A stretch of 62,214 nucleotides of DNA from Actinomycetes bacterium (lineage in GTDB: Bacteria; Actinomycetota; Acidimicrobiia; Acidimicrobiales; Palsa-688), in assembly GCA_021850325.1 (NCBI GenBank), contig JAJZMF010000044.1, forward strand, positions 1 through 62,214. The letters are read 5' to 3'. The notes beneath the pieces were generated by a model. The model was not told the DNA's origin. It ran no database searches and worked only from the letters and a program-made list of their open reading frames with translations. Position numbers and translations under genes: made by a program. Below, piece after piece: positions 1 to 62,214 of the stretch (positions are counted from its first letter, which is position 1; every line of letters begins with the position of its first letter).

Positions 1-1
1 C

Positions 2-232
2 ACCGGCTACCTCCTGGACGAGGCGGACCTGGCGCTGCCCTTCGAGCTGGCGGGCGCCGTCCAGTTGGTGAACGCCATCATGTTCTGGGGTTTCTTCCAC
101 AACCACCCTCCGGCGGAGGAGGCGGCCGGGCGGGCGCTGGAGGCCGCCCGGGGAGCTGAGGCCCCGGGAACTGAGGCCCCAGGTGCTGAGGCCCCGGTCG
201 TAGGCCAGGCGCTGGAGAGCGGGGCGGGCTAG
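2..232 (+). CDS. 3' end of an unrecognised protein (partial)
   Basis: An open frame enters from the left edge and runs 76 residues to a TAG. It shows a mixed amphipathic and hydrophobic stretch (ELAGAVQLVNAIMFWGFF) followed by an Ala/Glu/Gly/Pro-rich tail with a degenerate repeat (GAEAPGTEAPGAEAP) that looks disordered. Codon use (third-position G/C) matches real genes in the window. It converges on the ahpC gene. I do not recognise the family; an all-helical AhpD/carboxymuconolactone-type protein is possible from the helix pattern but cannot be supported from this fragment. Confidence 0.6.
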   Translation, partial: TGYLLDEADLALPFELAGAVQLVNAIMFWGFFHNHPPAEEAAGRALEAARGAEAPGTEAPGAEAPVVGQALESGAG

Positions 233-256
233 AGAGCCGGGGGCCCAGGGCGGGCC

Positions 257-320
257 GGGGACGGCCATGTCCCACCGGGGACGGCAATGTCGCACCGGGG
301 ACGGCAATGTCGCACCGGGG
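257..320. repeat. 20-bp tandem repeat, three copies, in a convergent junction
   Basis: Three head-to-tail 20-bp units lie at 257-276, 277-296 and 297-316, followed by the first four bases of a fourth. The unit is GGGGACGGCAATGTCGCACC; copies 2 and 3 are identical and copy 1 differs at two positions. It fills the space between the upstream gene's stop and the end of ahpC. Confidence 0.9.
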
Positions 321-357
321 CCGGCCCGAGGGACGGCCCCGGTGCCTGCGGCCGTGC

Positions 358-939
358 TCAGGCCTCGGCGGACATCAGCTCGAGCACGTTGATCGTGGCC
401 TGGCCCTTCTGCCAGCCACAGGCGCAGAGCTCGTCGGTCTGCAGGGCGTCGAGCACCCGCAGGACCTCGTCCACGTTGCGGCCCACCGAGCCGGCAGTGA
501 CCATGGCGAACTGTACGACGCCTTCGGGGTCGACGATGAAGGTCGCCCGCTGGGCCACGCCGTCGGGCCCGAGGACGCCCAGGGCGCTGCTCAGCTCGCG
601 CTTGACGTCCGAGAGCATGGGGAAGGGGAGGTCCACGAGCTCGGGGTGCTGCACCCGCCATGCGTAGTGGACGTACTCGCTGTCCACCGACGCGCCGAGG
701 ACCTGCGCCCCCCGCTCGGCGAACTGCTTGTCCAGCCGGCCGAACTCTGCGATCTCGGTCGGGCAGACAAAGGTGAAGTCCTTGGGCCAGAAGAAGACCA
801 CCCTCCACTTGCCTTCGTAGGTGCTGGAGCTGACAGTGGTGAAGTAGTCGTCCGGGGTGGTGGCGTGCAGCTCGTTCAGGCGGCCGGGGACCAGGGCGGT
901 CAGGGAGTACTCGGGGAAGGTGTCTCCAACAGTCAGCAC
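358..939 (-). CDS. ahpC: Alkyl hydroperoxide reductase AhpC (2-Cys peroxiredoxin)
   Basis: Cytoplasmic thiol peroxidase that reduces H2O2, organic hydroperoxides and peroxynitrite. The 193-residue protein carries the peroxidatic Cys59 in DFTFVCPTE and two C-terminal cysteines (172 and 174) in LCACGWQKG. That three-cysteine arrangement is the one known for the mycobacterial AhpC. The GTG start at 939 is supported by GGAGGAAC six bases upstream. A TATAAC box on the minus strand (975-980) is a plausible -10. The gene is divergent from an OxyR-type regulator, the classic partner. No ahpD or ahpF lies next to it in the window, so the reductant is unknown. Confidence 0.96.
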   Translation of the reverse strand: MLTVGDTFPEYSLTALVPGRLNELHATTPDDYFTTVSSSTYEGKWRVVFFWPKDFTFVCPTEIAEFGRLDKQFAERGAQVLGASVDSEYVHYAWRVQHPELVDLPFPMLSDVKRELSSALGVLGPDGVAQRATFIVDPEGVVQFAMVTAGSVGRNVDEVLRVLDALQTDELCACGWQKGQATINVLELMSAEA

Positions 940-1041
940 GGCAGTTCCTCCATTGGTTCCTAGTGTCGGCGTTCGTTATACCAGCGGGGGAGCGGCACTC
1001 GACCAGCGATAGGGTGATGGTCAGGGGCGTCGGGGTCACCG

Positions 1042-1056
1042 ATAGGCTGAGGCTAT
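1042..1056 (+). promoter_or_regulatory. Candidate OxyR half-site overlapping the oxyR promoter and start
   Basis: ATAG-N7-CTAT at 1042-1056 has the spacing of the half element in OxyR sites (ATAG-N7-CTAT, known from enterobacteria). It overlaps both the TAGGCT box (1043-1048) and the oxyR ATG at 1055. A second CGATAGG lies at 1007-1013, 33 bp (three helical turns) upstream of the CGATAGG at 1040-1046. The placement suggests autoregulation plus control of divergent ahpC. The match is short, so this is an inference. Confidence 0.45.
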
Positions 1057-2065
1057 GAACCGCCCTCCGGCCTCGCCCACCATGGCCCAACTGCGTGCCC
1101 TGGTGGCCGTGGCCGACAACCTGAGCTTCCGGGAGGCCGCCCGGGAGCTGGGCGTGAGCCAGCCCTCCGTCTCAGCCGCCCTGGTGGCGCTGGAGGTCGC
1201 CCTGGGGGCCAGGCTGGCTGACCGGTCGAGCCGGAAGGTGGCCCTCACCCCGGCCGGCCAACAGGCGGCCGCCCGGGCCAGGAGGATCCTGGCCGAGGTG
1301 GACGACCTGGTGGTGGGGCCGTCGGCTAACGGGCAGGTGGACGGGCCGCTGCGCCTGGGGGTCATCCCGACGGTGGCCCCCTACATACTGGCCCCTGTGC
1401 TGCGGGCCCTGGCCCGGAGGGCACCGGCCCTACGCCCCGAGGTCACCGAGTCGCAGACGGCGCACCTGCTCGAAGGCCTGTCCGCCGGGTGGCTGGACGC
1501 CGCCGTCCTGGCCCTGCCGGCCGTCCCGGCCCCGGGTACCCCCGAGGCGGCCGGAGCCGGCCACAGCGCCCCGGTCGGGGCAGCCAGGTTGGTCGAGGTC
1601 CCCCTCTACCGGGAGGACTTCGTGCTCGTCCTGCCTCCCGGGCACCCCCTGGCGGGCCGCCAGGGCCTGCCGGCGTCGGTGCTGAGGCAGTTGCGCCTGC
1701 TCCTGCTGGAGGAGGGCCACTGCCTCTCCGGCCAGGTGCTGGACATCTGCCGCCAGGTCGGGGCGGCCACAGACCACCCGGCCCGCGCCGCCTCGCTCAC
1801 CACGGTGGCCCAACTGGTCGCCGCGGGCCTGGGGGCCACCCTCCTGCCCGCCACCGCCCTGCCGGTCGAGACCCGTAAGGGCAAGCTCGCCACCGCGTAC
1901 TTCGAGCCGCCTGCCCCCGGCCGGGTGGTGGGCCTGGTCTTCGACGCCGGGGCACCGGGCCTGGAGCGCAACTACGAGGTGGCGGCGCTGCTCCGCCGCG
2001 CCCTCGACCGGCCGGGCTTCGCCGGCCAGGTCCAGGGCACCGGGGGCCCGCAGTCGGCGGCCTAG
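1055..2065 (+). CDS. oxyR: LysR-family peroxide sensor, OxyR type
   Basis: A 336-residue LysR-type regulator. An N-terminal winged helix-turn-helix occupies about residues 10-70 (SFREAARELGVSQPSVSAAL) and a periplasmic-binding-like effector domain starts at about 95. The effector domain has EEGHCLSGQVLDIC with Cys223 and Cys232 nine residues apart, the same spacing and context as the redox pair C199/C208 of E. coli OxyR. This distinguishes it from other LysR proteins. It should sense peroxide by disulfide formation and activate the divergent ahpC. TAGGCT six bases before the ATG suggests a leaderless transcript. Its stop codon overlaps the TAGGGT box of the next gene. Confidence 0.92.
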   Translation: MNRPPASPTMAQLRALVAVADNLSFREAARELGVSQPSVSAALVALEVALGARLADRSSRKVALTPAGQQAAARARRILAEVDDLVVGPSANGQVDGPLRLGVIPTVAPYILAPVLRALARRAPALRPEVTESQTAHLLEGLSAGWLDAAVLALPAVPAPGTPEAAGAGHSAPVGAARLVEVPLYREDFVLVLPPGHPLAGRQGLPASVLRQLRLLLLEEGHCLSGQVLDICRQVGAATDHPARAASLTTVAQLVAAGLGATLLPATALPVETRKGKLATAYFEPPAPGRVVGLVFDAGAPGLERNYEVAALLRRALDRPGFAGQVQGTGGPQSAA

Positions 2066-2075
2066 GGTTGGCCTT

Positions 2076-2453
2076 GTGCTTGGGCTGGGCATAGACCTGG
2101 TCGATATTGACGATGTGACCGCCTCACTTCAGCGTTTTGGCGACCGGTTCACCGGGCGCGTCTTCACCCCCGAGGAGCTGGCCCAGGGCCGGGCCCCTCG
2201 TTGGCTGGCGTGCTGCTTCGCGGCCAAAGAGGCTGCTCTCAAGTCCTTCTCGGGTGCCGGACCCTCCCTGGCGGGCCTGAGCCTGCGCTCGCTCGCCCTG
2301 GTGGCGGGGGAGAGCGGTGGCCGTCCGGTCCTGCGCCTGGGTGAGGGGGCGGCGCAGGCTGCGCAGGCGGCCGGGCTCGCTCAGCTCGACGTGGAGGTGA
2401 GCGTCACCGGCCACCACGCCCTGGCCGTCGCCGTCGCCTCCTTCGAGCTGTGA
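2076..2453 (+). CDS. acpS: Holo-[acyl-carrier-protein] synthase (AcpS)
   Basis: Transfers 4'-phosphopantetheine from CoA to a serine of carrier proteins. The 125-residue size and motifs fit AcpS: GIDLVDI at the N-terminus (Mg-binding Asp), FTPEEL, and FAAKEAALKS with the metal-binding Glu; VSVTGHHALAVAVA near the C-terminus is also typical. The GTG start is seven bases after TAGGGT, whose first three bases are the stop codon of oxyR, so it probably has its own leaderless promoter. Its TGA overlaps the GTG of the carrier protein by 4 bp, which suggests it primes that carrier. It may also be the cell's only AcpS. Confidence 0.95.
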   Translation: MLGLGIDLVDIDDVTASLQRFGDRFTGRVFTPEELAQGRAPRWLACCFAAKEAALKSFSGAGPSLAGLSLRSLALVAGESGGRPVLRLGEGAAQAAQAAGLAQLDVEVSVTGHHALAVAVASFEL

Positions 2454-2707
2454 GCGCGGTCCCGACCACGTCCGAGGAGAGGGTGCGCGCCGTGCTGGCC
2501 GAGCACGCAGGCCTCGCCGTGGACGTGGCGGCCCTCGACAGCTCAGCCGACCTGTACAAGGCGGGCATGACATCGCACGCCACGGTCAATGTGATGCTGG
2601 CCCTGGAGGACGAGTTCGAGGTCGAGTTCCCCACGGAGATGTTGAGCCGGGGCACGTTCGAGTCCGTCTCGGCGATCAGCGCCGCGCTGGGCAGGCTGGG
2701 AGCCTGA
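2450..2707 (+). CDS. Small acyl/aminoacyl carrier protein
   Basis: An 85-residue four-helix carrier protein. The phosphopantetheine site is AGMTSHATV (Ser42), a variant of the usual DSL motif. It is followed by the conserved acidic helix LALEDEFEVEFP. Carriers with GMTS/GMSS in place of DSL are usually pathway-specific rather than the fatty-acid ACP. It overlaps acpS by 4 bp (translational coupling) and converges on the adenylating enzyme at 2727, with which it probably forms a loading pair. The cargo is unknown. Confidence 0.9.
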   Translation: MSAVPTTSEERVRAVLAEHAGLAVDVAALDSSADLYKAGMTSHATVNVMLALEDEFEVEFPTEMLSRGTFESVSAISAALGRLGA

Positions 2708-2726
2708 GCAGGCCGGCGCCCCGGCG

Positions 2727-4412
2727 TCAGCCCTCGGTGGCCGGCTCCAGGCCGGCCCGGCGCAGCAGCTCCCGGCGGTCGACTTTGCCCGAGGAGCTGA
2801 GGGGCAGGCCGTCCACCACCACGACCTCGTCGGGGAGCATGTTGGCCGGCAGGACCAGCCGGGCGCTCTCCAGCAGCGTGCCGGGCGCCAGGGCGTCGGG
2901 GCCGGGGGCGCCGCCGGCTCGGCCCGTGGTCACTGCCCGGCCCGGGCCGGCCGGTACGACGAAGGCGGCGATGGCGGCCCGGCCCTCCCGCCGGAACAGG
3001 GCACAGGTGGCACTGTCCACCCCGGGGGCGCCCTGCAACGCCGACGCCACCTCCTGGAGGGAGATCCGCACGCCGTTGCGCTTGACAACGTCGTCGGCCC
3101 GTCCGGCGAAGTAGTACAGGCCCCGGTCGTCGAAGTAGGCCAGGTCGCCGGTGCGGTAGCAGGTGGTGCCCGGGAGCAGCTCGACCATCACCGCCGAGGT
3201 GAGCGCCGGGTCACCCCAGTACCCCGACATCAGCTGGGGCCCCGAGATGTACAGCTCGCCCACCTGCCCGGGGCTTTCCACCAACCGGTCCCCCTCCACC
3301 AGGTGGAAGCCCGTGCCTGCGCTGGGCCGGCCGAGCGGTACGTGGCCGTGCGCCATGTCGGCCGTGAGCGGGAAGCTGGTGACCTCGATCGTGCACTCGG
3401 TGGGCCCGTACAGGTTGAACACCTGGAGTTGGGGCAGCACGGCCCACAGGCGCTCGAGGTCGTCGCCCGCCACCTGCTCGCCCCCCAGCCCGAGGGCACG
3501 CAGGCTGCTGCCCGCCAGCCGTGCCCGGTGCCGGCTGGCCATGAGCAGGCGCAGGTAGCTGGGCGACATGGTGCAGTGGGTGATGCGGTGCTCCAGCACC
3601 GCTTCGAAGAACGGCCTGAGGAAGAGCAGGTCCGAGCGCCGGGGCACCACCAGGAGGCCCCCGCCGGCCAGGGTGGCGAACAGGTTGCCGTAGGAACCGT
3701 CGAAGTGGAAGGCGGACACGGCCAGGGACCTGGTCGAGGTGCCGTAGCCCAGTCCGGCCACGACCTGGCGCACCGCCCAGGCCAGGGCGCTCCTGGGTAT
3801 GCACACGCCCTTGGCCCGGCCCGTGGTGCCGGAGGTGTAGATGATGTAGGCCGTCTGCCCGGGGTCGGCGGCAGGCACGTCACCGTCGTCGACCGGGAGG
3901 GCCGCGCCCAGGGCTGCGAGCTCCTCGTAGCTCGTCACGGCGAAGGGGCCTGCGGGCAGTGGGCCCGGGCCTGCCACGTCCCCGCCCTCCGGCTCGCCCG
4001 GCGCCGGGGCCTGCGAGGTCACCAGGAGCGACGGCTGGCAGTCCGACAGGGTGCGTTCCGCCCTGCTGACCGGGTCCTCCGCCGAAACCGGCACAAAGGC
4101 CGCGCCCAACCACAAACACGCAAGGGCTACCGTGACAAATGCAGCAGAGTTCTGCAGCCGGACGGCAACGCGTTGGCCGGGGGCCACCCCACGGGCGCGC
4201 AGGGCTGCGGCCAGACGGGCTACGTGCAGGCGCAACTGGGCATAGTTGAACTGCTGGTCCGGGCCCGACAGGGCAGGCGCGCCGGGGGTGAGCTCCGCAT
4301 GGGACATGATGAGCCCGAGGACATCAGGGGTGCCGGAACTGCTTGCGATACCTCCAAAACTACCGGGCGCGCGCAGCGCGGGGCCATACGGGCACTGAGG
4401 GCGGTCCTGCAC
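2727..4412 (-). CDS. Amino-acid-type adenylation enzyme (ANL superfamily), stand-alone
   Basis: An ATP-dependent adenylating enzyme, up to 561 residues. Core motifs run in order: YIIYTSGTTGRAKGV (phosphate loop), NLYGPTECT, YRTGDLAYFDDRGLYYFAGR, and SSSGKVDRREL at the C-terminus with the adenylating Lys. The motif set is that of NRPS A-domains and D-alanine:carrier-protein ligases rather than acyl-CoA ligases. It has no fused carrier domain, so the 2450 protein is the obvious acceptor. The start is uncertain. Family similarity begins just before Met36 (ATG at 4307), so I keep the upstream GTG at 4412. A TAGTTT box at 4357-4362 (minus strand) would instead favour 4307. Substrate specificity cannot be read by eye. 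Confidence 0.85.
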   Translation of the reverse strand: MQDRPQCPYGPALRAPGSFGGIASSSGTPDVLGLIMSHAELTPGAPALSGPDQQFNYAQLRLHVARLAAALRARGVAPGQRVAVRLQNSAAFVTVALACLWLGAAFVPVSAEDPVSRAERTLSDCQPSLLVTSQAPAPGEPEGGDVAGPGPLPAGPFAVTSYEELAALGAALPVDDGDVPAADPGQTAYIIYTSGTTGRAKGVCIPRSALAWAVRQVVAGLGYGTSTRSLAVSAFHFDGSYGNLFATLAGGGLLVVPRRSDLLFLRPFFEAVLEHRITHCTMSPSYLRLLMASRHRARLAGSSLRALGLGGEQVAGDDLERLWAVLPQLQVFNLYGPTECTIEVTSFPLTADMAHGHVPLGRPSAGTGFHLVEGDRLVESPGQVGELYISGPQLMSGYWGDPALTSAVMVELLPGTTCYRTGDLAYFDDRGLYYFAGRADDVVKRNGVRISLQEVASALQGAPGVDSATCALFRREGRAAIAAFVVPAGPGRAVTTGRAGGAPGPDALAPGTLLESARLVLPANMLPDEVVVVDGLPLSSSGKVDRRELLRRAGLEPATEG

Positions 4413-4468
4413 CGGAGAGGAACGTCACGACGGCTCCCCGGCCGGGACCACCTGGTAGACCGGTGCGG

Positions 4469-7267
4469 GTGACGCAGACGGCAGGGCGCGAAGTGACCGA
4501 GGTCGCCATCATCGGGATGGGCCCCTGGGGCCTGGCAGCACTGGAGCGGTTCGCGTCGACGGCCCGGCAGGTGCCCGGCAGGACCGTGGCGGTGCACGTC
4601 GTCGAGCCCGCCAAACCGGGCGGCGGCATCTTCGGCGCCCACGAGCCCGACTACATGGTGCTCAACACGCCTTGCGGGCAGCACTCGATGTACGCCCTGG
4701 CCCCCGAGGACGGGGAGCGCAGGACGGGCACCGGGTTCTTCGAGTGGGCGGTGGCTCGGGGTTACCGCTGGCGGGGCACGGAGTGCGTGACCGAAGGCCC
4801 GGGCGAGCCGGTCGGCCCGCACGACTTCCTGCCCCGGCGGCTCATGGGCGAGTACCTGGAGTGGGCGTTCGAGGTGCTCATGGGGGAGCTGCCCGCCAAC
4901 ATGACGGTGCAGCTGCACCCGTGCTCGGCCCTCGACATAGAGCCCGGCCCAGGGGGCGAGCTCGTCCACCTCTCCGACGGCGACCGGTTGGCCGTGGACC
5001 ATGTGGTCCTGACGGCCGGGCACATGCAGGAGGTGTCCGGGGGGACGGTGGCGTCGCCGGACGGCACGCTGCACCCCTACCCCATGGACTACCTGTGGCG
5101 TGTCGGCCCCGGGGACAAGGTGGCCGTGGAGGGGATGGGCCTGGTGGCCATGGACGTGCTCACCGCCATGACCCTGGGCCTGGGCGGCAGCTACAGCGAT
5201 GCCGGTGGCGGGCGCCTCCGCTACCACCCGAGCGGCCGGGAGCCACGGGTGTTCATGTACTCGCGCAGCGGGTACCCCTACTGCGCCAAGGCCTTTGGTG
5301 CAGCCGACCCGGTGGGGGACTACCGCCCGGCGATCTGCACGCCCGAAGCCATCGAGGCGCTGCGCCGGGTGCCGCGCCCGGGTGCGGCGCCGGGCACGGG
5401 CCACCGTCTCGACGCCCGCCGTGAGCTGCTCCCGCTGGTGTTCGCCGAGATGGAGCTGTGCTACTACACCACGGCCGCCCGGGCTGCGCTCGGGCCCCGT
5501 GAGGCGGAAGCGGTCAAGGCAGCGCTCGTCGAGGCCTACCGGCAGGGCCGTTTCGACCGGGCCAAGGCCGACATCGCCGGCCGTTACGGTGAGTTCAGCG
5601 CCGCCGGGCACTTTTTTGCCGGAGATGCGGTCGGCTACGCCAGCCCCATGGACTACTCGAGCACCGTCTACCGCTACGTGGCCCGTGACGTGGACGCCGC
5701 CCTCCAGCACACCCCTCTCAAGGCGGCCCTGGAGACGCTGCGCGCCGTTCGGGAGACGCTGCGCCTGGCGGTCGAGTTCAAGGGCCTCGACCACGCCTCG
5801 CACCTGGACTTCCTGGAGAACCTGCGGGGCCGCTTCACCCGCCTGGTGGCGGGCCCGCCCGTCTTCCGCAACCAGCAGCTCCTGGCGCTGGTGGACGCCG
5901 GGGTCGTGGACCTCTCCCTGGGGCCGGCGCCGGTACGGTCCCCGCTGGCCGACGGCCGGGCCAAGCTGCGCTCGGCCCATCTGGCCCAACCTTTCGAGAC
6001 CGAGGTCGACATGGTCGTACGGGCGCACCTGGAGCTGCCCTCGGTGCCCCGGGCCAGTTCGCCCGTCCTGGTCAACCTGGTGCGCCGGGGCCGCGTCCGG
6101 CCTCTCGACTTCGAGGGCGTGCCTGCGGGCAGCATCGACGTGACGGAGGACTTCCACCCCGTGGGCCGGGCGGGCGACGTGCAGCCCCGCCTGTGGGTGT
6201 TCGGGGTCCTGACCGAGGGTGCCCGTTACTTCACCCTGTACGTGCCCTCGCCCAAGAGCCGGTCGCGTGCCGCAGTGGACGCCGAGGCCTGTGCCCGGGC
6301 CGTCCTCGGTGCCCCTGCCCGGCCCGGCTCCGAGGCCGTGGCCCGGGCAGGAGGGGTGGCCGTGGCCCGGCCTGCCCCTGCGCCCGGCCCCGGGGCACTG
6401 CGTGTCGGCCTCGTCAACAACATGGCAGACGGCGCCTTCGTGGACACCGAGCGCCAATGGGCCGCCGTCCTCGGCCGCGACGTGGTGATCGAGCGTTACA
6501 CCCTGCCGGGGGTGGAGCGTTCACCCGAGGTGGAGGCCCTCATCACAGAGCAGTACCGGGACCTGGACGAGCTGTGGCGGCGACCTCCCGATGCCCTCGT
6601 CGTGACCGGTGCCGAGCCGAGGAAGGCCGAGCTCAGCGAGGAGGCCTACTGGCCCGCTCTGAGCCGGCTCCTGGAGTGGGCGGCCGGGGCCGTGCCCTAC
6701 ATGGCCGTGTCCTGTCTCAGTGCCCACGCCGCCCTGTGGACCTACTCGGGCCTGCCCCGCCGGCTGCTGGACGCCAAGTGCTACGGCGTCTACCGCCAGG
6801 TGTTCGACCCCTCGCACCCGCTCATGCAGGGCGTGGCCGACCTCGCCCTCCCGCACTCGCGCTTCAACGAGGTACCCGAGCGCGACCTGCGGTGCGCGGG
6901 CTACGACGTGGTGGCCACCTCGCCCACCGCCGGCTGGTCGGTGGCCACGGGGCAGGTCGACCGGTGCCGGCTGCTGCTGCTCCAGGGGCACCCCGAGTAC
7001 GGCCGGCTCACGTTGTTGCGCGAGTACCGGCGTGACCTGCGCCGGTACCGCGAAGGGGCCCAGGGCGCCTACCCCAATGCCCCGCTCGGCTACCTCTCCC
7101 CGGCAGCGCAGGCCCGGCTCGGCTCCCTGCTCAGTCAGGACGGCCACCACTTCCCCTTCGACGAGCTGGCCGCAGGCGTGGTGGCCGAATGGTCGGCGCC
7201 CGCCTCGACCATGATGTCCAACTGGCTCGAGGCTCTGCGCGCCCACAAGGCTGCTCTGCCCGTCTGA
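4469..7267 (+). CDS. Fusion: FAD/NAD(P)-binding oxidoreductase + homoserine O-acyltransferase (MetA-like)
   Basis: A two-domain protein of about 932 residues. The N-terminal 620 residues start with a Rossmann FAD loop (AIIGMGPWGLAALERF) and look like the NAD_binding_9 flavoprotein family. A Gly/Ala/Pro-rich linker leads to a MetA-like domain at about 640-930 that keeps the acyltransferase residues: Cys749 in MAVSCLSAHA and His841/Glu843 in QGHPEYG. MetA acylates the gamma-hydroxyl of homoserine from an acyl-CoA. GTG 4469 is chosen because the FAD loop follows ten residues later; a weak TAGACC box precedes it by 7 nt. It is divergent from the adenylating enzyme and is followed at once by a MetY/MetB-type enzyme. 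The flavoprotein's reaction is unknown. Confidence 0.85.
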   Translation: MTQTAGREVTEVAIIGMGPWGLAALERFASTARQVPGRTVAVHVVEPAKPGGGIFGAHEPDYMVLNTPCGQHSMYALAPEDGERRTGTGFFEWAVARGYRWRGTECVTEGPGEPVGPHDFLPRRLMGEYLEWAFEVLMGELPANMTVQLHPCSALDIEPGPGGELVHLSDGDRLAVDHVVLTAGHMQEVSGGTVASPDGTLHPYPMDYLWRVGPGDKVAVEGMGLVAMDVLTAMTLGLGGSYSDAGGGRLRYHPSGREPRVFMYSRSGYPYCAKAFGAADPVGDYRPAICTPEAIEALRRVPRPGAAPGTGHRLDARRELLPLVFAEMELCYYTTAARAALGPREAEAVKAALVEAYRQGRFDRAKADIAGRYGEFSAAGHFFAGDAVGYASPMDYSSTVYRYVARDVDAALQHTPLKAALETLRAVRETLRLAVEFKGLDHASHLDFLENLRGRFTRLVAGPPVFRNQQLLALVDAGVVDLSLGPAPVRSPLADGRAKLRSAHLAQPFETEVDMVVRAHLELPSVPRASSPVLVNLVRRGRVRPLDFEGVPAGSIDVTEDFHPVGRAGDVQPRLWVFGVLTEGARYFTLYVPSPKSRSRAAVDAEACARAVLGAPARPGSEAVARAGGVAVARPAPAPGPGALRVGLVNNMADGAFVDTERQWAAVLGRDVVIERYTLPGVERSPEVEALITEQYRDLDELWRRPPDALVVTGAEPRKAELSEEAYWPALSRLLEWAAGAVPYMAVSCLSAHAALWTYSGLPRRLLDAKCYGVYRQVFDPSHPLMQGVADLALPHSRFNEVPERDLRCAGYDVVATSPTAGWSVATGQVDRCRLLLLQGHPEYGRLTLLREYRRDLRRYREGAQGAYPNAPLGYLSPAAQARLGSLLSQDGHHFPFDELAAGVVAEWSAPASTMMSNWLEALRAHKAALPV

Positions 7268-7285
7268 CCGGCTACGGTGGCCCTG

Positions 7286-8548
7286 GTGCGTGACGAGACC
7301 TTGGCCGTGCACGGGGGCTACGAGGCCGACAGCACCCGCGCTGTCGCCGTGCCCATCTACCAGACGGTGGCCCACGACTTCGTGGACGCGGCGCACGCCG
7401 GGGCGGTGTTCGACCTGGAGGTACCCGGCTTCCACTACAACCGCATCAACAACCCGACGGTCGACGTGCTGGAGAAGCGCATGGCCGCGCTGGAGCGGGG
7501 CGTGCGGGCGGTAGCAGTGAGCTCAGGTGCGGCCGCCGTGCGCATGTCGGTGCGGGCGGTGACGTCCGCCGGCTGCAACATCGTGGCGGCCCCCCAGTTG
7601 TACGGTGCCACCTACACCTACTTCGCCCACGTGCTGGCCGACGAGGGGGTGGAGGCACGCTTTGCCGACGGCGACAGTGCCGCGGCCATAGCGGCCCTCA
7701 TAGACGGCTCCACCCGGGCCGTCTTCGTGGAGAGCGTGGGCAACCCGGCCTGCAACGTGGTCGACCTGGAGGCGGTGGCCGCAGTGGCGCACGAGCGGGG
7801 CGTGCCCCTCATCGTCGACAACACCGTCGCCACGCCCTTGTACCTGAAGCCGCTCGAGCACGGGGCCGACGTCGTCGTGCACTCGTTGACCAAGTTCGTC
7901 GGCGGCCACGGCACCACGCTGGGGGGCATGGTCATCGACGGCGGGTCCTTTCCCTGGGCCGAGCACGCCGGGCGTTTCCCCATGATGTGCTCGCCCGAAC
8001 CGGCGTTCCACGGCGTGGTCTACGCCGAGGAGTTCCCCGAGAGCCCGTACGCGGTACGGTGCCGGACCGTCGGCCTGCGCAACGAGGGCGCCACCCTGGC
8101 CCCGCTCAACGCGTTCCTGTTGCTGCAGGGCCTGGAGACGCTCCCGGTGCGCCTGGAGCGCCACGAGCACAACGCACGGCTGGTGGCCGAGCACCTGGCC
8201 TCCCATCCCCAGGTGGCATGGGCGAGCTTCCTCGGTTCGCCGGACCACCCGCACCATGAGCTGGCCCGTCGCTACCTGGGCGGCCACTACCCGTCGATAG
8301 TCACCTTCGGCGCCAAGGGCGGCTACGAGGCCAGCATCGCGTTCTTCAACCGGGTCAAGCTGTTCAAGCGGCTGGTCAACATGGGCGACGCCAAGTCGCT
8401 GGTCGCCCATCCGGCGTCGACCACGCACCGCCAGCTCGGCCCGGCGGACCTGGCCCGGGTGGGCATCACCCCCGACATGGTCCGTCTCTCCGTCGGCCTG
8501 GAGCACGTGGACGACCTGCTGGAGGACATCGACCAGGCGCTGGCCTGA
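7286..8548 (+). CDS. PLP-dependent Cys/Met metabolism enzyme (O-acylhomoserine sulfhydrylase/cystathionine gamma-synthase type)
   Basis: A 420-residue fold-type I PLP enzyme. The PLP lysine is Lys203 in HSLTKFVGGHGTTLGG, and IVDNTVATPLYLKPLEHGADVVVHS is the family signature just before it. Length and the HPASTTHRQL segment fit O-acetylhomoserine sulfhydrylase (MetY). It would replace the activated gamma-oxygen of an O-acylhomoserine by sulfide or a thiol, which is the step after the MetA-like domain encoded 18 bp upstream. GTG 7286 is preferred because TACGGT (7273-7278) lies seven bases before it; a GTG at 7277 is also in frame. Substrate choice between free and carrier-bound amino acid is unknown. 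Confidence 0.9.
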   Translation: MRDETLAVHGGYEADSTRAVAVPIYQTVAHDFVDAAHAGAVFDLEVPGFHYNRINNPTVDVLEKRMAALERGVRAVAVSSGAAAVRMSVRAVTSAGCNIVAAPQLYGATYTYFAHVLADEGVEARFADGDSAAAIAALIDGSTRAVFVESVGNPACNVVDLEAVAAVAHERGVPLIVDNTVATPLYLKPLEHGADVVVHSLTKFVGGHGTTLGGMVIDGGSFPWAEHAGRFPMMCSPEPAFHGVVYAEEFPESPYAVRCRTVGLRNEGATLAPLNAFLLLQGLETLPVRLERHEHNARLVAEHLASHPQVAWASFLGSPDHPHHELARRYLGGHYPSIVTFGAKGGYEASIAFFNRVKLFKRLVNMGDAKSLVAHPASTTHRQLGPADLARVGITPDMVRLSVGLEHVDDLLEDIDQALA

Positions 8549-8594
8549 GAGACCTGGCCCACGTTGGGCCAGGAATGTCCGGTAGGTTCCCTGG

Positions 8595-9698
8595 GTGCGC
8601 TACCGCTTCGGCTTCGCCATGGAGCACACCCTCGGCCATGTGACCTTCGCCCGGGCGCTGCAGAAGGTGGTGGCCGAGGACGACCAGGTGGAGGCCGAGT
8701 GGTTCCTGGTCGAGCCGCAGGGCCGGGGCCTGGCGGCGCGCACCCCGGTGTTGTCGCGCAACTACACCCTGCGCACCAGCGCCACGGCGCGGGCCATGGT
8801 GGGCCGTGGCAGGCGCCTGGACGCGCTCCTGCTCCACACCCAGACGCTGGGCCTGTTCTTCTGGCCCCTGATGGGACGGGTGCCCACCGTCATCTCGACC
8901 GACGCCACGCCCCTCAACATCGACGCCGTCGGTGCCGCGTACGGTCACGCCCAGGCCGGCACCCTGGTCGAAGGGGTCAAGAGACGGCTCACGGGCTCGC
9001 TGTTCCGCCGGGCGGCATGGCTGGTGCCCTGGAGCGAGTGGGCGGAGCGCTCCCTGGTGCACGACTACGCCGTGGCCCCCGAGCGGTGCCGGGTGGTGCA
9101 GCCCGGAGTGGACGTCGCCTGGTGGGCTGCCGGCCGGGCGCCGGCGCCCGTCGGGGACGAGGGGACCGGGGCCGGGGGAGCCGAGGTCAGCGTGGTCTTC
9201 GTGGGCGGGGACTTCGAGCGCAAGGGCGGCAACGACCTGCTGGCGGCGGTGGGCGAGCTCCGCCGCCAGGGGCTGGCCGTGCGCTGCGACCTGGTGACCA
9301 GGCAGGAGCTGCCCGACCAGCCCGGGGTCAGGGTGCACCGGGGCCTCCGCCCGGGGGACCCGGCCCTGCGGGACCTCGTGGCCCGGGCGGACATATTCGC
9401 CCTCCCCACGCGGGGGGACGCCTTGGGCCTGGCCATTGTGGAGGCCATGGCGGCCGGTGTGCCCGTGGTCAGCACGGAGGTGGCGGCCATACCCGAGGTG
9501 GTGCGGCCGGGGACGGGGCTGTTGGTGCCACCGGGGGACGTCGCCGCCCTGGTGCAGGCCCTGCGCCACCTGGTGGTGTCGCCGGGGTTGCGCCGGCAGA
9601 TGGGACGGGAGGCGCACGCGGTGGCTGCTCGGGAGCACGACCTGAGCCGGAGCGGCAGGGCCCTGTTGGACCTGCTCAAGGCGGCGGTGCGGCAGTGA
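8595..9698 (+). CDS. GT4-type glycosyltransferase, copy 1
   Basis: A retaining glycosyltransferase of the GT-B fold, 367 residues, predicted cytoplasmic or peripheral. The C-terminal nucleotide-sugar half shows ALPTRGDALGLAIVEAMAAGVPVV and IPEVV typical of GT4. The N-terminal acceptor half begins with the distinctive EHTLGHVTF, shared with the next gene. GTG 8595 lies six bases after TAGGTT (8583-8588). It overlaps the second glycosyltransferase by 4 bp. The sugar and acceptor are unknown; its position right after the amino-acid cluster leaves decoration of that product, or an unrelated envelope sugar, as options. Confidence 0.88.
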   Translation: MRYRFGFAMEHTLGHVTFARALQKVVAEDDQVEAEWFLVEPQGRGLAARTPVLSRNYTLRTSATARAMVGRGRRLDALLLHTQTLGLFFWPLMGRVPTVISTDATPLNIDAVGAAYGHAQAGTLVEGVKRRLTGSLFRRAAWLVPWSEWAERSLVHDYAVAPERCRVVQPGVDVAWWAAGRAPAPVGDEGTGAGGAEVSVVFVGGDFERKGGNDLLAAVGELRRQGLAVRCDLVTRQELPDQPGVRVHRGLRPGDPALRDLVARADIFALPTRGDALGLAIVEAMAAGVPVVSTEVAAIPEVVRPGTGLLVPPGDVAALVQALRHLVVSPGLRRQMGREAHAVAAREHDLSRSGRALLDLLKAAVRQ

Positions 9699-10813
9699 CG
9701 CGGGTCGGCTTCGTCATCGAGCACTCCCTCGGCCATGTGACCTTCAAGTCCATGCTGCAGCGGGCCGTGGACGCAGACCCCGAGATCGAGCCCAGTTGGT
9801 TCCTGGTCGAGCCCGACGACATGTCTTGGCCCGCCACGCTGCGCCCCTTCCGGCACAACTACACGGCCCAGGCCAGCATCACGGCCCGGCGCCTCCTCGG
9901 GCGGGCACCCCGCCTCGACGTGCTCTTCCTGCACACCCAGACCCTCATGCTGCTCATGGGCCGGCTCCTGGGGCAGGTGCCCGGGGTGCTGTCGACCGAC
10001 GCCACCCCGAGGAACATCGACGAGGTGGGGGACGGCTATTGGCACTTCCCCGGCCACCCCGTCGCCGAGGAGCTCAAGCGCCGCGCCATGGGCGCCGCCG
10101 TGCGACGGGCGGCGTACGTGGTCCCCTGGAACCACTGGGCGCGTCGCTCGCTCGTCTCCGACTACGGTGTCGAGCGCTCGCGTTGCCAGGTCCTGGCCCC
10201 GGGCATCGACCTCTCGTCGTGGGCGCCGGTGGAGCGGCCCGCCCCGGCCGGGCCCCCCGGCCGGCCCCTGCGCCTGCTCTTCGTGGGAGGCCAGTTCGAC
10301 CGCAAAGGCGGGCCCGAGCTGGTGGAGGCCCTGAGCCGTCTGCGCTCCCCCTGGGAGTGCGATGTGGTGACCAGGGACGATGTCCCTGCCCTGGCCGGCC
10401 TGCGGGCCCACCGGGGGTTGAGGCAGGGGGACGGGCAGCTGCGCCGGCTGTTCCGGGAGGCCGACGTCTTCGTCCTGCCGACACGGGGCGACGCCATGCC
10501 CTGGGCGGTGCTCGAGGCCATGGCCTCCGGGCTGCCCGTGGTCACCACCGGGGTCGGGGCTGTGCCCGAGCTGGTCGAGGACGGCCGCACCGGGCTCATC
10601 GTCCCCCCACGGGACGCCGGAGCCCTGGCGGGTGCGCTCGGTCAGCTGGCCTCGGCGCCGGGGCGCCGCACCCGGATGGGGCAGCTCGGCCGCCAGAGGG
10701 TGGAACGCCACTTCGACGCCTCCGTGAACACCGCCAAGCTGCTGGCGCTGGTCAAGCAGGCAGCCAGGCGGCACCAGGGACGTCCCGGCGGGCGGCTTCG
10801 TGGCGTCCGCTAA
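9695..10813 (+). CDS. GT4-type glycosyltransferase, copy 2
   Basis: A 372-residue paralogue of the preceding gene. The N-termini align directly (EHSLGHVTFKSMLQ here, EHTLGHVTFARALQ there; both go on to WFLVEP), and so do LLHTQTL/FLHTQTL and STDATP. The nucleotide-sugar site is VLPTRGDAMPWAVLEAMASGLPVV. The pair came from a tandem duplication and has diverged clearly in the linker and C-terminus, so the two probably add successive or different sugars. GTG 9695 overlaps the previous TGA by 4 bp (coupled translation). Its TAA stop is the first half of the next gene's TAACCT box. Confidence 0.88.
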   Translation: MTRVGFVIEHSLGHVTFKSMLQRAVDADPEIEPSWFLVEPDDMSWPATLRPFRHNYTAQASITARRLLGRAPRLDVLFLHTQTLMLLMGRLLGQVPGVLSTDATPRNIDEVGDGYWHFPGHPVAEELKRRAMGAAVRRAAYVVPWNHWARRSLVSDYGVERSRCQVLAPGIDLSSWAPVERPAPAGPPGRPLRLLFVGGQFDRKGGPELVEALSRLRSPWECDVVTRDDVPALAGLRAHRGLRQGDGQLRRLFREADVFVLPTRGDAMPWAVLEAMASGLPVVTTGVGAVPELVEDGRTGLIVPPRDAGALAGALGQLASAPGRRTRMGQLGRQRVERHFDASVNTAKLLALVKQAARRHQGRPGGRLRGVR

Positions 10814-10822
10814 CCTGCGCTG

Positions 10823-11356
10823 ATGGCCAAAGGCGGCGAGTTCGGCTCGATGTCCCACCTGGCTCAGAGGTTTTTTGGGGCCCTGTCACCTGCCGGGCCG
10901 CCGGCGCACGACGAGGCATGGGCGACCGGCATGCTCCTGCCGGGGGAGCTGCGGCTCTGGTCAGCCATGTCGGGCCCGGACCGCAGGCACGCCGTCGAGG
11001 TCGCCCGGCAGGTCTCCGGCCAGAGCGCCGAGCGCGAGGTGCTGGCAGCCGCCCTGCTCCACGACGTGGGCAAGGTCGAGGCCGGGATCGGCACCTTCGG
11101 CCGTGTGGCGGTCACGCTGGCCGCCATGGCGCTGGGCCGCCGCCGCCTGGTCGAGCTGGGCCGGCGTCGGGACAAGGGCACCATGCACCGGGTGGCGACC
11201 TACCTCTCGCACGACCGGGTGGGCGGGGAGCTGTTGCGCCGAGCGGGCAGCGACCCCTTTACCGTCGAGTGGGCGGAGCAGCACCACATGCCGCCCAGCC
11301 GCTGGTCCGTGGACGCTTTGCTGGGCCAGGCCCTCAAGCAGGCCGACGGCGACTAG
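10823..11356 (+). CDS. HD-domain metal-dependent phosphohydrolase
   Basis: A 177-residue HD-superfamily protein. It shows the spaced metal ligands of the family: a first His in RRHAVEVARQ, the HD pair in ALLHDVGK, and later His residues in TYLSHDRVGG and AEQHHMPP. Such proteins hydrolyse nucleotides, phosphomonoesters or signalling nucleotides; the substrate here is not evident. The ATG is six bases after TAACCT (10811-10816), so a leaderless start is likely even though the gene abuts the glycosyltransferases. Confidence 0.82.
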   Translation: MAKGGEFGSMSHLAQRFFGALSPAGPPAHDEAWATGMLLPGELRLWSAMSGPDRRHAVEVARQVSGQSAEREVLAAALLHDVGKVEAGIGTFGRVAVTLAAMALGRRRLVELGRRRDKGTMHRVATYLSHDRVGGELLRRAGSDPFTVEWAEQHHMPPSRWSVDALLGQALKQADGD

Positions 11357-11377
11357 CAGCCCCACGGCGACCGGGGC

Positions 11378-12160
11378 TCAGGGCGCTTCCTCGGCGGGGG
11401 CCCCGGTGCCGTAGCGGCCGTCGGGCAGGATGGTGCGCACATGGCCGCCGCCCATCGGCCGCTCTCCTGGGCGTGCGGAGGGCTGGGAGGGCACCGCGGG
11501 CATGGGCCCTGTGGTGTTGGCCCTGCTGACAGGACCCTGGGCCGGCACGGTCGTGTGCGCCTTGTACGAGCGGTAGCGGTGCCAGATCACGAAGGCGATC
11601 CCGATCACGGCCAGGGCCCCCAGGAGGTACCCGGCGTCGCTGACGCCCTTCATGATGGAGTTGAACTTCTGCCCCACCCCGTAGCCGATCAGGGCCATGG
11701 CCGAGTCCCAGATGGCCGAACCGGCCAGGGTGAGCAGGCCGAAGCGAGCGAGGGGCACCTCGGCCACGCCGGCCGGCAGGGCGACGAAGTTGCGGATCAC
11801 GGGCAGTAGGCGGCTGACGAACACGCCCCAGGGCCCGTGCCTGTCGTACCAGGCCTCGGCCCGGTCCAGGTCGACGTTGGTCAGCAGCACGTACTTGCCC
11901 CAGCGGGTGACGAAAGCCCGCCCGCCGCTGCGGCCGATGAACCAGGCGATGTAGGCCCCCACGACCTCGCCCGCCACGCCGGCCACGATGCCCCCCGGCA
12001 GGCTCAGTTTGCCCTCGGCGGCCAGCACCCCGGTGAAGCCCAGGGTCAGCTCGGAGGAGGTCGGTATGCAGCAGGACTGGGCTACGGAGAGCAGGAAGAT
12101 GGCCACGTAGCCCGAGGAGGCCACGAGGCTCTGGGGGTTCAGCAGCGCAAGGAGGTGCAC
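11378..12160 (-). CDS. DedA/SNARE-associated family membrane protein
   Basis: A 260-residue integral membrane protein of the DedA superfamily, which includes undecaprenyl-phosphate and phospholipid flippases. It has the typical re-entrant or hydrophobic segments, a conserved ELTLGFTGVLAAEG stretch, a Gly-rich GEVVGAYIAWFIGRSGG, and the family signature FVSRLLPVIRNFVALPAGVA with its Arg and Pro. The hydrophilic C-terminal 60 residues are extra. GTG 12160 lies seven bases after TAGGTT on the minus strand. A bulged palindrome CCTCAGCACCGGTGTGAGG at 12201-12219 lies about 40-60 bp upstream and could be an operator. Confidence 0.9.
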   Translation of the reverse strand: MHLLALLNPQSLVASSGYVAIFLLSVAQSCCIPTSSELTLGFTGVLAAEGKLSLPGGIVAGVAGEVVGAYIAWFIGRSGGRAFVTRWGKYVLLTNVDLDRAEAWYDRHGPWGVFVSRLLPVIRNFVALPAGVAEVPLARFGLLTLAGSAIWDSAMALIGYGVGQKFNSIMKGVSDAGYLLGALAVIGIAFVIWHRYRSYKAHTTVPAQGPVSRANTTGPMPAVPSQPSARPGERPMGGGHVRTILPDGRYGTGAPAEEAP

Positions 12161-12232
12161 CCTGGCAAACCTACCGGGCCCGGGGTGCCTGTCGTCCTCG
12201 CCTCAGCACCGGTGTGAGGTTGACCGCGTACC

Positions 12233-12251
12233 GGGCCACGCTGCGTGGCCC
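12233..12251 (-). terminator. Short GC hairpin downstream of the polysaccharide deacetylase
   Basis: GGGCCACG-CTG-CGTGGCCC is a perfect 8-bp stem with a 3-nt loop, about 50 bp beyond the stop of the leftward deacetylase gene. There is no T-tract, so termination is inferred only from the stem. Confidence 0.45.
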
Positions 12252-12298
12252 CTCGTGCGGGCACCGGCACCCACGGCCGGTTTGCCGCTCCGGCCCTC

Positions 12299-13018
12299 TT
12301 ATGGCGTCCCGTGCTCGGACAGGGGGCCCACCGTGTAGCCCGCCTCGGACCAGGTCGCAGCCAGAGCGGGCAGGGCGCCGAGGGCTGAGAGCCAGCAGCT
12401 CTGCGCCGAGGTGCAGTCCGAATCGTGCAGCAGGACGGTGCCCCCGGGGACCAGGGTGGCGCTCACGTCGTGCTCCACGGTGCGGGGACTGGCCTGGCGC
12501 CGCCAGTCCCGGCCCCAGGTGGTCCACAGCACGGTCCGCAGCCCGTTGCGGTGCGCCGCCCTCAGGCTGGAGGCGGTGAGCACCCCGTAGGGGGGCCTCG
12601 CCCAGCGGGGCGTGGTGCCGGTCAGCTCGCTCAACAGGTCCTTGGCCCTGGCCATGTCGCGCTCGACCCACAGCGGGCCGTGACGGAGGTGGTTGGAGTG
12701 CTCGTAACCGTGCACACCCACCTCGTGGCCCCTCTCGGCCACCTCGCGCGCCAGGCCGGGCGCCCGTTCGGCCATGGACCCGAGCATGAAGAAGGTCGCC
12801 TTCCAGCCCAGGGCGTCGAGGGCGTCCAGGAAGGCCGGCGTGGATGCCGGGTCCGGCCCGTCGTCGAAGGTCAGGGCCAGGTGCCCGGGTGCGCCCAGGC
12901 CGGCCAACGAGGGCAGCAGGCGGGCACGTACCGGTCGCAGGGAGGCGGCGGTGGGGAGGAAGTGGGCCAGGGTGGCCGCCGAGACGCCCGCCAGTGCGAA
13001 CTTCACGGCCTTTGGCAT
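12299..13018 (-). CDS. Polysaccharide (NodB-type) deacetylase
   Basis: A CE4-family metal-dependent N-deacetylase of 239 residues. Motifs are visible in order: TFDDGPDP (catalytic Asp and metal Asp, about residues 52-53), HGYEHSNH (metal His pair), RPPYG (substrate groove), and VLLHDSD with the late His. The N-terminal 45 residues contain a hydrophobic stretch (FALAGVSAATLAHFL) that could be a signal anchor, placing the enzyme at the cell surface to act on peptidoglycan or a capsular amino-sugar polymer. ATG 13018 is six bases after TAGAGT, leaderless style. It is divergent from the sugar nucleotidyltransferase. Confidence 0.92.
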   Translation of the reverse strand: MPKAVKFALAGVSAATLAHFLPTAASLRPVRARLLPSLAGLGAPGHLALTFDDGPDPASTPAFLDALDALGWKATFFMLGSMAERAPGLAREVAERGHEVGVHGYEHSNHLRHGPLWVERDMARAKDLLSELTGTTPRWARPPYGVLTASSLRAAHRNGLRTVLWTTWGRDWRRQASPRTVEHDVSATLVPGGTVLLHDSDCTSAQSCWLSALGALPALAATWSEAGYTVGPLSEHGTP

Positions 13019-13120
13019 GGCTGGACTCTACCCTGGTGGTGGTGCCGGTCCTGCCCACTGCAGAGCGCCAGCCCGAGCGCGACGGGCCCGGCCACGTTGG
13101 CGGTGGGGGGCGGTGCGCGT

Positions 13121-13126
13121 TACCCT
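13121..13126 (+). promoter_or_regulatory. -10 box (TACCCT) for the leader ORF and nucleotidyltransferase
   Basis: TACCCT ends eight bases before the ATG at 13135. It fits the TANNNT rule seen at many starts here, implying that the mRNA begins at or near that ATG. Confidence 0.45.
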
Positions 13127-13134
13127 CGTGCCGC

Positions 13135-13164
13135 ATGGCAGCAGCGTGGAGCGTCGTGCGTTGA
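13135..13164 (+). CDS. Nine-residue leader peptide (uORF) coupled to the nucleotidyltransferase
   Basis: ATG GCA GCA GCG TGG AGC GTC GTG CGT TGA encodes MAAAWSVVR. The ATG is eight bases after TACCCT, so it could be read from a leaderless transcript. Its TGA (13162-13164) overlaps the TTG start (13161-13163) of the following gene by two bases, an arrangement that allows translational coupling or reinitiation. It is too small to judge by composition, so it remains a candidate. Confidence 0.45.
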   Translation: MAAAWSVVR

Positions 13165-14156
13165 GAGCGGTCGTGCTGGTCGGTGGCGAGGGCACCCGCC
13201 TCCGCCCGCTGACCTACAGCACCCCCAAACAGATGCTGCCCGTGGCAGGCAAACCGGTCATCGAGAGGGTGGTCGAGCACCTGGCGGCCCACGGGGTCGA
13301 CGAGGTCGTGCTGTCGCTCGGTTACAGGCCGGACGCCTTCCTCGCCGCCTACCCCGACGGCCACTGTGCCGGCGTGAGGATGGTCTATGCCGTCGAGCCG
13401 TCCCCGCTCGACACGGCGGGTGCCATTGCCTTCGCCGCCCGGGCGGCGGGGATCACCGACGAGACCTTTGTCGTAGTGAACGGTGACGTGCTGACCGAGA
13501 TCGACGTGTCCGCACTGGTCAGCTTCCACCGCCGCTCCGGTGCTGAGGGCACCATCGCGCTCACCCCGGTGGAGGACCCGTCGCGCTTCGGGGTCGTCCC
13601 GGTGGAGGCCGACGGCCGGGTCAAGGCCTTCATCGAGAAGCCGGCGCCGGGCACCGCCCCCACCAACATGATCAACGCCGGCATCTACGTGCTCCAGCCC
13701 TCGGTGCTGGAGCGGGTGGAGGAGGGGCGGCGGGTGTCGGTGGAACGTGAGGTGTTCCCGGCTCTCGTACGGGCGGGTTCGTTGTACGCGCTCGGTTCCG
13801 ACGCCCTGTGGACCGACATGGGCACACCGCACTACTACCTGGAGGCCAACCTGGCCTGGAGCGCCCGGGAAGGGCGCACCCACGTCGGCTCAGGGGCGGA
13901 GGTGGCCGAGGGCGCCAAGGTCTCGGCCAGCGTCCTGCACCTCGGCGTCGTGGTGGAGGACGGGGCCACAGTGGAGGGTTCCGTACTGCTCGAGGGGGCA
14001 CGCGTGGAGCGGGGTGCCCTGGTGCGCAGGTCCGTGCTCGGGCCGAGCGTGCACGTGCATGCCGAGGCCCGGGTCGACGAGCTGTGCGTGCTGGGCGACG
14101 GCTTCGTCGTCGAGGCCGGTACCGTGCTCGTGGGCGCCCGGCTGCCCCAGCCCTGA
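13161..14156 (+). CDS. Sugar-1-phosphate nucleotidyltransferase (hexose-1-P thymidylyl/guanylyl-type)
   Basis: Makes an activated NDP-sugar from NTP and sugar-1-phosphate. The 331 residues begin with the nucleotide-binding signature LVGGEGTRLRPLTYSTPKQM. VVNGDVLTEID supplies the metal Asp and FIEKP the sugar-1-P lysine. The C-terminal 90 residues (from about 245) are hexapeptide-like repeats forming a left-handed beta helix (VGSGAEVAEGAKVSASVL). The TTG start is chosen because MRAVVLVGGEGTRLRP is the usual family N-terminus and GGAG lies nine bases upstream; in-frame GTGs at 13113 and 13146 are alternatives. It is preceded by the coupled leader ORF. Glucose or mannose cannot be decided by eye. 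Confidence 0.88.
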   Translation: MRAVVLVGGEGTRLRPLTYSTPKQMLPVAGKPVIERVVEHLAAHGVDEVVLSLGYRPDAFLAAYPDGHCAGVRMVYAVEPSPLDTAGAIAFAARAAGITDETFVVVNGDVLTEIDVSALVSFHRRSGAEGTIALTPVEDPSRFGVVPVEADGRVKAFIEKPAPGTAPTNMINAGIYVLQPSVLERVEEGRRVSVEREVFPALVRAGSLYALGSDALWTDMGTPHYYLEANLAWSAREGRTHVGSGAEVAEGAKVSASVLHLGVVVEDGATVEGSVLLEGARVERGALVRRSVLGPSVHVHAEARVDELCVLGDGFVVEAGTVLVGARLPQP

Positions 14157-14171
14157 GCCCTGAGCCCTGAG
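14151..14171. repeat. 7-bp tandem repeat (CCCTGAG)x3 at a convergent gene end
   Basis: Three perfect copies of CCCTGAG start in the last sense codon and stop of the nucleotidyltransferase and run into the 31-bp gap before the convergent glucosidase gene. Confidence 0.85.
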
Positions 14172-14187
14172 CGGGCCCGCGGGGGCC

Positions 14188-16851
14188 TCAGTGGGCCGAG
14201 GCTATGAGCTGGACCACGAGGCCCGTCCAGCCGGTCTGGTGGCTCGCTCCCAGCCCGGCCCCGGTGTCGCCGTGGAAGTACTCGTGGAACCAGATCAGGT
14301 CCTTCCAGCGCGGGTCCTCGCTGAGCAACGGGTTGTCGCCGTGCACGGGCCGCCGGCCGTCGGGCCCGGGCAGGAAGAGCGAGACCAGGCGCCGGGAGAG
14401 GTCCCTCGCCACCTCGGTCAGGGCCATGTGCTGTCCCGACCCGGCCGGGTGCTCGACCCGGAGGTCGTCGTTGAAGTAGCGGCCGTAGCGGTAGAGGGCC
14501 TCGATCAGTAGGTAGTTGAGGGGGAACCAGACCGGGCCCCGCCAGTTGGAGTTCCCGCCGAACAGGCCGGTGCGCGACTCCGCCGGCTCGTAGTCGATGC
14601 TCCACGACTGCCCGCCCAGGCTGAGCACGAAGGGCGTCGTGTGGCGCTTGGACAGGCTGCGCACGCCGTGGTCCGAGAGCATCCCCTCCGGGTCCAGCAC
14701 GTGGCCCAGGACGGCCGTCAGGGCAGCCTCGTCCACGAGCGACAGGAGCCGGCGGTCGCCCATCCCCGGTACCCGGGTGTGGGCGATGTACTGGGCGAGG
14801 TCGGGGCGGTTGGCCTCGAACCAGTCGGTGCGTCGCATGAAGTCGGGCAACTTGGCCGCCAACTGGGGGTGCAGCGTGGTCACGGCGAGGATGGGCACCA
14901 CCCCGACCAGCGAGCGCACCCTTACGGGCGTGGCGGCGCCGTCGGCCGTGCGCACCACGTCGTAGAAGAAGCCGTCAGCGGCGTCCCACAGGCCGCGCTC
15001 GTGCATGGCCCGGGCGATGTAGGCGAAGTGCTCGAAGAACTTGATCGCCACGTCCTCGTAGGTCTGGTCCTGGTCGGCCAGCCGCAGCGCCATCTCGAGC
15101 AGCGAGGTGCAGTACATGGCCATCCACGCCGTCCCGTCGGACTGTTCGAGCACGCCCGCCACCGGGAGCGGCTTGGACCGGTCGAACAGGCCGATGTTGT
15201 CCAGCCCCAGGAACCCGCCCTCGAAGACGTTGTTGCCCTCCTCGTCCTTGCGGTTGACCCACCAGGTGAAGTTGAGGAGGAGCTTGTGGAACACCCGCTC
15301 CAGGAAGTCGTAGTCGGGGGGTAGGCCCATGCGCGCCCGCCGCGCTGCGTCGGTACGCCACACGGCCATGGTGGCCCAGGCCTGCACCGGGGGGTTGACG
15401 TCGCCGAAGTCCCACTCGTAAGCGGGGAGCTGGCCGTTGGGGTGCATGTACCACTCACGGCAGAGCAGCACGAGCTGTGACTTGGCGTACTCGGGGTCCA
15501 GGTGGGCAAGGGCGACGGCGTGGAACGCCAGGTCCCAGGAGGCGTACCACGGGTACTCCCACGAGTCCGGCATCGAGATGACCTCATGGTTGGCCACGTG
15601 CCCCCAGCCGGCGTTGCGGCCCGCCTTGCGCTGGGGGGGAGGTGTGGGCTGACCGGGGTCGCCCTCGAGCCAGCGTTCGACGTCGTAGTGGTAGAACTGC
15701 TTGCACCACAGCATGCCCGCTCCCGCTTGGCGCAGCACGAGCGCCTCCTGCTCACCGGCTGAGGGGGGGACGATGCTGGCGTAGTAGTCGTCGGCCTCGG
15801 CTTGCCGGTCCGCCAGCACCTGGCTGAAGGCGGCTCCGAGCGCCCCCCCGGTGCCTGCGCTCAGGCGCAACCGGAAGCTGGCCCGCTGCCCGGGGCCGAG
15901 GACCGTGCGGTAGTGCACGGCGGCTTTGGTGCCCTGCCTGTCGGGGTTGACAGTCGGGGCACCGCTGACGATGTGGTCGTTGACCCCGTCCTTGGGGTAG
16001 GCGGGCCCGGGGACACCCCAGAGCTTGGCCGTGTTGGTCTCGTTCTCGCAGAAGTAGACGGGCGGCAGCGCCCCGTCCGTGCCCGGTCCATAGGCCAGGG
16101 TGTACGGCCCCAGTTCCTCGCAACGTAGGCCCAGCTGCCCCTCGCCTGCGACCGTGATGGCGGGCCGCGTCCCCGAGCCGCCCCAGTCCCAACGGTTGCG
16201 GAACCAGATCTGGGGCACGATGTGCAGAGGCGCCGCAACCGGCCCCACGTTCTCCACTTCCACCTGCCACAGCACGTCCTCGGGGCCGTCCTTGGCCCAT
16301 GTGACGTCCACCACGAAGTACCGCCCGTCGTCGAACACCCCGGTGCCGACCAGCTCGAGCTCGGGATCCTGTTTGCCCCTGCGGGCGTTCCCCTCTCTCA
16401 GCTCCTGGTACGGGAAGGCCGCCTGTGGGTAGTGGTAGCGCCAGCGCATCCATGAGGCCGTGGGGGTCGCGTCCAGGTACCACCAGCATTCCTTGACGTC
16501 CTCACCGTGGTTGCCCTCGGAGTTGGTGAGGCCGTAGGCCCGTTCCTTCAGCCACGGGTCGTGCTCGTTCCACAAGCCGAGGGCGAGGCAGAGCAACTGG
16601 TCCTCGTCGCAGATCCCCCCCATGCCGTCCTCGCTCCAGCGGTAGGTGCGTGAAACTGCGTGTTCGAAGGGGAAGTACGACCAGGCGTCACCGTTGGCGG
16701 AGTAGTCCTCCCGCACCGTGCCCCAGGCACGCTCGGCCAGGTAGGGCCCCCAATGCCGCCACGGGGCCTTGGAATTGGCCGCTTCCTGCAAGCGTTGCCA
16801 CTCCGCAGGCAACGCTGCGGGCTGTCCCGGTCCGGCGGTGCTCGAGCTCAT
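14188..16851 (-). CDS. GH63-type glucosidase (mannosyl-oligosaccharide glucosidase family)
   Basis: A large, apparently cytoplasmic glycosidase of 887 residues with no signal peptide. The sequence pattern is that of bacterial GH63 proteins. The N-terminal beta-sandwich region begins WRHWGPYLAERAWGTVREDYS. The C-terminal (alpha/alpha)6 barrel has YPWYASWDLAFHAVALAHLDPEYAKSQL (general acid region), EWDFGDVNPPVQAWA and NWRGPVWFPLNYLLIEAL. Length agrees with the long actinobacterial forms. It probably hydrolyses alpha-glucosides or an alpha-glucosyl/mannosyl compatible solute or oligosaccharide. ATG 16851 has no clear ribosome site. It stands alone between convergent and divergent neighbours. Confidence 0.85.
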   Translation of the reverse strand: MSSSTAGPGQPAALPAEWQRLQEAANSKAPWRHWGPYLAERAWGTVREDYSANGDAWSYFPFEHAVSRTYRWSEDGMGGICDEDQLLCLALGLWNEHDPWLKERAYGLTNSEGNHGEDVKECWWYLDATPTASWMRWRYHYPQAAFPYQELREGNARRGKQDPELELVGTGVFDDGRYFVVDVTWAKDGPEDVLWQVEVENVGPVAAPLHIVPQIWFRNRWDWGGSGTRPAITVAGEGQLGLRCEELGPYTLAYGPGTDGALPPVYFCENETNTAKLWGVPGPAYPKDGVNDHIVSGAPTVNPDRQGTKAAVHYRTVLGPGQRASFRLRLSAGTGGALGAAFSQVLADRQAEADDYYASIVPPSAGEQEALVLRQAGAGMLWCKQFYHYDVERWLEGDPGQPTPPPQRKAGRNAGWGHVANHEVISMPDSWEYPWYASWDLAFHAVALAHLDPEYAKSQLVLLCREWYMHPNGQLPAYEWDFGDVNPPVQAWATMAVWRTDAARRARMGLPPDYDFLERVFHKLLLNFTWWVNRKDEEGNNVFEGGFLGLDNIGLFDRSKPLPVAGVLEQSDGTAWMAMYCTSLLEMALRLADQDQTYEDVAIKFFEHFAYIARAMHERGLWDAADGFFYDVVRTADGAATPVRVRSLVGVVPILAVTTLHPQLAAKLPDFMRRTDWFEANRPDLAQYIAHTRVPGMGDRRLLSLVDEAALTAVLGHVLDPEGMLSDHGVRSLSKRHTTPFVLSLGGQSWSIDYEPAESRTGLFGGNSNWRGPVWFPLNYLLIEALYRYGRYFNDDLRVEHPAGSGQHMALTEVARDLSRRLVSLFLPGPDGRRPVHGDNPLLSEDPRWKDLIWFHEYFHGDTGAGLGASHQTGWTGLVVQLIASAH

Positions 16852-16956
16852 AGGCCGTCATCTTCGCAGATCCGGCTCATGCAGGGCTGTCCTGGCGGAT
16901 TTTGGGCCTCAGGTCCCTGTTGGACGTGCCGAAGTGGGTACTTGGACGGGTAATAC

Positions 16957-16985
16957 TTGACTTTGTGCCTGCTAACGTATTTGAT
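16957..16985 (+). promoter_or_regulatory. Promoter of the HU gene
   Basis: TTGACT at 16957-16962 is a near-consensus -35. The AT-rich TATTTGAT at 16978-16985 holds the -10 (TATTTG with a 15-bp or TTTGAT with a 17-bp spacer). The surrounding stretch is the most AT-rich of the region, and the mRNA would have a leader of about 50 nt, unlike the leaderless genes nearby. Confidence 0.6.
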
Positions 16986-17041
16986 GAAGTGTTCAGACAG
17001 GCTCACACCTTCCAACTTCCCCGCCCGCCTAGGAGGTGGCG

Positions 17042-17761
17042 TTGAACCGTTCCCAGCTAGTAGAAGAGATCGCCAGTAGTACCGGGCTCACCCGGCGCCA
17101 GGCCGAGGACGCCGTTGATGCGTTCGTCGGCACCATCGGAGACCAGGTCCGCTCGGGCTCCAAAGTCACGATCTACGGCTTTGGCAGCTTCAACCCCACC
17201 TCGCGCAAGGCGCGTACCGGGCGCAACCCCCGCACCGGTCAGCCGGTGAAGATCGCGGCGTCCAAGGGCATCCGCTTCAGCGCCGCCACGGGCTTCAAGG
17301 CCGAGCTCAACGCCAAGAAGGCGGCCAAGAAGGCCGTTGCTGCGAAGGCCAACGGCCGCACGACGGCACGCGCTGCTGAGCCGGCCAAGGCCGTCAAGGC
17401 CACCAAGGCTGCCGCTCCCGCCAACGGCCGTAAGGCTGTTGCGGTCGCCAAGTCCGCACCTGCGGCCCGTCCCGTCGGCCGTCCCCGCAAGGGCGCTGCG
17501 GCCGAGGCGCCGGCGCCGGCCAAGAAGGCCACCAAGGCCGTCGTGACCAAGGCCCCTGCGACCAAGACGGCCGCTGCCAAGGCTCCCGCCGCCAAGGCCA
17601 CAGCCTCCAAGGCCACAGCTTCGAAGACGGCAGCTTCGAAGACGGCAGCTGCCAAGAGCGTCGCCACCAAGGCCACCACTGCGAAGGCGGCAGCCACCAA
17701 GACGGTTGCGGCCAAGGCCGCCAAGGCACCGGCAAAGGCGACCAGAGCCGCCAAGCGCTAG
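17042..17761 (+). CDS. hupB: HU nucleoid protein with long Lys/Ala-rich tail (HupB/Hlp type)
   Basis: A DNA-bending chromosomal protein. Residues 1-90 are a normal HU domain (MNRSQLVEEIASSTGLTRRQAEDAV; FGSFNPTSRKARTGRNPRTGQPVKI contains the DNA-inserting Pro arm). Residues about 95-239 form an extended, positively charged tail of AKKA/AAKA/TKAA repeats resembling eukaryotic histone H1, as in mycobacterial HupB. The TTG start at 17042 gives the canonical MNRSQL and lies five bases after AGGAGG (17031-17036). A GTG at 17036 overlaps that Shine-Dalgarno and is unlikely. A hairpin terminator follows. Confidence 0.95.
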   Translation: MNRSQLVEEIASSTGLTRRQAEDAVDAFVGTIGDQVRSGSKVTIYGFGSFNPTSRKARTGRNPRTGQPVKIAASKGIRFSAATGFKAELNAKKAAKKAVAAKANGRTTARAAEPAKAVKATKAAAPANGRKAVAVAKSAPAARPVGRPRKGAAAEAPAPAKKATKAVVTKAPATKTAAAKAPAAKATASKATASKTAASKTAAAKSVATKATTAKAAATKTVAAKAAKAPAKATRAAKR

Positions 17762-17777
17762 AGACCGCTCTTCCCCG

Positions 17778-17808
17778 ACAGCCACCGGCCCCGACGGTCG
17801 GTGGCTGT
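17778..17808 (+). terminator. Hairpin terminator after hupB
   Basis: ACAGCCACCG (17778-17787) pairs perfectly with CGGTGGCTGT (17799-17808) around an 11-nt loop, 17 bp past the HU stop. It lies between convergent genes and could serve both. Confidence 0.7.
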
Positions 17809-17831
17809 TGCGCGTCCCGGGGCGTACGCGC

Positions 17832-18395
17832 TCAGGCGCCGCCCAGCATGTCGGCCGGCAGGTCGACGTCCCAGCCCAGCCTGTCGTCGTGGACGACCCT
17901 CCAGGGCAGCCCGGTCCGGGCCGCCTCCTCCCGGTGCCGGGCCAGGGAACCCGGCCCGTAGGCGAAGCGGAACCCGCACCCGGTGGGCAGGCTTATGACG
18001 TTGGTGCCGTCGTCCCTCCGGTCCGGCACCAGCACCACGCCCTCCACGTCGGCCAACCACGCCAGTTGTGTAGCCAGGGGCAGGTCACCGTGGGCCACCA
18101 CGACCCGGTCGTAGCCCATCTCCTCCAGCACTTCCAGGGCCCGGTCCACGGCGCCGTTCAGGCCCAGGCCCGGGGTCGACAGCACCCGGGCATCGTTGCG
18201 CTCGGCCCAGGCTGCCACCCCGGGGTCGTCGCAGACCACGTAGACGGGCAGGGGACGGGCTGCCGCCAGGACCGCCTCCGCCATCCGGGCCGCCAGCGCC
18301 GCACGCTCCTGCGGGCCGAGCACAGGGCTCAGGCGCATCTTGGCTCGGGCAAACGCCTTGACCGGGACGGCCACCGCCGTAGGCACGGGCGCCAT
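17832..18395 (-). CDS. cofC: 2-phospho-L-lactate (or PEP) guanylyltransferase, F420 pathway
   Basis: A 187-residue MobA-like nucleotidyltransferase of the CofC/FbiD family, which activates 2-phospholactate or phosphoenolpyruvate with GTP for coenzyme F420 synthesis. Visible features are AVPVKAFARAKMRLSPVL at the N-terminus (phosphate-binding Lys/Arg), AHGDLPLA (metal Asp) and DDGTNVISLPTG followed by GFRFAYGPGSLARH, all characteristic. The ATG at 18395 gives the family N-terminus. No other F420 genes lie in the window, so the pathway is scattered. Confidence 0.9.
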   Translation of the reverse strand: MAPVPTAVAVPVKAFARAKMRLSPVLGPQERAALAARMAEAVLAAARPLPVYVVCDDPGVAAWAERNDARVLSTPGLGLNGAVDRALEVLEEMGYDRVVVAHGDLPLATQLAWLADVEGVVLVPDRRDDGTNVISLPTGCGFRFAYGPGSLARHREEAARTGLPWRVVHDDRLGWDVDLPADMLGGA

Positions 18396-18473
18396 CTTAG
18401 GGTTGGGTGCCCCGCGGGCCGCCAACCCGTACCGGGGGCATCGGCGTCCCGCCCCGTTGCTAGCGTGAGCGCC

Positions 18474-18881
18474 ATGAGGATCGCCTTTGGCACCGACGAC
18501 ACGACGCCGGTCACCGAGGAGCTCAAGGCGGACCTGGCCGCCCTGGGCCACGAGGTCGTCGTGGTGGCCGACCCGATGCGCTGGGCGGAGGCCGGGCGTG
18601 CCGTGGGTGAAGCCGTGGCAGGAGGCCGGGCCGACGTGGGCGTGGTGTTCTGCTTCACGGGCACGGGTGTGAGCATCGCCGCCAACAAGGTGCGCGGGGT
18701 GCGGGCCGCTCTGTGCGCCGACGTGGAGACGGCGCGCGATGCCCGCCGGTGGAACGACGCGAACGTCGTTGCGCTCAGCCTCCGCACCACCACGGTGGAG
18801 TCCGGCCACGACATCATCGATGCCTTCTTGGACAATGCGCCCGATGGCACCGAGGACGACCAGATAGCGCTCCTGCGCTGA
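18474..18881 (+). CDS. RpiB/LacAB-family sugar-phosphate isomerase, divergent
   Basis: A 135-residue RpiB-fold protein. The core CFTGTGVSIAANKVRGVRAA is clearly the RpiB active-site loop (usual CGTGIGMSIAANK) with the catalytic Cys kept and the following Gly changed to Phe. The N-terminal SDHAG phosphate/substrate motif of true RpiB is replaced by TDDTT, so ribose-5-phosphate is probably not the substrate. The ATG lies seven bases after TAGCGT (18461-18466). It is followed after 13 bp by RNase HII. It belongs to the family by sequence, but function should not be copied from RpiB. Confidence 0.75.
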   Translation: MRIAFGTDDTTPVTEELKADLAALGHEVVVVADPMRWAEAGRAVGEAVAGGRADVGVVFCFTGTGVSIAANKVRGVRAALCADVETARDARRWNDANVVALSLRTTTVESGHDIIDAFLDNAPDGTEDDQIALLR

Positions 18882-18894
18882 GCGCGGCACGCAG

Positions 18895-19557
18895 GTGAGC
18901 CCCTACGGAGCGGCACCGACGCTGGCCTTCGAGCGCGAGGCGTGGGCTGTGGGCCACGAGGTCGTGGTCGGTGTGGACGAGGTGGGACGCGGGGCTTGGG
19001 CCGGGCCGCTGATGGTGGGGGCGGCGCTGTTGCCCAAGGGTCGCCGCGTCTATGGCGTGAGGGACTCCAAAGCCCTGCCGGAGGCCCGGCGGGAGGAGCT
19101 CTTCTCGAAGGTCGCCAACTGGTGCGAGGCCTGGGCCGTCGGCGAGGCCTCCCCTGCCGAGTGCGACGAACTGGGGATGGCCGAGGCCCAGCGGCTGGCC
19201 ACCAGGCGGGCCTTGTCGGCACTGGGGGTGGTGCCCGACCTCGTGCTGGTCGACGGCAACTGGGACTTCGTCGGCACCGGCAGTACCCGTCGCATTGTCA
19301 AGGGGGACGCCGTGTGCCTCTCCATCTCGGCTGCCTCCGTACTGGCCAAGGTGACGCGTGACCGCATCATGCGCTCGTTGGCACCGGGCTTCCCGCACTA
19401 CGAGTTCCAGGCCAACAAGGGCTACCCCTGCTGGCGGCACAAGATGGCCCTGCAGGCGTACGGGCCTTCGACTGTCCACAGGCGCAGCTGGGTGTTCATG
19501 GCCTCCCTCAGCTGGGACATGCGCCGGGGTAGGGTCACCGAGGAGGTGGAGCTGTGA
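18895..19557 (+). CDS. rnhB: Ribonuclease HII
   Basis: Removes RNA from RNA:DNA hybrids, including single misincorporated ribonucleotides. The 220 residues carry the type-2 RNase H acidic residues: VDEVGRGAWAGPL (Asp, Glu, Gly-Arg-Gly motif), LVDGNWD and the late SVLAKVTRDRIM with its Asp. HYEFQANKGYP is the C-terminal family motif. The family usually has DG(N/K) followed by other residues; NWDF here is a minor variant. GTG 18895 is used. The stop overlaps the start of the ABC ATPase by 4 bp, joining unrelated functions in one transcript. Confidence 0.94.
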   Translation: MSPYGAAPTLAFEREAWAVGHEVVVGVDEVGRGAWAGPLMVGAALLPKGRRVYGVRDSKALPEARREELFSKVANWCEAWAVGEASPAECDELGMAEAQRLATRRALSALGVVPDLVLVDGNWDFVGTGSTRRIVKGDAVCLSISAASVLAKVTRDRIMRSLAPGFPHYEFQANKGYPCWRHKMALQAYGPSTVHRRSWVFMASLSWDMRRGRVTEEVEL

Positions 19558-20609
19558 TCATCGAGGTAGAGGGCCTGCGCAAGTCCTTCGGGGACGTCCA
19601 GGCCCTGCGCGGTGTCGACTTCTCGGTCGACGAGGGCATGGTCCTGGGCCTGCTCGGCCCGAACGGAGCCGGCAAGACGACGGCGGTGCGGATCCTCACC
19701 ACCCTGGTACCCCCGAGCGGGGGCCGGGCCCGGGTGTGCGGCTACGACGTGGCACATGAGGCGGCGGCCGTCCGGCGCGTGATCGGCCTGGCCGGCCAGG
19801 CCACCGCCATCGCCCCCGACCTGACCGGCTTGGAGAACCTGCAGATGGCAGGTCGTCTCTACCACCTCGGCCGTTCCCTGGCCCGCCAGCGGGCGGCCGA
19901 GCTCTTGGAGCGCTTCGACCTGGCCGATGCCGGGGGCCGCCAGGCCAAGACCTATTCCGGGGGGATGCTGCGCCGGCTCGACCTGGCGGCCAGCCTCATC
20001 AGCCGGCCACGGGTGCTCTTCCTGGACGAGCCGACCACCGGCCTGGACCCCCGCAGCCGGGTCGGCATGTGGGGCGTGATACGTGAGCTGGTGGCGCAGG
20101 GCACGACCCTGCTCCTCACCACCCAGTACCTGGAGGAGGCGGACGAGCTGGCGGACCAGATCGTGGTGATCGACCATGGCGTGGTGATAGCGCGGGGTAC
20201 CTCGGAGGACCTGAAGGACCGTGTGGGCGGTGACGTGGTGGAGTTCGGGGTGGACGACCGCGCCCGGACGGCACAGGCCCTCGAGGTGGTGGCTGCCCTG
20301 GGGGAGGGCACCCCTGTCCTGGACGGCACCGGCGCCCGGGTCCAGGTGCGCGCCGGAGGCCGGGGAGGCACGGTGCTGGTCGAGGTGGTCCGTGCTCTGG
20401 ACGCCGCCGGTCTGCCGGTGTCAGGCATGGCGCTGCGCCGCCCCTCGCTGGACGACGTCTTCATGACCCTGACCGGTCATGTCGCCGAGGAGGGTGGCAC
20501 TGCCCCCGGGCCCGGAGGGCGCCGGGGGCGCCGTAACAGCGGGCGCCGGCAGGGAGCGGGCGTGGGGGCCGGCGCGAGCGGCTCAGCGGACAAAGGCGAC
20601 GCCAGGTGA
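19554..20609 (+). CDS. ABC exporter ATPase, DrrA type
   Basis: The nucleotide-binding subunit of an ABC-2 exporter, 351 residues. Walker A is GPNGAGKTT, the signature is YSGGMLRRLDLA, Walker B is VLFLDEPTTGLD, and the H-loop is replaced in LLLTTQYLEEAD (His to Gln). The C-terminal 90 residues form the DrrA-type accessory domain ending in a Gly/Arg-rich tail. The His-to-Gln switch is common in the DrrA group. It overlaps the permease by 4 bp. The cargo (lipid, glycolipid or drug) is unknown. Confidence 0.93.
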   Translation: MIIEVEGLRKSFGDVQALRGVDFSVDEGMVLGLLGPNGAGKTTAVRILTTLVPPSGGRARVCGYDVAHEAAAVRRVIGLAGQATAIAPDLTGLENLQMAGRLYHLGRSLARQRAAELLERFDLADAGGRQAKTYSGGMLRRLDLAASLISRPRVLFLDEPTTGLDPRSRVGMWGVIRELVAQGTTLLLTTQYLEEADELADQIVVIDHGVVIARGTSEDLKDRVGGDVVEFGVDDRARTAQALEVVAALGEGTPVLDGTGARVQVRAGGRGGTVLVEVVRALDAAGLPVSGMALRRPSLDDVFMTLTGHVAEEGGTAPGPGGRRGRRNSGRRQGAGVGAGASGSADKGDAR

Positions 20610-21463
20610 GCGGCGCACAGGCCCCGGCCCTGCCCGGCACGGCGAGGGCCCTGTCGGAGCCCGGAGCGGGACAGCGGCTCCGGTGGGCCTTCGAGGACAC
20701 GATGGTGATCACCTGGCGCAACCTGCTGACCTGGGCCAGGGTTCCTGCCTACATCGTGTTCACGGTGGTCCAGCCGGTCATGTTCACGCTGTTGTTCCGC
20801 TACGTCTTCGGCGGGGCGATCAACGTCTCGACCTTCCCCGGTGGCTACGTCAGTTACCTCATCCCGGGGGTCATCGCCCAGACGGCAGGTTTTGCGTCCT
20901 TCAGTACCGCCATCGGCCTGTCGCGTGAGCTCAACGTGGGTGGCATCGACCGTATACGCAGCATGCCCACGGCCCGCTCGGCCGTACTGCTGGGCCGCTT
21001 GCTGGCCGACGTGCTCAGGTTGTTGGTCACCATCCTGGTGATGGTGGGCGTCGGCTACGCCGTCGGCTTCAGGTTCCAGGGGGGCGTGGGCTACGCGCTG
21101 GCCATGGTCGCCCTGGCGTTGTACCTGGGCCTGGCCGTGTGCTGCATCTCTGCCTTCATCGGCCTGCAGGTGAGGGACGAGGAGTCGGTGCAGGCGTTCG
21201 GCCTCATCTGGGTGTTCCCGCTCACCTTCGTGTCGTCCGCCTTCGTGCAGGTTTCGTCCATGCCCTCCTGGTTGCGCGGTTTCGCCCAGCACCAGCCCTT
21301 CACCGAGGTCATCAACGCCCTGCGCGTCCTGGCCATAGGCAACAAGGTCCAGCCTCTGGTGGGCCAGAGCCTCGGCTCGGCACTGTGGCAGAGCCTGGCC
21401 TGGGTGACAGGCGCCATCGTGGTCTTCGTGCCCCTGGCGACCAGGGCGTACGAGCGGGCCTAG
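20606..21463 (+). CDS. ABC-2 type permease, DrrB type
   Basis: A 285-residue integral membrane subunit with about six hydrophobic segments. It includes an N-terminal amphipathic lead (MVITWRNLLTWARVPAYIVFTVVQPVMFTLLF) and the ABC-2 motif region FVSSAFVQVSSMPSWLRGFAQHQPFTEVINALR typical of daunorubicin-resistance permeases. It is coupled by a 4-bp overlap to the ATPase upstream. Confidence 0.92.
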   Translation: MSGAQAPALPGTARALSEPGAGQRLRWAFEDTMVITWRNLLTWARVPAYIVFTVVQPVMFTLLFRYVFGGAINVSTFPGGYVSYLIPGVIAQTAGFASFSTAIGLSRELNVGGIDRIRSMPTARSAVLLGRLLADVLRLLVTILVMVGVGYAVGFRFQGGVGYALAMVALALYLGLAVCCISAFIGLQVRDEESVQAFGLIWVFPLTFVSSAFVQVSSMPSWLRGFAQHQPFTEVINALRVLAIGNKVQPLVGQSLGSALWQSLAWVTGAIVVFVPLATRAYERA

Positions 21464-21500
21464 CGACCGGGGCCACCGCACGGGCCCCGGCACCGACCAA

Positions 21501-23381
21501 TTGGTGGCGCAGGCACTGTCGCGCGCCACGTCCGGTCTCTCGGGCCGGGAGGAGCGGCCCGAGCAGGTGGCCATGGCCATGGCCGTGGCACGCGCCCTGC
21601 AGGAGCGCCGTCACCTGGTGGTGCAGGCAGGCACGGGCACAGGCAAGAGCCTGGCCTACCTGGTGCCGCTCCTCGCCCTGGGGGCACGGGTGGTGGTGTC
21701 CACAGCCACCAAGGCGTTGCAGGACCAGTTGGCGCAGCGGGACCTGCCCCTGCTGGCCCGCTGCCTCGGCCCGTTCAACTTCGCCGTGCTGAAGGGCCGC
21801 TCCAACTACATCTGTGCCCAGCGGGTGAGGGAGATCGAGGGCCCGGGCGAGCAGCTGTTCCAGGCCGAGCTCGGCCACCTGGGCCGGGAGGTGCGCAACC
21901 TGGTGCGCTGGGCGGGCGCCCCCGGGAGCCAGGGAGGCACCCTCACGGGGGACCGGGCCGAGCTGTCCTGGGAGCCCTCCGACGCGGCCTGGGCCCAGGT
22001 GAGCACGAGCGGACGGGAGTGCCCGGGGGCCGCCCAGTGCCCATCGGGTACCGCCTGCTTCGCCGACCAGGCGCGCCGGAGGGCGGCCGAGGCGGACGTG
22101 GTGGTGGTCAACACGCACCTCTACGCCGCCGACCTGGCGCTCGACGGGGCAGAGCTGTTGCCTCCCCACGACGTCGTGGTCTTCGACGAGGCCCACGAAC
22201 TGGAGGACATCGTGTCCGGGGCCCTGGGCTCAGAGCTCGGGCCGTCCCGTGTCGTAGGCCTGGCACGGGCCAGCCGGGCCGGTGCAGCGGGCCCGTCGGC
22301 CGCGTTGGCGCTCGAGGACGCGGCGGTGCTGTTGGGCGCCGCCCTTCGGCCCTGGCGGGGCCAGGCCCTGCCCCGGCCCCTCGACAAGGACCTGTCCGCC
22401 GCCCTGGCGCTCCTGCGCGAAAGGGCTTCTCTGCTCGGCCAGCAGCTTCGCCCGGGCCAGGACGACGACGAGGTGGCCGGGGCTGCCCGTCAGCGGGCCA
22501 ACAAGGCCCTGGCCGGGTTGCTGGAGGACCTCAACAAGCTCCACGAACTGCCGGCAGGGGAGGTCGCCTGGGTGGAGGGCCCCGAGCATGCGCCCGTGGT
22601 CAGGGTGGCCCCCATCGACGTTGGGGCAGCGCTGGCCCGGCACCTGTGGGGAGGGGAGGACGCGCCGACGGCGGTGCTCACCAGTGCCACCATCCCTCCC
22701 GGCCTCGGGGAGCGGCTCGGCCTGCCGGCCGGGGGCTATGACGAGCTGTCGGTGGGCAGCCCGTTCGCCTACCAGGAGCAGGCCCTGCTCTACTGCCCCC
22801 TGCACCTGCCCGACCCACGCTCGCCGGGCTACGAGGCGGCCATGCACGAGGAGCTGGTGGCCCTGCTGCAGGCTTCTGAGGGCCGGGCCATGGCCCTGTT
22901 CACGAGCTGGCGGGCCATGCAGGCGGCGGCCGAGGTCGTCCGGGCCAGGGTGCCCTGGACGGTGCTCACCCAATCGGACCTCCCCAAGCCCAAACTGGTG
23001 GAGAAGTTCACGGCCGACGAGCACTCGTGCCTGTTCGCCACCATGGGCTTCTGGCAGGGAGTGGACGTCCCCGGGCGGTCCCTGTCCCTGGTGACCATCG
23101 ACCGCCTGCCGTTCCCCCGTCCCGACGACCCCTTGCTCCGGGCCCGTCGGGACGCCGTCGGTGCCGGGGCCTTCGAGGCCATAGACGTGCCCCGGGCGGC
23201 CACCCTCCTGGCCCAGGGTGCCGGGAGGCTGGTGCGCTCCCGTCAGGACCGCGGCGTGGTCGCAGTGCTCGACCCCCGGCTGGGCCGGGCACGCTACCGC
23301 TGGCAACTGGTGGGTTCGCTCCCGCCCATGCGCCGTACGAGGCACAGGGCCGAGGTCGAGGCGTTCCTGGCCTCCCTGTGA
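21501..23381 (+). CDS. dinG: DinG/XPD-family Fe-S DNA helicase
   Basis: An ATP-dependent 5'-3' DNA helicase of superfamily 2, 626 residues. Walker A is GTGTGKSLAYL and the DEAH box is VVFDEAHELED. Between them are four cysteines (NYICAQR, ECPGAAQCPS, TACFADQ) in the order expected for the [4Fe-4S] cluster of XPD/DinG enzymes. The C-terminal helicase half has MGFWQGVDVPGRSLSLVTIDRLPFP and the arginine-finger region AAGR-like LLAQGAGRLVRS. It probably resolves unusual DNA or RNA:DNA structures in repair. Its last codons begin a short tandem repeat. Confidence 0.93.
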   Translation: MVAQALSRATSGLSGREERPEQVAMAMAVARALQERRHLVVQAGTGTGKSLAYLVPLLALGARVVVSTATKALQDQLAQRDLPLLARCLGPFNFAVLKGRSNYICAQRVREIEGPGEQLFQAELGHLGREVRNLVRWAGAPGSQGGTLTGDRAELSWEPSDAAWAQVSTSGRECPGAAQCPSGTACFADQARRRAAEADVVVVNTHLYAADLALDGAELLPPHDVVVFDEAHELEDIVSGALGSELGPSRVVGLARASRAGAAGPSAALALEDAAVLLGAALRPWRGQALPRPLDKDLSAALALLRERASLLGQQLRPGQDDDEVAGAARQRANKALAGLLEDLNKLHELPAGEVAWVEGPEHAPVVRVAPIDVGAALARHLWGGEDAPTAVLTSATIPPGLGERLGLPAGGYDELSVGSPFAYQEQALLYCPLHLPDPRSPGYEAAMHEELVALLQASEGRAMALFTSWRAMQAAAEVVRARVPWTVLTQSDLPKPKLVEKFTADEHSCLFATMGFWQGVDVPGRSLSLVTIDRLPFPRPDDPLLRARRDAVGAGAFEAIDVPRAATLLAQGAGRLVRSRQDRGVVAVLDPRLGRARYRWQLVGSLPPMRRTRHRAEVEAFLASL

Positions 23382-23461
23382 GGGCCTGGCGTCCCTGTGG
23401 GGGCCTGGCCTCCCGCTGAGGGGGCCTGGCTCGCCGGCGAGAGCCTGGCGACCGGGAGCGG
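23366..23461. repeat. 19-21 bp degenerate tandem repeat at the dinG end
   Basis: CCTGGC recurs at 23366, 23385, 23404, 23425 and 23444 (spacings 19, 19, 21, 19) with similar flanks (TCCCTGTGAGGG-like). The first copy is inside the last dinG codons and the array fills the 82-bp gap to the convergent lipoprotein gene. Confidence 0.75.
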
Positions 23462-23463
23462 CC

Positions 23464-26307
23464 TCAGCCGGTGCCGGCAGGTGCCCCTGCCGCCGGTGCC
23501 CCAACCCAGACCATGAGCCGGCCGTCGACGGTACCCACCACCACCGGCTCCCGGCCCACGTAGGCCGCTCCGGTGGCCTGGGCGTAGTAATTGCTCGCAA
23601 AAACGGGCAGGTCGGTGGCGAGCTGCTGCCAGTCGTTGCCGGCGTCGGTGGAGGACCACAGGCCGACCGGCACCAGGCCGGCACCGGCCGTACCTCCGAT
23701 CGGCGCCGGCCATGCCTGCTGGGGTGCGTCCCCGGCCCCGCTCACCCCGAGCCATGTGGTGGTCCCCAGGGCGATGTCCTGCAAGGGTGCGATAGCCGGT
23801 CCATGGGGTGGGGGAGGGTTGGCGTGCTGGGCCTCCGGTGTGCTCCCGGTGGCGCTGGGCACAGGCGCACCGGCGAAGCCTGCCGCCACCTGCTGCCAGG
23901 AGACCCCGTCTGTGGAGCTCCAGAGCGAGGGCTGTTGCAGCTCCTGGTGGCCATTGGACTCCCCGTAGGCCAAAAAGCCGTTGCCGGTGGGCAGGCAGCC
24001 GTAGAGCCGGGTCGTGGAGCCCGGCGGCGGTGCGGGGGAGAAGGTCGCCGGCACCCACGCCGAGCCGTCGGTGCTCGCCCAGGCCGCGGGCAGTTGGCCC
24101 CGCCCGGTGAGGGTGACCGTCCCCACCACGACGGCCGTGCTGCCCGAGCTGCACGAGCCGAGCGGGCTCTCGGTGCCCACCTGGGGGCCGGGGTCGAGGA
24201 GCGTAGGCCGCTGCCATGTCGAGCCGTCCGGGCTGTACCAGTCGACGGCATAGGGGCCGGCCCGCCCGACCACGTACTGGGCGTTGCCCACCCGGCCGGC
24301 CGCGGTCGCCGCCAGGGGCCCGGGCAGGTAGGTGACGGCCCCCGGTGTGTCACCGGCGGGCAGTGTCGTGGTCGTGGCCGGCACCGTCGTGGCCGGCACC
24401 GTCGTGGCCGGCACCGTCGTGGCCGGGTTGCCGCCGGCAGCGGGGAGCGTTGTCGCCGCGGCCTTCGTCCCGGGGACCGTCGTGGCAGGGACCGTCGTGG
24501 CCGGCACGGTCGTGGCAGGGACGGTCGTGGCAGGGACCGTCGTGGCGGCCGGGGAGGCGGGCGAGGGCTCGGGCCCGCTCGGTCCCGGTGCGCCCAGGTG
24601 GCCCGGGCCGATCACCGGGGCAGGCCAGGTGGCGCCCCCGTCGGGGGAGACCGCCGCGAAGGCGTCGGTGCCCGAGGCTCGGGGCCCGCCGGGCCGGGTA
24701 CCGGCCACGAGCAGACCGGACGGCACGGCCAGTACCGTGCTGACCTGGACGTTGCGCAGCTGGTGGGCCGGTTGGCCGGCAGCGCTCCAGGTCGTGCCGT
24801 CACCCGAGCGCAGCACCACGACACGTCGCCGGGCCTCGCCGATCGCCAGGCCGGGCTCGGTCAGGGTGACGACCATGGTCAGGGCCCCGTTGACGTCCAC
24901 CAACTGGGGTTCGGCCGTGGCCAGCGGGCGCCCGAAGACGCCGCTCGAGCTGGGCTGGTACCACTGGCCGGCCGCCCGCACCAGGACGTAGGGCTGCCCG
25001 GGCAGGTTGTCCGCCAGGACCAGCGTGTGGGCGTCGGCAGCGGCGAGGCCCAGGTGCCAGCCTGTGGCATCGGCGAGCTGGGCGGGCAGGGGCGCCTTGG
25101 CCCAGCTCAGGCCGTCGGTCGACTCCCACAGCCACTGGTGCTGGGGGCTCCCGCCGGCCGCGTAGAGGTGCCCGTTGGCCTCGGTGGCCGCGTAGACCAG
25201 GGCACCGGGGCCGGTGGTGGGCAGGCCGTCCAGGGGGAAGCTGTAGGAGGCCTGGCTCCAGGAGGAACCGTTGGGCGAGATCCACGCCGCCGGTTGCCAC
25301 TCGGGCCCGACGCGTGCTCCCCCTATGGCCAGCAGACCGGTCGGCCCTGGGCTGCCTGGCTGGGCGTTACCGGCCTCGGCCAGGTCGACCAGGGCGCTGA
25401 CCACGTGGTCGCCGCCGGTGGCGAACCAGCCCCCCGTGCTCGACCAGTGGATACCGTCCGACGAGTACCAGGCCACCGATGAGATCTGGTTGGCGTTGTC
25501 GTACTCACCGGTGGCGAAGATGCCGTTGGGCGTGGAGACGACACTGTTCAGGCGTGCCCCCCGGTAGTGGGCCATGAGCCGGTCGGCGCCCGGGAGGGCC
25601 TGCCAGGTCTGGCCGTCGGGGGAGTACCACATCGCAGCCCGCCCGTTGTCCAGTCCTCCGGCGAACAACCCGAGCGCTCCGGCGCCCACCGCGTCCACGA
25701 CCACCCGTGGGCCCGGCGGGGCGGGCGCCACCGCCGGTGCCGTCGTCGTGGAGCTCGTGCCCGTGGAGCTCGTAGTGGTGCTCGTCGTGGTCGTCCCCGC
25801 CAGTGACGTGCTGGCCGGCACGGCCAGGAAGGGCTGGCCCGGGCCGGCGGACACCCACACCGCCCCCTGTGTGCCGGTGGCCGAGGTCACCGAGCCCACG
25901 ATGACCTCCCGTCGGCCCCAGCCCGTGGCCGCCCGAGCCCAGCTGGCCGTGGTGCCGGTGGGCACCGGGAGGTAGGTCCGCACCCAGCCCAGGGCGTCGC
26001 TCGAGGTCCACACGGCCGCCCTGGTGGAGCCGTCCTGCGCGGAGGCCTCCCCGGCCACCAGCCACTGGCCCCAGGCGCCAGGGGAGACAACGGCGGAGAG
26101 CGTGCTGGTGGGCCCGCCGCCCAGCTCCAGCGCGGCCGAGCGCACGGACGACCAGTTGTAGGGGGCGTAGCTGGCCGGTGGGACCGTGGTCGTCGTGGTG
26201 GCGACGGTCGTGACCGGGGCGCCAGCCGTGCCGGCCGCGGTGCTGCCGCAGCCCCCGGCCAGGAGGGCTGCCGCGCCGGCCAGCGCTATGGAACGGGCCC
26301 GGCGCAC
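23464..26307 (-). CDS. Large secreted lipoprotein with Asp-box repeats
   Basis: A 947-residue protein with a lipoprotein signal: charged N-terminus, hydrophobic run and lipobox LAGGC about residue 20. At least ten segments of the type S-x-D-G-x-x-W occur (YSPDGQTWQ, ESTDGLSWA, ASTDGSAWV, SSTDGVSWQ), resembling the Asp-box/BNR blades of sialidase-like beta-propellers. A central Thr/Val/Pro linker (VPATT units) separates two propeller-like halves. It would face outward, tethered to the membrane, binding glycans or surfaces. Catalytic residues of sialidases are not evident, so enzymatic activity is not claimed. GTG 26307 abuts the next gene's stop, suggesting an operon with the small Cys protein. 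Confidence 0.8.
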   Translation of the reverse strand: MRRARSIALAGAAALLAGGCGSTAAGTAGAPVTTVATTTTTVPPASYAPYNWSSVRSAALELGGGPTSTLSAVVSPGAWGQWLVAGEASAQDGSTRAAVWTSSDALGWVRTYLPVPTGTTASWARAATGWGRREVIVGSVTSATGTQGAVWVSAGPGQPFLAVPASTSLAGTTTTSTTTSSTGTSSTTTAPAVAPAPPGPRVVVDAVGAGALGLFAGGLDNGRAAMWYSPDGQTWQALPGADRLMAHYRGARLNSVVSTPNGIFATGEYDNANQISSVAWYSSDGIHWSSTGGWFATGGDHVVSALVDLAEAGNAQPGSPGPTGLLAIGGARVGPEWQPAAWISPNGSSWSQASYSFPLDGLPTTGPGALVYAATEANGHLYAAGGSPQHQWLWESTDGLSWAKAPLPAQLADATGWHLGLAAADAHTLVLADNLPGQPYVLVRAAGQWYQPSSSGVFGRPLATAEPQLVDVNGALTMVVTLTEPGLAIGEARRRVVVLRSGDGTTWSAAGQPAHQLRNVQVSTVLAVPSGLLVAGTRPGGPRASGTDAFAAVSPDGGATWPAPVIGPGHLGAPGPSGPEPSPASPAATTVPATTVPATTVPATTVPATTVPGTKAAATTLPAAGGNPATTVPATTVPATTVPATTTTLPAGDTPGAVTYLPGPLAATAAGRVGNAQYVVGRAGPYAVDWYSPDGSTWQRPTLLDPGPQVGTESPLGSCSSGSTAVVVGTVTLTGRGQLPAAWASTDGSAWVPATFSPAPPPGSTTRLYGCLPTGNGFLAYGESNGHQELQQPSLWSSTDGVSWQQVAAGFAGAPVPSATGSTPEAQHANPPPPHGPAIAPLQDIALGTTTWLGVSGAGDAPQQAWPAPIGGTAGAGLVPVGLWSSTDAGNDWQQLATDLPVFASNYYAQATGAAYVGREPVVVGTVDGRLMVWVGAPAAGAPAGTG
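24371..24550. repeat. 15-bp coding minisatellite in the lipoprotein linker
   Basis: Units of GTCGTGGCCGGCACC and close variants repeat in phase at 24371-24427 (3.8 copies) and 24479-24550 (about 4.8 copies), encoding VPATT-type pentapeptides on the minus strand. Length is a multiple of three, so copy changes would keep the frame. Confidence 0.85.
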
Positions 26308-26667
26308 TCAGCGGGCAGCGGGGTCGAGGCCGTCGTCACCCTTGCGCCTCCAGACCTTCCACCAGGGCTTCGGGCTGCGCAGACGTTGGAACTCGGCCAC
26401 GATCTCCGGGCCGGCGGCGGTGACGATGAGCTCGGCGGCGTCCAGGACCCCGCCCAGTTCACCCGGGGGTATGGGAGGCTCTTCCTCCACCCGGGGACGG
26501 GTGAGGGAGCCGACCACAAAACTGCCGTCGATGATGTCCTTCTCGTAGCGAGGGCAGTCGTCGGGGCACCGCCAGGGGGCCTCGGGGGCCAGGTTGAGCA
26601 CACAGAAGCGGGCCGCCTCGCCCGAGGCGTAAGTCCTGCTCTGGAAGTGCCGGCAATCCTCCCGCAT
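26308..26667 (-). CDS. Small conserved-looking protein with four cysteines
   Basis: 119 residues from ATG 26667 (an in-frame GTG lies three bases earlier at 26670). The N-terminal third holds four cysteines, in CRHFQSR, RFCVLNL and WRCPDDCPRYE, a layout that could bind zinc or an iron-sulfur cluster. The rest is acidic to amphipathic and ends in a basic Trp-rich motif (PWWKVWRRKGDD). No family is recognised. It abuts the GTG of the large lipoprotein and is probably co-transcribed with it. Confidence 0.7.
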   Translation of the reverse strand: MREDCRHFQSRTYASGEAARFCVLNLAPEAPWRCPDDCPRYEKDIIDGSFVVGSLTRPRVEEEPPIPPGELGGVLDAAELIVTAAGPEIVAEFQRLRSPKPWWKVWRRKGDDGLDPAAR

Positions 26668-26707
26668 GCTCACAGGCCCAGTTTGGCATGACCGGTCCGA
26701 GCCGCGG

Positions 26708-28009
26708 TCACCTGCGCCCACCGGGGCCCGCTCCGGCTCCGGGGCGCCCCTTCCACGAGGTCGTACCCCTGCGGTGGCGGACCGCCGAGGTTGCCGTCAT
26801 GGCCCCGTAGAGCACGGCCGTGAAGGGGAGCGCCCATTCGCTGCCCCGGGGCCCTCCGTGGTAGCGCACGGCCGGTCGGTAGGAGGTGGCCATGGCGGCC
26901 CAGGCCACCGCTCCGGCCAGGGCGGTGGCGGGCCGGCGCCCGAGCGCCCCCCGGGCCACCATGAGGGGAGGGGCGACGTACACGGCGCCCAGGGCCGCCA
27001 GCACCCCGGCCAGGGCGAGCGGGTTGTAGCCGAGCTGGGTGTAGGCGTTGCGGGCCACCATGTCCCACAGAGGTGCCAGCCCGCCGTAGGCGCGGGTGCT
27101 GCGCACCTCCAGGCCTCCGCCCCCGGCTCCTCTGGCCAGCCCGAGCCAGATGTCGGCCCCGGCGGCCTTCAGGCGCTTGGCCAGGGCCACGTCGTCGATC
27201 GTCCGGTCGCCGATGGGGGCGATGCCCCCGGTGGCGGTGAGGGTCTCGACGTTGACGAGCAGGCAGCCGCCCGCGGCAGCAGCGGCCCGCCGGGCCGGGT
27301 CGTTCACCAGGGGGAAGGGGTAGAGCTGGTCGAAGAAGTACACAAAGGCCGGTACGAGCAGCTTCTCCCAGGGGTGGTCCGTGGGGAGGCGGGCCATGAG
27401 GGAGACGGCACTGCGCCGCCCGGCTACTGCGCCCGCCACCAGCTGGCGCAGGCTGTCGGCCGGGTGGGCGATGTCGGCGTCGGTGAACAGCACCCACTCG
27501 GGCCGTCCCGGCGCCTCCAGGGCACGGCTGAGGCCCTGGTGCATGGCCCACGGCTTGCCGGCCCAACCGGGCGGCCTGGGCGTGCCCTGCACGATGGTGA
27601 GGCCCAGGCCGCGTCCACCGCCCCGAGCGGCCAGCCGCCGGGCCAGCTCGGCCGTGCCGTCGGTGCTCTCGTCGTCCACCAGCACCACCCAGGCGTGCCC
27701 CGGGTACTGCTGGGCGAGCAGCGCGGGGAGGGCCTGCTCCAGGACTGCGGCCTCGTTGCGGGCCGGCACGACCACGGCCACGCTGGGCCAGTGGCCCGGG
27801 GAGGGCTCGCGGGCCGCCCGGGGCGGCAGCCTTTCCCCCATGCGCCACCAGGGCCCCCGCCCGGCCAGGAGGTAGGCCCACGCGGCAACGGGCAGCCAGT
27901 GGGCGCCCGGCCGCCGGCAGGCCCGGCGGGCCAGCCCGGCCAGCAGCCGTTTTGAGGCGGCTCTGACCGCCGGGCGCAGGTGGGCCTCATCCAGTTCGGT
28001 GTGCGTCAA
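26708..28009 (-). CDS. Family 2 glycosyltransferase, HpnB-like
   Basis: A membrane-associated GT2 enzyme of about 433 residues. The GT-A core shows VAVVVPARNEAAVL, VLVDDESTDGT, VLFTDADIAHP (DxD-type) and IGDRTIDDVALAKRLKAAG. These match the hopene-associated glycosyltransferase HpnB pattern, including an N-terminal membrane helix and a C-terminal set of hydrophobic segments (LALAGVLAALGAVYVAPPL). TTG 28009 is the likely start: TACGTT lies nine bases upstream on the minus strand and no ATG/GTG is available near the family N-terminus. No squalene/hopene genes are in the window, so the lipid acceptor is an inference from family. Confidence 0.82.
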   Translation of the reverse strand: MTHTELDEAHLRPAVRAASKRLLAGLARRACRRPGAHWLPVAAWAYLLAGRGPWWRMGERLPPRAAREPSPGHWPSVAVVVPARNEAAVLEQALPALLAQQYPGHAWVVLVDDESTDGTAELARRLAARGGGRGLGLTIVQGTPRPPGWAGKPWAMHQGLSRALEAPGRPEWVLFTDADIAHPADSLRQLVAGAVAGRRSAVSLMARLPTDHPWEKLLVPAFVYFFDQLYPFPLVNDPARRAAAAAGGCLLVNVETLTATGGIAPIGDRTIDDVALAKRLKAAGADIWLGLARGAGGGGLEVRSTRAYGGLAPLWDMVARNAYTQLGYNPLALAGVLAALGAVYVAPPLMVARGALGRRPATALAGAVAWAAMATSYRPAVRYHGGPRGSEWALPFTAVLYGAMTATSAVRHRRGTTSWKGRPGAGAGPGGRR

Positions 28010-28024
28010 CGTAACATCAACGTA
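28006..28024. repeat. Direct repeat TCAACGTA (x2) between divergent starts
   Basis: TCAACGTA occurs at 28006-28013 and 28017-28024, an 11-bp period, exactly in the 18-bp gap between the starts of the HpnB-like gene (28009, minus) and the lipoprotein operon (28028, plus). It is a candidate operator or overlapping promoter pair. Confidence 0.5.
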
Positions 28025-28027
28025 CCT

Positions 28028-28720
28028 GTGAGCCCGAGCAGCGTGACGAGGCTGTCGGACCGCCGGGGCCGGCGCCCCGGGCGCCACGGCGCGACGGTCC
28101 TGATGGCGGCCGGGCTTGGTGCGGCCGCCCTGGCGGGCTGTTCGACCTCGGTCACTTACCTCGGGAGCTCCGGCCAGGGCCTGTACTTCGACGTGCCCGC
28201 CGGATGGCACGTGGCAACCCCCCAGGACCTGTCCCGGTTCCAGCTCTACGGGGCACAACAGGTGGCCCAGGCTCAGGCGTCGGGGCAGAGCTACCCCGTC
28301 TACACGAGCCTGTCCTCGGCCGCGCCCATGCGCGCTCTGGGCGGTGGCCGGCTCACCGGGCCCTACCCCTGGGCGCTGGCCCAGGTCTACGTGCTCGGCC
28401 CCCAGGACCAGGCCACCCTGTCGCTGCAGGCCATGCAGGACCGCATCTTCAACATCGACAACCTGCGCCAGGCGGGGGCCTCGGTGACCCAGCTGTCACC
28501 CACAGCGGTGGTGGTCAGGGGTGGCCTGCGGGGCACGCTCGTGTCCGACGCCGTCGTCTCCTCCACGGCCAGCCTGGCCTTCGAGCAGGTCTCGCTCACC
28601 AACCCGGCCACGGACAAGCTCTGGGTGCTGGTGGCGGGCTGCTCGTTGGGCTGCTTCCACGCCCACTCGTCGGAGATCTACCACATCGTCACCAGTTTCA
28701 CGGTGGCCCATGCCGGCTGA
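28028..28720 (+). CDS. Lipoprotein, paralogue 1 of an overlapping pair
   Basis: 230 residues with an Arg-rich N-terminus and a lipobox (AAALAGC), so it is predicted to be anchored outside the membrane. The mature part contains GLYFDVPAGWHVATPQDL, resembling small actinobacterial lipoproteins of the LpqN type, and a C-terminal Cys pair in VAGCSLGCFHAHS. It shares its plan with the next protein (GQGLYFDVPAGW/QQLYFQVPGGW; NPATDKLWVLVAGCSLGCF/NPATDKVWVLMVGCSLSCF). GTG 28028 is used; GTG 28043 is an alternative. It overlaps the second paralogue by 11 bp. Confidence 0.82.
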   Translation: MSPSSVTRLSDRRGRRPGRHGATVLMAAGLGAAALAGCSTSVTYLGSSGQGLYFDVPAGWHVATPQDLSRFQLYGAQQVAQAQASGQSYPVYTSLSSAAPMRALGGGRLTGPYPWALAQVYVLGPQDQATLSLQAMQDRIFNIDNLRQAGASVTQLSPTAVVVRGGLRGTLVSDAVVSSTASLAFEQVSLTNPATDKLWVLVAGCSLGCFHAHSSEIYHIVTSFTVAHAG

Positions 28721-29363
28721 CCGGCGCCCGGGCCCGGGCGGCGTCCTCGTCGGATGGCGCCGCCGGGCGGCCGTCGGGCTCGGGGGGCTCTGCCTCGCCC
28801 TGTCCCTGGCCGGCTGCACATCGGGCACGGCGGTCGAGAGCACCTCCCAGCAGCTGTACTTCCAGGTACCCGGCGGGTGGAAGGTCTACGACCAGTCCCA
28901 GCTCCAAGGAGGTGCCCTGGTGCCGGCTCTGGCCGGCGGCGCCCCGGCCGAGTTCCTCTCCGTTGCCGTGGGCGGCGCGCACCCCCGGGCGTCGGAGGCC
29001 CTGAGCGCCTCCACCGTGCCCTGGGCCATTGCCGAGGTGCGTGCCCTGGCGCCGGCCGAGCAGGCCAACATGAGCTTCGAAGGCTTGTCCGACGTCCTGT
29101 TCAACGTGGACGCGGCAGCCCAGATGGGCACCAACGTGCAGTTCACCAGCCCGCCCCAGTTGCTCGTCAACGGTGCCCTGCGCGGGGCCCAGCTGTCGGT
29201 CGACTACGGGGGCAACCTGCGCTACGACCAGGTGGCCTGGGTCAACCCGGCCACGGACAAGGTCTGGGTGCTGATGGTGGGCTGTTCGCTCAGTTGTTTC
29301 CAGGCCAACCAGGCTGTGGTCGGCAGCATCGTGCGAAGCTTCTACGTGAGGGAGAGCCAATGA
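28710..29363 (+). CDS. Lipoprotein, paralogue 2
   Basis: 217 residues: basic N-terminus, hydrophobic run and lipobox (LSLAGC), then a domain homologous to the preceding protein, with the same C-terminal C-x3-C (GCSLSCFQ). The ATG at 28710 lies inside the end of paralogue 1, and its TGA overlaps the ATG of the AAA protease (ATGA). The three genes are therefore translationally coupled. This suggests that the extracytoplasmic lipoproteins work with, or are substrates or adaptors of, the membrane protease. Confidence 0.85.
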   Translation: MPADRRPGPGGVLVGWRRRAAVGLGGLCLALSLAGCTSGTAVESTSQQLYFQVPGGWKVYDQSQLQGGALVPALAGGAPAEFLSVAVGGAHPRASEALSASTVPWAIAEVRALAPAEQANMSFEGLSDVLFNVDAAAQMGTNVQFTSPPQLLVNGALRGAQLSVDYGGNLRYDQVAWVNPATDKVWVLMVGCSLSCFQANQAVVGSIVRSFYVRESQ

Positions 29364-31978
29364 CAGAGCCCACCGGGCTGCCGGGCCCCCAGGTCCCGGC
29401 GGAGCCCTTCCCCTACGGCCCCGGCCTCGGGGCCCCACCGCCCCCGCCGCCCGTGGCCCCCCCGCCAGCGTGGGTGCCACCGCCGCCCGCCCAGGCCGGC
29501 CCGGCGCCGGCTGAGGGCACCGTTGCCGGCCACGACAGCCTCCGTGACCAAGGGGCCGGCGACCAAGGGACCGGTGACGAGGTCGACGATGACGACGACG
29601 GGGCCGAGCTGGTCCGGGCGAAGCGGTGGCCCACCCGCAAGCCGACCTCTTTGTGGCTGCGCGTCCGGCTGCTGCTGCTCATCGCCGGTGTGTGGGGGGT
29701 GCTCTTCTGGTACACCCTCAACGACCCCCTGGTCAGCGTGCGTGACGGGCTGGTGCTCACCTGGAGCTCCAAGTGGTGGCTGGAGGCCCTGTTCGCGGCC
29801 GAAGCGCTCCGCCAGCTCAACTACCTGTTGGCGGAGCACTGGGGGGCATGGGACCACCTGTGGGCGGACCGGGTGTTCGGCCAGCGCAAGGTGCGCCTCA
29901 GTGACTGGGGGCGCTACCGCCTGAGGCGGCTCATGGCCGTGGTGGCTGCCATCGCCCTGGTGGCGGTGGTGGCGGGCGCCGCCCAGCACGAGAACCCGGT
30001 GGCCGGGCTGTTCTCCCTCCCCTCGCTGCTGGTCTCGGTCCTGGGCTACATCGCCTACGTGATCTTCATCGTGGGGGCCGTCGTCCTGCAGTTCGTCGCC
30101 ATCTACTGGTTCCTCGGCCGGGGCGGGGTGGAGGTGTACTTCCCCGACGACATCAAGACCCGGTTCGGCCACGTGTGGGGCCAGGACGCCGTGCTGGAGA
30201 GGGTCAAGGAGAGCATCGTCTTCCTGGAGGACCCCGAGTCCATCGAGTCCAGGGGCGGGTACGTGCCCGGGGGGATCCTGCTGTGGGGGCCGCCCGGGAC
30301 GGGCAAGACCCTCATGGCCGAGGCGGTGGCGGGCGAGACGGGCAAGCCCTTCGTCTTCGTGGACCCCGGTGCCTTCATCCAGATGTTCGTGGGCATCGGC
30401 CCGCTCAAGGTCCGGGGGCTGTTCCGCAAGTTGCGCCGGCTGGCCGTTCGTTACGGCGGCGTGATCGTCTTCTTCGACGAGGCCGATTCGTTGGGAAGCC
30501 GGGGTGCACTGGCTGCAGGGGGCATCTTCGGTGACCGTTCGGGGGCGGCCCTGGGGGGCCCGTCCGGGCTGTGGGCCGCGGGCGACTGCCACGGGGGTTC
30601 CTACCTCTCCGACGACGGCCTCTCCCTGCTGGTCGAAGCGACGCGCTCGGCTGCTGGGGGCGCGGACCGTACCACCGTGCCGGACGGCCGGCGCCGCTGG
30701 CGCGACGGGGGCATGGTCATGGGCGGGATGGGCATGGGCGGGGGCGGGATGGGGACCTTGCAGGCCCTGCTGACCGAGATCTCGGGCCTGAGCAAGCCCA
30801 GGGGGTTCATGAACCGGGTGGTGCGCCGGGGCCTGGGCATGAAGCCGAAGGCCCCGCCCAAGTACCGGATCATGATCATGATGGCGACCAACATGCCCAA
30901 TTCGCTGGACGAGGCCCTGCTGCGCCCGGGCCGTATCGACCGTATCTACAAGGTCGGCTACCCCTCGAAGGCGGGACGGGCGCGCACCTACCAGGGCTAC
31001 TTCGCCAAGGTGCGCCATGAGCTCAGCACGGCGGACATGGACAAGCTGGCCACGATCACCCCCTATGCAACCGGTGCGACCATCAAGGACCTGGTCAACG
31101 AGTCCCTCATAGTGTCCCTGCGCCGTGGCCACGAAGCCATCACGTGGGCCGACGTCCTGGAGGCCAAGCGGTTGAAGGACCTGGGCCTGCCCGAGGACGT
31201 CGAGTACGTGGAGCAGGAGCGCCATGCCGTCGCCGTGCACGAGGCGTGCCATGCCGTGGTCGCCTACCGGGTGCGCAAGCACCTGGAGATCGACCTGGCC
31301 ACGATCGAAAAAGGTGGCACCTACCTGGGCATGGTCCATTCCATAAAGCCCGAGGACCGCTTCACCAGCTGGATGAGCGAGTACGAGGCCGACGTCATGG
31401 TGAGCCTGGCCTCGCTGGCCGGTGAGCGGCGCTTCTTCGGGGGCGACTCCTCGTCGGGGGTCTCGGGGGACCTGGAGGCGGCCACCTCCATCGCCAGCTT
31501 CATGGAGGCCTACTGGGGCATGGGCGCCACCATTGCGTCGCACTCGGGCACCCGTGGCCCCCTCCTGCCCGGTGGGGCCCAGGAGGGCCAGGGCCTGCTG
31601 CACGGCGAGATGGGCCAGAGGGTGGAGAAGCGCCTGGCCGAGCTGCTGGAGAGGGCCGATGCCCTGATCGAGCACAACCTGGTCGAGGTCATGGCCGTGG
31701 CCCATGCCCTCGAGAGCCACCGGACCCTGAGCGGCGAGGACGTCGAGGCGGTCATCGAGGGCCGGCAGGGACGGGGGGTCGACGGGCGTGTTTACAAGGT
31801 GGCCGCATTTGGCGAGGTGTTCGGGGCCTACCACCAGCGCCTGCTCGACGCCCACCGCCAACGGGTGAAGTTGTCGGTCTCGTTGCCCAGGCCGGCAGAG
31901 TGGGCTCCCGCCCTGGTCGGCGTCACCGCCGACGGGGGTGCCAACGGCCACGACGGGCACGCCCCGGCGGGCTTGTGA
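29360..31978 (+). CDS. Divergent FtsH-type membrane AAA+ metalloprotease
   Basis: 872 residues. The N-terminal 90 are cytoplasmic and Pro/Gly/Asp-rich. Three or more hydrophobic segments follow (about 97-118, 190-208, 218-250). Then comes an AAA domain with Walker A GPPGTGKT (310-317), Walker B VIVFFDEAD (368-376), a sensor region MATNMPN and arginine fingers RPGRIDR, and an M41 protease domain with zinc motif HEACH (627-631). FtsH degrades membrane and regulatory proteins. It is odd in three ways: a long N-terminal tail, more hydrophobic segments than the usual two, and a Gly/Met-rich insert of about 85 residues between Walker B and the sensor. It is a specialised paralogue rather than housekeeping ftsH. 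Confidence 0.88.
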   Translation: MTEPTGLPGPQVPAEPFPYGPGLGAPPPPPPVAPPPAWVPPPPAQAGPAPAEGTVAGHDSLRDQGAGDQGTGDEVDDDDDGAELVRAKRWPTRKPTSLWLRVRLLLLIAGVWGVLFWYTLNDPLVSVRDGLVLTWSSKWWLEALFAAEALRQLNYLLAEHWGAWDHLWADRVFGQRKVRLSDWGRYRLRRLMAVVAAIALVAVVAGAAQHENPVAGLFSLPSLLVSVLGYIAYVIFIVGAVVLQFVAIYWFLGRGGVEVYFPDDIKTRFGHVWGQDAVLERVKESIVFLEDPESIESRGGYVPGGILLWGPPGTGKTLMAEAVAGETGKPFVFVDPGAFIQMFVGIGPLKVRGLFRKLRRLAVRYGGVIVFFDEADSLGSRGALAAGGIFGDRSGAALGGPSGLWAAGDCHGGSYLSDDGLSLLVEATRSAAGGADRTTVPDGRRRWRDGGMVMGGMGMGGGGMGTLQALLTEISGLSKPRGFMNRVVRRGLGMKPKAPPKYRIMIMMATNMPNSLDEALLRPGRIDRIYKVGYPSKAGRARTYQGYFAKVRHELSTADMDKLATITPYATGATIKDLVNESLIVSLRRGHEAITWADVLEAKRLKDLGLPEDVEYVEQERHAVAVHEACHAVVAYRVRKHLEIDLATIEKGGTYLGMVHSIKPEDRFTSWMSEYEADVMVSLASLAGERRFFGGDSSSGVSGDLEAATSIASFMEAYWGMGATIASHSGTRGPLLPGGAQEGQGLLHGEMGQRVEKRLAELLERADALIEHNLVEVMAVAHALESHRTLSGEDVEAVIEGRQGRGVDGRVYKVAAFGEVFGAYHQRLLDAHRQRVKLSVSLPRPAEWAPALVGVTADGGANGHDGHAPAGL

Positions 31979-32004
31979 TGGTTCTGTGAAGGCCTGCCCC
32001 CGGG

Positions 32005-32016
32005 GCTGTGCACAGC
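32005..32016. promoter_or_regulatory. Perfect 12-bp palindrome GCTGTGCACAGC
   Basis: It lies in the 130-bp gap between the FtsH-type gene and the SpoIIE phosphatase. It could be an operator for the phosphatase gene; nothing else in the gap is recognised. Confidence 0.35.
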
Positions 32017-32108
32017 TCGTCTGCTTGCTTAGGATCACCTCATAGTCGATCACCCGGACGGGCCTGCAGCGGGGCGGGGGTACCTCCGTCCTGCCTGGCC
32101 GCACTGAG

Positions 32109-34205
32109 ATGGCTGGGCGCGGCGTGCTCGGCGGCGCAGGGGACCGGTACGCCGGGCCGTTGCCGGGCGCCGACGAGGCCATGCGGGCCGCCCTGGAGCT
32201 GGCGGTCGAGGTGGCAGGGGTGGGCACCTTCGACTGGGACCTGGGGAGCGGGGAGCTGTCCTTTGACGACCGGCTGCTGGCGCTGTTCGGTTACGACAAG
32301 GAGAGCTTCGAGGGCCGTGCCGGGCTCCTGGAGTGCCTGGCCCACCCGGCCGACCGGGACCGGGTGGCCGAGCTCTACCGCCGCGCCATCGCCGAGTGCG
32401 GCGAGTACGAGCTGGAGCACCGGGTCGTGCTCCCCGACGGTGTTACCCGCTGGGTGGCCTCCCGGGGCAGGGCGATCTGCGACGGCACGGGCCGGGCCGT
32501 CCGCCTCCTCGGCGCGTTCTACGAGACGACGGCCCGCCGGGAGGGCGAAGCCCAGGTCGCCCGGGCCATGGACGCCATCGGGACGGCGTTCTTCGCCCTG
32601 GGCGCCGACTGGTGCTTCAGCTACGTCAACCGGGAGGCTGAACGGCTGCTCGGCCGGGGCCGTGAGGAGCTCATCGGGGCCAACGTGTGGGAGCTGTTCC
32701 CGGCGGCCGTGGGGTCGGCGTTCGAGGACAACTACCGCCGTGCCCTGGCCACAGGGCAGGAGGTCGCCTTCGACGCCTACTACCCGAGCCCGCTCAACTC
32801 CTGGTACGAGGTGCGTGCCGTGCCCGGCCCGGAGGGCCTGGCCGTGTACTTCTCGGACATAAGCGGCCGCCGCGAAGCCCAGGACATGGCCGAGCGGGCG
32901 GTGCAGCGGGCCGCTCTGCTGTCCGATGTCAGCGAGGCCCTGAGCGCGGTGACCAACCGGGACCTGGCGGCCCGCCGGTTGGCCCAGCGCCTGGTGCCCA
33001 CCCTGGCCGACTGGTGCGTGGTGGCCCTGGTGGAGGACGAGGGCGTCCCGGCCCGGCGGCGGTTGCGGGCCGCCGGGAGCTGGCACGCCGAGCCCGGCCG
33101 GCGGGCCCTGGTGGAGCGGTACGTGCGCGCCCACCTGGCGGCGGCCGACGACGACGGCCTGGTCAGGGTCGTCGACCGGGGAGAGGCCCGCTTCCTTGCT
33201 GCGGGGGCCATGAAGGAGCTGCGCCGGGCCTCCCGCCCCGGCCCGCACCTGGACCTGTTGGAGCAGCTCGCCCCCTCGTCCGTGCTCGTACTGCCCCTGG
33301 CCGGCCCCGAGGCGGCCGTGGGCATGCTGGCGCTGTGCAACGGCGAAGCCCGGGGCACCTTCAGCGCCAGCGACGTGGCCGCCGCCCGTGACGTGGCGGC
33401 CCGGGCCGGGCTGGTGCTGGACCGGGCCCGGCTCTACCGGCGCCAGCGGGAGGTGGCCCAGGGCCTGCAGCGGTCGTTGCTGAGCCCTCCTCCCGAACGG
33501 GACGACTTCGAGGTGGAGGTGCGCTACTCGCCGGCAGCCGAGGCCATCCAGGTGGGCGGGGACTGGTACGACGCCTTCTCCCAGGCCGACGGGGGCCTGG
33601 TGCTGGTGATCGGGGACGTCATGGGCCACGACCTGCAGGCAGCGGCCGCCATGGGCCAGGTCCGGACCCTGGTGCGGGGCCTGGGTGCGGTGGGCACCGA
33701 CGGCCCGGCGGAGATCCTGGCCAAGGTGGACCGGGTCATGGGCACCCTGTGCCTGGACACGACGGCGACCGCGGTGGTGGCGCGGGTGGTCCCCGCCCTG
33801 CCCGAGGGTGCGGCCATGCTGTGCTGGTCCAACGCCGGCCACCCGCCGCCGATGCTGTTGCGTGCCGACGGGACGGTGGTCACCCTCGACGACGAGGCGG
33901 TCGGGCCTCTGCTGGGTGTCGAACCCACGGCGGAGAGGTCGCAGCGCCATGTCCACCTCGGCCCCTCGGACGTGGTGGTCTTCTACACGGACGGGCTGGT
34001 GGAGAGGCGGGGCCAGTCGATAGAGGTGGGCCTGGAGGAGATGGCCCGGGCCCTGTCCGGCCTGGCCGGGCGGTCCCTGGAGGAACTGTGCGACGGCCTG
34101 CTCGGGCAACTGCTCCCCGAGGTGCCCGAGGACGACGTGGCCCTGGTGGTGGTGCGCTCGCACCCCGTCCCGCTGGCCCGGCCCGGACAGGCCGCCGCTT
34201 CCTAG
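32109..34205 (+). CDS. PAS-PAS-GAF-SpoIIE serine phosphatase
   Basis: A 698-residue soluble sensor phosphatase. Two PAS domains come first (about 25-145: VGTFDWDLGSGELSFDDRLL; about 150-260: FSYVNREAERLLGRGREELIG). A GAF-like domain (about 270-445) precedes a C-terminal PP2C/SpoIIE domain with the metal Asp in VGGDWYDAF, LVIGDVMGHDLQAA, WSNAGHPPP and YTDGLVE. Such proteins typically dephosphorylate anti-sigma-factor antagonists in response to small-molecule or redox signals. No anti-sigma or antagonist gene is adjacent, so its target is elsewhere. Confidence 0.93.
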   Translation: MAGRGVLGGAGDRYAGPLPGADEAMRAALELAVEVAGVGTFDWDLGSGELSFDDRLLALFGYDKESFEGRAGLLECLAHPADRDRVAELYRRAIAECGEYELEHRVVLPDGVTRWVASRGRAICDGTGRAVRLLGAFYETTARREGEAQVARAMDAIGTAFFALGADWCFSYVNREAERLLGRGREELIGANVWELFPAAVGSAFEDNYRRALATGQEVAFDAYYPSPLNSWYEVRAVPGPEGLAVYFSDISGRREAQDMAERAVQRAALLSDVSEALSAVTNRDLAARRLAQRLVPTLADWCVVALVEDEGVPARRRLRAAGSWHAEPGRRALVERYVRAHLAAADDDGLVRVVDRGEARFLAAGAMKELRRASRPGPHLDLLEQLAPSSVLVLPLAGPEAAVGMLALCNGEARGTFSASDVAAARDVAARAGLVLDRARLYRRQREVAQGLQRSLLSPPPERDDFEVEVRYSPAAEAIQVGGDWYDAFSQADGGLVLVIGDVMGHDLQAAAAMGQVRTLVRGLGAVGTDGPAEILAKVDRVMGTLCLDTTATAVVARVVPALPEGAAMLCWSNAGHPPPMLLRADGTVVTLDDEAVGPLLGVEPTAERSQRHVHLGPSDVVVFYTDGLVERRGQSIEVGLEEMARALSGLAGRSLEELCDGLLGQLLPEVPEDDVALVVVRSHPVPLARPGQAAAS

Positions 34206-34258
34206 GCCCGGCGCCGTCGGGGGACGGTGCCACGTGGCCCTGCCCCGGCCTGCCTGGG

Positions 34259-34270
34259 GAACATATGTTC
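34259..34270 (+). promoter_or_regulatory. LexA (SOS) box
   Basis: GAACATATGTTC is a perfect palindrome matching the Gram-positive/actinobacterial SOS box core GAAC-N4-GTTC. It lies just upstream of a TATGCT -10 (34281-34286), so bound LexA would cover the -35/-10 spacer of the imuA'-imuB promoter. Confidence 0.85.
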
Positions 34271-34280
34271 TATGAACGGT

Positions 34281-34286
34281 TATGCT
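34281..34286 (+). promoter_or_regulatory. -10 box (TATGCT) of the imuA'-imuB operon
   Basis: TATGCT ends six bases before the GTG at 34293, the spacing seen at the leaderless starts in this window, and follows the LexA box by 10 bp. Confidence 0.6.
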
Positions 34287-34292
34287 GGGCGG

Positions 34293-35024
34293 GTGGCCCG
34301 GGACCTGGTGGCGACCGTCGGGGCCGCCGGTGCACCCGGTGGCTGGGCACCTCCGGGGAGGGCCCTGGTCCCGGAGCGGCTGCTGCCGGTGGCGGGCCAG
34401 CTGGCCGGCCTCTTCGCCGAGCACGGGCTCAGGCGGGGGAGCACGGTGGTGGTGGACAGGGCGGCCCCGGGGGCCATGTCCCTGGCCCTGGCCCTGTTGA
34501 GCGGGCCGTCGGCTGCCGGCTCCTGGTGCGCAGCGGTGGGCGCGCCCGACCTGGGCCTGGTGGGCGCGGCGCAGCTGGGCTTGGACATCGCCAGGTTGGC
34601 GCTGGCCCCCTCGCCCGGGCCCCGGTGGCCGGTGGTCGCAGCCGCCTTCCTCGAGGGTTTTGACGTAGTGCTCCTCGTACCCCCCGGGGACGCCCGCCCG
34701 GCCGATGCCCGCCGGCTGGAGGCCAGGGCGCGCCAGGCGGGGTCGGTGCTGGCCGTCCTCTCCCCGGCCTGGCCGGGCGTCGCCGATGTACGTCTGAGCG
34801 TGGACGGTGGCTCCTGGACGGGCCTGGAGGACGGGGCCGGCTACCTGGCGGGGCGGGAGCTGCAGGTGGCCCTCACCGGGCGGGGTGCCGCGTCACGTCC
34901 CCGGCGTGCCCGCCTGGTGGTGGGCCAGGGCCCCGACCGGGGGCCGGGCGTGGGCGGCCGGCGCCCGGGGCTGGTCGTGCTGGGTGGCACCTCCCCCCGG
35001 GCCGGTGGCCCGGGGGGGGACTGA
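34293..35024 (+). CDS. ImuA'-like SOS mutagenesis accessory protein
   Basis: 243 residues, Ala/Gly/Val-rich, related in layout to the truncated-RecA-like ImuA' proteins that accompany ImuB: LRRGSTVVVDRAAPGAMSLALALLSGPSAAG stands where RecA has its nucleotide-binding region, but the P-loop is degenerate. Position is the main argument: it is SOS-boxed and directly upstream of imuB. GTG 34293 fits the TATGCT box; ATG 34272 is in frame but would overlap the promoter. ImuA' is thought to help assemble the ImuB-DnaE2 translesion complex on the beta clamp. Confidence 0.75.
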   Translation: MARDLVATVGAAGAPGGWAPPGRALVPERLLPVAGQLAGLFAEHGLRRGSTVVVDRAAPGAMSLALALLSGPSAAGSWCAAVGAPDLGLVGAAQLGLDIARLALAPSPGPRWPVVAAAFLEGFDVVLLVPPGDARPADARRLEARARQAGSVLAVLSPAWPGVADVRLSVDGGSWTGLEDGAGYLAGRELQVALTGRGAASRPRRARLVVGQGPDRGPGVGGRRPGLVVLGGTSPRAGGPGGD

Positions 35025-35036
35025 GCGGTCCGGGCC

Positions 35037-36740
35037 GTGGCCACGAGCCGGGCCAGGGCCCTGTTCGCTTTTTGCCCCGACTGGCCGGTGCTCGCCACCG
35101 GGCGCCCCCCTTCCGAGGAGGTGGCGGTGGTGCAGGCCAACCGGGTGGTGGCGGCTTCCCCGGCGGCCCGGGTGGCCGGCGTGGTGGTGGGCATGCGCCG
35201 CCGGGAAGCGCAGTCGGCCTGCCCGGGGCTGGCTGTGGTGGCCCGGGCCCCCGCCCTGGAGGCCCGGGCCTGGGAGCCTGCAGTGGCCGCGGTCGAGGAG
35301 GTGGCGCCCGGTCCCGAGGTGCTCGCGCCGGGCCAGCTGGCGCTCGGGACGCGTGGGCCGTCGCGCTATTTCGGCGGGGACGCTGCCCTGGCGGCCAGGG
35401 TCGCCGGGCTGGTGGAGGCGGCGCTGCCCGAGGCCTGGCGGGGGTGCTGCCGGGTGGGGGTGGCCGATGGGCTCTTCACGGCCGGGCTGGCGGCCCGGTC
35501 CGCCCGCCCGGGTGGCCCCCTGGTCGTGCCCGGAGGAGGGAGCGCCGGCTTCCTGGCCCCCATGCCCGTAGGCGCCCTGTGCACCGAGGACCTCCAGGCG
35601 GTGGTGGGTGCCCGTCCGGCCGAGCTGGCCGAGCTGGTCAGCCTTCTCGGCCGGCTAGGGGTGAGGACCATGGGGGACTTCGCCGCCCTTCCCGCTCCTG
35701 TCGTACTGGCCCGCTTCGGTGCCACCGGGGCCCGGGCCCACCGCCTGGCCGCAGGGTTGGCGTCACGGCCGGTGACGGGCCGGGAACCTCCTCCGGACTG
35801 GTCGGTGGACGCGGAGCTGAGCCCACCGGCGGAGAACGTGCAGTCCGTCGTGTTCGTGGCCCGGGTACTGGCCGAACAGCTCCATGACCGCCTGGCCGGC
35901 TCGGGCCTGGTGTGCACCCGCCTGGCTGTCGTGGCCGGGACGGAGCAGGGTGGCACCCTGCGCCGTAGTTGGCGCCACGACGGCGCTCTCAGCGCCTCGG
36001 CCATCGCCGAGCGGGCCCGTTGGCAGCTCGAGGGGTGGGCACTGGCCAACCAGCTGAGCGGGGTGGAGGGGGAGGGCACCGGCGGGCCCGGGGCAGGTCG
36101 GGTCACCAGGTTGGCCCTGGTGCCCGAGGAGGTGAGGCCCGACGGCCACCAGCTCGGGTTGTGGGGGGCGGACGCGGGGGCCCGGGACCGGGCAGCCCGG
36201 GCCATGGCCCGCGTGCAGGCCGTGCTCGGGCCGGCCGGGGTCGTCACCGGCGTGCTGCAGGGAGGGAGGGACTACCTGGACCAGGTGCGCCTGGTCCCCT
36301 GGGGGGAGCCCCGGGAGCCGCTCCGCCCCGGGGGCCCGGTGACCGGCCCCTCCGAGCCGGCCACCGGTGCCCCCCGTCCGGCCAGGGCGACCGGAAGGGC
36401 CAAGGACGGCCCACCCCCCTGGCCCGGGCGCCTGCCCGGCCTGGCCCCCTGCGTCGTGCACCCCGTACCGGTCCCCGTCCAGCTCCTGGGCAGCCAGGGC
36501 GAGCCGGTCACGGTGAGCAGCCGGGGCCTGCTCGGCCCGGTGCCCGCCTACCTGGTCGTGGGCCACCGGGGCCGCCGCCAGGCGGTCACCGCCTGGGCCG
36601 GGCCCTGGCCCCTGGAGGAACGCTGGTGGGCGCACCAGGCACGCCGCCGCGCCCGGGTGCAGGTGGTGGCCGAAGACGGCCGGGCCTACCTGCTGGCGCG
36701 TGAGCACCAGGAGTGGTGGGCCGAGGCGTCCTATGACTGA
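35037..36740 (+). CDS. imuB: ImuB, Y-family polymerase-like mutasome protein
   Basis: 567 residues of the DNA polymerase Y family. The N-terminus (FAFCPDWPVLATGRPP) replaces the catalytic DMDCFFA motif of active DinB enzymes, so acidic metal ligands are missing and polymerase activity is not expected, as known for ImuB. Retained Y-family features include VVQANRVVAASPAARVAGVVVGM and the helix-hairpin-helix region LVSLLGRLGVRTMGDFAALP. A long Pro-rich C-terminal extension ends with the typical WWAEASYD-like tail. ImuB recruits DnaE2 and the beta clamp during SOS mutagenesis. dnaE2 is not in the window, so the cassette is split. Confidence 0.92.
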   Translation: MATSRARALFAFCPDWPVLATGRPPSEEVAVVQANRVVAASPAARVAGVVVGMRRREAQSACPGLAVVARAPALEARAWEPAVAAVEEVAPGPEVLAPGQLALGTRGPSRYFGGDAALAARVAGLVEAALPEAWRGCCRVGVADGLFTAGLAARSARPGGPLVVPGGGSAGFLAPMPVGALCTEDLQAVVGARPAELAELVSLLGRLGVRTMGDFAALPAPVVLARFGATGARAHRLAAGLASRPVTGREPPPDWSVDAELSPPAENVQSVVFVARVLAEQLHDRLAGSGLVCTRLAVVAGTEQGGTLRRSWRHDGALSASAIAERARWQLEGWALANQLSGVEGEGTGGPGAGRVTRLALVPEEVRPDGHQLGLWGADAGARDRAARAMARVQAVLGPAGVVTGVLQGGRDYLDQVRLVPWGEPREPLRPGGPVTGPSEPATGAPRPARATGRAKDGPPPWPGRLPGLAPCVVHPVPVPVQLLGSQGEPVTVSSRGLLGPVPAYLVVGHRGRRQAVTAWAGPWPLEERWWAHQARRRARVQVVAEDGRAYLLAREHQEWWAEASYD

Positions 36741-36769
36741 GCCCGGGCCCCCGGGGTAGCGTGAGGCCC

Positions 36770-37615
36770 GTGAAACTGGCCACTCTGAGGCTCGCCAACC
36801 GTACTGTCGCCGTCCGTGTCGAGGAGGCCGCCGGTCAAGCCGTCGAAGTGGGCGGCCCCGACGTGGGTGCCCTGCTGGCCGACCCGGGCTGGCCCCGGTC
36901 GGCGGCGGAGGCCGACGGCCCCCGTCACCCCCTGGCGGAGGCCGACTACGCGCCCGTGGTGCCCCGGCCGGGCAAGATCCTCTGCGTGGGCCAGAACTAC
37001 CGCGCCCACATAGCCGAACAGTCGGGTAAGCCCCCCGCCTACCCGACCCTGTTCGCCAAGTTCCCGTCCGCTCTGGTCGGCGCCCACGACCAGGTGGACC
37101 TGGCCCCCGGTTCACAGGCCGCCGACTGGGAGGTCGAGCTGGCAGTGGTCATGGGCTGGCCGGCCCGCCGGGTGAGCGAGCAGGACGCCCTCGCGCTGGT
37201 GGCCGGCTATGCGGTGCTCAACGACGTCTCGATGCGCGACTGGCAGTACCGCACGAGCCAGTTCCTCCAGGGCAAGACCTTCGACCGCTCGACCCCCTTC
37301 GGCCCCTGGCTGGTGACCAGGGACGACCCCTCGGTGGACGAGGCGGGCATGGAGCTGTCGTGCGAACTGGACGGTGAGCTGGTCCAGCAGGGCAACACGT
37401 CGGACCTGCTCTTCGACGTGGCCCACCTGGTCTCCTACATCTCCCAGGCCATGACCCTGCTCCCGGGTGACGTTATATCGACGGGCACCCCCGGGGGCTC
37501 GGGCCACTGGCGCGAGCCCAAGCGCTACCTGCAGGACGGCCAGCTGCTCGTGAGCCGGGCCCAAGGGCTCGGCGAATGCCGTAACATCGCCCGGCGCGAA
37601 GCCGTCGCCGGCTAG
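36770..37615 (+). CDS. Fumarylacetoacetate hydrolase (FAH) family protein
   Basis: 281 residues with the FAH fold. The conserved core begins ILCVGQNYRAHIAEQ, then metal-binding acidic residues in ADWEVELAVVMG, NDVSMRDWQYR, GKTFDRSTPFGPWLVT and GDVISTGTPGG. The family includes hydrolases and isomerases of 2-keto acids in aromatic and sugar-acid breakdown and oxaloacetate decarboxylases; substrate cannot be assigned. GTG 36770 is preferred over 36761 because TAGCGT (36757-36762) lies seven bases before it. Confidence 0.9.
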   Translation: MKLATLRLANRTVAVRVEEAAGQAVEVGGPDVGALLADPGWPRSAAEADGPRHPLAEADYAPVVPRPGKILCVGQNYRAHIAEQSGKPPAYPTLFAKFPSALVGAHDQVDLAPGSQAADWEVELAVVMGWPARRVSEQDALALVAGYAVLNDVSMRDWQYRTSQFLQGKTFDRSTPFGPWLVTRDDPSVDEAGMELSCELDGELVQQGNTSDLLFDVAHLVSYISQAMTLLPGDVISTGTPGGSGHWREPKRYLQDGQLLVSRAQGLGECRNIARREAVAG

Positions 37616-37671
37616 CTCGGCCGGCCCGCCGGCGCACCCGCCGGGAGAACGCTCAGGAAGGGGTACGACAG

Positions 37672-38655
37672 ATGCAAACCCGTAGGCTCACCCGGGGCGG
37701 GCTGCAGGCCAGCGTCATCGGGCTCGGCTGCTGGCAGCTGGGGGGCAGCTGGGGCGAGGTCAGCGAGGACCAGGCCATGGCCACCCTGCATGCGGCCGCC
37801 GACGCCGGGGTCACGTTCTTCGACACGGCGGACGTCTACGGTGACGGCCGCAGCGAGAGGCTGGTGGGCCGGCTCCTGGCCGAACGCCCGGGGGAGGGCC
37901 TGGTGGTGGCCACCAAGTGCGGCCGCCGGGTGGCACAGGAGGCGGCCAACTACACGCCGGAGGCCCTGCGCCAGTGGGCGGAGCGCAGCCTCGGGTACCT
38001 GGGGCTGGACCGGATCCCCCTGACACAGCTTCACTGCCCCCCCGATGCCGTCTACGAGGACGACCGCGTCTTCGACGCCCTCGACCAGCTGGTGGCCGAC
38101 GGCCTGCTCGGTGAGTACGGGGTGTCGGTGGAGACCGTGGCCCAGGGCCTGCGGGCCATCGAGCGCCCCGGGGTCACCAGTGTGCAGGTGATCTTCAACG
38201 CTTTCCGCCTCAAGCCCCTGGAGCAGCTGCTGCCCGCTTGTGAGCGCGCCGGCGCGGGCGTCATCGTGCGGGTACCCCTGGCGTCGGGCATGCTCTCGGG
38301 CAAGTACGACGAGAACACGACCTTCCCGGCCGACGACCACCGCAACTACAACCGTCACGGAGAGGCCTTCGACGTGGGCGAGACGTTCTCGGGCGTGCCC
38401 TACGACGTCGGGCTGCAGGCCGTCCGTCGCCTCGCTCAGGTGCTGCCCGAGGGATGGTCCCTGCCCGAGGTGGCCCTGCGCTGGTGCGCCGACGCACCCG
38501 GGGTGACGACGGTCATCCCCGGCGCCCGCAACCCCGAGCAGGCGCGGGCCAATGCCGCCGTGGGCGACAGGCCGGCCCTCGGTGCCGACGTGGTGGCTGA
38601 GGTCGAGGCCGTGTACCGCGACCTCGTGGCCCCCCACGTCCACAGCCGGTGGTAG
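37672..38655 (+). CDS. Aldo/keto reductase
   Basis: An NAD(P)H-dependent oxidoreductase of 327 residues with a TIM barrel. The catalytic tetrad region is visible: [13 protein letters not shown] (Asp and Tyr), VVATKCGRR (Lys) and [15 protein letters not shown] (His). [17 protein letters not shown] is the C-terminal cofactor-binding signature. ATG 37672 has GGAAGGGG about ten bases upstream. It overlaps the next gene by 7 bp, so the two are probably co-expressed. It looks like the YghZ/general stress subgroup; the substrate is unknown. Confidence 0.92.
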
Positions 38656-39272
38656 GGCAGGCGGGCGGGACGGGGACCAGGGTCAAGCTCTACTTCGACC
38701 CCATCTGCCCGTTCGCCTGGGTCACGTCGCGCTGGGTGCTGGAGGTCCACCGCCAGCGCCCCTTCGAGCTCAGCTTCGGCGTCATGAGCCTCTCGGTGCT
38801 GAACGAAGGCCGGGACCTTCCCGAGGACTACCGCCGGCTCATGGACAGGGCCTGGGGCCCGGTGAGGGTGTGCACCGCCGCGGCCCAGGCCCACGGTGAG
38901 GGGGTGCTCGCCGACCTCTACACGGCGCTGGGCACCAGGCTCCACAACCAGGGCCAGGACGACTACGACGCCGTGACCCGGGCGGCACTGGCCGAGGTGG
39001 GCCTGCCTGCCTCGTTGGCCGAGGCCGCCCGGAGCACCGAGCACGATGCCGCGCTGAGGGCCGGCCATGCCGAAGGCATGGGCCCGGTGGGCCAGGACGT
39101 CGGCACTCCCGTTCTGCATGTGGACGGTGTGGCGTTCTTCGGGCCGGTGCTCATGTCGGTGCCCCGGGGCGAGGAGGCCGTACGGTTGTTCGACGCCGTG
39201 GTCACCCTGGCCGGGTTCCCCCGGTTCTTCGAGCTCAAGCGCACCCGCACCGGGAGCTTCGACTTCGACTGA
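38649..39272 (+). CDS. DsbA-like thiol oxidoreductase, Rv2466c-type, one-cysteine
   Basis: 207 residues with a DsbA/thioredoxin-like fold. It matches my recollection of the mycothiol-dependent reductase Rv2466c closely: [69 protein letters not shown]. The active site is ICPFAW instead of CPWC, so Cys20 is kept and the resolving Cys is Ala23. It should therefore work by a monothiol (mycothiol mixed-disulfide) route. It overlaps the aldo/keto reductase, suggesting a joint redox or detoxification role. Confidence 0.88.
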
Positions 39273-39297
39273 CCGGGGCGCCCGGTGCCGGGCCCGG

Positions 39298-39333
39298 CCT
39301 GCCTGCGGAGCGGGGCCTGCCTGCGGAGCGGGG
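39298..39333. repeat. 18-bp direct repeat x2 in a convergent junction
   Basis: CCTGCCTGCGGAGCGGGG is repeated perfectly at 39298-39315 and 39316-39333, in the 70-bp gap between the DsbA-like gene and the convergent histidine kinase gene. Confidence 0.9.
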
Positions 39334-39342
39334 CCGGCCCGC

Positions 39343-40770
39343 TCAGAGGGAGACGACGGCGCCGGCCGGTGCCGGGCCGTCGCCCGGCCCGGGTGGCAGA
39401 GGGGCGCCGGCCAGGGGCACCCAGGCCTCCACGACGGTGCCCTGGCCGGGCTCGGAGCGCACCTCCAGCTGACCGCCCAGGAGGCGGGCGCGCTCCCTCA
39501 TGCCCAGGATCCCGAAGTGGCCGGCACCCGCCCCTCCCGTGGCCGTGGGGGCGAAGCCCGCCCCATCGTCGCGGACCGTCACCGACAGCTGGTCGCCGTT
39601 GCGGACCACGACGACGTCCACCCGGCCGGCCCCGGCGTGCTTGACCGTGTTGCGCACCGCTTCCTGGACAATGCGGAACACCCCGAGCTCGACATCGGGC
39701 CCGAGCCTGCCCGTCAGCTCGCGTACCTCGAGCTCGGCCGCCACGCCCTCCTCGTCCTCCACGTCCGCCATGAGGCTGGACAGGGCGGCAGCCAGGCCGA
39801 GCTCGTCGAGGGCCGGCGGCCTGAGGTCGCGGGCCACCGAGCGCAGGCGCGAGGCCGCAGCAAGAGCCTGCTGGCAGGCCTCGTCCAGGCCATCGCCCAC
39901 CGGTCGTGGGACATCCGACGCACCGGCCAGCCCCCGCAGGCGGCGGGCCAGGTGCAGGAACAGCTGCAGAGGCTCGTCGTGCAGTTCGCGGGCGAGGCGC
40001 TGGCGCTGCTCCTCCTCGGTGCGCACCACGAGGGCGGCGTACTGCGAAGCGCGCCTGCCCTCGCTGCGCTCCTCGGTGACGTCCTCCAGCACGACCTGCT
40101 GGGCGGCCACCGACTGCTCGCCCGAGAGCGAGACCAGGTTGACCCGGTAGTCCCGGCCCTCCACGGAGACGACCTGGCCGGCTCGCCCCAGGGTGCCGTG
40201 GCCGGTGCCGAGCAGGTGCTCGGCTGCCTGGCCGACCATCTCGGGCCCGAACAGCGCCATTGCGGCCGGGTTGGCGTCGGCCACCCGGTGGTCCGGGCCC
40301 AGCACCAGGATCGGGGCGCGGTTGGCGCTGAACAGCTGCTGGTAGAGGGTGACCATGGCCAGCCGGTCGGTGGTGGCCTGCTGGGCGTAACGATGGGCCA
40401 GGCGCTCCTGCTCGATGCGGTGGCCGGCCACGAAGGCCACCAGGTCGACGACGGCCAGGTCGACCAGGTCGGTGAGGACACGGTCGTTGCCGTCGGGCAG
40501 GGCCAGGAACGGCAGCCAGAGCAGGGTGGCCCAGATACCGGTGGCAGCCGAGCCGGTGAGGCCGTAACGCAGGGCGGCGTAACCGACGGGCACGATGAGC
40601 AGGGTGAGGGGGAGGCCGTCGGGCAGGAGGTCGCCCCCGGCACGGTTGAACAGGTCGGTCACATGGGCGGCGGCGATGAGCAGCACCATGCCCTGGACGA
40701 CCCAGAACCGCACGTCGCGCACCGGGGGGTGGGCCGCCCGGCGCAGGGCACCGCTCAGGTCAGCGGGCAT
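39343..40770 (-). CDS. Membrane histidine kinase with PAS domain (NarX/DesK-like HisKA_3)
   Basis: 475 residues. Hydrophobic segments fill about 20-110 (FWVVQGMVLLIAAAHV, LTLLIVPVGYAALRYGL, ATLLWLPFLAL). A PAS domain follows (ANRAPILVLGPDHRVADANPAAMALFG), then the dimerisation/phosphoacceptor helix RQRLARELHDEPLQLFLHL and an HATPase domain (VRNTVKHAGAGRVDVVV, VRDDGAGF, GHFGILGMRERARLLGG). It is the downstream gene of a two-gene operon, overlapping its regulator by 11 bp. Position next to the cupredoxin operon suggests that it senses redox, oxygen or metal state. The signal is unknown. Confidence 0.9.
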   Translation of the reverse strand: MPADLSGALRRAAHPPVRDVRFWVVQGMVLLIAAAHVTDLFNRAGGDLLPDGLPLTLLIVPVGYAALRYGLTGSAATGIWATLLWLPFLALPDGNDRVLTDLVDLAVVDLVAFVAGHRIEQERLAHRYAQQATTDRLAMVTLYQQLFSANRAPILVLGPDHRVADANPAAMALFGPEMVGQAAEHLLGTGHGTLGRAGQVVSVEGRDYRVNLVSLSGEQSVAAQQVVLEDVTEERSEGRRASQYAALVVRTEEEQRQRLARELHDEPLQLFLHLARRLRGLAGASDVPRPVGDGLDEACQQALAAASRLRSVARDLRPPALDELGLAAALSSLMADVEDEEGVAAELEVRELTGRLGPDVELGVFRIVQEAVRNTVKHAGAGRVDVVVVRNGDQLSVTVRDDGAGFAPTATGGAGAGHFGILGMRERARLLGGQLEVRSEPGQGTVVEAWVPLAGAPLPPGPGDGPAPAGAVVSL

Positions 40771-41440
40771 CGGGGCGGTGCTCGTGGCGGTCCGGGGCTA
40801 CCAGTCGGTTGTCCAGGGCGTAAGCCACCGCCTCGGTGCGCGAGGAGACCCCCAGCTTGGCCAGGAGGCTCGAGACGTAGCCCTCCACGGTGCGCAGGCC
40901 GAGCGAGAGCTGCGACGCGATCTGCTTGTTGGAGCGCCCGCCCACCAGGAGGCGCAGTACGTCCAGCTCCCGCTTGGTGAGGCTGCTCACGCCCAGGCCC
41001 TCGGCCGGGGTGCCCCGCCAGCGCCGGGCCAGACGGGCGGACACGTTCTGGTCCAGCACGAAGACACCGTGGGCCACGGCCCGGGCGGCGTCGGCCAGCT
41101 CCTTGGTGGAGGCCGTCTTCAGCAGGTAGCCACCTATGCCCGTCTCCAGCGCCTGGGTCACGTAGGCATAGTCGTCGTGGGCGCTCAGCACCAGGGACCT
41201 GGTGGGCAGGCCACGTTGCACGATCTGGCCCACCAGGTGCAGGCCGTTGGCACCCGGCAGGTTGATGTCGATGATGGCGACGTCGGGCAGGGCACGCTCG
41301 ATGAGCGGCAAGCCCTCCTCGGCACTGCCGGCCTGGCCGACGACCTCGAAGCCGTCCTCCTGCTCCAGCAGCTGGGCCGTCCCCTCGCGGACGATCCGGT
41401 GGTCGTCCACCAGGACCACCCGGACCGGCGGGTCGCTCAC
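40760..41440 (-). CDS. NarL/LuxR-family response regulator
   Basis: 226 residues. The receiver domain has VVLVDDHRIVREG, phospho-Asp in VAIIDINLPGANG, and the switch Lys in GYLLKTAS. The C-terminal LuxR helix-turn-helix is LTKRELDVLRLLVGGRSNKQIASQLSLGLRTVEGYVSSLLAKL. GTG 41440 has AAGGT eight bases upstream. It is the first gene of the operon with the histidine kinase. It shares LLKTAS and the HTH spacing with the orphan regulator at 47473, so the two regulators flanking the cupredoxin operon are related. Confidence 0.92.
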   Translation of the reverse strand: MSDPPVRVVLVDDHRIVREGTAQLLEQEDGFEVVGQAGSAEEGLPLIERALPDVAIIDINLPGANGLHLVGQIVQRGLPTRSLVLSAHDDYAYVTQALETGIGGYLLKTASTKELADAARAVAHGVFVLDQNVSARLARRWRGTPAEGLGVSSLTKRELDVLRLLVGGRSNKQIASQLSLGLRTVEGYVSSLLAKLGVSSRTEAVAYALDNRLVAPDRHEHRPDAR

Positions 41441-41623
41441 CTGCGGACCTTGCTCTGGCGCACGACGGTTCTCGGATGCTGAGTGGAGGGGCCCAACGTT
41501 CTCCCCAGCATAATCCAACCTTGTGGCGGGGCAAATCCGGGGCGGGGCCCGGCCCCGTAGCCGGGGGCCCGGGCCCCTCGGGGCCACCTCAGCTGTGGCG
41601 GGAGGCCGCACTAAGGCGACGGA

Positions 41624-41659
41624 CGGCGGGCAGGAGAGGGGGGCCGCTCCTGCCCGCCG
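41624..41659. terminator. Perfect 13-bp GC hairpin
   Basis: CGGCGGGCAGGAG (41624-41636) pairs with CTCCTGCCCGCCG (41647-41659) around a 10-nt loop. It lies between the cupredoxin operon's end and the regulator's promoter, and with the next hairpin forms a tandem barrier to leftward read-through. Confidence 0.65.
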
Positions 41660-41691
41660 GTGGCGCACCGAAGGTGCCGGCGCCACGTCGG

Positions 41692-41729
41692 CGCCACGCT
41701 CCCGCCCGAGGGGGGACGGGAGCGTGGCG
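41692..41729 (-). terminator. Perfect 13-bp hairpin right after the cupredoxin operon
   Basis: CGCCACGCTCCCG (41692-41704) pairs with CGGGAGCGTGGCG (41717-41729) around a 12-nt loop, two bases beyond the stop of the last operon gene. There is no U-tract, as is common in GC-rich actinobacteria. Confidence 0.75.
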
Positions 41730-41731
41730 GC

Positions 41732-42388
41732 TCAACCGAAGGTGACGTTGCCCGTCATCCAGCCGTTCTTGGCCATGGAGCCCTGCGTGCCGCCCGAACC
41801 GGTGCCGCAGGGTGCGTAGCAGTGCCAGGTGAAGGTCCCGGTCTTGTTGACCCGGAAGGTGGCGGTGACGACCTCGGGTGTGCGCAGCTCGCCCTTCTTG
41901 GCCGTGGGGGCCACCGGGATGGGGATGTTCAGGCCGACCGAAGGGACCGTGAAGGTGTGGGCGATATCGGCGTTGGGCACCGATGACACCTTCTTGCCGT
42001 CCACCAGTTCGCTGTTGCCGACCGTGCCCATGACCGCGTCGTAGACCGAGAGCGGCTTGGTGAGCGGCGTCGAGCCGTCGTCGTAGGAGTAGATGGTCAG
42101 GACCACGGTGGTGCCCGCGGGCCACTGTATGTTGGCGCTGTCGACGAACTCGGGCCAGTCCTTGTTGCCGACCATGTCCCCGCTCAGTACCACCAGGCTC
42201 TCGTGGACAACGGGTGCCTTGGCGGCGCTCGCCCGGGGGGCGGCGCTCGCCGCGCCCGTGCCGGCGGCCACGGTGGCGAGGGCCAGCAGAGCCGTGGCGC
42301 CCGCGGTCCCCAGGGGACGTGCCCACCTGTGCCCCCGACGGCTGGTGGCCACGGTGCTCTCGGCGTTGGTCTTGGACGGTGCGGTCAT
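41732..42388 (-). CDS. Secreted cupredoxin-like protein 1
   Basis: 218 residues with a signal sequence (basic N-terminus, ATALLALATVAAGTGAASAAP). The mature part is a cupredoxin-type beta-sandwich with candidate copper ligands AHTFTVPSVGLNIPIP (His) and FTWHCYAPCGTGSGGTQGSM. It keeps the C-x3-C-G core known from CuA sites (COX2) but has a longer loop: Met at +11 after the second Cys, Thr at +7. An extra His precedes the first Cys. AGGAGGAAGG precedes the ATG. It is the last gene of the leftward operon. It probably carries or receives electrons outside the membrane. Confidence 0.82.
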   Translation of the reverse strand: MTAPSKTNAESTVATSRRGHRWARPLGTAGATALLALATVAAGTGAASAAPRASAAKAPVVHESLVVLSGDMVGNKDWPEFVDSANIQWPAGTTVVLTIYSYDDGSTPLTKPLSVYDAVMGTVGNSELVDGKKVSSVPNADIAHTFTVPSVGLNIPIPVAPTAKKGELRTPEVVTATFRVNKTGTFTWHCYAPCGTGSGGTQGSMAKNGWMTGNVTFG

Positions 42389-42551
42389 CTTGTTCAACCT
42401 TCCTCCTGTTTTGAGGGCCGAGGGGCGGGGGCCGCTCCTCGGCCTGTTCTGCGTGTTGGTCTTCGTGGCCCGCTGCGCCGGCAGTGGGCCGGGTACCGGG
42501 CCCGGGCACGGGCGGCCCGCTGGGCCACCCTCCGCCCGCAGGTGGAGCGGG

Positions 42552-43184
42552 TCAGGCTGCACCCGCCCGCATGGTCAGGTAGACCCTCACCACCACGGCG
42601 ATCAGGGTCACCCAGACGGCGCCGACCAGGGTGAGCAGGCCCACCACCACCCACCGGCCGATGGTGCCGTCCGGTCGTGAAGCCTCGACCGTGCCCACGA
42701 AGCCCGTGGTGGCCCGGGCCGAGACCGTGGCCGTCGCTGGCCCCAGCTGCGACCCCGAGGGGAGCTGGGCGGAGGCCACGAACTCCTGAGGCCCGTCCCA
42801 GGTCGGCTCGTAGGTGACGGTGGCCACACCCGAGGCCCCCGTGGTGGCCGTCCCCACCTGGAGCAGCGGGGAGTACTCGAACTGCTTGACCTTGACGGAG
42901 AAGGTCACCTGCAGGCCGACCGTGGAGGCCCCCGACGCCCGGGCGGTGAGGACCACCGCACCGGGACGGGAGCGGGGGCCGCTCAGCTGGTGGGCCGTCA
43001 GGGTGAGGCTCGAGGAGCCGGTCGCCGTGGGGGTTGCCCCGGCGGGGGCGGCCAGCCCCAGGCCCATGCCCAGGGTGCCGATGGCCAGGCCGGCAAGTGC
43101 CATGGCCCAGGTGGCCAGCGCACGCATGGCTGCTCCGAGGCTGTGCCCGGTGGGGGCCTGGTAGTGCCGGGGGAGGTGCTTCAT
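42552..43184 (-). CDS. Membrane-anchored Ig-like (invasin/filamin-fold type) protein
   Basis: 210 residues: N-terminal signal (MRALATWAMALAGLAIGTLGMGLGLAAPAGA), a single beta-rich domain with the motif LTARASGASTVGLQVTFSVKV...GVATVTYEPTW typical of bacterial Ig-like 'added strand' domains, and a C-terminal membrane helix (WVVVGLLTLVGAVWVTLIAVVV) with a short basic tail. The ATG overlaps the NrfD gene's TGA (ATGA), so it is stoichiometrically coupled. No redox ligand is seen; it may be a structural subunit or docking platform for the cupredoxins. Confidence 0.72.
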   Translation of the reverse strand: MKHLPRHYQAPTGHSLGAAMRALATWAMALAGLAIGTLGMGLGLAAPAGATPTATGSSSLTLTAHQLSGPRSRPGAVVLTARASGASTVGLQVTFSVKVKQFEYSPLLQVGTATTGASGVATVTYEPTWDGPQEFVASAQLPSGSQLGPATATVSARATTGFVGTVEASRPDGTIGRWVVVGLLTLVGAVWVTLIAVVVRVYLTMRAGAA

Positions 43185-44752
43185 CGGTCCCACTTCCTTT
43201 GCTCGCTGGCCGGGCCGGACAACCCGTTGGACGACGTACCGGGCAGGGTGCCCACAGGGGCCACGCCGTAGCGGCCCAAGCTGGTGGCAGCCCCCCATCC
43301 CGGCGGGGCCGGGCTGAGCACGGCCGAGGTGACCGCCGGTGCGGCGACGGCCTCGGCCGGGGCGGTCTCGGTGGCAAGCTCGGCCATCTCGGTCACGGGC
43401 AGGATGGGCACGAAGCGGAACAGGACGAGCAGCAGCAGCGGGATGGCGGCGGTGGCTGCCACCGTGATCGATATGGCCACCCAGGTGAAGTGGTAGGTGC
43501 CCCAGGTGCCGGCCAGGTTGCCTCCCGGTGTCGCCGGGGAGCTGAGGAGGGGTTCGGTCGCCGGGGGTATGACGATGACCAGGCGCTTGACCCACATGGC
43601 CACGACGACCAGGGCCGACACGGTGATCACGCCGCCCTTGGTACGAGTGCGCTTGATGGCCATCACCAGCAGGGGCAGCACCCCGGCGGCCACGACGTAG
43701 AACCAGAAGGGCGCCCAGTAGCGGCCCACCAGGATCTGGCGCACCCACGAGGCGTTGTCCGTGGTGCCCGAGTAGCCGTCGATCAGGTACTCGGTGAAGC
43801 TCAGGTAGAGGTAGGCGGCGCCGAAGGCGACGAGCAGGAAGCCCAGCCGGACGAAGTGGCGGGGGTGGATATAGGCCTCCAGGTGGAACAGCCGCCGGCC
43901 TGCTGCGACCATGAGCACCACCAGGGCCACCCCTGAGTAGAGGGCCGCCACCACGAAGTACACCGGGAAGATCGTCTCCAGGTACCCGGCACGGCTCGAC
44001 GAGGAGAAGGCGAAGCTGAGCACGGAGTGGACCGAGACGGCCAAGGGGATGATCATTATCGCCACCAGGCCGATGGACAGGTGGAGCACCTTCTTCTGGC
44101 GGGGCGTCCCCTGCCACCCGCCGCCCAGCACCCGGTACAGCCAGCGGCAGGCGTCGGCCCTCCGGCCGGTGGCCTCGGTGGAGAGCCAGCGGCGGGCCAG
44201 GGGCAGGTCGGGGATGAGCGGCAGGTAGAAGAAGACCAGCGTCGCCAGCAGGTAGGTGCTCACGGCGAAGAAGTCCCACAGGATGGGCGACGACAGGTTC
44301 CAGTAGGGGGGCCAGACGAGCTCCCACACCTTCTGCGGGCTCCCGAGGTGGGGGATGATGAACAGCATCCCCACGGGCAGGGTCACCAGAGCGGTGGCCT
44401 CTGCGATGCGGGTGAGCGGGGCACGCCAGGCGGCATTGGTCAACCGCAGGATGGCCGACACCACCGCACCCCCGTAGCTGACGCCGATGAAAGCCACCAG
44501 GTTGGCCTCGTAGATGGCCCAGAAGGCCTGGTTGTTGTAGCCGGCAGCACCGACGCCGTCAGCGAGCTGGACGGCCCAGGCGACCAGGCCCACCACCACG
44601 ATGGCGCTGAGCACGCCCACCGACGGCCACCACCACCGGGGCGTCTGCACGACAGGCCGCATGGCGACGCCCATCAGCTCGTGCTCGTCTACGCCGGCCG
44701 GTGCCGGCGCTGAGGCGGGCACGACCTGGTCGACTTCAGAGTTGGTTGACAT
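43181..44752 (-). CDS. NrfD/PsrC-family quinol-interacting membrane subunit
   Basis: 523 residues, about eight to ten hydrophobic segments. The family core is recognisable: NNQAFWAIYEANLVAFIGVSYGGAVVSAILRL then WRAPLTRIAEATALV, as in NrfD/PsrC and ActC of alternative complex III. Such subunits bind menaquinol/ubiquinol and hand electrons to a peripheral ferredoxin subunit. The C-terminus has a long Ala/Pro-rich extension (from about 450). It sits 13 bp after the ferredoxin gene, the usual partner. A catalytic molybdopterin subunit is absent. Confidence 0.9.
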   Translation of the reverse strand: MSTNSEVDQVVPASAPAPAGVDEHELMGVAMRPVVQTPRWWWPSVGVLSAIVVVGLVAWAVQLADGVGAAGYNNQAFWAIYEANLVAFIGVSYGGAVVSAILRLTNAAWRAPLTRIAEATALVTLPVGMLFIIPHLGSPQKVWELVWPPYWNLSSPILWDFFAVSTYLLATLVFFYLPLIPDLPLARRWLSTEATGRRADACRWLYRVLGGGWQGTPRQKKVLHLSIGLVAIMIIPLAVSVHSVLSFAFSSSSRAGYLETIFPVYFVVAALYSGVALVVLMVAAGRRLFHLEAYIHPRHFVRLGFLLVAFGAAYLYLSFTEYLIDGYSGTTDNASWVRQILVGRYWAPFWFYVVAAGVLPLLVMAIKRTRTKGGVITVSALVVVAMWVKRLVIVIPPATEPLLSSPATPGGNLAGTWGTYHFTWVAISITVAATAAIPLLLLVLFRFVPILPVTEMAELATETAPAEAVAAPAVTSAVLSPAPPGWGAATSLGRYGVAPVGTLPGTSSNGLSGPASEQRKWDR

Positions 44753-44765
44753 TGGACAAGCGCTC

Positions 44766-45665
44766 CTACTGGTCTGTGTCGAGGTTCTGGCCGTGGCCCG
44801 GGATGTAGTAGACGCGTGGGTGGGTCCCGTAGGACTCCTTGAACTTGACGGCGTCGTTCTCGCTCAGGAACTGCGACAGCTTGATGACCTGGCCCATGCC
44901 GTTGACGGCCACGTCGCTCACCAGGTCGCCCAGGTAGATGACGCCCATGGGGCAGTTGGACACGCACTCGGGCACCTTGCCCGACGGGAGCATGGCGGCG
45001 CAGTACACGCACTTGCCCACCGTGCCCTTGGCCTGGGGCACGGGCCAGGTCGGTTCCTGGGGGAAGGGCTGACGGGGCGCCGGGACCGGGTCCGAGAAGT
45101 TGAAGTAACGGGCCTGGTAGGGGCAGGAGTTCATGCAGATGCGGGTGCCCACGCACCGGCTCTGGTCCACCAGGGTCAGGCCCTCGGCCGTGCGGAAGTT
45201 GGCACCCACCGGGCACACGGGCACGCACGGGGGGTCCTCGCACATCATGCAGGGCCTTGGCATGTAGTAGTCCTCACCGGCCGCGGTGCGCATGGTGACC
45301 ACGTCGATCCAGGTCTGGTCCTCGTGCAGGTAGTGCGCCTTCTGGCATGCCGCCGTGCACTCCTTGCAGCCGTTGCAGACACGCAGGTCGATGACCATGC
45401 ACCACTGGTGCTTGGCCTCGGTCCCGGCCGTGGCGGCCGGGGCGGCGGCTTTGGCGTGCTCGGGCAGGGTGGTCGCCGACGAGTGCTGTTCGTCCAGCAC
45501 CTCGGCGAAAGCCCCCGTCGCGGCCAGCCCGAACAGGCTCACCACGGTGCGGCTCAGGAACCGGCGCCGGTCGATGCGGCTCGGGCCCTCCACCGGCACC
45601 GGGCCGGTGGGCGCCGGGGTGCAGCAACTGGCCCCGGCACCGGTTGAAGTGGTCGTTTCGTCCAT
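44766..45665 (-). CDS. Tat-exported four-cluster ferredoxin subunit (NrfC/DmsB/ActB-C-terminal type)
   Basis: 299 residues. A twin-arginine signal DRRRFLSRTVVSLFGLAA lies near residue 35, indicating folded export. The cysteine groups are CNGCKECTAAC, CMMCEDPPCVPVCP, CVGTRICMNSCP and CVYC...CVSNCP. In the third group the second Cys of the standard CxxC is Thr (CVGT), so that cluster is likely [3Fe-4S], giving three [4Fe-4S] plus one [3Fe-4S], the content described for ActB of alternative complex III. GGAGG precedes the ATG. It would accept electrons from, or give them to, the NrfD subunit at the outer membrane face. Confidence 0.9.
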   Translation of the reverse strand: MDETTTSTGAGASCCTPAPTGPVPVEGPSRIDRRRFLSRTVVSLFGLAATGAFAEVLDEQHSSATTLPEHAKAAAPAATAGTEAKHQWCMVIDLRVCNGCKECTAACQKAHYLHEDQTWIDVVTMRTAAGEDYYMPRPCMMCEDPPCVPVCPVGANFRTAEGLTLVDQSRCVGTRICMNSCPYQARYFNFSDPVPAPRQPFPQEPTWPVPQAKGTVGKCVYCAAMLPSGKVPECVSNCPMGVIYLGDLVSDVAVNGMGQVIKLSQFLSENDAVKFKESYGTHPRVYYIPGHGQNLDTDQ

Positions 45666-45679
45666 GGGGTTACCTCCGC

Positions 45680-46471
45680 TCACGCGAGCACCGTGACCTT
45701 TCCCTCCATCCAGCCCGACACCGACATGGCGCCGCCCATGCCGCTCTGACCGGAGCCACAAGGGGCGTAGCACTGCCAGACAAAGGTGCCCGTCTTGGTG
45801 GCCACGAAGCGGGCCACCACCGTCAGGCCCTTGGTGGAGGTGGCAAGCGGGATGGGGATGTTGACCCCCAGGGCGGGGATGGTGAAGGTGTGCGAGACCT
45901 GGTCGTTCGGTACGTGGGACAGCGCCCGCCCGTCGACGCTCACCGTGCTCACCGGCGTGCAGCGCTCCTGAGGCCAGGGGACCTGTGGCGGGTTGCACTG
46001 TTTGGTGCTGTCGAGGGTCCCTTCGACGTTGTCGTAGGCGACCTGGAAGCCCGTCAGCGGGGCGGCACCGTTGTCGTAATTGGTGATGCGCAGGGTCACG
46101 ACCTGACCCGCGTGCACCGACCAGTCGGGGTTGGTGTAACGGGGCCCGAACTGGTCGTTGGTGACGATCTTCATCGAGACCGTCTCGGGCGGGTAGGCGC
46201 GTGGAGCGGGTGCGCCCGAGCGCAGGCCGTCGGCGACGGCCGTGACGCCGTAGACCACGCCGGCCACAGCGAAGACCGAGGCGACGAGGCCGACCACTAT
46301 GCCGACGAGGGCCGAGGTCACCAGCACGGGGCGGAGGGCAGCCCCTCTTACCCGGCGCTGGACGGCCGGCTGGCCGAGGTGCTCGACTGCGTCCAGGGCC
46401 TTGTCACCCAGTTGGGCGATGCCCCTGGCGCCTGAGCGCCGAGGGCCGGAGCTCCCGTTGGGCCGGGTCAT
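45680..46471 (-). CDS. Membrane-anchored cupredoxin-like protein 2
   Basis: 263 residues with an N-terminal membrane helix at about 50-80 (VLVTSALVGIVVGLVASVFAVAGVVYGV), so the domain is anchored outside. The cupredoxin domain has VSHTFTIPALGVNIPIP (His) and FVWQCYAPCGSGQSGMGGAM: C-x3-C-G with Met at +7 and +11. It resembles protein 1 closely in this region. An extra Cys pair in the middle (KQCNPP and ERCTPV) may form a disulfide. ATG 46471 overlaps the upstream gene's TGA. Confidence 0.82.
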   Translation of the reverse strand: MTRPNGSSGPRRSGARGIAQLGDKALDAVEHLGQPAVQRRVRGAALRPVLVTSALVGIVVGLVASVFAVAGVVYGVTAVADGLRSGAPAPRAYPPETVSMKIVTNDQFGPRYTNPDWSVHAGQVVTLRITNYDNGAAPLTGFQVAYDNVEGTLDSTKQCNPPQVPWPQERCTPVSTVSVDGRALSHVPNDQVSHTFTIPALGVNIPIPLATSTKGLTVVARFVATKTGTFVWQCYAPCGSGQSGMGGAMSVSGWMEGKVTVLA

Positions 46472-47178
46472 TTGGCCGCCACCACGTCGAGGTTGCCTGT
46501 CATGTAGCCCAGGTGGCTCATGACCCAGCCCCCACAGGGGATGTCGCACTTCCACTGGTAGGTCCCGGCTGTGGTGGGCCGGAAGCTGAAAGTCGTGGTG
46601 GCGAGAGGCTTGATGGTCACGGCCAGCCCGAGGTTGGCGGCCGTGAAGGTGTGGAAGCCCGAGTCCTCGTTCTTGACGGTGACGGTCACGCTCTGGCCCG
46701 AGGTGACGGAGAACAGCGTGTCCGCGCCCACCCCGTTGGGGCCCACGTAGGCCGGCTGCTCACCGCCAGGGGTCTTGATGTTCTTGATGGTCAGGCTTAT
46801 GGAGACGTGAGAGGCGTCGTTCTCGTGCGACTCCGCTGCGCTGCCCGACGGCGCGGCCGTGGTCGCGGGTGCAGCGGGCGCCGTGGTGGCGGGTGCCGCC
46901 GTGGTGGCGGGTGCTGTTGTCGTCGCAGGGCCGGTTGTCGTGGCCGGTGCCGAGGCCACCAACCCGTTCAGGCCCTGGGCCGCTGCGAGGGGAGCAGGCG
47001 CAGGCTTGGACGTGACGCTGGACCAGATGGCGCCCACTCCCGCCGTGAGCCCGAAGATCACCGCAGCCAGCAGGACCACCCCGCCGGCCAGAGTCGCCAA
47101 ACCGGCGAGCAGGTGCGGTCTGCCCTCCTGGGGCCCCTGTGGGGGCCCGCCGGGCGACGAATTGCCGACCATTGCCAT
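46468..47178 (-). CDS. Membrane-anchored cupredoxin-like protein 3 (first gene of the operon)
   Basis: 236 residues: membrane helix at about 22-50 (LLAGLATLAGGVVLLAAVIFGLTAGV), a Thr/Ala/Pro linker (TTAPATT units), then a cupredoxin domain. Ligand region: GFHTFTAANLGLAVTIKP (His) and YQWKCDIPCGGWVMSHLGYM, that is C-x3-C-G with His at +7 and Met at +11 after the second Cys. This is the copy closest to a CuA-type set (His, Cys, Cys, His, Met), though COX2 has His/Met at +4/+7. A strong GAGGAGGAAGG precedes ATG 47178, chosen over a second ATG two codons later. Confidence 0.84.
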   Translation of the reverse strand: MAMVGNSSPGGPPQGPQEGRPHLLAGLATLAGGVVLLAAVIFGLTAGVGAIWSSVTSKPAPAPLAAAQGLNGLVASAPATTTGPATTTAPATTAAPATTAPAAPATTAAPSGSAAESHENDASHVSISLTIKNIKTPGGEQPAYVGPNGVGADTLFSVTSGQSVTVTVKNEDSGFHTFTAANLGLAVTIKPLATTTFSFRPTTAGTYQWKCDIPCGGWVMSHLGYMTGNLDVVAAK

Positions 47179-47472
47179 CAGTCCTTCCTCCTCGGCGTGG
47201 GGCCACCCCTGAGGCGCCCGCTGTACCGCACCCTGCAGGTACCAGCAGTGCCCCCGGCGCGGAGCCACCCCGCTTGTCGTCTAAACGAACCGGTCAGGAG
47301 CCATTGTCGGGCGCCGGGCCGTACCGCCGGAACGGGGATAGCACGGTGACTGCAGCACGAGTACCACGGTGCTGCGGTACGTAGGACCACGGGGGCAACC
47401 CCCGCATCACCCGGGGCCCGGGCCCGTTACCTCACGGTTAACAGGGCCGTCCCGGGCAGGGACACTGTAGGG
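47179..47472. promoter_or_regulatory. Divergent intergenic region of the cupredoxin operon
   Basis: 294 bp between the leftward cupredoxin operon and the rightward orphan regulator. It holds an inverted repeat GTACC-N10-GGTAC (47361-47380) and a tight hairpin CGGGGG-CAA-CCCCCG (47390-47404), the former a plausible regulator site. No ORF with convincing composition is seen. Confidence 0.5.
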
Positions 47473-48174
47473 ATGGGCACGAGAGCTCTCCCTGACCGCG
47501 AGGTGCACGGGGCGCGGCCTGGCCGGGCTGCCGTGCGCGTGCTGGTGGTCGACGACCACGTCCTGGTGCGGGAGAGCACGGCGCACATCCTCGGCTCCGC
47601 GGCGGGCCTGGTGGTGGTCGGCGGCGCCGGTACGGCAGAGGAGGCACTGAGCCTGGTCCCCCATGCCCGGCCCCACGTGGCGGTCGTGGACATCAGGCTC
47701 CCAGGCATGAGCGGCCTCGAGCTCGCCCAGTGCCTGGCACTGCGCTTCCCGTTCGTGCGCACGCTGCTGCTCAGTGCCTATGACGACCAGGCGTACGTGG
47801 CCCGTGCCCTCGCCATCGGCGTGAGCGGCTACCTGCTCAAGACCGCTTCGGCACAGGAACTGGTGGACGCGGTGCGTTCGGTGTGCACCGGTGCTCTGGT
47901 CCTGGACCGTGCGATCTCCGAGCGCCTCAGCCACCAGGCGCCACCGGGGACCTCCGGGGACGGCCGGCGGGGCCTGACCCCGAGGGAGCGCCAGGTCCTC
48001 CAGATGCTCGCCGGTGGCGGTTCGAACCGGGAGATGAGCGTGCGGCTCGGCCTCACGCTGCGCACGGTGGAGTCGTACGTCGCCAGTGTCCTGCGCAAGC
48101 TCGGGGCAGCTACCCGGGACCAGGCCGTGCTCAACGGGGTGGCCCAGGGCCTGGTGGAGGCGCCCCCGGAGTAG
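47473..48174 (+). CDS. Orphan NarL/LuxR-family response regulator
   Basis: 233 residues. Receiver: VLVVDDHVLVRES, phospho-Asp in VAVVDIRLPGMSG, switch Lys in GYLLKTAS. HTH: LTPRERQVLQMLAGGGSNREMSVRLGLTLRTVESYVASVLRKL. No kinase gene is adjacent. It is divergent from the cupredoxin operon and resembles the regulator at 40760, so it may be phosphorylated by the kinase at 39343. ATG 47473 is used; GTG 47533 would give the more usual short N-terminus (VRVLVVDDH). Confidence 0.88.
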   Translation: MGTRALPDREVHGARPGRAAVRVLVVDDHVLVRESTAHILGSAAGLVVVGGAGTAEEALSLVPHARPHVAVVDIRLPGMSGLELAQCLALRFPFVRTLLLSAYDDQAYVARALAIGVSGYLLKTASAQELVDAVRSVCTGALVLDRAISERLSHQAPPGTSGDGRRGLTPRERQVLQMLAGGGSNREMSVRLGLTLRTVESYVASVLRKLGAATRDQAVLNGVAQGLVEAPPE

Positions 48175-48224
48175 TGCCGCCCGGCTGGGTGGGCGCCCAC
48201 CTCCGAGCTGGCACACTGGGGGCG

Positions 48225-48683
48225 GTGCAGGACCGGTGCGTGGTGAGGACGGCCTTGCCGGAGGACCTCGAAGGCCTGCTCGACCTCTACGACGAGCTCG
48301 GTGAGGGGCGCCCGGGCACAGCGCCTCTCCGGGGGCCGGGCGCCGCAGGCCTTCTGGCGTCGGTGCTGGCCCAGCCCGGGCGCACCCTGCTCGTAGCCGC
48401 GCTGGGCGGTCGCCTGGCGGGTACGGCCGACCTGCTCGTCGTGCCCAACCTGACCCACGAAGGACGTCCCTGGGCCGTGGTGGAGAGCGTGGTGGTGGCC
48501 GCCTGGGCACGCCGGCGGGGTGTGGGGCGGTGCCTCTTCGACGAGGTCTTCCTGCGGTGCCGGGAGGCCGGGTGCTACAAGGTCGGGCTGAGCTCGAGCG
48601 GTCACCGTGACGCCGCGCACGCCTTCTATGCGAGCCTCGGCTTCGAGTCGACCGCGGTTGCCTTCCGCCACTACTTCGAGTAG
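48225..48683 (+). CDS. GNAT-family N-acetyltransferase
   Basis: 152 residues with the acetyl-CoA fold: VRTALPEDLEGLLDLYDEL at the start, then VVESVVVAAWARRRGVGRCLFDEV containing the pyrophosphate-binding R-x-x-G-x-G-x pattern, and YKVGLSSSGHRDAAHAFYASLGFES. The last part is typical for small-molecule or amino-acid acetyltransferases. GTG 48225 follows GGGGG by a few bases. The substrate is unknown. Confidence 0.88.
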   Translation: MQDRCVVRTALPEDLEGLLDLYDELGEGRPGTAPLRGPGAAGLLASVLAQPGRTLLVAALGGRLAGTADLLVVPNLTHEGRPWAVVESVVVAAWARRRGVGRCLFDEVFLRCREAGCYKVGLSSSGHRDAAHAFYASLGFESTAVAFRHYFE

Positions 48684-48788
48684 GCGGGCGCCGGCCGAGC
48701 CGGCAGCCCGGCACTGTCCTGGTGGGCGCCCCGGCCCATGACCCGGCCCCGGCACCTGCTCCCGGGCGCGCCCTCAGGCGTAGCTGGT

Positions 48789-50093
48789 CTACCGGTCACG
48801 CGGCCCGCCCGGGCGACCTCCGTCGCTGCCCGGTTCCGTGGTGGTGGTGCGTAGGGGGAGGGTGGTGGTCGTGGCGGGCGGCGGCGGCGTGGTGGTCGTA
48901 GTTGTCGTTGTCGTTGTGGTGGTCGTGGTCGTCGCCGGCCGGGTCGTTGTGGTGGGCCGGGTCGTTGTGGTGGGCCGGGTCGTTGTGGTGGGCCGGGTCG
49001 TTGTGGTGGGCCGGGTCGTTGTGGTGGGCCGGGTCGTTGTGGTGGGCCTGGTCGTTGTGGTGGCCCGGGTGGTGGTCGTCGCCGGTGGGATGGCCGCGGG
49101 CGGCACGACCTCCGCCGTGGGCACCGTCGGGCCGCCCACGGTTGTTGCGGTGACAGGCCGGGAGGTGGTCGCCGGGCGGGACGGGTTGACGCTCGGCGTC
49201 ACCGGGGCCGAGGGGCGCCGCGGCCGGTGGGGCCGGCGACGGGTGGTGCTCGGGGAGCGGGCCGCCGAGGTGGTCGTCCTGGCGGAGCGGCTGGTCCTGG
49301 TGGCCCTCGGGGACCGGGTCGTGGTCGACCGCCTGGTCGTGGTCGACCGCCTGGTCGTGGTCGACCGCCTGGTCGTGGTCGACCGCCTGGTCGTGGTCGA
49401 CCGCCTGGTCGTGGTCGACCGCCTGGTCGTGGTTTGGCTCCGGCCTGGGCTACCGGCTGTCCGCGGGGTTGTGGTCGTCCGTCGGGCTGTGGAGGACGAA
49501 CCGGAGCGGCGCCGTGCTGCCCGGGGCCGGTGTGCCGGTACGGAGGCCCCGGTGGTGGTGCTCGAGCGGCGGGCTGCGGTGGACGAGGTGGTGGTACCTG
49601 ACGACAGGGCCCGGGTCTCCGGGCGCGAGCCGGGGGCGGTCGGGGCGGGGGTAGTGGGCGTGGCGAGGGTAGTGGGCGTGGCCCGCACGGCCCGGACGGG
49701 GGCCCGGGCACCCGTCGTCGGGGTCTTGTCGGCCTTGAGGAGCCTGTGCGCCTGCCGGTGCTTGTGGTTCGCCGGGCGCTTGTGCTCCCTGTGCCCGGCC
49801 CGGTGGCCGGGCGGCGCGCTCGGGTGGTGCCTCCTGGGTGCCGTTGTGGTCGTCCGTTGCCCCACCACGTCGACCGCCGGGCCACCCGACAGCCCGACCC
49901 TGCGCAGCACAACGTGCCGGGCGGTGGTCGTGCCGTGCCCACCGGCGGCGGCCGCTGACGCGTCCACGGGCGCACCGGCCCTCGGTGAGGGCGCGCGGAG
50001 GTCCGACTGGACAAACAGGACAAAGCCGGCGACGACGGCCACGGCGGCAAGGGAGACGGAGGCCAGTTGGAGACTGCGGGCCGTGATCCTCAC
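48789..50093 (-). CDS. Thr/Arg/Pro-repeat surface or wall-spanning protein
   Basis: 434 residues: a basic N-terminus and membrane helix (LASVSLAAVAVVAGFVLFV) acting as signal anchor, then a very low-complexity exported part. Two arrays stand out, TRRSTT-type hexapeptides (six units) and TTTTRP hexapeptides (seven units), plus a poly-Thr run. Such Thr/Pro-rich regions are often O-glycosylated stalks. No folded domain is seen. GTG 50093 has AGGAG six bases upstream. The opposite strand carries a long Val-rich open frame that I treat as its shadow. Confidence 0.7.
   Translation of the reverse strand: MRITARSLQLASVSLAAVAVVAGFVLFVQSDLRAPSPRAGAPVDASAAAAGGHGTTTARHVVLRRVGLSGGPAVDVVGQRTTTTAPRRHHPSAPPGHRAGHREHKRPANHKHRQAHRLLKADKTPTTGARAPVRAVRATPTTLATPTTPAPTAPGSRPETRALSSGTTTSSTAARRSSTTTGASVPAHRPRAARRRSGSSSTARRTTTTPRTAGSPGRSQTTTRRSTTTRRSTTTRRSTTTRRSTTTRRSTTTRRSTTTRSPRATRTSRSARTTTSAARSPSTTRRRPHRPRRPSAPVTPSVNPSRPATTSRPVTATTVGGPTVPTAEVVPPAAIPPATTTTRATTTTRPTTTTRPTTTTRPTTTTRPTTTTRPTTTTRPTTTTRPATTTTTTTTTTTTTTTPPPPATTTTLPLRTTTTEPGSDGGRPGGPRDR
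48943..49068. repeat. 18-bp tandem repeat, seven copies
   Basis: GTCGTTGTGGTGGGCCGG is perfect in five consecutive copies (48943-49032), followed by two one- or two-base variants. On the minus strand it encodes the TTTTRP units of the Thr-rich protein. Confidence 0.95.
49321..49428. repeat. 18-bp tandem repeat, six perfect copies
   Basis: GTGGTCGACCGCCTGGTC is repeated six times without change, encoding TRRSTT-type hexapeptides on the minus strand. Perfect conservation at all codon positions indicates recent expansion. Confidence 0.95.
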
Positions 50094-50204
50094 CAGGTTC
50101 TCCTACCCATGTTCCTTCGGCTGTCCTACCGAGAGCTCTGGGCGGCTTTGGGACGTACCGGTTCGCGGCCCGTGGCGACGGGCGGGCGGTAGCATCTCCC
50201 GCCA

Positions 50205-50642
50205 GTGCGCGCCCTGCTCCAGCGTGTGGCCGAGGCCTCGGTGAGCGTCGACGGCGAGGTGGTGGGCAGGGTGGGCCGTGGCGTGTGCGCCCTGGTCGGC
50301 GTCGGCGTCGGCGACGGCCCGGTCGACGCCGACCGCCTGGCGGAGCGGGTGTGGAGGCTCCGGATGTTCACCGACGAAGCCGGCCTCATGAACCTGTCCC
50401 CGGCCGACCTCGACCTTGCCGTCCTGGTGGTGCCCCAGTTCACTCTCTACGCCGATACGAGCCGGGGCCGGAGGCCGTCCTTCACCCGGGCCGCCTCCGG
50501 TGAACCAGCCCGCCTGCTGGTGGACCGGGTCGCCGAACGTTTGCGGGCCCTGGGCGCCACCGTGGAGACCGGCCGGTTCGGTGCCCACATGCAGGTGGCG
50601 CTGGTCAACGACGGCCCGGTCACCCTGATGGTGGAGACCTGA
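50205..50642 (+). CDS. dtd: D-aminoacyl-tRNA deacylase
   Basis: Removes D-amino acids (and Gly from tRNA-Ala) from mischarged tRNA. 145 residues, the usual length. Signature motifs are MRALLQRVAEASVSVDGEVVG at the N-terminus, VPQFTLYADTSRGRRPSF (catalytic Thr region) and the late NDGPVTLMVET with the cross-subunit Gly-Pro. GTG 50205 is nine bases after TAGCAT (50190-50195). Confidence 0.95.
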   Translation: MRALLQRVAEASVSVDGEVVGRVGRGVCALVGVGVGDGPVDADRLAERVWRLRMFTDEAGLMNLSPADLDLAVLVVPQFTLYADTSRGRRPSFTRAASGEPARLLVDRVAERLRALGATVETGRFGAHMQVALVNDGPVTLMVET

Positions 50643-50689
50643 ACCACACGGCAGCACACTGTGCGCAGGGGCAGGCCACGGCGCGGCCC

Positions 50690-50718
50690 TTGACGGGCCT
50701 CCGCAGGCGGGCTAGCTT
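50690..50718 (+). promoter_or_regulatory. Sigma-A-type promoter (TTGACG-17-TAGCTT)
   Basis: -35 TTGACG at 50690-50695 and -10 TAGCTT at 50713-50718 with a 17-bp spacer. This is the clearest housekeeping promoter in the window, directing the gene at 50821 with a leader of roughly 95 nt. Confidence 0.75.
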
Positions 50719-50727
50719 CCCCTCCTA

Positions 50728-50750
50728 GCCCGGCCTCGCCCGGGCCGGGC
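50728..50750 (+). promoter_or_regulatory. Hairpin in the 5' leader of the 50821 gene
   Basis: GCCCGGCC (50728-50735) pairs with GGCCGGGC (50743-50750) across a 7-nt loop, just downstream of the predicted transcription start. It could stabilise the mRNA or act as an attenuator-like element. Confidence 0.45.
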
Positions 50751-50820
50751 CTGCAGGTCGGCTCCGTGGGGCCCGTGCTGCGCCTTTGTGCAGTTGCCTT
50801 CGAAAAGGGGAGATAGCACT

Positions 50821-51288
50821 GTGCGTAACTACCGAGCGTGGCCCGGCCGTGACCAGGCGGCTGGCCGCGGGTACTCCGCAGTGGTGTCGTCCATGGCGGC
50901 GCGCCAGGCGACCGGGCGGGCCGCCAACGCAGCCCGGAACATGAGCGCAGTGGCGGGCAGCCGTGGCCCCAGGCCTGTCAGCCGGAGCCCACGGGCCGCA
51001 GCCCGCCGTCGTCAGGTCCTCAGCTCGCTGCTGGCGGTCCTGTTCCTCGCCACGGTCCTGGGCCTGGTCACGGGCTCGTCCGCAGCCTGGTGGGCGGCCG
51101 TGGTGGTCCTCCCGTTCCTCAGCGCGTACATCGCCGTACTGTTCCGCAACCGGCGCCTGATGGTGGAGCGGGAGTTCAACTCCGCCTTCTCGGGCCCCAC
51201 CCGGCGCACCGAGGCCACCCTCTCCGAGCTCTTCCCCGAGCCTCAGCCTCGCGAGCGGCTCCGGGCCGTGGGCGGGCGCAACGGCTGA
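50821..51288 (+). CDS. Small membrane protein of unknown function
   Basis: 155 residues from GTG 50821 with GGGGAG eight bases upstream. The first 70 residues are basic and Ala/Arg-rich. Two hydrophobic segments follow (VLSSLLAVLFLATVLGLVTG and WWAAVVVLPFLSAYIAVLF), then a charged cytoplasmic tail (RNRRLMVEREFNSAF). The layout resembles actinobacterial cell-division or envelope-associated small membrane proteins, but no family is recognised. Strong promoter and leader suggest high constitutive expression. Confidence 0.8.
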   Translation: MRNYRAWPGRDQAAGRGYSAVVSSMAARQATGRAANAARNMSAVAGSRGPRPVSRSPRAAARRRQVLSSLLAVLFLATVLGLVTGSSAAWWAAVVVLPFLSAYIAVLFRNRRLMVEREFNSAFSGPTRRTEATLSELFPEPQPRERLRAVGGRNG

Positions 51289-51294
51289 GGCGGC

Positions 51295-51657
51295 TCAGCC
51301 CGGCCCGGCTGTGCCCGCAGGCCCGCCGGCCCAGGAGCCGAGAGCCTCGGCCCAGGCCGGCCCGTTGGACCACTCGAGCACTCTCAGCAGCAGCTCGTTG
51401 TCCCCTGCCGTCTTGAGCCGTCCCTGCATGAAGGCCACGCTCGGTGCCAGCTCGCCCGTCAGCACGAGCTGAGCGTCCTCGGGTGCCACCCGCAGGGTGA
51501 GGTCCGGGCTCCTCCCGGCGGGGGCGCCGTTGCTCACCGGGCCGGGCCCGTCCTCGGCCCACTCGCAGCTCCAGGTGGCGTCGCTGCCCAGCGTGGCCCC
51601 CCGCCGGGGCCGTTCGGTGCTGCCGACCTGCAGGGACACCAGACCGGTGCGGCTCAC
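51295..51657 (-). CDS. SCP2-like sterol/lipid-carrier domain protein
   Basis: 120 residues. The pattern DLTLRVAPEDAQLVLTGELAPSVAFMQGRLKTAGDNELLLRVLEW matches SCP2 domains (ligand-binding Met/Gln-Gly-Lys region near the end). The family binds or carries lipids and also occurs as part of mycothiol-dependent enzymes in actinobacteria. Its GTG overlaps the stop of the mycothiol-conjugate amidase gene, giving coupled expression and a hint of a thiol-related role. Confidence 0.75.
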   Translation of the reverse strand: MSRTGLVSLQVGSTERPRRGATLGSDATWSCEWAEDGPGPVSNGAPAGRSPDLTLRVAPEDAQLVLTGELAPSVAFMQGRLKTAGDNELLLRVLEWSNGPAWAEALGSWAGGPAGTAGPG

Positions 51658-52529
51658 AGCATGGCCCTCTGGCGGACCCCGGCGAAGAGGTCGTCCTCGG
51701 GCGGGCGGGAGCTGGTGGCGTTGTGGGCCAGGTGGTAGTCGTCCCAGTGGCCCAGCTCGGCCTTTACGTCCTCGGGCAGGCCGAACCAAAAAGGCGACGC
51801 CGGGTCGACCTGGGTGGCATGCGCCTTGAGGGCCTCGTCCCGGATGTGGGCCCAGGCCGAGACGTCCAGCTCGGTGGTCACCTCCTCCTGGGGTGCCGCC
51901 AGCATCGCCTCCAGGCGCTCGTCGGACCAGGGGACCTCGATGCCCCGTTCCTTCATCAGCTTGGCCATGGTGATCTGGCGCTTCTTGGACCAGAGCATGT
52001 AGTAGAGCTTGTCCGGTCGCCACGCCGGGCCTGCCTCGGGGAACGCACCCGGGTCGCCGGCCGCCCGGAAGGCGGCCAGGCCCACCTCGTGCGCCCTTAT
52101 GTGGTCGGGGTGGGGGTACATGGTCTGCTCGGCGGGGTAGATGGCCATGACCTGGGGGCGCTCCCTGCGGACCACGCGTACCAGGCGCTCCGTCGCCTCG
52201 GCCAGTTCCGCCCGGGCAAAGCAATCGGGCCGCTCGTTGGCCGGCGTGCCGGGCATGCCCGAGTCCCGGTAGCCGAGCCAGACGACCTCGTCGTAGCCGA
52301 TGATCCCGGCCGCCCTGGTCAGCTCCTCCCGGCGTACCCGGGCCAGGTCGGCCCTGACGTCGGGCCTGTCCATGGCCGGGTTGAGGATGTCGCCCTCCTC
52401 CCCGCCGGTACAGCACACCAGGACGCAACGTGCCCCCTCGGCGTGGTACATGGCCACGGTGGAGGCTCCCTTGGAGGACTCGTCGTCGGGGTGGGCGTGG
52501 ACGGTCAGCAGGCACAGCCGGTCGCTCAT
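51654..52529 (-). CDS. mca: Mycothiol S-conjugate amidase (PIG-L family)
   Basis: A zinc amidase that splits mycothiol S-conjugates into a mercapturic acid and GlcN-Ins during detoxification. 291 residues. Zinc motif AHPDDESSKGAST at the N-terminus and HPDHIRAHEVG in the middle; DKLYYMLWSKKRQI and the C-terminal SPFWFGLPED are shared with Mca rather than MshB (the deacetylase). ATG 52529 lies six bases after TATCTT on the minus strand. It is coupled to the SCP2-like gene. Confidence 0.92.
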   Translation of the reverse strand: MSDRLCLLTVHAHPDDESSKGASTVAMYHAEGARCVLVCCTGGEEGDILNPAMDRPDVRADLARVRREELTRAAGIIGYDEVVWLGYRDSGMPGTPANERPDCFARAELAEATERLVRVVRRERPQVMAIYPAEQTMYPHPDHIRAHEVGLAAFRAAGDPGAFPEAGPAWRPDKLYYMLWSKKRQITMAKLMKERGIEVPWSDERLEAMLAAPQEEVTTELDVSAWAHIRDEALKAHATQVDPASPFWFGLPEDVKAELGHWDDYHLAHNATSSRPPEDDLFAGVRQRAML

Positions 52530-52609
52530 GGCACCAAGATATGGCCCAGGAGGGACGCAGTCGACGGACCGGGCCGGTGCCTGCCCGGGTGCCCCTAACA
52601 TTGGCGCCC

Positions 52610-53317
52610 ATGGCAGAAGGCCTGGTCCTCCACCAGCTGCTCGCGGGCCGTGACTTCGCCCTGGGCGACCAGTTCGCCACCACCATGCGCAACCACGTCT
52701 ACCTGCTCGGGGACGCCGGCTCGGGGCAGGCCCTGGTCGTCGACCCCGCCTACGACGTCGCCGGTGTCCTGCGCTGTGCCCGGGAGCGGGGGCTGACCGT
52801 GGTGGGGGTGCTCGCCACCCACTACCACGCCGACCATGTGGGCGGAGAGGTCTTCGGCCAGCACGTCGAGGGCCTGGCGGACCTGCTCGAGCTCGTCGAC
52901 GTCCCCGTGCACGTCCAGGGGGACGAGGTCCCCTGGGTGAGCGAGATGAGCGGTGCCGGCCCGGGCCACCTGGTGGCGCACACCGACGGCGACGTGGTCG
53001 AGGTGGGTGAGGTGGCGGTGCGCCTCCTGCACACACCGGGCCACACGCCCGGGAGCCAGTGCTTCGAGGTGGGCGACAACCTGGTGTCGGGCGACACCCT
53101 GTTCCTCGACGGCTGCGGCCGCACCGACCTGCCGGGCTCGGACCCCGATGCCATGTACACCAGCCTGCAGCGCCTCGCCAGCCTGCCCGGCCGCCTCCGG
53201 CTCTGGCCCGGGCACCACTACTCGCCGGCCCCCAGTGCCGGCCTGGACGAGGTGAAGCGGGCCAATGCCGTGCTGGGCCGGATGGCCCGGGAGCAGTGGC
53301 TGCGCCGCTTCAGCTGA
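52610..53317 (+). CDS. MBL-fold hydrolase, glyoxalase II/persulfide dioxygenase-like
   Basis: 235 residues with the metallo-beta-lactamase metal motif THYHADHVGG, a second His in HTPGHTPGSQCF and the bridging Asp in VSGDTLFLDGCGRTDLPGSD. Spacing fits hydroxyacylglutathione hydrolases and their relatives; in mycothiol users the substrate would be a mycothiol thioester or a persulfide. The ATG lies eight bases after TAACAT. It is divergent from mca, which supports a thiol-metabolism role. Confidence 0.9.
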   Translation: MAEGLVLHQLLAGRDFALGDQFATTMRNHVYLLGDAGSGQALVVDPAYDVAGVLRCARERGLTVVGVLATHYHADHVGGEVFGQHVEGLADLLELVDVPVHVQGDEVPWVSEMSGAGPGHLVAHTDGDVVEVGEVAVRLLHTPGHTPGSQCFEVGDNLVSGDTLFLDGCGRTDLPGSDPDAMYTSLQRLASLPGRLRLWPGHHYSPAPSAGLDEVKRANAVLGRMAREQWLRRFS

Positions 53318-53395
53318 GGGCCCTACGAACGGTGGGCCCCGTTACCTACCTCCGACGGGGAGACAAGCGCCTTCCCGCTCGTGCATGCTCTAGTC

Positions 53396-54271
53396 GTGGC
53401 CAAAGAGCTGGTAGTCCAGGCCCGGGGCGTACGCAAGGCCTACGGGGGCACCGTGGCGGTCGACGAGCTGGACCTGGAGATGTCACGGGGGGAGGTGCTC
53501 GCCCTTCTCGGGCCCAACGGAGCAGGCAAGACCACCACGGTCGAGATATTCGAGGGCTACCGGCGCCGGGACAAGGGTGAGGTCAGCGTGCTGGGCGAGG
53601 ACCCCGAGCGTGCCGGCTGGGCCTGGAGGGCCAGGCGGGGGATCGTCCTGCAGGACAACCAGGACGTGGTCGACCTGACCGTGGCCGAGTGCGTGAGCCA
53701 CTTCGCCCGCTTCTACCCGGCGCCGGCCCGGCCTGCCGATGTCATCGAACAGGTCGGCCTGGCCGCCAAGGCGGACGCCTACGTCCGGTCCCTCTCGGGC
53801 GGCCAGCGCCGGCGCCTGGACGTCGCCCTGGGCATCGTGGGCCGGCCCGAGCTGGTCTTCCTGGACGAGCCGACGACGGGCTTCGACCCCGAGGCCCGTC
53901 GCCAGTTCTGGGACGTGGTGCGCGACCTCACCGCGGAGGGGACGAGCGTCCTGCTCACCACGCACTACCTGGAGGAGGCGGAGGCCCTGGCTGACCGGGT
54001 GGCGGTGGTCAACCGGGGCAGGGTGGTCGCCTCGGGCCGGCCGGCTGAGCTCGGCGGCCGCCAGGACGCCGCCGCCGAGGTCTCCTGGTTCGGCCCCGAC
54101 GGCTGGCAGCGCCGCTCCACCGACCGTCCCACGGCCCTGGTGCGAGAACTGGAGGCTGCGTTCGGGGGCGAGGTGCCGAGGCTGACCGTCAGCCGGCCGA
54201 GCCTGGAGGACGTCTACCTGAGGCTGATCGGCCAGTCGGGTGACGTGGGCGCCGAGGGGGCCCTCCGGTGA
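53396..54271 (+). CDS. ABC exporter ATPase
   Basis: 291 residues. Walker A GPNGAGKTTT, signature LSGGQRRRLDVA, Walker B LVFLDEPTTGFD and switch His in LLLTTHYLEEAE (kept, unlike the DrrA copy at 19554). GTG 53396 is preferred because AKELVVQARGVRKAYGG is the usual N-terminus; GTG 53381 is in frame. It overlaps the permease by 4 bp. A histidine kinase and regulator follow, so this is an exporter with its own two-component system, as in cell-envelope stress or antibiotic-response modules. Confidence 0.92.
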   Translation: MAKELVVQARGVRKAYGGTVAVDELDLEMSRGEVLALLGPNGAGKTTTVEIFEGYRRRDKGEVSVLGEDPERAGWAWRARRGIVLQDNQDVVDLTVAECVSHFARFYPAPARPADVIEQVGLAAKADAYVRSLSGGQRRRLDVALGIVGRPELVFLDEPTTGFDPEARRQFWDVVRDLTAEGTSVLLTTHYLEEAEALADRVAVVNRGRVVASGRPAELGGRQDAAAEVSWFGPDGWQRRSTDRPTALVRELEAAFGGEVPRLTVSRPSLEDVYLRLIGQSGDVGAEGALR

Positions 54272-55158
54272 GCGGGGCCCCGCCGGCCCCGCCGGTCACC
54301 GGCCCGGGCGTCCTGAGAGGCGGCCTCGTCGCCCCCGACGTCCCCCGTGGTGGCCCGGCCGGTCGGCGCCTGGTGGTGGCGAGCCTGGCCAGGGCCAAGG
54401 TGGAGGTCCTGCAGTTCTTCCGCAGCCGGGACGCGGTGGGCTTCACGCTCGCCCTCCCGGTAGTGATGCTGGTGCTGCTGGCGTCCATATTCACCGAGCA
54501 CGTGCAGGGCACGCCCGTCAAGTTCAGCCAGGTGTACACCACCGGCCTGCTCGCCGGCGGTGTCGCCTCGACCTGCTTCCTCAACCTGGCCGTCGCCGTG
54601 GCAGGTGAGCGTGAGAACGGCACCCTCAAACGCCTGGCCGGTACCCCCATGCCCCGCACCGCCTATTTCGTGGGCAAGGCGCTCATGGTGCTGACCACCT
54701 GCGCCCTGGAGACGGCCATCCTGCTCGTCTTCGGCCACTTCGCCTACGGTGTGGCGTTCCCGGCCACGGCATGGCGCTGGTTCACCTTCCTGTGGGTCAC
54801 GGTGCTGGGAGCGACCTCGATGGCCCTGGTCGGCCTGGCCTTCAGCAGCCTGCCCCGCACGGCCCGTTCCGCGGCACCGGTGGCCAACCTGCCCCTGCTC
54901 GTGCTCGAGTTCGTCTCCGGGGTCTTCGTCCCGTTCACATCCCTGTCCAAGACCCTGTACGGCGTGGCCGGCATCTTCCCGCTGCGCTGGATAGCACAGG
55001 GCTACCGCTCGGCCCTCCTGCCCCAGTACTTCGTCAAAGTGGAGCCCACCGGCGGCTGGGACCATCTCCAGACCGCCCTGGTGCTCGCCGGCTGGTGCGC
55101 CGTCGGCCTCGCGGTGGCAGCGAGGACCTTCAGGTGGACAGGGCGAGGCGAGCGCTGA
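54268..55158 (+). CDS. ABC-2 type permease
   Basis: 296 residues with about six membrane segments. Typical elements are the N-terminal helix after FFRSRDAVGFTLALPVVMLVLLASIF, AGERENGTLKRLAGTPMPRTAYFVGKAL (cytoplasmic coupling region with the conserved E-x-G-T-x-x-x-L), and FVSGVFVPFTSLSKTLYGVAGIFPLRW. The GTG overlaps the ATPase stop (GTGA), and its end overlaps the kinase start by 25 bp. Confidence 0.92.
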   Translation: MSGAPPAPPVTGPGVLRGGLVAPDVPRGGPAGRRLVVASLARAKVEVLQFFRSRDAVGFTLALPVVMLVLLASIFTEHVQGTPVKFSQVYTTGLLAGGVASTCFLNLAVAVAGERENGTLKRLAGTPMPRTAYFVGKALMVLTTCALETAILLVFGHFAYGVAFPATAWRWFTFLWVTVLGATSMALVGLAFSSLPRTARSAAPVANLPLLVLEFVSGVFVPFTSLSKTLYGVAGIFPLRWIAQGYRSALLPQYFVKVEPTGGWDHLQTALVLAGWCAVGLAVAARTFRWTGRGER

Positions 55159-56414
55159 GCGCGGCCCCGTCCGGCGGGCCGGCCGCCTGTCCGGGGGCCG
55201 CAGCGGGCGAGCACGCCTGGACTGCCTACATGCCGTGGTGGCACGGGGCTTTTGCCGTCACCCTGGTGGGCACGGCTGTCATGGTGGCCTCCCAGTCCGG
55301 CGCCTGGTGGCGGACGGCCGTTGTGGTCGGGCTCCTTGCGGTCATGGGCACCGCCTACGCAGCCACACCGGCCAAGTTCGTGACCGGCAGGGGGCGCCAG
55401 GCCTACGTGGCATGCGCCTTGGCCTGCACCGGGGTTGCCATGGCGGTACGCCCCGAGGCGGCGTTCGCCCTGTTCATAGTGGTGCCCAATTGCTACATGC
55501 TCATGCCGGTCCGGGCGTCCCTGCTGGCGACGGTCAGCCTGCTGGTGCTGAGCAGCGCCTCGGACTTCTCCTTCGCCGGCACCAGCCCGGCCGTCGTGGT
55601 CGAGGTGAGCACGTTCGGGGTCGCCGGCCTCACCTTCTCCCTCCTCATGGGGGGGTACGTGAGCAGCATCATCCGCCAGAGCGCGGAGCGGGCCGCCCTG
55701 ATCACCCAGCTGGAGCGGGCGCGGGCCGAGCTGGCGGAGGTCAGCCGGACCGAGGGTGTGCGCAGCGAGCGCGAGCGGCTCTCGCGTGAGATCCACGACG
55801 CGGTGGCCCAGAACATAACCAGCATGTTGATGCTGGTGCGGGCGGCGGAGGCGGCACTGGCCCGCCAGGACACCGCCTCCGCCCAGCACCAGCTGGCCCT
55901 GGCCCAGGGCGCCGGCCAGGACGGCCTGCGCGCCGCCCGGGACCTGATAGCCGCCGGTACGCCCCATGAACTCGACGGCACCGCCCTGGTCCCGGCACTG
56001 AGGCGTTGTTGCGCCTCCCTCGGCGCCCGGTACGGCTTCCAGGCCGGCCTGGAGGTGGAGGGCAGGGAGCGGGAACTGCCGGTGGCGGTGGCGACGGTTC
56101 TCCTGCGGGCGACCCAGGAGTCCCTGGCCAATGTGGGCAGGCACGCCGGTGCCCGCCGGGCCGACGTGGTGCTGGCGTTCGGCCCGGACGAGGTGGTGCT
56201 GGACGTGAGCGACGACGGACGGGGCTTCGTGCCCTCCGCCCAGGCCGGCTTCGGGACGCGCCAGTTGCGCTCACGGGCGGCCGAGCTGGGCGGGTCGGCC
56301 GAGGTGCTCTCCGCCCCGGGGGAGGGCACGGTGGTCAGGGTGGCCCTGCCGGCGCCGCTGCCCGTGGGCCAGGGGACGTCTGGGCCGCCGACGGCTGCGG
56401 CGGTGCCCCGGTGA
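55134..56414 (+). CDS. Sensor histidine kinase (LiaS/DesK-like HisKA_3)
   Basis: About 426 residues. Five or six hydrophobic segments fill residues 35-190. A short coiled coil (ITQLERARAELAEVSRTEG) leads into the phosphoacceptor helix SREIHDAVAQNITSMLMLV and an HATPase domain (LANVGRHAGARRADVVLAF, VSDDGRGF, FGTRQLRSRAAELGG). GTG 55134 has GAGGA about eight bases upstream and overlaps the permease; ATG 55230 is an alternative, but upstream residues resemble the family. Its TGA overlaps the regulator's GTG. It probably senses a membrane-active compound exported by the ABC pair. Confidence 0.9.
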   Translation: MDRARRALSAAPSGGPAACPGAAAGEHAWTAYMPWWHGAFAVTLVGTAVMVASQSGAWWRTAVVVGLLAVMGTAYAATPAKFVTGRGRQAYVACALACTGVAMAVRPEAAFALFIVVPNCYMLMPVRASLLATVSLLVLSSASDFSFAGTSPAVVVEVSTFGVAGLTFSLLMGGYVSSIIRQSAERAALITQLERARAELAEVSRTEGVRSERERLSREIHDAVAQNITSMLMLVRAAEAALARQDTASAQHQLALAQGAGQDGLRAARDLIAAGTPHELDGTALVPALRRCCASLGARYGFQAGLEVEGRERELPVAVATVLLRATQESLANVGRHAGARRADVVLAFGPDEVVLDVSDDGRGFVPSAQAGFGTRQLRSRAAELGGSAEVLSAPGEGTVVRVALPAPLPVGQGTSGPPTAAAVPR

Positions 56415-57091
56415 GCGCTGAGGGCACGGGGCGCGTGGTAAGGGTGCTGGTCGCCGACGACCATCCCGTGGTACGCGAGGGCCTGAAGGGCATGTTGGCG
56501 GGCGAGGAGGGCATCGAGGTGGTGGGGGAGGCACGCGACGGCAAGGAGGCCGTCGAGATGGCGGAGCGGCTCGCCCCCGACGTGGTGCTCATGGACCTGC
56601 GTATGCCGGTGCTCGACGGTGCCGACGCCACCCGCGCCATCACCGGTGGCCCCTCCGCCCGCCGGGGTGGGGACGCCGGGCCGGGCCCTCCGGCAGTGAT
56701 CGTGGTGACCACCTACGGGACCGACCACGACATCCTGCGGGCCGTGGAGGCCGGGGCCAGCGGCTACATCCTCAAGGACAGCCCACGCCCGGAACTGGTG
56801 CAGGCCGTGCGCGCCGCAGCCGCCGGCGCAGGTGTACTTGCCCCAGCGGTGGCGGCCCGCCTCCTGGAGCGCACGAGGGGCGTTCCCAGTTCCGAGCTGA
56901 CCAGGAGGGAGCTGGACGTCGTGGCCCTGGTCGCCACGGGCCGCACCAACGCCGAGATCGGCCGCGCCCTTTACATCAGTGAGGCCACGGTCAAGAGCCA
57001 CCTGCTGAACGCCTTTGCCAAGCTGGGGGTGTCCGACCGCACGGCGGCGGTCACGGCGGCGATGGCAAAGGGCCTGCTGCCCGCCCCGTGA
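56411..57091 (+). CDS. NarL/LuxR-family response regulator (LiaR-like)
   Basis: 226 residues. Receiver: VLVADDHPVVREGL, phospho-Asp in VVLMDLRMPVLDG, switch Lys in GYILKDSPRPE. HTH: LTRRELDVVALVATGRTNAEIGRALYISEATVKSHLLNAFAKL. It contains a short Gly/Pro insert (RRGGDAGPGPP) in the receiver domain. It is the last gene of the ABC-kinase-regulator operon and is followed by a strong hairpin. Confidence 0.93.
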   Translation: MSAEGTGRVVRVLVADDHPVVREGLKGMLAGEEGIEVVGEARDGKEAVEMAERLAPDVVLMDLRMPVLDGADATRAITGGPSARRGGDAGPGPPAVIVVTTYGTDHDILRAVEAGASGYILKDSPRPELVQAVRAAAAGAGVLAPAVAARLLERTRGVPSSELTRRELDVVALVATGRTNAEIGRALYISEATVKSHLLNAFAKLGVSDRTAAVTAAMAKGLLPAP

Positions 57092-57125
57092 GCTGAGCCA
57101 GGGCCCGGGCCCCGCCATGGTGGCC

Positions 57126-57161
57126 ACCCACGGCCGGGAGGGGGATCTTCCGGCCGTGGGT
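57126..57161. terminator. Bidirectional hairpin terminator
   Basis: ACCCACGGCCGG (57126-57137) pairs perfectly with CCGGCCGTGGGT (57150-57161) around a 12-nt loop, in the convergent gap between the regulator and the GH42 gene. Confidence 0.75.
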
Positions 57162-57220
57162 GAGCTGGGCGCCGACGCGCGGACGTGCCGACGCCGGTCG
57201 TGACCTCGGGGAGCGGTGGC

Positions 57221-59239
57221 TCAGCCTTCCTTGCTGTGGACCACGGCCGCTCCCCAGGGGCGCAAGCTGTGCCGGCCAGAGACCGCGGCCCCGCTCAGCA
57301 GTTCGGTACCGGGCCAGGTGAGCTGCACCTCGCGCTCGGTCGGCGTCTGGTTTACCAACAGTTCGTAGCGGTCGGCGCCGTCACGGCGCACGGTCCGCTC
57401 GGTCCCCGGGCCGGGGCCGGGTGAGGCCGTTGCCCGGGCCAGGTCGTACAGGCGGGCCATGCCGGCCTGGTCCAGCCTGGTGCCGACGTAGTAGGCCGTG
57501 CCGGCGCCGTGCGCCGTGGCCAGCACCGCAGGCCTGCCCGCCCAGGGGCCGTCAGCCAGCCGGGCCAGGACCTTGCCGTCACGCTCCACGGCCACATCGG
57601 CCCAGAACGTGGCCGTTGTGCGTGCCCCGTCCTCCCACTCCACCTCGAGCACCTGGCCCTCGGGCAGGGGGGCGACGTCGAGCACGTCGCAGCCCATGAG
57701 GGGGCGCAGAGGCCCTCCGTAGGGGCCCAGGCGCACAGCGTCGCGTTCGTCGACGATCCCGCTCCAGAACGAGATGAAGGCCGTACCGCCGCCCTCGACG
57801 TAGGAGACGAGGTTGGCCCCCTCGGCGTCGCTGAGCAGGTACAGGCTGGGCACGACGATGGCCTTGTAGGGTGCCAGGTCCTCGCCCGGCTGGCAGAAGT
57901 CGAGGGTGCTCAGCCGCTGGTAGAGGGACCGCAGCATCCAGTCCAGCTGGCCCTGCACCGTGAGGTCCTGGGCCGGCTGTGCCACGCCCTCGACTGCCCA
58001 CCAGTTGGGCCAGGAGAAGACCACGGCAACCTCGGCCTGCACCCGCGCCGGCGCCAGCCGGCCCAGTCGGGCGAGCTCACGGCCCAGGGTGACCACCTCG
58101 GCCCAGCCCGGTGCGTCCACGCCGGAGTGGGGGAGCATGGCGGAGTGGAACTTCTCGGCCCCGCTGCGCGAGGCCCGCCACTGGAAGAAGAGCAGGCCCG
58201 CGGCGCCGCGGCCCAGTGCCTGGTAGTTCATGGCCCGCATCTGGCCGGGAGCCTTGGGCACGTTGTGGGCCCGCCAGTTGACCCGCTGTGTGGTCTGCTC
58301 CATCACCAACCAGGGGGCCGACTTGTTGAGGGAGCGCACCAGGTCGTAGTGCAGCGCGGAGTGGGCGGTGCTGTCGGGGTCGCCGGGGTCGGGGTAGTTG
58401 TCGGTGCACACCACGTCCAGGTGCGACGCCCAGGCGAAGTAGTCGAGCGGCTTGAACAGGCCCATGAAGTTGGTCGTTATGGGGACATCGGGCCGGGCCG
58501 CCCGCAGGACCTGCTTCTCCTCCAGGAACTGCTCCAGGTAGGCGTCGCTGGTGAAGCGTTTGTAGTCCAGGAGCTGGGCCGGGTTGCCGAAGGTGGGGGT
58601 CATCCGGGGCGGGAGGACCTCCTCGTAGGAGCTGTACCCCTGGCTCCAAAAAGCGGTCCCCCAGGCCTCGTTCAGCTCTTCGACGGTCCCGTAGCGGCGT
58701 TGCAGCCAGGCCCGGAAGCTCGCCGCGTGGTGGTCGCAGTAGCAGTAGGGGACGTGGCAGGCGTACTCGTTGTGGACGTGGAACATGCGTACCGCCGGGT
58801 GGTGGCCAAGCTCGTCCACCAGCTTCGTCGTCATGGCCAGGGCGAGACGGCGGTAGTTGGGGCTCACCACGCACAGGGCCTGGCGGCTGCCGTGGCTGTA
58901 GCGGGCGCCTCTCTCGTCCACCGGGGCCAGGTCCTCGTAGCGGGTGGCGGCCCAAGGTGGGGGGGAGGCCGTCGGGGTGGCCAGGTCGGCGCCGATGCCT
59001 GCGCCCTCGAGCAGGTCGAGGACCTCGCGCAGCCAGGCGAAGTCGAAGCGCCCCTCCTGCGGCTCCAGCCTGGCCCAGGAGAAGACCCCCACCGTCACCA
59101 GGTTGACCCCCGCCTCGCGCATGAGGCGCACGTCCTCGCGCCAGGTGGAGGCGGGCCACTGCTCGGGGTTGTAGTCGCCCCCGTAGTAGACAGGGTCGCC
59201 GGCTCTCCCGGCCGGGGAGGGGCTCGTGTCCAGGCTCAT
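57221..59239 (-). CDS. GH42 beta-galactosidase
   Basis: 672 residues, cytoplasmic, in three parts typical of GH42: a TIM barrel from residue 17 (YYGGDYNPEQWPASTWREDVRLM), a trimerisation domain at about 390-610 and a C-terminal beta domain. Acid/base Glu is in FHVHNEYACHVPYC and the nucleophile Glu in WLVMEQTTQRVNW. Cysteines in CHVPYCYCDHH are the zinc cluster of several GH42 enzymes. Substrates are usually galacto-oligosaccharides or arabinogalactan pieces rather than lactose. It is divergent from a LacI regulator across a palindromic operator. GGAGG lies four bases before ATG 59239. Confidence 0.95.
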   Translation of the reverse strand: MSLDTSPSPAGRAGDPVYYGGDYNPEQWPASTWREDVRLMREAGVNLVTVGVFSWARLEPQEGRFDFAWLREVLDLLEGAGIGADLATPTASPPPWAATRYEDLAPVDERGARYSHGSRQALCVVSPNYRRLALAMTTKLVDELGHHPAVRMFHVHNEYACHVPYCYCDHHAASFRAWLQRRYGTVEELNEAWGTAFWSQGYSSYEEVLPPRMTPTFGNPAQLLDYKRFTSDAYLEQFLEEKQVLRAARPDVPITTNFMGLFKPLDYFAWASHLDVVCTDNYPDPGDPDSTAHSALHYDLVRSLNKSAPWLVMEQTTQRVNWRAHNVPKAPGQMRAMNYQALGRGAAGLLFFQWRASRSGAEKFHSAMLPHSGVDAPGWAEVVTLGRELARLGRLAPARVQAEVAVVFSWPNWWAVEGVAQPAQDLTVQGQLDWMLRSLYQRLSTLDFCQPGEDLAPYKAIVVPSLYLLSDAEGANLVSYVEGGGTAFISFWSGIVDERDAVRLGPYGGPLRPLMGCDVLDVAPLPEGQVLEVEWEDGARTTATFWADVAVERDGKVLARLADGPWAGRPAVLATAHGAGTAYYVGTRLDQAGMARLYDLARATASPGPGPGTERTVRRDGADRYELLVNQTPTEREVQLTWPGTELLSGAAVSGRHSLRPWGAAVVHSKEG

Positions 59240-59431
59240 GGGCCTCCTATCGTCAACCGGCCGCAGCGCCGAGGCCCAGGCCGCGCGCTGCGCACTCCTG
59301 CGGGAACGGGAACGGCAGGCCCGCGAGGGCGAGGCCGGGTGCGCCCGGGCGCCAGGAGCGGCTCTGGTCAGGCACAGGCTCGGTCACTCTCCCTCCTTCT
59401 CCACTGGCCCACGGGGCCCCGGGCGGGACTG

Positions 59432-59449
59432 GTTGGGAGCGCTCCCAAC
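59432..59449. promoter_or_regulatory. LacI-family operator (18-bp perfect palindrome)
   Basis: GTTGGGAGCGCTCCCAAC is fully symmetric with a central CG step, the form bound by LacI/CebR-type regulators (TGGGAGCGCTCCCA). It sits between the GH42 gene and the lacI-type gene, about 190 bp from the former start and 87 bp from the latter. Confidence 0.88.
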
Positions 59450-59519
59450 GACTGACCGAAGGTACCAGAGGACGTGGGGGCCTGCAAGGGCTCCGCACGA
59501 GCACAGTTCAGGACCTAGT

Positions 59520-59525
59520 TATGAT
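59520..59525 (+). promoter_or_regulatory. -10 box (TATGAT) of the LacI-type gene
   Basis: TATGAT is one mismatch from TATAAT and ends ten bases before ATG 59536, placing transcription start almost at that codon. It overlaps the ATG at 59521, arguing against the earlier start. No clear -35 is seen. Confidence 0.55.
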
Positions 59526-59535
59526 CACGGGGACA

Positions 59536-60612
59536 ATGCAGGAGAAGCCACGTACGGCCGTTGGCCGTCCAGGGGGGACGGCTGTCGCCGGCCCCGTCCG
59601 GTCCGGTCCGGGCAAGCGGCCCACCATCGAGGACGTGGCGGCGCTGGCCGGTGTTTCGCGGGGCACCGTGTCCCGGGTGCTCAACGGCGGCGTCCACGTA
59701 CGGCCGGGCATGCTGGCCCGGGTCAACGAGGCCGTCGAGACTTTGGGCTTCTCGGTCAACCACGCGGCGCGGGCGCTGGCCTCGGGCCGGACCGGGTCGG
59801 TGGCCTTCGTGATCTCAGAGCGCGACGAGCACCTCTTCTCGGACCCGAACTTCGGCCTCTTCGTGAGGATCTTCACGAGGGAACTGCGCAAGCACGGCCA
59901 GCACCTGCTGGTCACAACGGCGCACGACTACGAGGAGGAGGCGTTCCTCGGCGACTACCTCACGGCGGGCCACGTGGACGGGGCCCTGTTCGCACTGCCC
60001 TACGAGGGTGAGGCGCTGCTCGACCGGGTCGCCCGTAGCGGGTTGCCCCTGGTGGTGCAGGGCCGGCCCATCGGCCACGAGGAAGAGCTGTCATGGGTGG
60101 CCCCCGACGAGGAGGCCTCGGCCTTCGAGGCCGTGCGCTACCTCCTGCGTCAGGGACGGCGACGGGTGGGCACCATCACCGGTCCCCTCAACACGAGCAG
60201 TGGGCGGGGACGCCTGGCCGGCTACCGCCGGGCGCTCGGGGACGCTTACTCCAGGTCCTTGGTGGCCGAGGGTGACTGGTCGGCCCGCTCCGGCCTCCTG
60301 GCGGCCCGCAAGCTGCTCTCCCGGGCCCCCGACCTCGACGGCCTGTTCGTGCACTCCGACCTGATGGCACTGCAGGCTCTGACCGTGCTGCGCGAGGCCG
60401 GGCGCCGGGTGCCCGAGGACGTAGCCGTGGTCGGCTTCGACGACTCGGTCGCCGCCACCATGGCCGACCCTCCGCTCACCACGGTGCACCAGCCCTTGGA
60501 ACGTTCGGCCGTCGAATCGGTGCGGGTGCTCAACGAGCTGATCTCAGGGGCGACCAGCGTGCCCCAGCACGTCGTGCTGGCCACCAGGTTGGTGAGGCGC
60601 CGCTCGGCCTGA
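59536..60612 (+). CDS. LacI-family transcriptional regulator
   Basis: 358 residues. The N-terminal HTH plus hinge is PTIEDVAALAGVSRGTVSRVLNGG and VNHAARALASGRTGSVAFVI; the rest is a sugar-binding periplasmic-protein-like domain ending VAVVGFDDSVAATMADPPLTTVHQP. A Gly/Pro-rich N-terminal lead of about 28 residues precedes the HTH. ATG 59536 is preferred over 59521 because of the overlapping -10. It probably represses the GH42 gene and itself through the 59432 palindrome, released by a galactoside or related sugar. Confidence 0.93.
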   Translation: MQEKPRTAVGRPGGTAVAGPVRSGPGKRPTIEDVAALAGVSRGTVSRVLNGGVHVRPGMLARVNEAVETLGFSVNHAARALASGRTGSVAFVISERDEHLFSDPNFGLFVRIFTRELRKHGQHLLVTTAHDYEEEAFLGDYLTAGHVDGALFALPYEGEALLDRVARSGLPLVVQGRPIGHEEELSWVAPDEEASAFEAVRYLLRQGRRRVGTITGPLNTSSGRGRLAGYRRALGDAYSRSLVAEGDWSARSGLLAARKLLSRAPDLDGLFVHSDLMALQALTVLREAGRRVPEDVAVVGFDDSVAATMADPPLTTVHQPLERSAVESVRVLNELISGATSVPQHVVLATRLVRRRSA

Positions 60613-60645
60613 GCGGGCGGGGCGGGCTGCCTCTACCATGGCCGG

Positions 60646-61959
60646 GTGGCCCAGGTCGACCCCGAGTTGCAGCCTGGCGCGCACCGGGGGGCCGGCCCGC
60701 AGGAGGACGGGAGCCTGCAGGGGACCGGGCCGCGCGCTCTCGCCCACTGGAGGTGGGCGATCATGGCCTCCTTCGGCCTGGGCGGGGTCACGCTTGCCGC
60801 CTGGGGCCCCCGCCTGCCGGCCATCAAGGCGCAGCTCGGTATGGGCACGGCCACCATCGGCTTGGTGCTGGCCATCAGCACCATCGGCGGCATAGGTGGG
60901 CTGGCCCTGGCGACGCCCCTGCTGCACCGGCTCGGGAGCCGGCGGGCGCTCAGCCTGGCCATCGTGGTCGTGGGAGCGGCTCTGGCGATGATGGGCACGG
61001 CCGTGGCCACTCGTTCCGTGCTGCTGCTCGGTGCCGCGTTCGCCGTGGTGGGGGCAGGGATCGGCACGCTCGACGTGCTCATAAACGTGGAGGGGGCAGC
61101 CATCGAACGGGCGGCCGGGCGCACCCTGATGCCCAGGATGCACGGTTCCTGGTCGGTCGGGGCGGCGCTGGGAGCGGGGCTCGGCGCCGCGTGCGCCGCC
61201 CTGGGCATAGGCCCCGCCGAGCAGTTGTTGGGCGAGGCGGTGGCGGTGGCCGGGGTTGCCCTGGTGGTCGCGCCGGCCGTGCCTCCCGGCAGCAGGGGCG
61301 GAGCGCGGCCCGCGGTGCAGGACCGGATGGTCAGGTTGCGCCACTGGCTCGCTGGATGGGCCGACTGGCGCCTGCTGCTGATCGGGCTCGTAATGCTGGG
61401 CGTGGAGATGGGGGAGGGCTCGGCCAACAACTGGCTCACCCTCGCCGCTCACAACGACCACGGCCAGGCGCCCGCTGTCGCCGCCCTCTTTTTCACCGCC
61501 TTCGCCCTGAGCGAGGCGAGCGCCCGCATCTTCGGGGGGCCGGTGGTCGACCGGCTTGGCCGTACGGGTGCCATCCGCTCCACGACGGCGCTCGGTGTGG
61601 CCGGCCTGTGCCTGTTCATACTGGGCACCGACCGTTGGCTCGTGCTGGGCGGAGTGGTCCTGTGGGCGGTCGGGGTCTCCATGGGCTTCCCGCTCGGGAT
61701 GTCCGCTGCGGCTGAGAGCGGCCCTGACCCGGTGGCGCGGGTGAGCGTGGTGGCGTCCATCGGTTACTTCGCCAACCTGGCCGGCCCGCCGGCCATCGGG
61801 GTGCTCGCCCAGTCGGTGGGACTGCTCGACGCCCTGTGGCTGATCGTGGCCCTCTTCGGCGCCGCCTTCGTCTGCGCCGGGGCGTTGCGCCCGCGCTCGC
61901 CCGGTGCCCCTGTGCCCGCCGGGGCGCCCGAGCTGCTCACCGGTCAGGCCCCCGGCTGA
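60646..61959 (+). CDS. MFS transporter
   Basis: 437 residues, 12 hydrophobic segments. Major facilitator features are the first half with GWGPRLPAI-type residues (AAWGPRLPAIKAQLGMGTATIGLVLA) and HRLGSRRAL after helix 2, and the second-half repeat at DRLGRTGAIRSTTALG. The W-GPRLP motif resembles the FucP/YbjJ-like group of sugar or small-molecule carriers. GTG 60646 lies six bases after TACCAT (60634-60639). It follows the LacI gene in the same direction but seems to have its own promoter. Confidence 0.9.
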   Translation: MAQVDPELQPGAHRGAGPQEDGSLQGTGPRALAHWRWAIMASFGLGGVTLAAWGPRLPAIKAQLGMGTATIGLVLAISTIGGIGGLALATPLLHRLGSRRALSLAIVVVGAALAMMGTAVATRSVLLLGAAFAVVGAGIGTLDVLINVEGAAIERAAGRTLMPRMHGSWSVGAALGAGLGAACAALGIGPAEQLLGEAVAVAGVALVVAPAVPPGSRGGARPAVQDRMVRLRHWLAGWADWRLLLIGLVMLGVEMGEGSANNWLTLAAHNDHGQAPAVAALFFTAFALSEASARIFGGPVVDRLGRTGAIRSTTALGVAGLCLFILGTDRWLVLGGVVLWAVGVSMGFPLGMSAAAESGPDPVARVSVVASIGYFANLAGPPAIGVLAQSVGLLDALWLIVALFGAAFVCAGALRPRSPGAPVPAGAPELLTGQAPG

Positions 61960-62023
61960 AGCGGCGCCCACCCGGGCCCGGGGGAAGGAGGCGCCTGGGA
62001 CGGGTTGGTACCATGGCCGGGCA

Positions 62024-62146
62024 ATGTGGAGGCTCCACCCCTCGGTGCTGCTCGGCGCGCTCTGGGCGACTGTCGCCGCCCGTTCGGTGAGGCGCCCGGA
62101 CCGGGAGCTGCACCGCCTGGCCCCTCCTGGCGCCCGGAGAGGCTGA
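62024..62146 (+). CDS. Short ORF, 40 residues, unknown
   Basis: ATG 62024 lies nine bases after TACCAT (62009-62014), like the leaderless starts elsewhere. The product is basic with a short hydrophobic stretch (HPSVLLGALWATVAARSV) and no family. It directly precedes another start at 62151. It may be a small membrane peptide or a spurious frame. Confidence 0.35.
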   Translation: MWRLHPSVLLGALWATVAARSVRRPDRELHRLAPPGARRG

Positions 62147-62150
62147 AGCC

Positions 62151-62214
62151 ATGGGCGGCGACCGACGTCACCGGCGGGCGTGCCCCAGTGGGAAGTTCCG
62201 CTACGCCGACCGGG
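62151..62214 (+). CDS. 5' end of a small zinc-ribbon-like protein (partial)
   Basis: ATG 62151 begins MGGDRRHRRACPSGKFRYADR and runs off the edge. The start CPSGKxRYxDR recalls a common small actinobacterial protein with later CxxC-GWHLT zinc-ribbon motif, but only the first 21 residues are visible. Confidence 0.45.
   Translation, partial: MGGDRRHRRACPSGKFRYADR

Follow-up and report, generated by a model that had tools for sequence, protein, structure and literature searches.

Gene organization of the locus

The window, by which we mean the entire 62,214-nucleotide stretch of DNA analyzed here, carries the features listed below, and every gene named in the original prediction was recovered as an open reading frame with a Pfam match.

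2076..2453, plus strand: AcpS-type phosphopantetheinyl transferase (PF01648, ACPS, E 2.7e-11)
2450..2707, plus strand: aminoacyl-type carrier protein with the signature GMTSH (NF005480; PF00550, PP-binding, E 1e-6)
2727..4412, minus strand: stand-alone amino-acid adenylation enzyme (PF00501, AMP-binding, E 1.1e-71)
about 4493-7267, plus strand: flavoprotein-MetA fusion, with NAD_binding_9 (E 1.3e-32) and HTS (E 3.1e-49) in a single open frame
4493..6385, plus strand: N-hydroxylase-like FAD/NADPH monooxygenase domain, N-terminal part of the fusion (match to 8cp2, E 2.1e-57)
6386..7267, plus strand: MetA-type homoserine acyltransferase domain (HTS), C-terminal part of the fusion (PF04204, E 3.1e-49)
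7277..8548, plus strand: MetY-type PLP enzyme of a cluster-specific clade (Cys_Met_Meta_PP, E 6.9e-122; TIGR01326)
8595-9698 and 9734-10813, plus strand: tandem pair of GT4 glycosyltransferases (PF13692)

The start of the carrier reading frame overlaps the end of the AcpS gene by 4 bases. The real start of the adenylation enzyme is possibly closer to 4330, and the flavoprotein has other possible starts upstream of 4493. As had been claimed for the fusion, both of its Pfam domains lie in one open frame, and the same arrangement was found at loci L029, L032, L039 and L057, the upstream half being frame-broken in L032.

Upstream of the AcpS gene (358-2065), the window encodes an AhpC-type peroxiredoxin and a LysR/OxyR-like regulator, in an order that is the same in L057 and L075. 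Ten further frames between 14188 and 59239 were scanned against Pfam; eight had ordinary-looking matches (an MGH1/GH63-type hydrolase, an RpiB-like protein, two ABC transporter proteins, an FtsH-like protease, an IMS polymerase-like protein, an aldo-keto reductase and a GH42 beta-galactosidase) and two had no match.

Flavoprotein, HTS and MetY form a conserved trio

Among 296 genomes of the class, 11 had any match to the fusion. The flavoprotein was matched at high score in three of them, namely the window's own genome (G000), G287 and G229; of the remainder, six had HTS only and two had weak flavoprotein matches. A scan of genome contigs for the flavoprotein gave 52 loci, among which L029 equals L025, L053 is the G229 contig (L024), and L039 and L075 come from one assembly. 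The record titles include Acidimicrobiaceae, Solirubrobacterales and Mycobacterium, with named strains among them, and most of the genomes are metagenome drafts with many short contigs.

At least 5 kb of sequence follows the flavoprotein at 38 of the 52 loci, and at 36 of these HTS and MetY were both present within 5 kb, the exceptions being L036, without MetY, and L040, without HTS nearby. The other 14 loci had both partners in four cases, MetY only in four and neither in six; in five of these six, the contig ends 24 bases or less from the match. Wherever the three genes occur together (40 loci), MetY comes after HTS on the same strand. The co-occurrence at 36 of 38 loci indicates that the association of the three genes is not due to chance, and the neighborhood search suggested in the original prediction accordingly returned a conserved trio. 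No description of this combination was found among the matches listed in the open-access literature; nitrosuccinate-type and homoserine terms co-occur in one paper, PMC5878181.

In both the flavoprotein and the MetY trees, the seven Mycobacterium copies (L044, L049, L050, L052, L054, L060 and L080) form one clade nested among those of Acidimicrobiaceae, which suggests gene transfer. The Mycobacterium loci also carry a threonine-aldolase-like gene (6/7) and a PaaK-like gene (7/7), with families assigned on the L044 copies. At L024/L053 (G229), flavoprotein, MetY and HTS are separate genes, adjoined by an amidohydrolase and a luciferase-like monooxygenase.

The cluster and methionine synthesis

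We surveyed methionine genes in 20 genomes, 19 with the cluster (G000, G287, G229 and another 16 selected among those of the 52 loci) and one without it (G283). The window's genome has no HTS other than that of the window, no strong PF01053 gene other than its MetY, and no MetX (best score 33.7 bits). A separate MetX lies next to a second MetY in 10 of the 19 cluster genomes, scoring 412 to 431 bits in nine of them and appearing as two pieces (202 and 186 bits) in G305. The family cut-off of 500 bits was reached by no genome, 14 controls included, so that these MetX calls rest on the gap to the 34 bits or less seen elsewhere. Neither MetX nor a second PF01053 gene above 100 bits was detected in six of the 19 (G000, G287, G296, G298, G301 and G308), and three (G309-G311) had no MetX together with further strong PF01053 genes. 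HTS is single in 18 of the 19 and double in G307; the cluster-less G283 has MetX and no HTS.

These counts bear on the simplest alternative, namely that these bacteria rely on the cluster's HTS and MetY for methionine synthesis, with the remaining genes acting as regulators or being neighbors. The six genomes just listed, in which the cluster genes are by gene content the only ones of their kind, would agree with it, and five of them (G298 being the one where it was not found) have a methionine synthase-type gene. HcyBio was absent from all 20 genomes and was dropped as an alternative homocysteine route. Moreover, six genomes of the class have HTS without the cluster and without detectable MetX (best 22.4 bits), and in L027 and L028 this cluster-less HTS lies within 2 kb of a MetY. 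A mere assembly gap was rejected as the explanation for missing MetX, given that both MetX and a second strong PF01053 gene are missing from six of the 19; chance loss may have occurred in several drafts.

However, the separate MetX/MetY pair in 10 of the 19 cluster genomes, the MetX without HTS in G283, the near-constant pairing with an N-hydroxylase-type flavoprotein, and the phylogeny of the two enzymes argue against this explanation, which we consider unlikely. In the MetY tree, the cluster copies group in a single clade (43 rows, 100/100) that excludes 14 other MetY-type proteins; of these 14, a further MetY of G309 lies nearest and is 53% identical to the window's enzyme. The HTS tree likewise places the cluster copies in a clade of their own (40 rows, 100/100), with six HTS of cluster-less genomes outside it. 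These separate clades, together with MetX and MetY encoded elsewhere, make a role of the cluster's own probable. The expectation that separate housekeeping methionine genes would exist was thus borne out in 10 of the 19 genomes and failed in six, the window's included. In these six, gene content agrees with an outcome that had been named as refuting the original prediction, and a methionine role is possible. Taken together, the conserved gene set goes beyond ordinary methionine genes, as predicted, and probably represents a dedicated pathway that may double as a methionine route in some lineages.

MetY and the question of sulfur

The window MetY scored 553.7 bits against TIGR01326, the OAH/OAS sulfhydrylase family (cut-off 495.1), and the PLP-binding Lys is retained in all 43 cluster MetY sequences. 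In both respects the enzyme resembles MetY O-acetylhomoserine sulfhydrylase, from which it differs in its separate clade of 43 and in 14 residues that are specific to the cluster group when compared with 12 other MetY-type proteins, for example Phe-His before the Tyr-Asn-Arg motif.

The family score would be consistent with the thio-amino-acid product suggested in the original prediction, in a pathway in which MetY puts sulfur on O-acylhomoserine and the flavoprotein then N-oxidizes the resulting thiol or thioether amino acid, as would an alkanesulfonate-monooxygenase-like gene in 13 of 53 sequences (L024 and L053 being one contig, and the family being assigned on the L046 copy). Nevertheless, no dedicated sulfur-delivery gene was recognized among the assigned neighbors, and the group-specific residues set the enzyme apart from those 12 MetY-type proteins; we regard this pathway as rather unlikely. 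Since the flavoprotein is a relative of N-hydroxylases, N-oxidation rather than sulfur would be the diagnostic chemistry of a dedicated pathway.

The HTS domain retains the catalytic residues of MetA

The codons for Cys, His and Glu in the window HTS are at 6713, 6989 and 6995, respectively, and each residue is retained in 40 of 40 cluster copies. Like MetA homoserine O-acyltransferase, the domain therefore combines the fold family with Cys/His/Glu, and homoserine is the predicted acceptor by family membership. It differs from MetA in belonging to its own clade, in being fused to the flavoprotein in some copies, and at the acyl-donor position: the residue that we take to choose between acetyl and succinyl donors, Glu or Gly in MetA, is I, R, L, V, K, T, A, S or H in all 40 cluster copies.

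This unusual residue, and the fact that the window and four other loci encode both activities in one open frame, could also be read in terms of hydroxamate-type logic, with the flavoprotein making a hydroxylamine and the MetA-like domain acylating this hydroxylamine instead of homoserine. The invariant order of HTS followed by MetY on one strand fits O-acylhomoserine instead, and the motif at the acyl-selecting position, TG[AST][EN]P, also occurs in cluster-less HTS of G042 (L013, L028) and G086 (L015), making acylation of a hydroxylamine quite improbable in our judgment.

The flavoprotein is an N-hydroxylase relative with an altered pocket

When the flavoprotein domain was compared with solved structures (E up to 1), the sole match was 8cp2/8cp5 (E 2.1e-57, residues 3-606), the L-aspartate N-hydroxylase of Streptomyces sp. 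V2 (FzmM/CreE type). A structure was modeled from 14 cluster sequences (mean pLDDT 76.7). Its predicted fold aligned with 8cp2 over 548 residues at Z 31.5, and the best entry other than 8cp2/8cp5 reached Z 17.8.

We then compared the pockets of 43 cluster flavoproteins of sufficient length, the window copy included, in 8cp2 numbering. The catalytic Asn62 and the flavin-side Arg409, Arg412 and Arg416 are retained in all 43. According to PMC10404684, the aspartate ligands of the reference enzyme are Arg13, Arg276, Asn413, Arg416 and Arg577, and an Asn413Glu change abolished its aspartate hydroxylation. Within this entry chamber, Arg416 alone is kept throughout the cluster copies: Arg13 is replaced by Trp in 41 of the 41 sequences with a residue there (two have gaps), Arg276 is retained in only two of the 43, Asn413 gives way to Asp in 42 and to Glu in the window copy, and Arg577 to Ser in 42 and to Gly in the remaining one. 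Arg266 is also replaced, by Lys, in all 43. Because the flavin-side residues are kept, most of the aspartate ligands are replaced, and the Asn413Glu change had the reported effect, N-oxygenation is the likely chemistry of the flavoprotein and aspartate an unlikely substrate.

The likeness to the L-aspartate N-hydroxylase thus extends over the full length and fold and over Asn62, Arg409, Arg412 and Arg416; unlike that enzyme, the cluster flavoprotein is joined by fusion or linkage to MetA- and MetY-type partners, has replacements in the aspartate site, and has no conserved nitrosuccinate-lyase-like neighbor that we could see at the cluster loci. For such a partner we used, in place of a CreD query, a pattern that we take to mark the fumarate-lyase superfamily, and it occurred in two of 54 sequences, each of which also has the C-terminal domain of fumarase; many of the contigs are short. 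An aspartate-nitrosuccinate pathway giving nitrite for an N-N bond, to which the homology with a nitrosuccinate-making enzyme (PMC10404684) would point, was therefore rejected as highly improbable, with Arg13, Arg276, Asn413 and Arg577 all or mostly replaced, the loss of activity in Asn413Glu, and both signature hits being fumarase-like.

In the flavoprotein tree, the cluster copies form one clade (43 rows, 100/99). Six relatives at a greater distance, namely L079 and five encoded on plasmids, lie outside it. The plasmid relatives came from the best 30 of 108 matching records, from which five regions were examined; none of the five had a match for HTS. All six relatives carry Asp at 413, and five retain Arg13. 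The nearest outgroup, on a Methylomagnum plasmid, has the Trp13 and Ser577 of the cluster pocket, so part of the pocket change predates the cluster, and neither HTS nor MetY had a match in the region beside it, so the pocket by itself does not point to homoserine chemistry. The relative on a Deefgea piscis plasmid (L083, 3457-7296) adjoins sbnA/sbnB as annotated, and that on a Streptomyces nigrescens plasmid (L082, 12915-18053) adjoins sbnA/sbnB-type genes, by Pfam kind, and is followed by a Cys_Met_Meta enzyme.

Carrier, loading enzymes and ATP-grasp ligase are frequent partners

The carrier scored 96.5 bits against NF005480 (NCBIfam; NF005480/PRK07081; cut-off 72), and of 20 carriers compared, 19 showed the signature G[ML][TS]SH, the pattern having caught another stretch in L047. 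The adenylation enzyme scored 306 bits against TIGR01733, slightly below the cut-off of 317.4. In the specificity prediction that had been proposed for this domain, with the code positions placed where we take them to lie, Asp is present at the position-235 equivalent in 21 of 21 sequences, and the rest of the code matches, to our knowledge, no known specificity. The window's genome has two copies of AcpS, the second (G000:C28:41356-41646) being the separate gene that had been sought.

Over the 52 loci, we found an ATP-grasp enzyme in 29, the adenylation enzyme (150 bits or more) in 20, the carrier in 19, AcpS in 14 and an amino acid-[ACP] ligase in six; at the 17 loci flanked by 8 kb or more on each side, the respective numbers were 14, 11, 10, 7 and 2. 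The ligase, PRK07080, was assigned in L041, and tblastn found it or its relatives in the six loci, L041 included. Some carrier or loading enzyme is present at 12 of the 17 well-flanked loci and none was seen at the other five, indicating that tethering is not essential to the trio, unless the genes are encoded elsewhere. The proposal that an amino acid is tethered and modified is therefore supported by aminoacyl-type carriers and loading enzymes in many copies of the cluster, and weakened in its general form by the fact that AcpS, carrier and adenylating enzyme are frequent, not universal.

An ATP-grasp enzyme was rejected as a core component, being present at 29 of 52 loci and without a match in G000, G296, G310 and G311. 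Relatives are encoded on another contig in G287 (39%) and G229 (35%), and G305 and G297 have weak matches only. The two glycosyltransferases, noted in the original prediction as coming after these genes, follow MetY directly only in L025/L029, L039 and L057; restricted to close relatives, they were likewise excluded from the core and are probably accessory or mere neighbors.

A predicted pathway to nitrogen-oxidized amino acids

The cluster probably makes a nitrogen-oxidized amino-acid product. From the families, catalytic residues, conserved trio, separate clades and changed pocket, all read from sequence, we infer the substrates, order of steps, bond and product that follow. The MetA-like domain would acylate homoserine, as its family suggests. 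The flavoprotein, whose pocket seems no longer to fit aspartate, would N-oxygenate another amine or amino acid, possibly held on a carrier. The MetY-type PLP enzyme would then swap the C-gamma acyl group of O-acylhomoserine for the N-oxygenated partner and so attach this partner to the homoserine-derived C4 unit; the resulting amino acid would be N-linked or N-O-linked. Where present, the adenylation enzyme, AcpS and carrier would supply a tethered amino acid, and the ATP-grasp ligase would make an amide. Homocysteine may be a further product of HTS and MetY in those lineages, that of the window among them, that have neither MetX nor another MetY. This specialized amino-acid pathway of homoserine acylation, N-oxygenation and MetY joining is the reading that we favor, tentatively and at somewhat less than even confidence.

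The loss of carboxylate-binding residues would fit a substrate with a masked carboxylate, for example on a carrier; given the loci without a nearby carrier, this would not be general. A bolder version of the pathway, in which a carrier-held amino acid is N-hydroxylated, MetY joins the N-OH product to O-acylhomoserine to give canaline-like or N-hydroxy-aminobutyrate compounds, and methionine synthesis is taken over in some lineages, the window's included, would amount to a new class of natural-product pathway, and we consider it distinctly unlikely in this full form.

The proposed joining logic has precedents. RtxA of the rhizobitoxine pathway and LolC of the loline pathway belong to the MetY family and combine O-acetylhomoserine with an oxygen or nitrogen nucleophile; we know of no N-hydroxylase partner for either. 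In the D-cycloserine pathway, DcsD acts as a sulfhydrylase-like enzyme and DcsG as an ATP-grasp enzyme. The favored pathway resembles that of D-cycloserine (DcsE, DcsD, DcsG) in its proposed logic, with an O-acyl amino acid, sulfhydrylase-like joining of an N-hydroxy partner, and an ATP-grasp enzyme; it differs in that the cluster enzymes are of the homoserine and not the serine type, in its flavoprotein N-hydroxylase, and in that the ATP-grasp is found at 29 of 52 loci and had no match in the window's genome. Hydroxyurea is made by DcsA/DcsB and used by DcsD in that pathway, which also includes DcsE (PMC10214352).

Bacterial members of the N-hydroxylase family mainly feed nitrogen-nitrogen bond chemistry, according to PMC10404684, and the cluster ties this family to homoserine activation. 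It also places aminoacyl-type carrier proteins in a genomic context, and each of the three core enzymes can be tested singly. If the joining step is true, the cluster would make N-O or N-C linked amino acids by a new enzymatic route.
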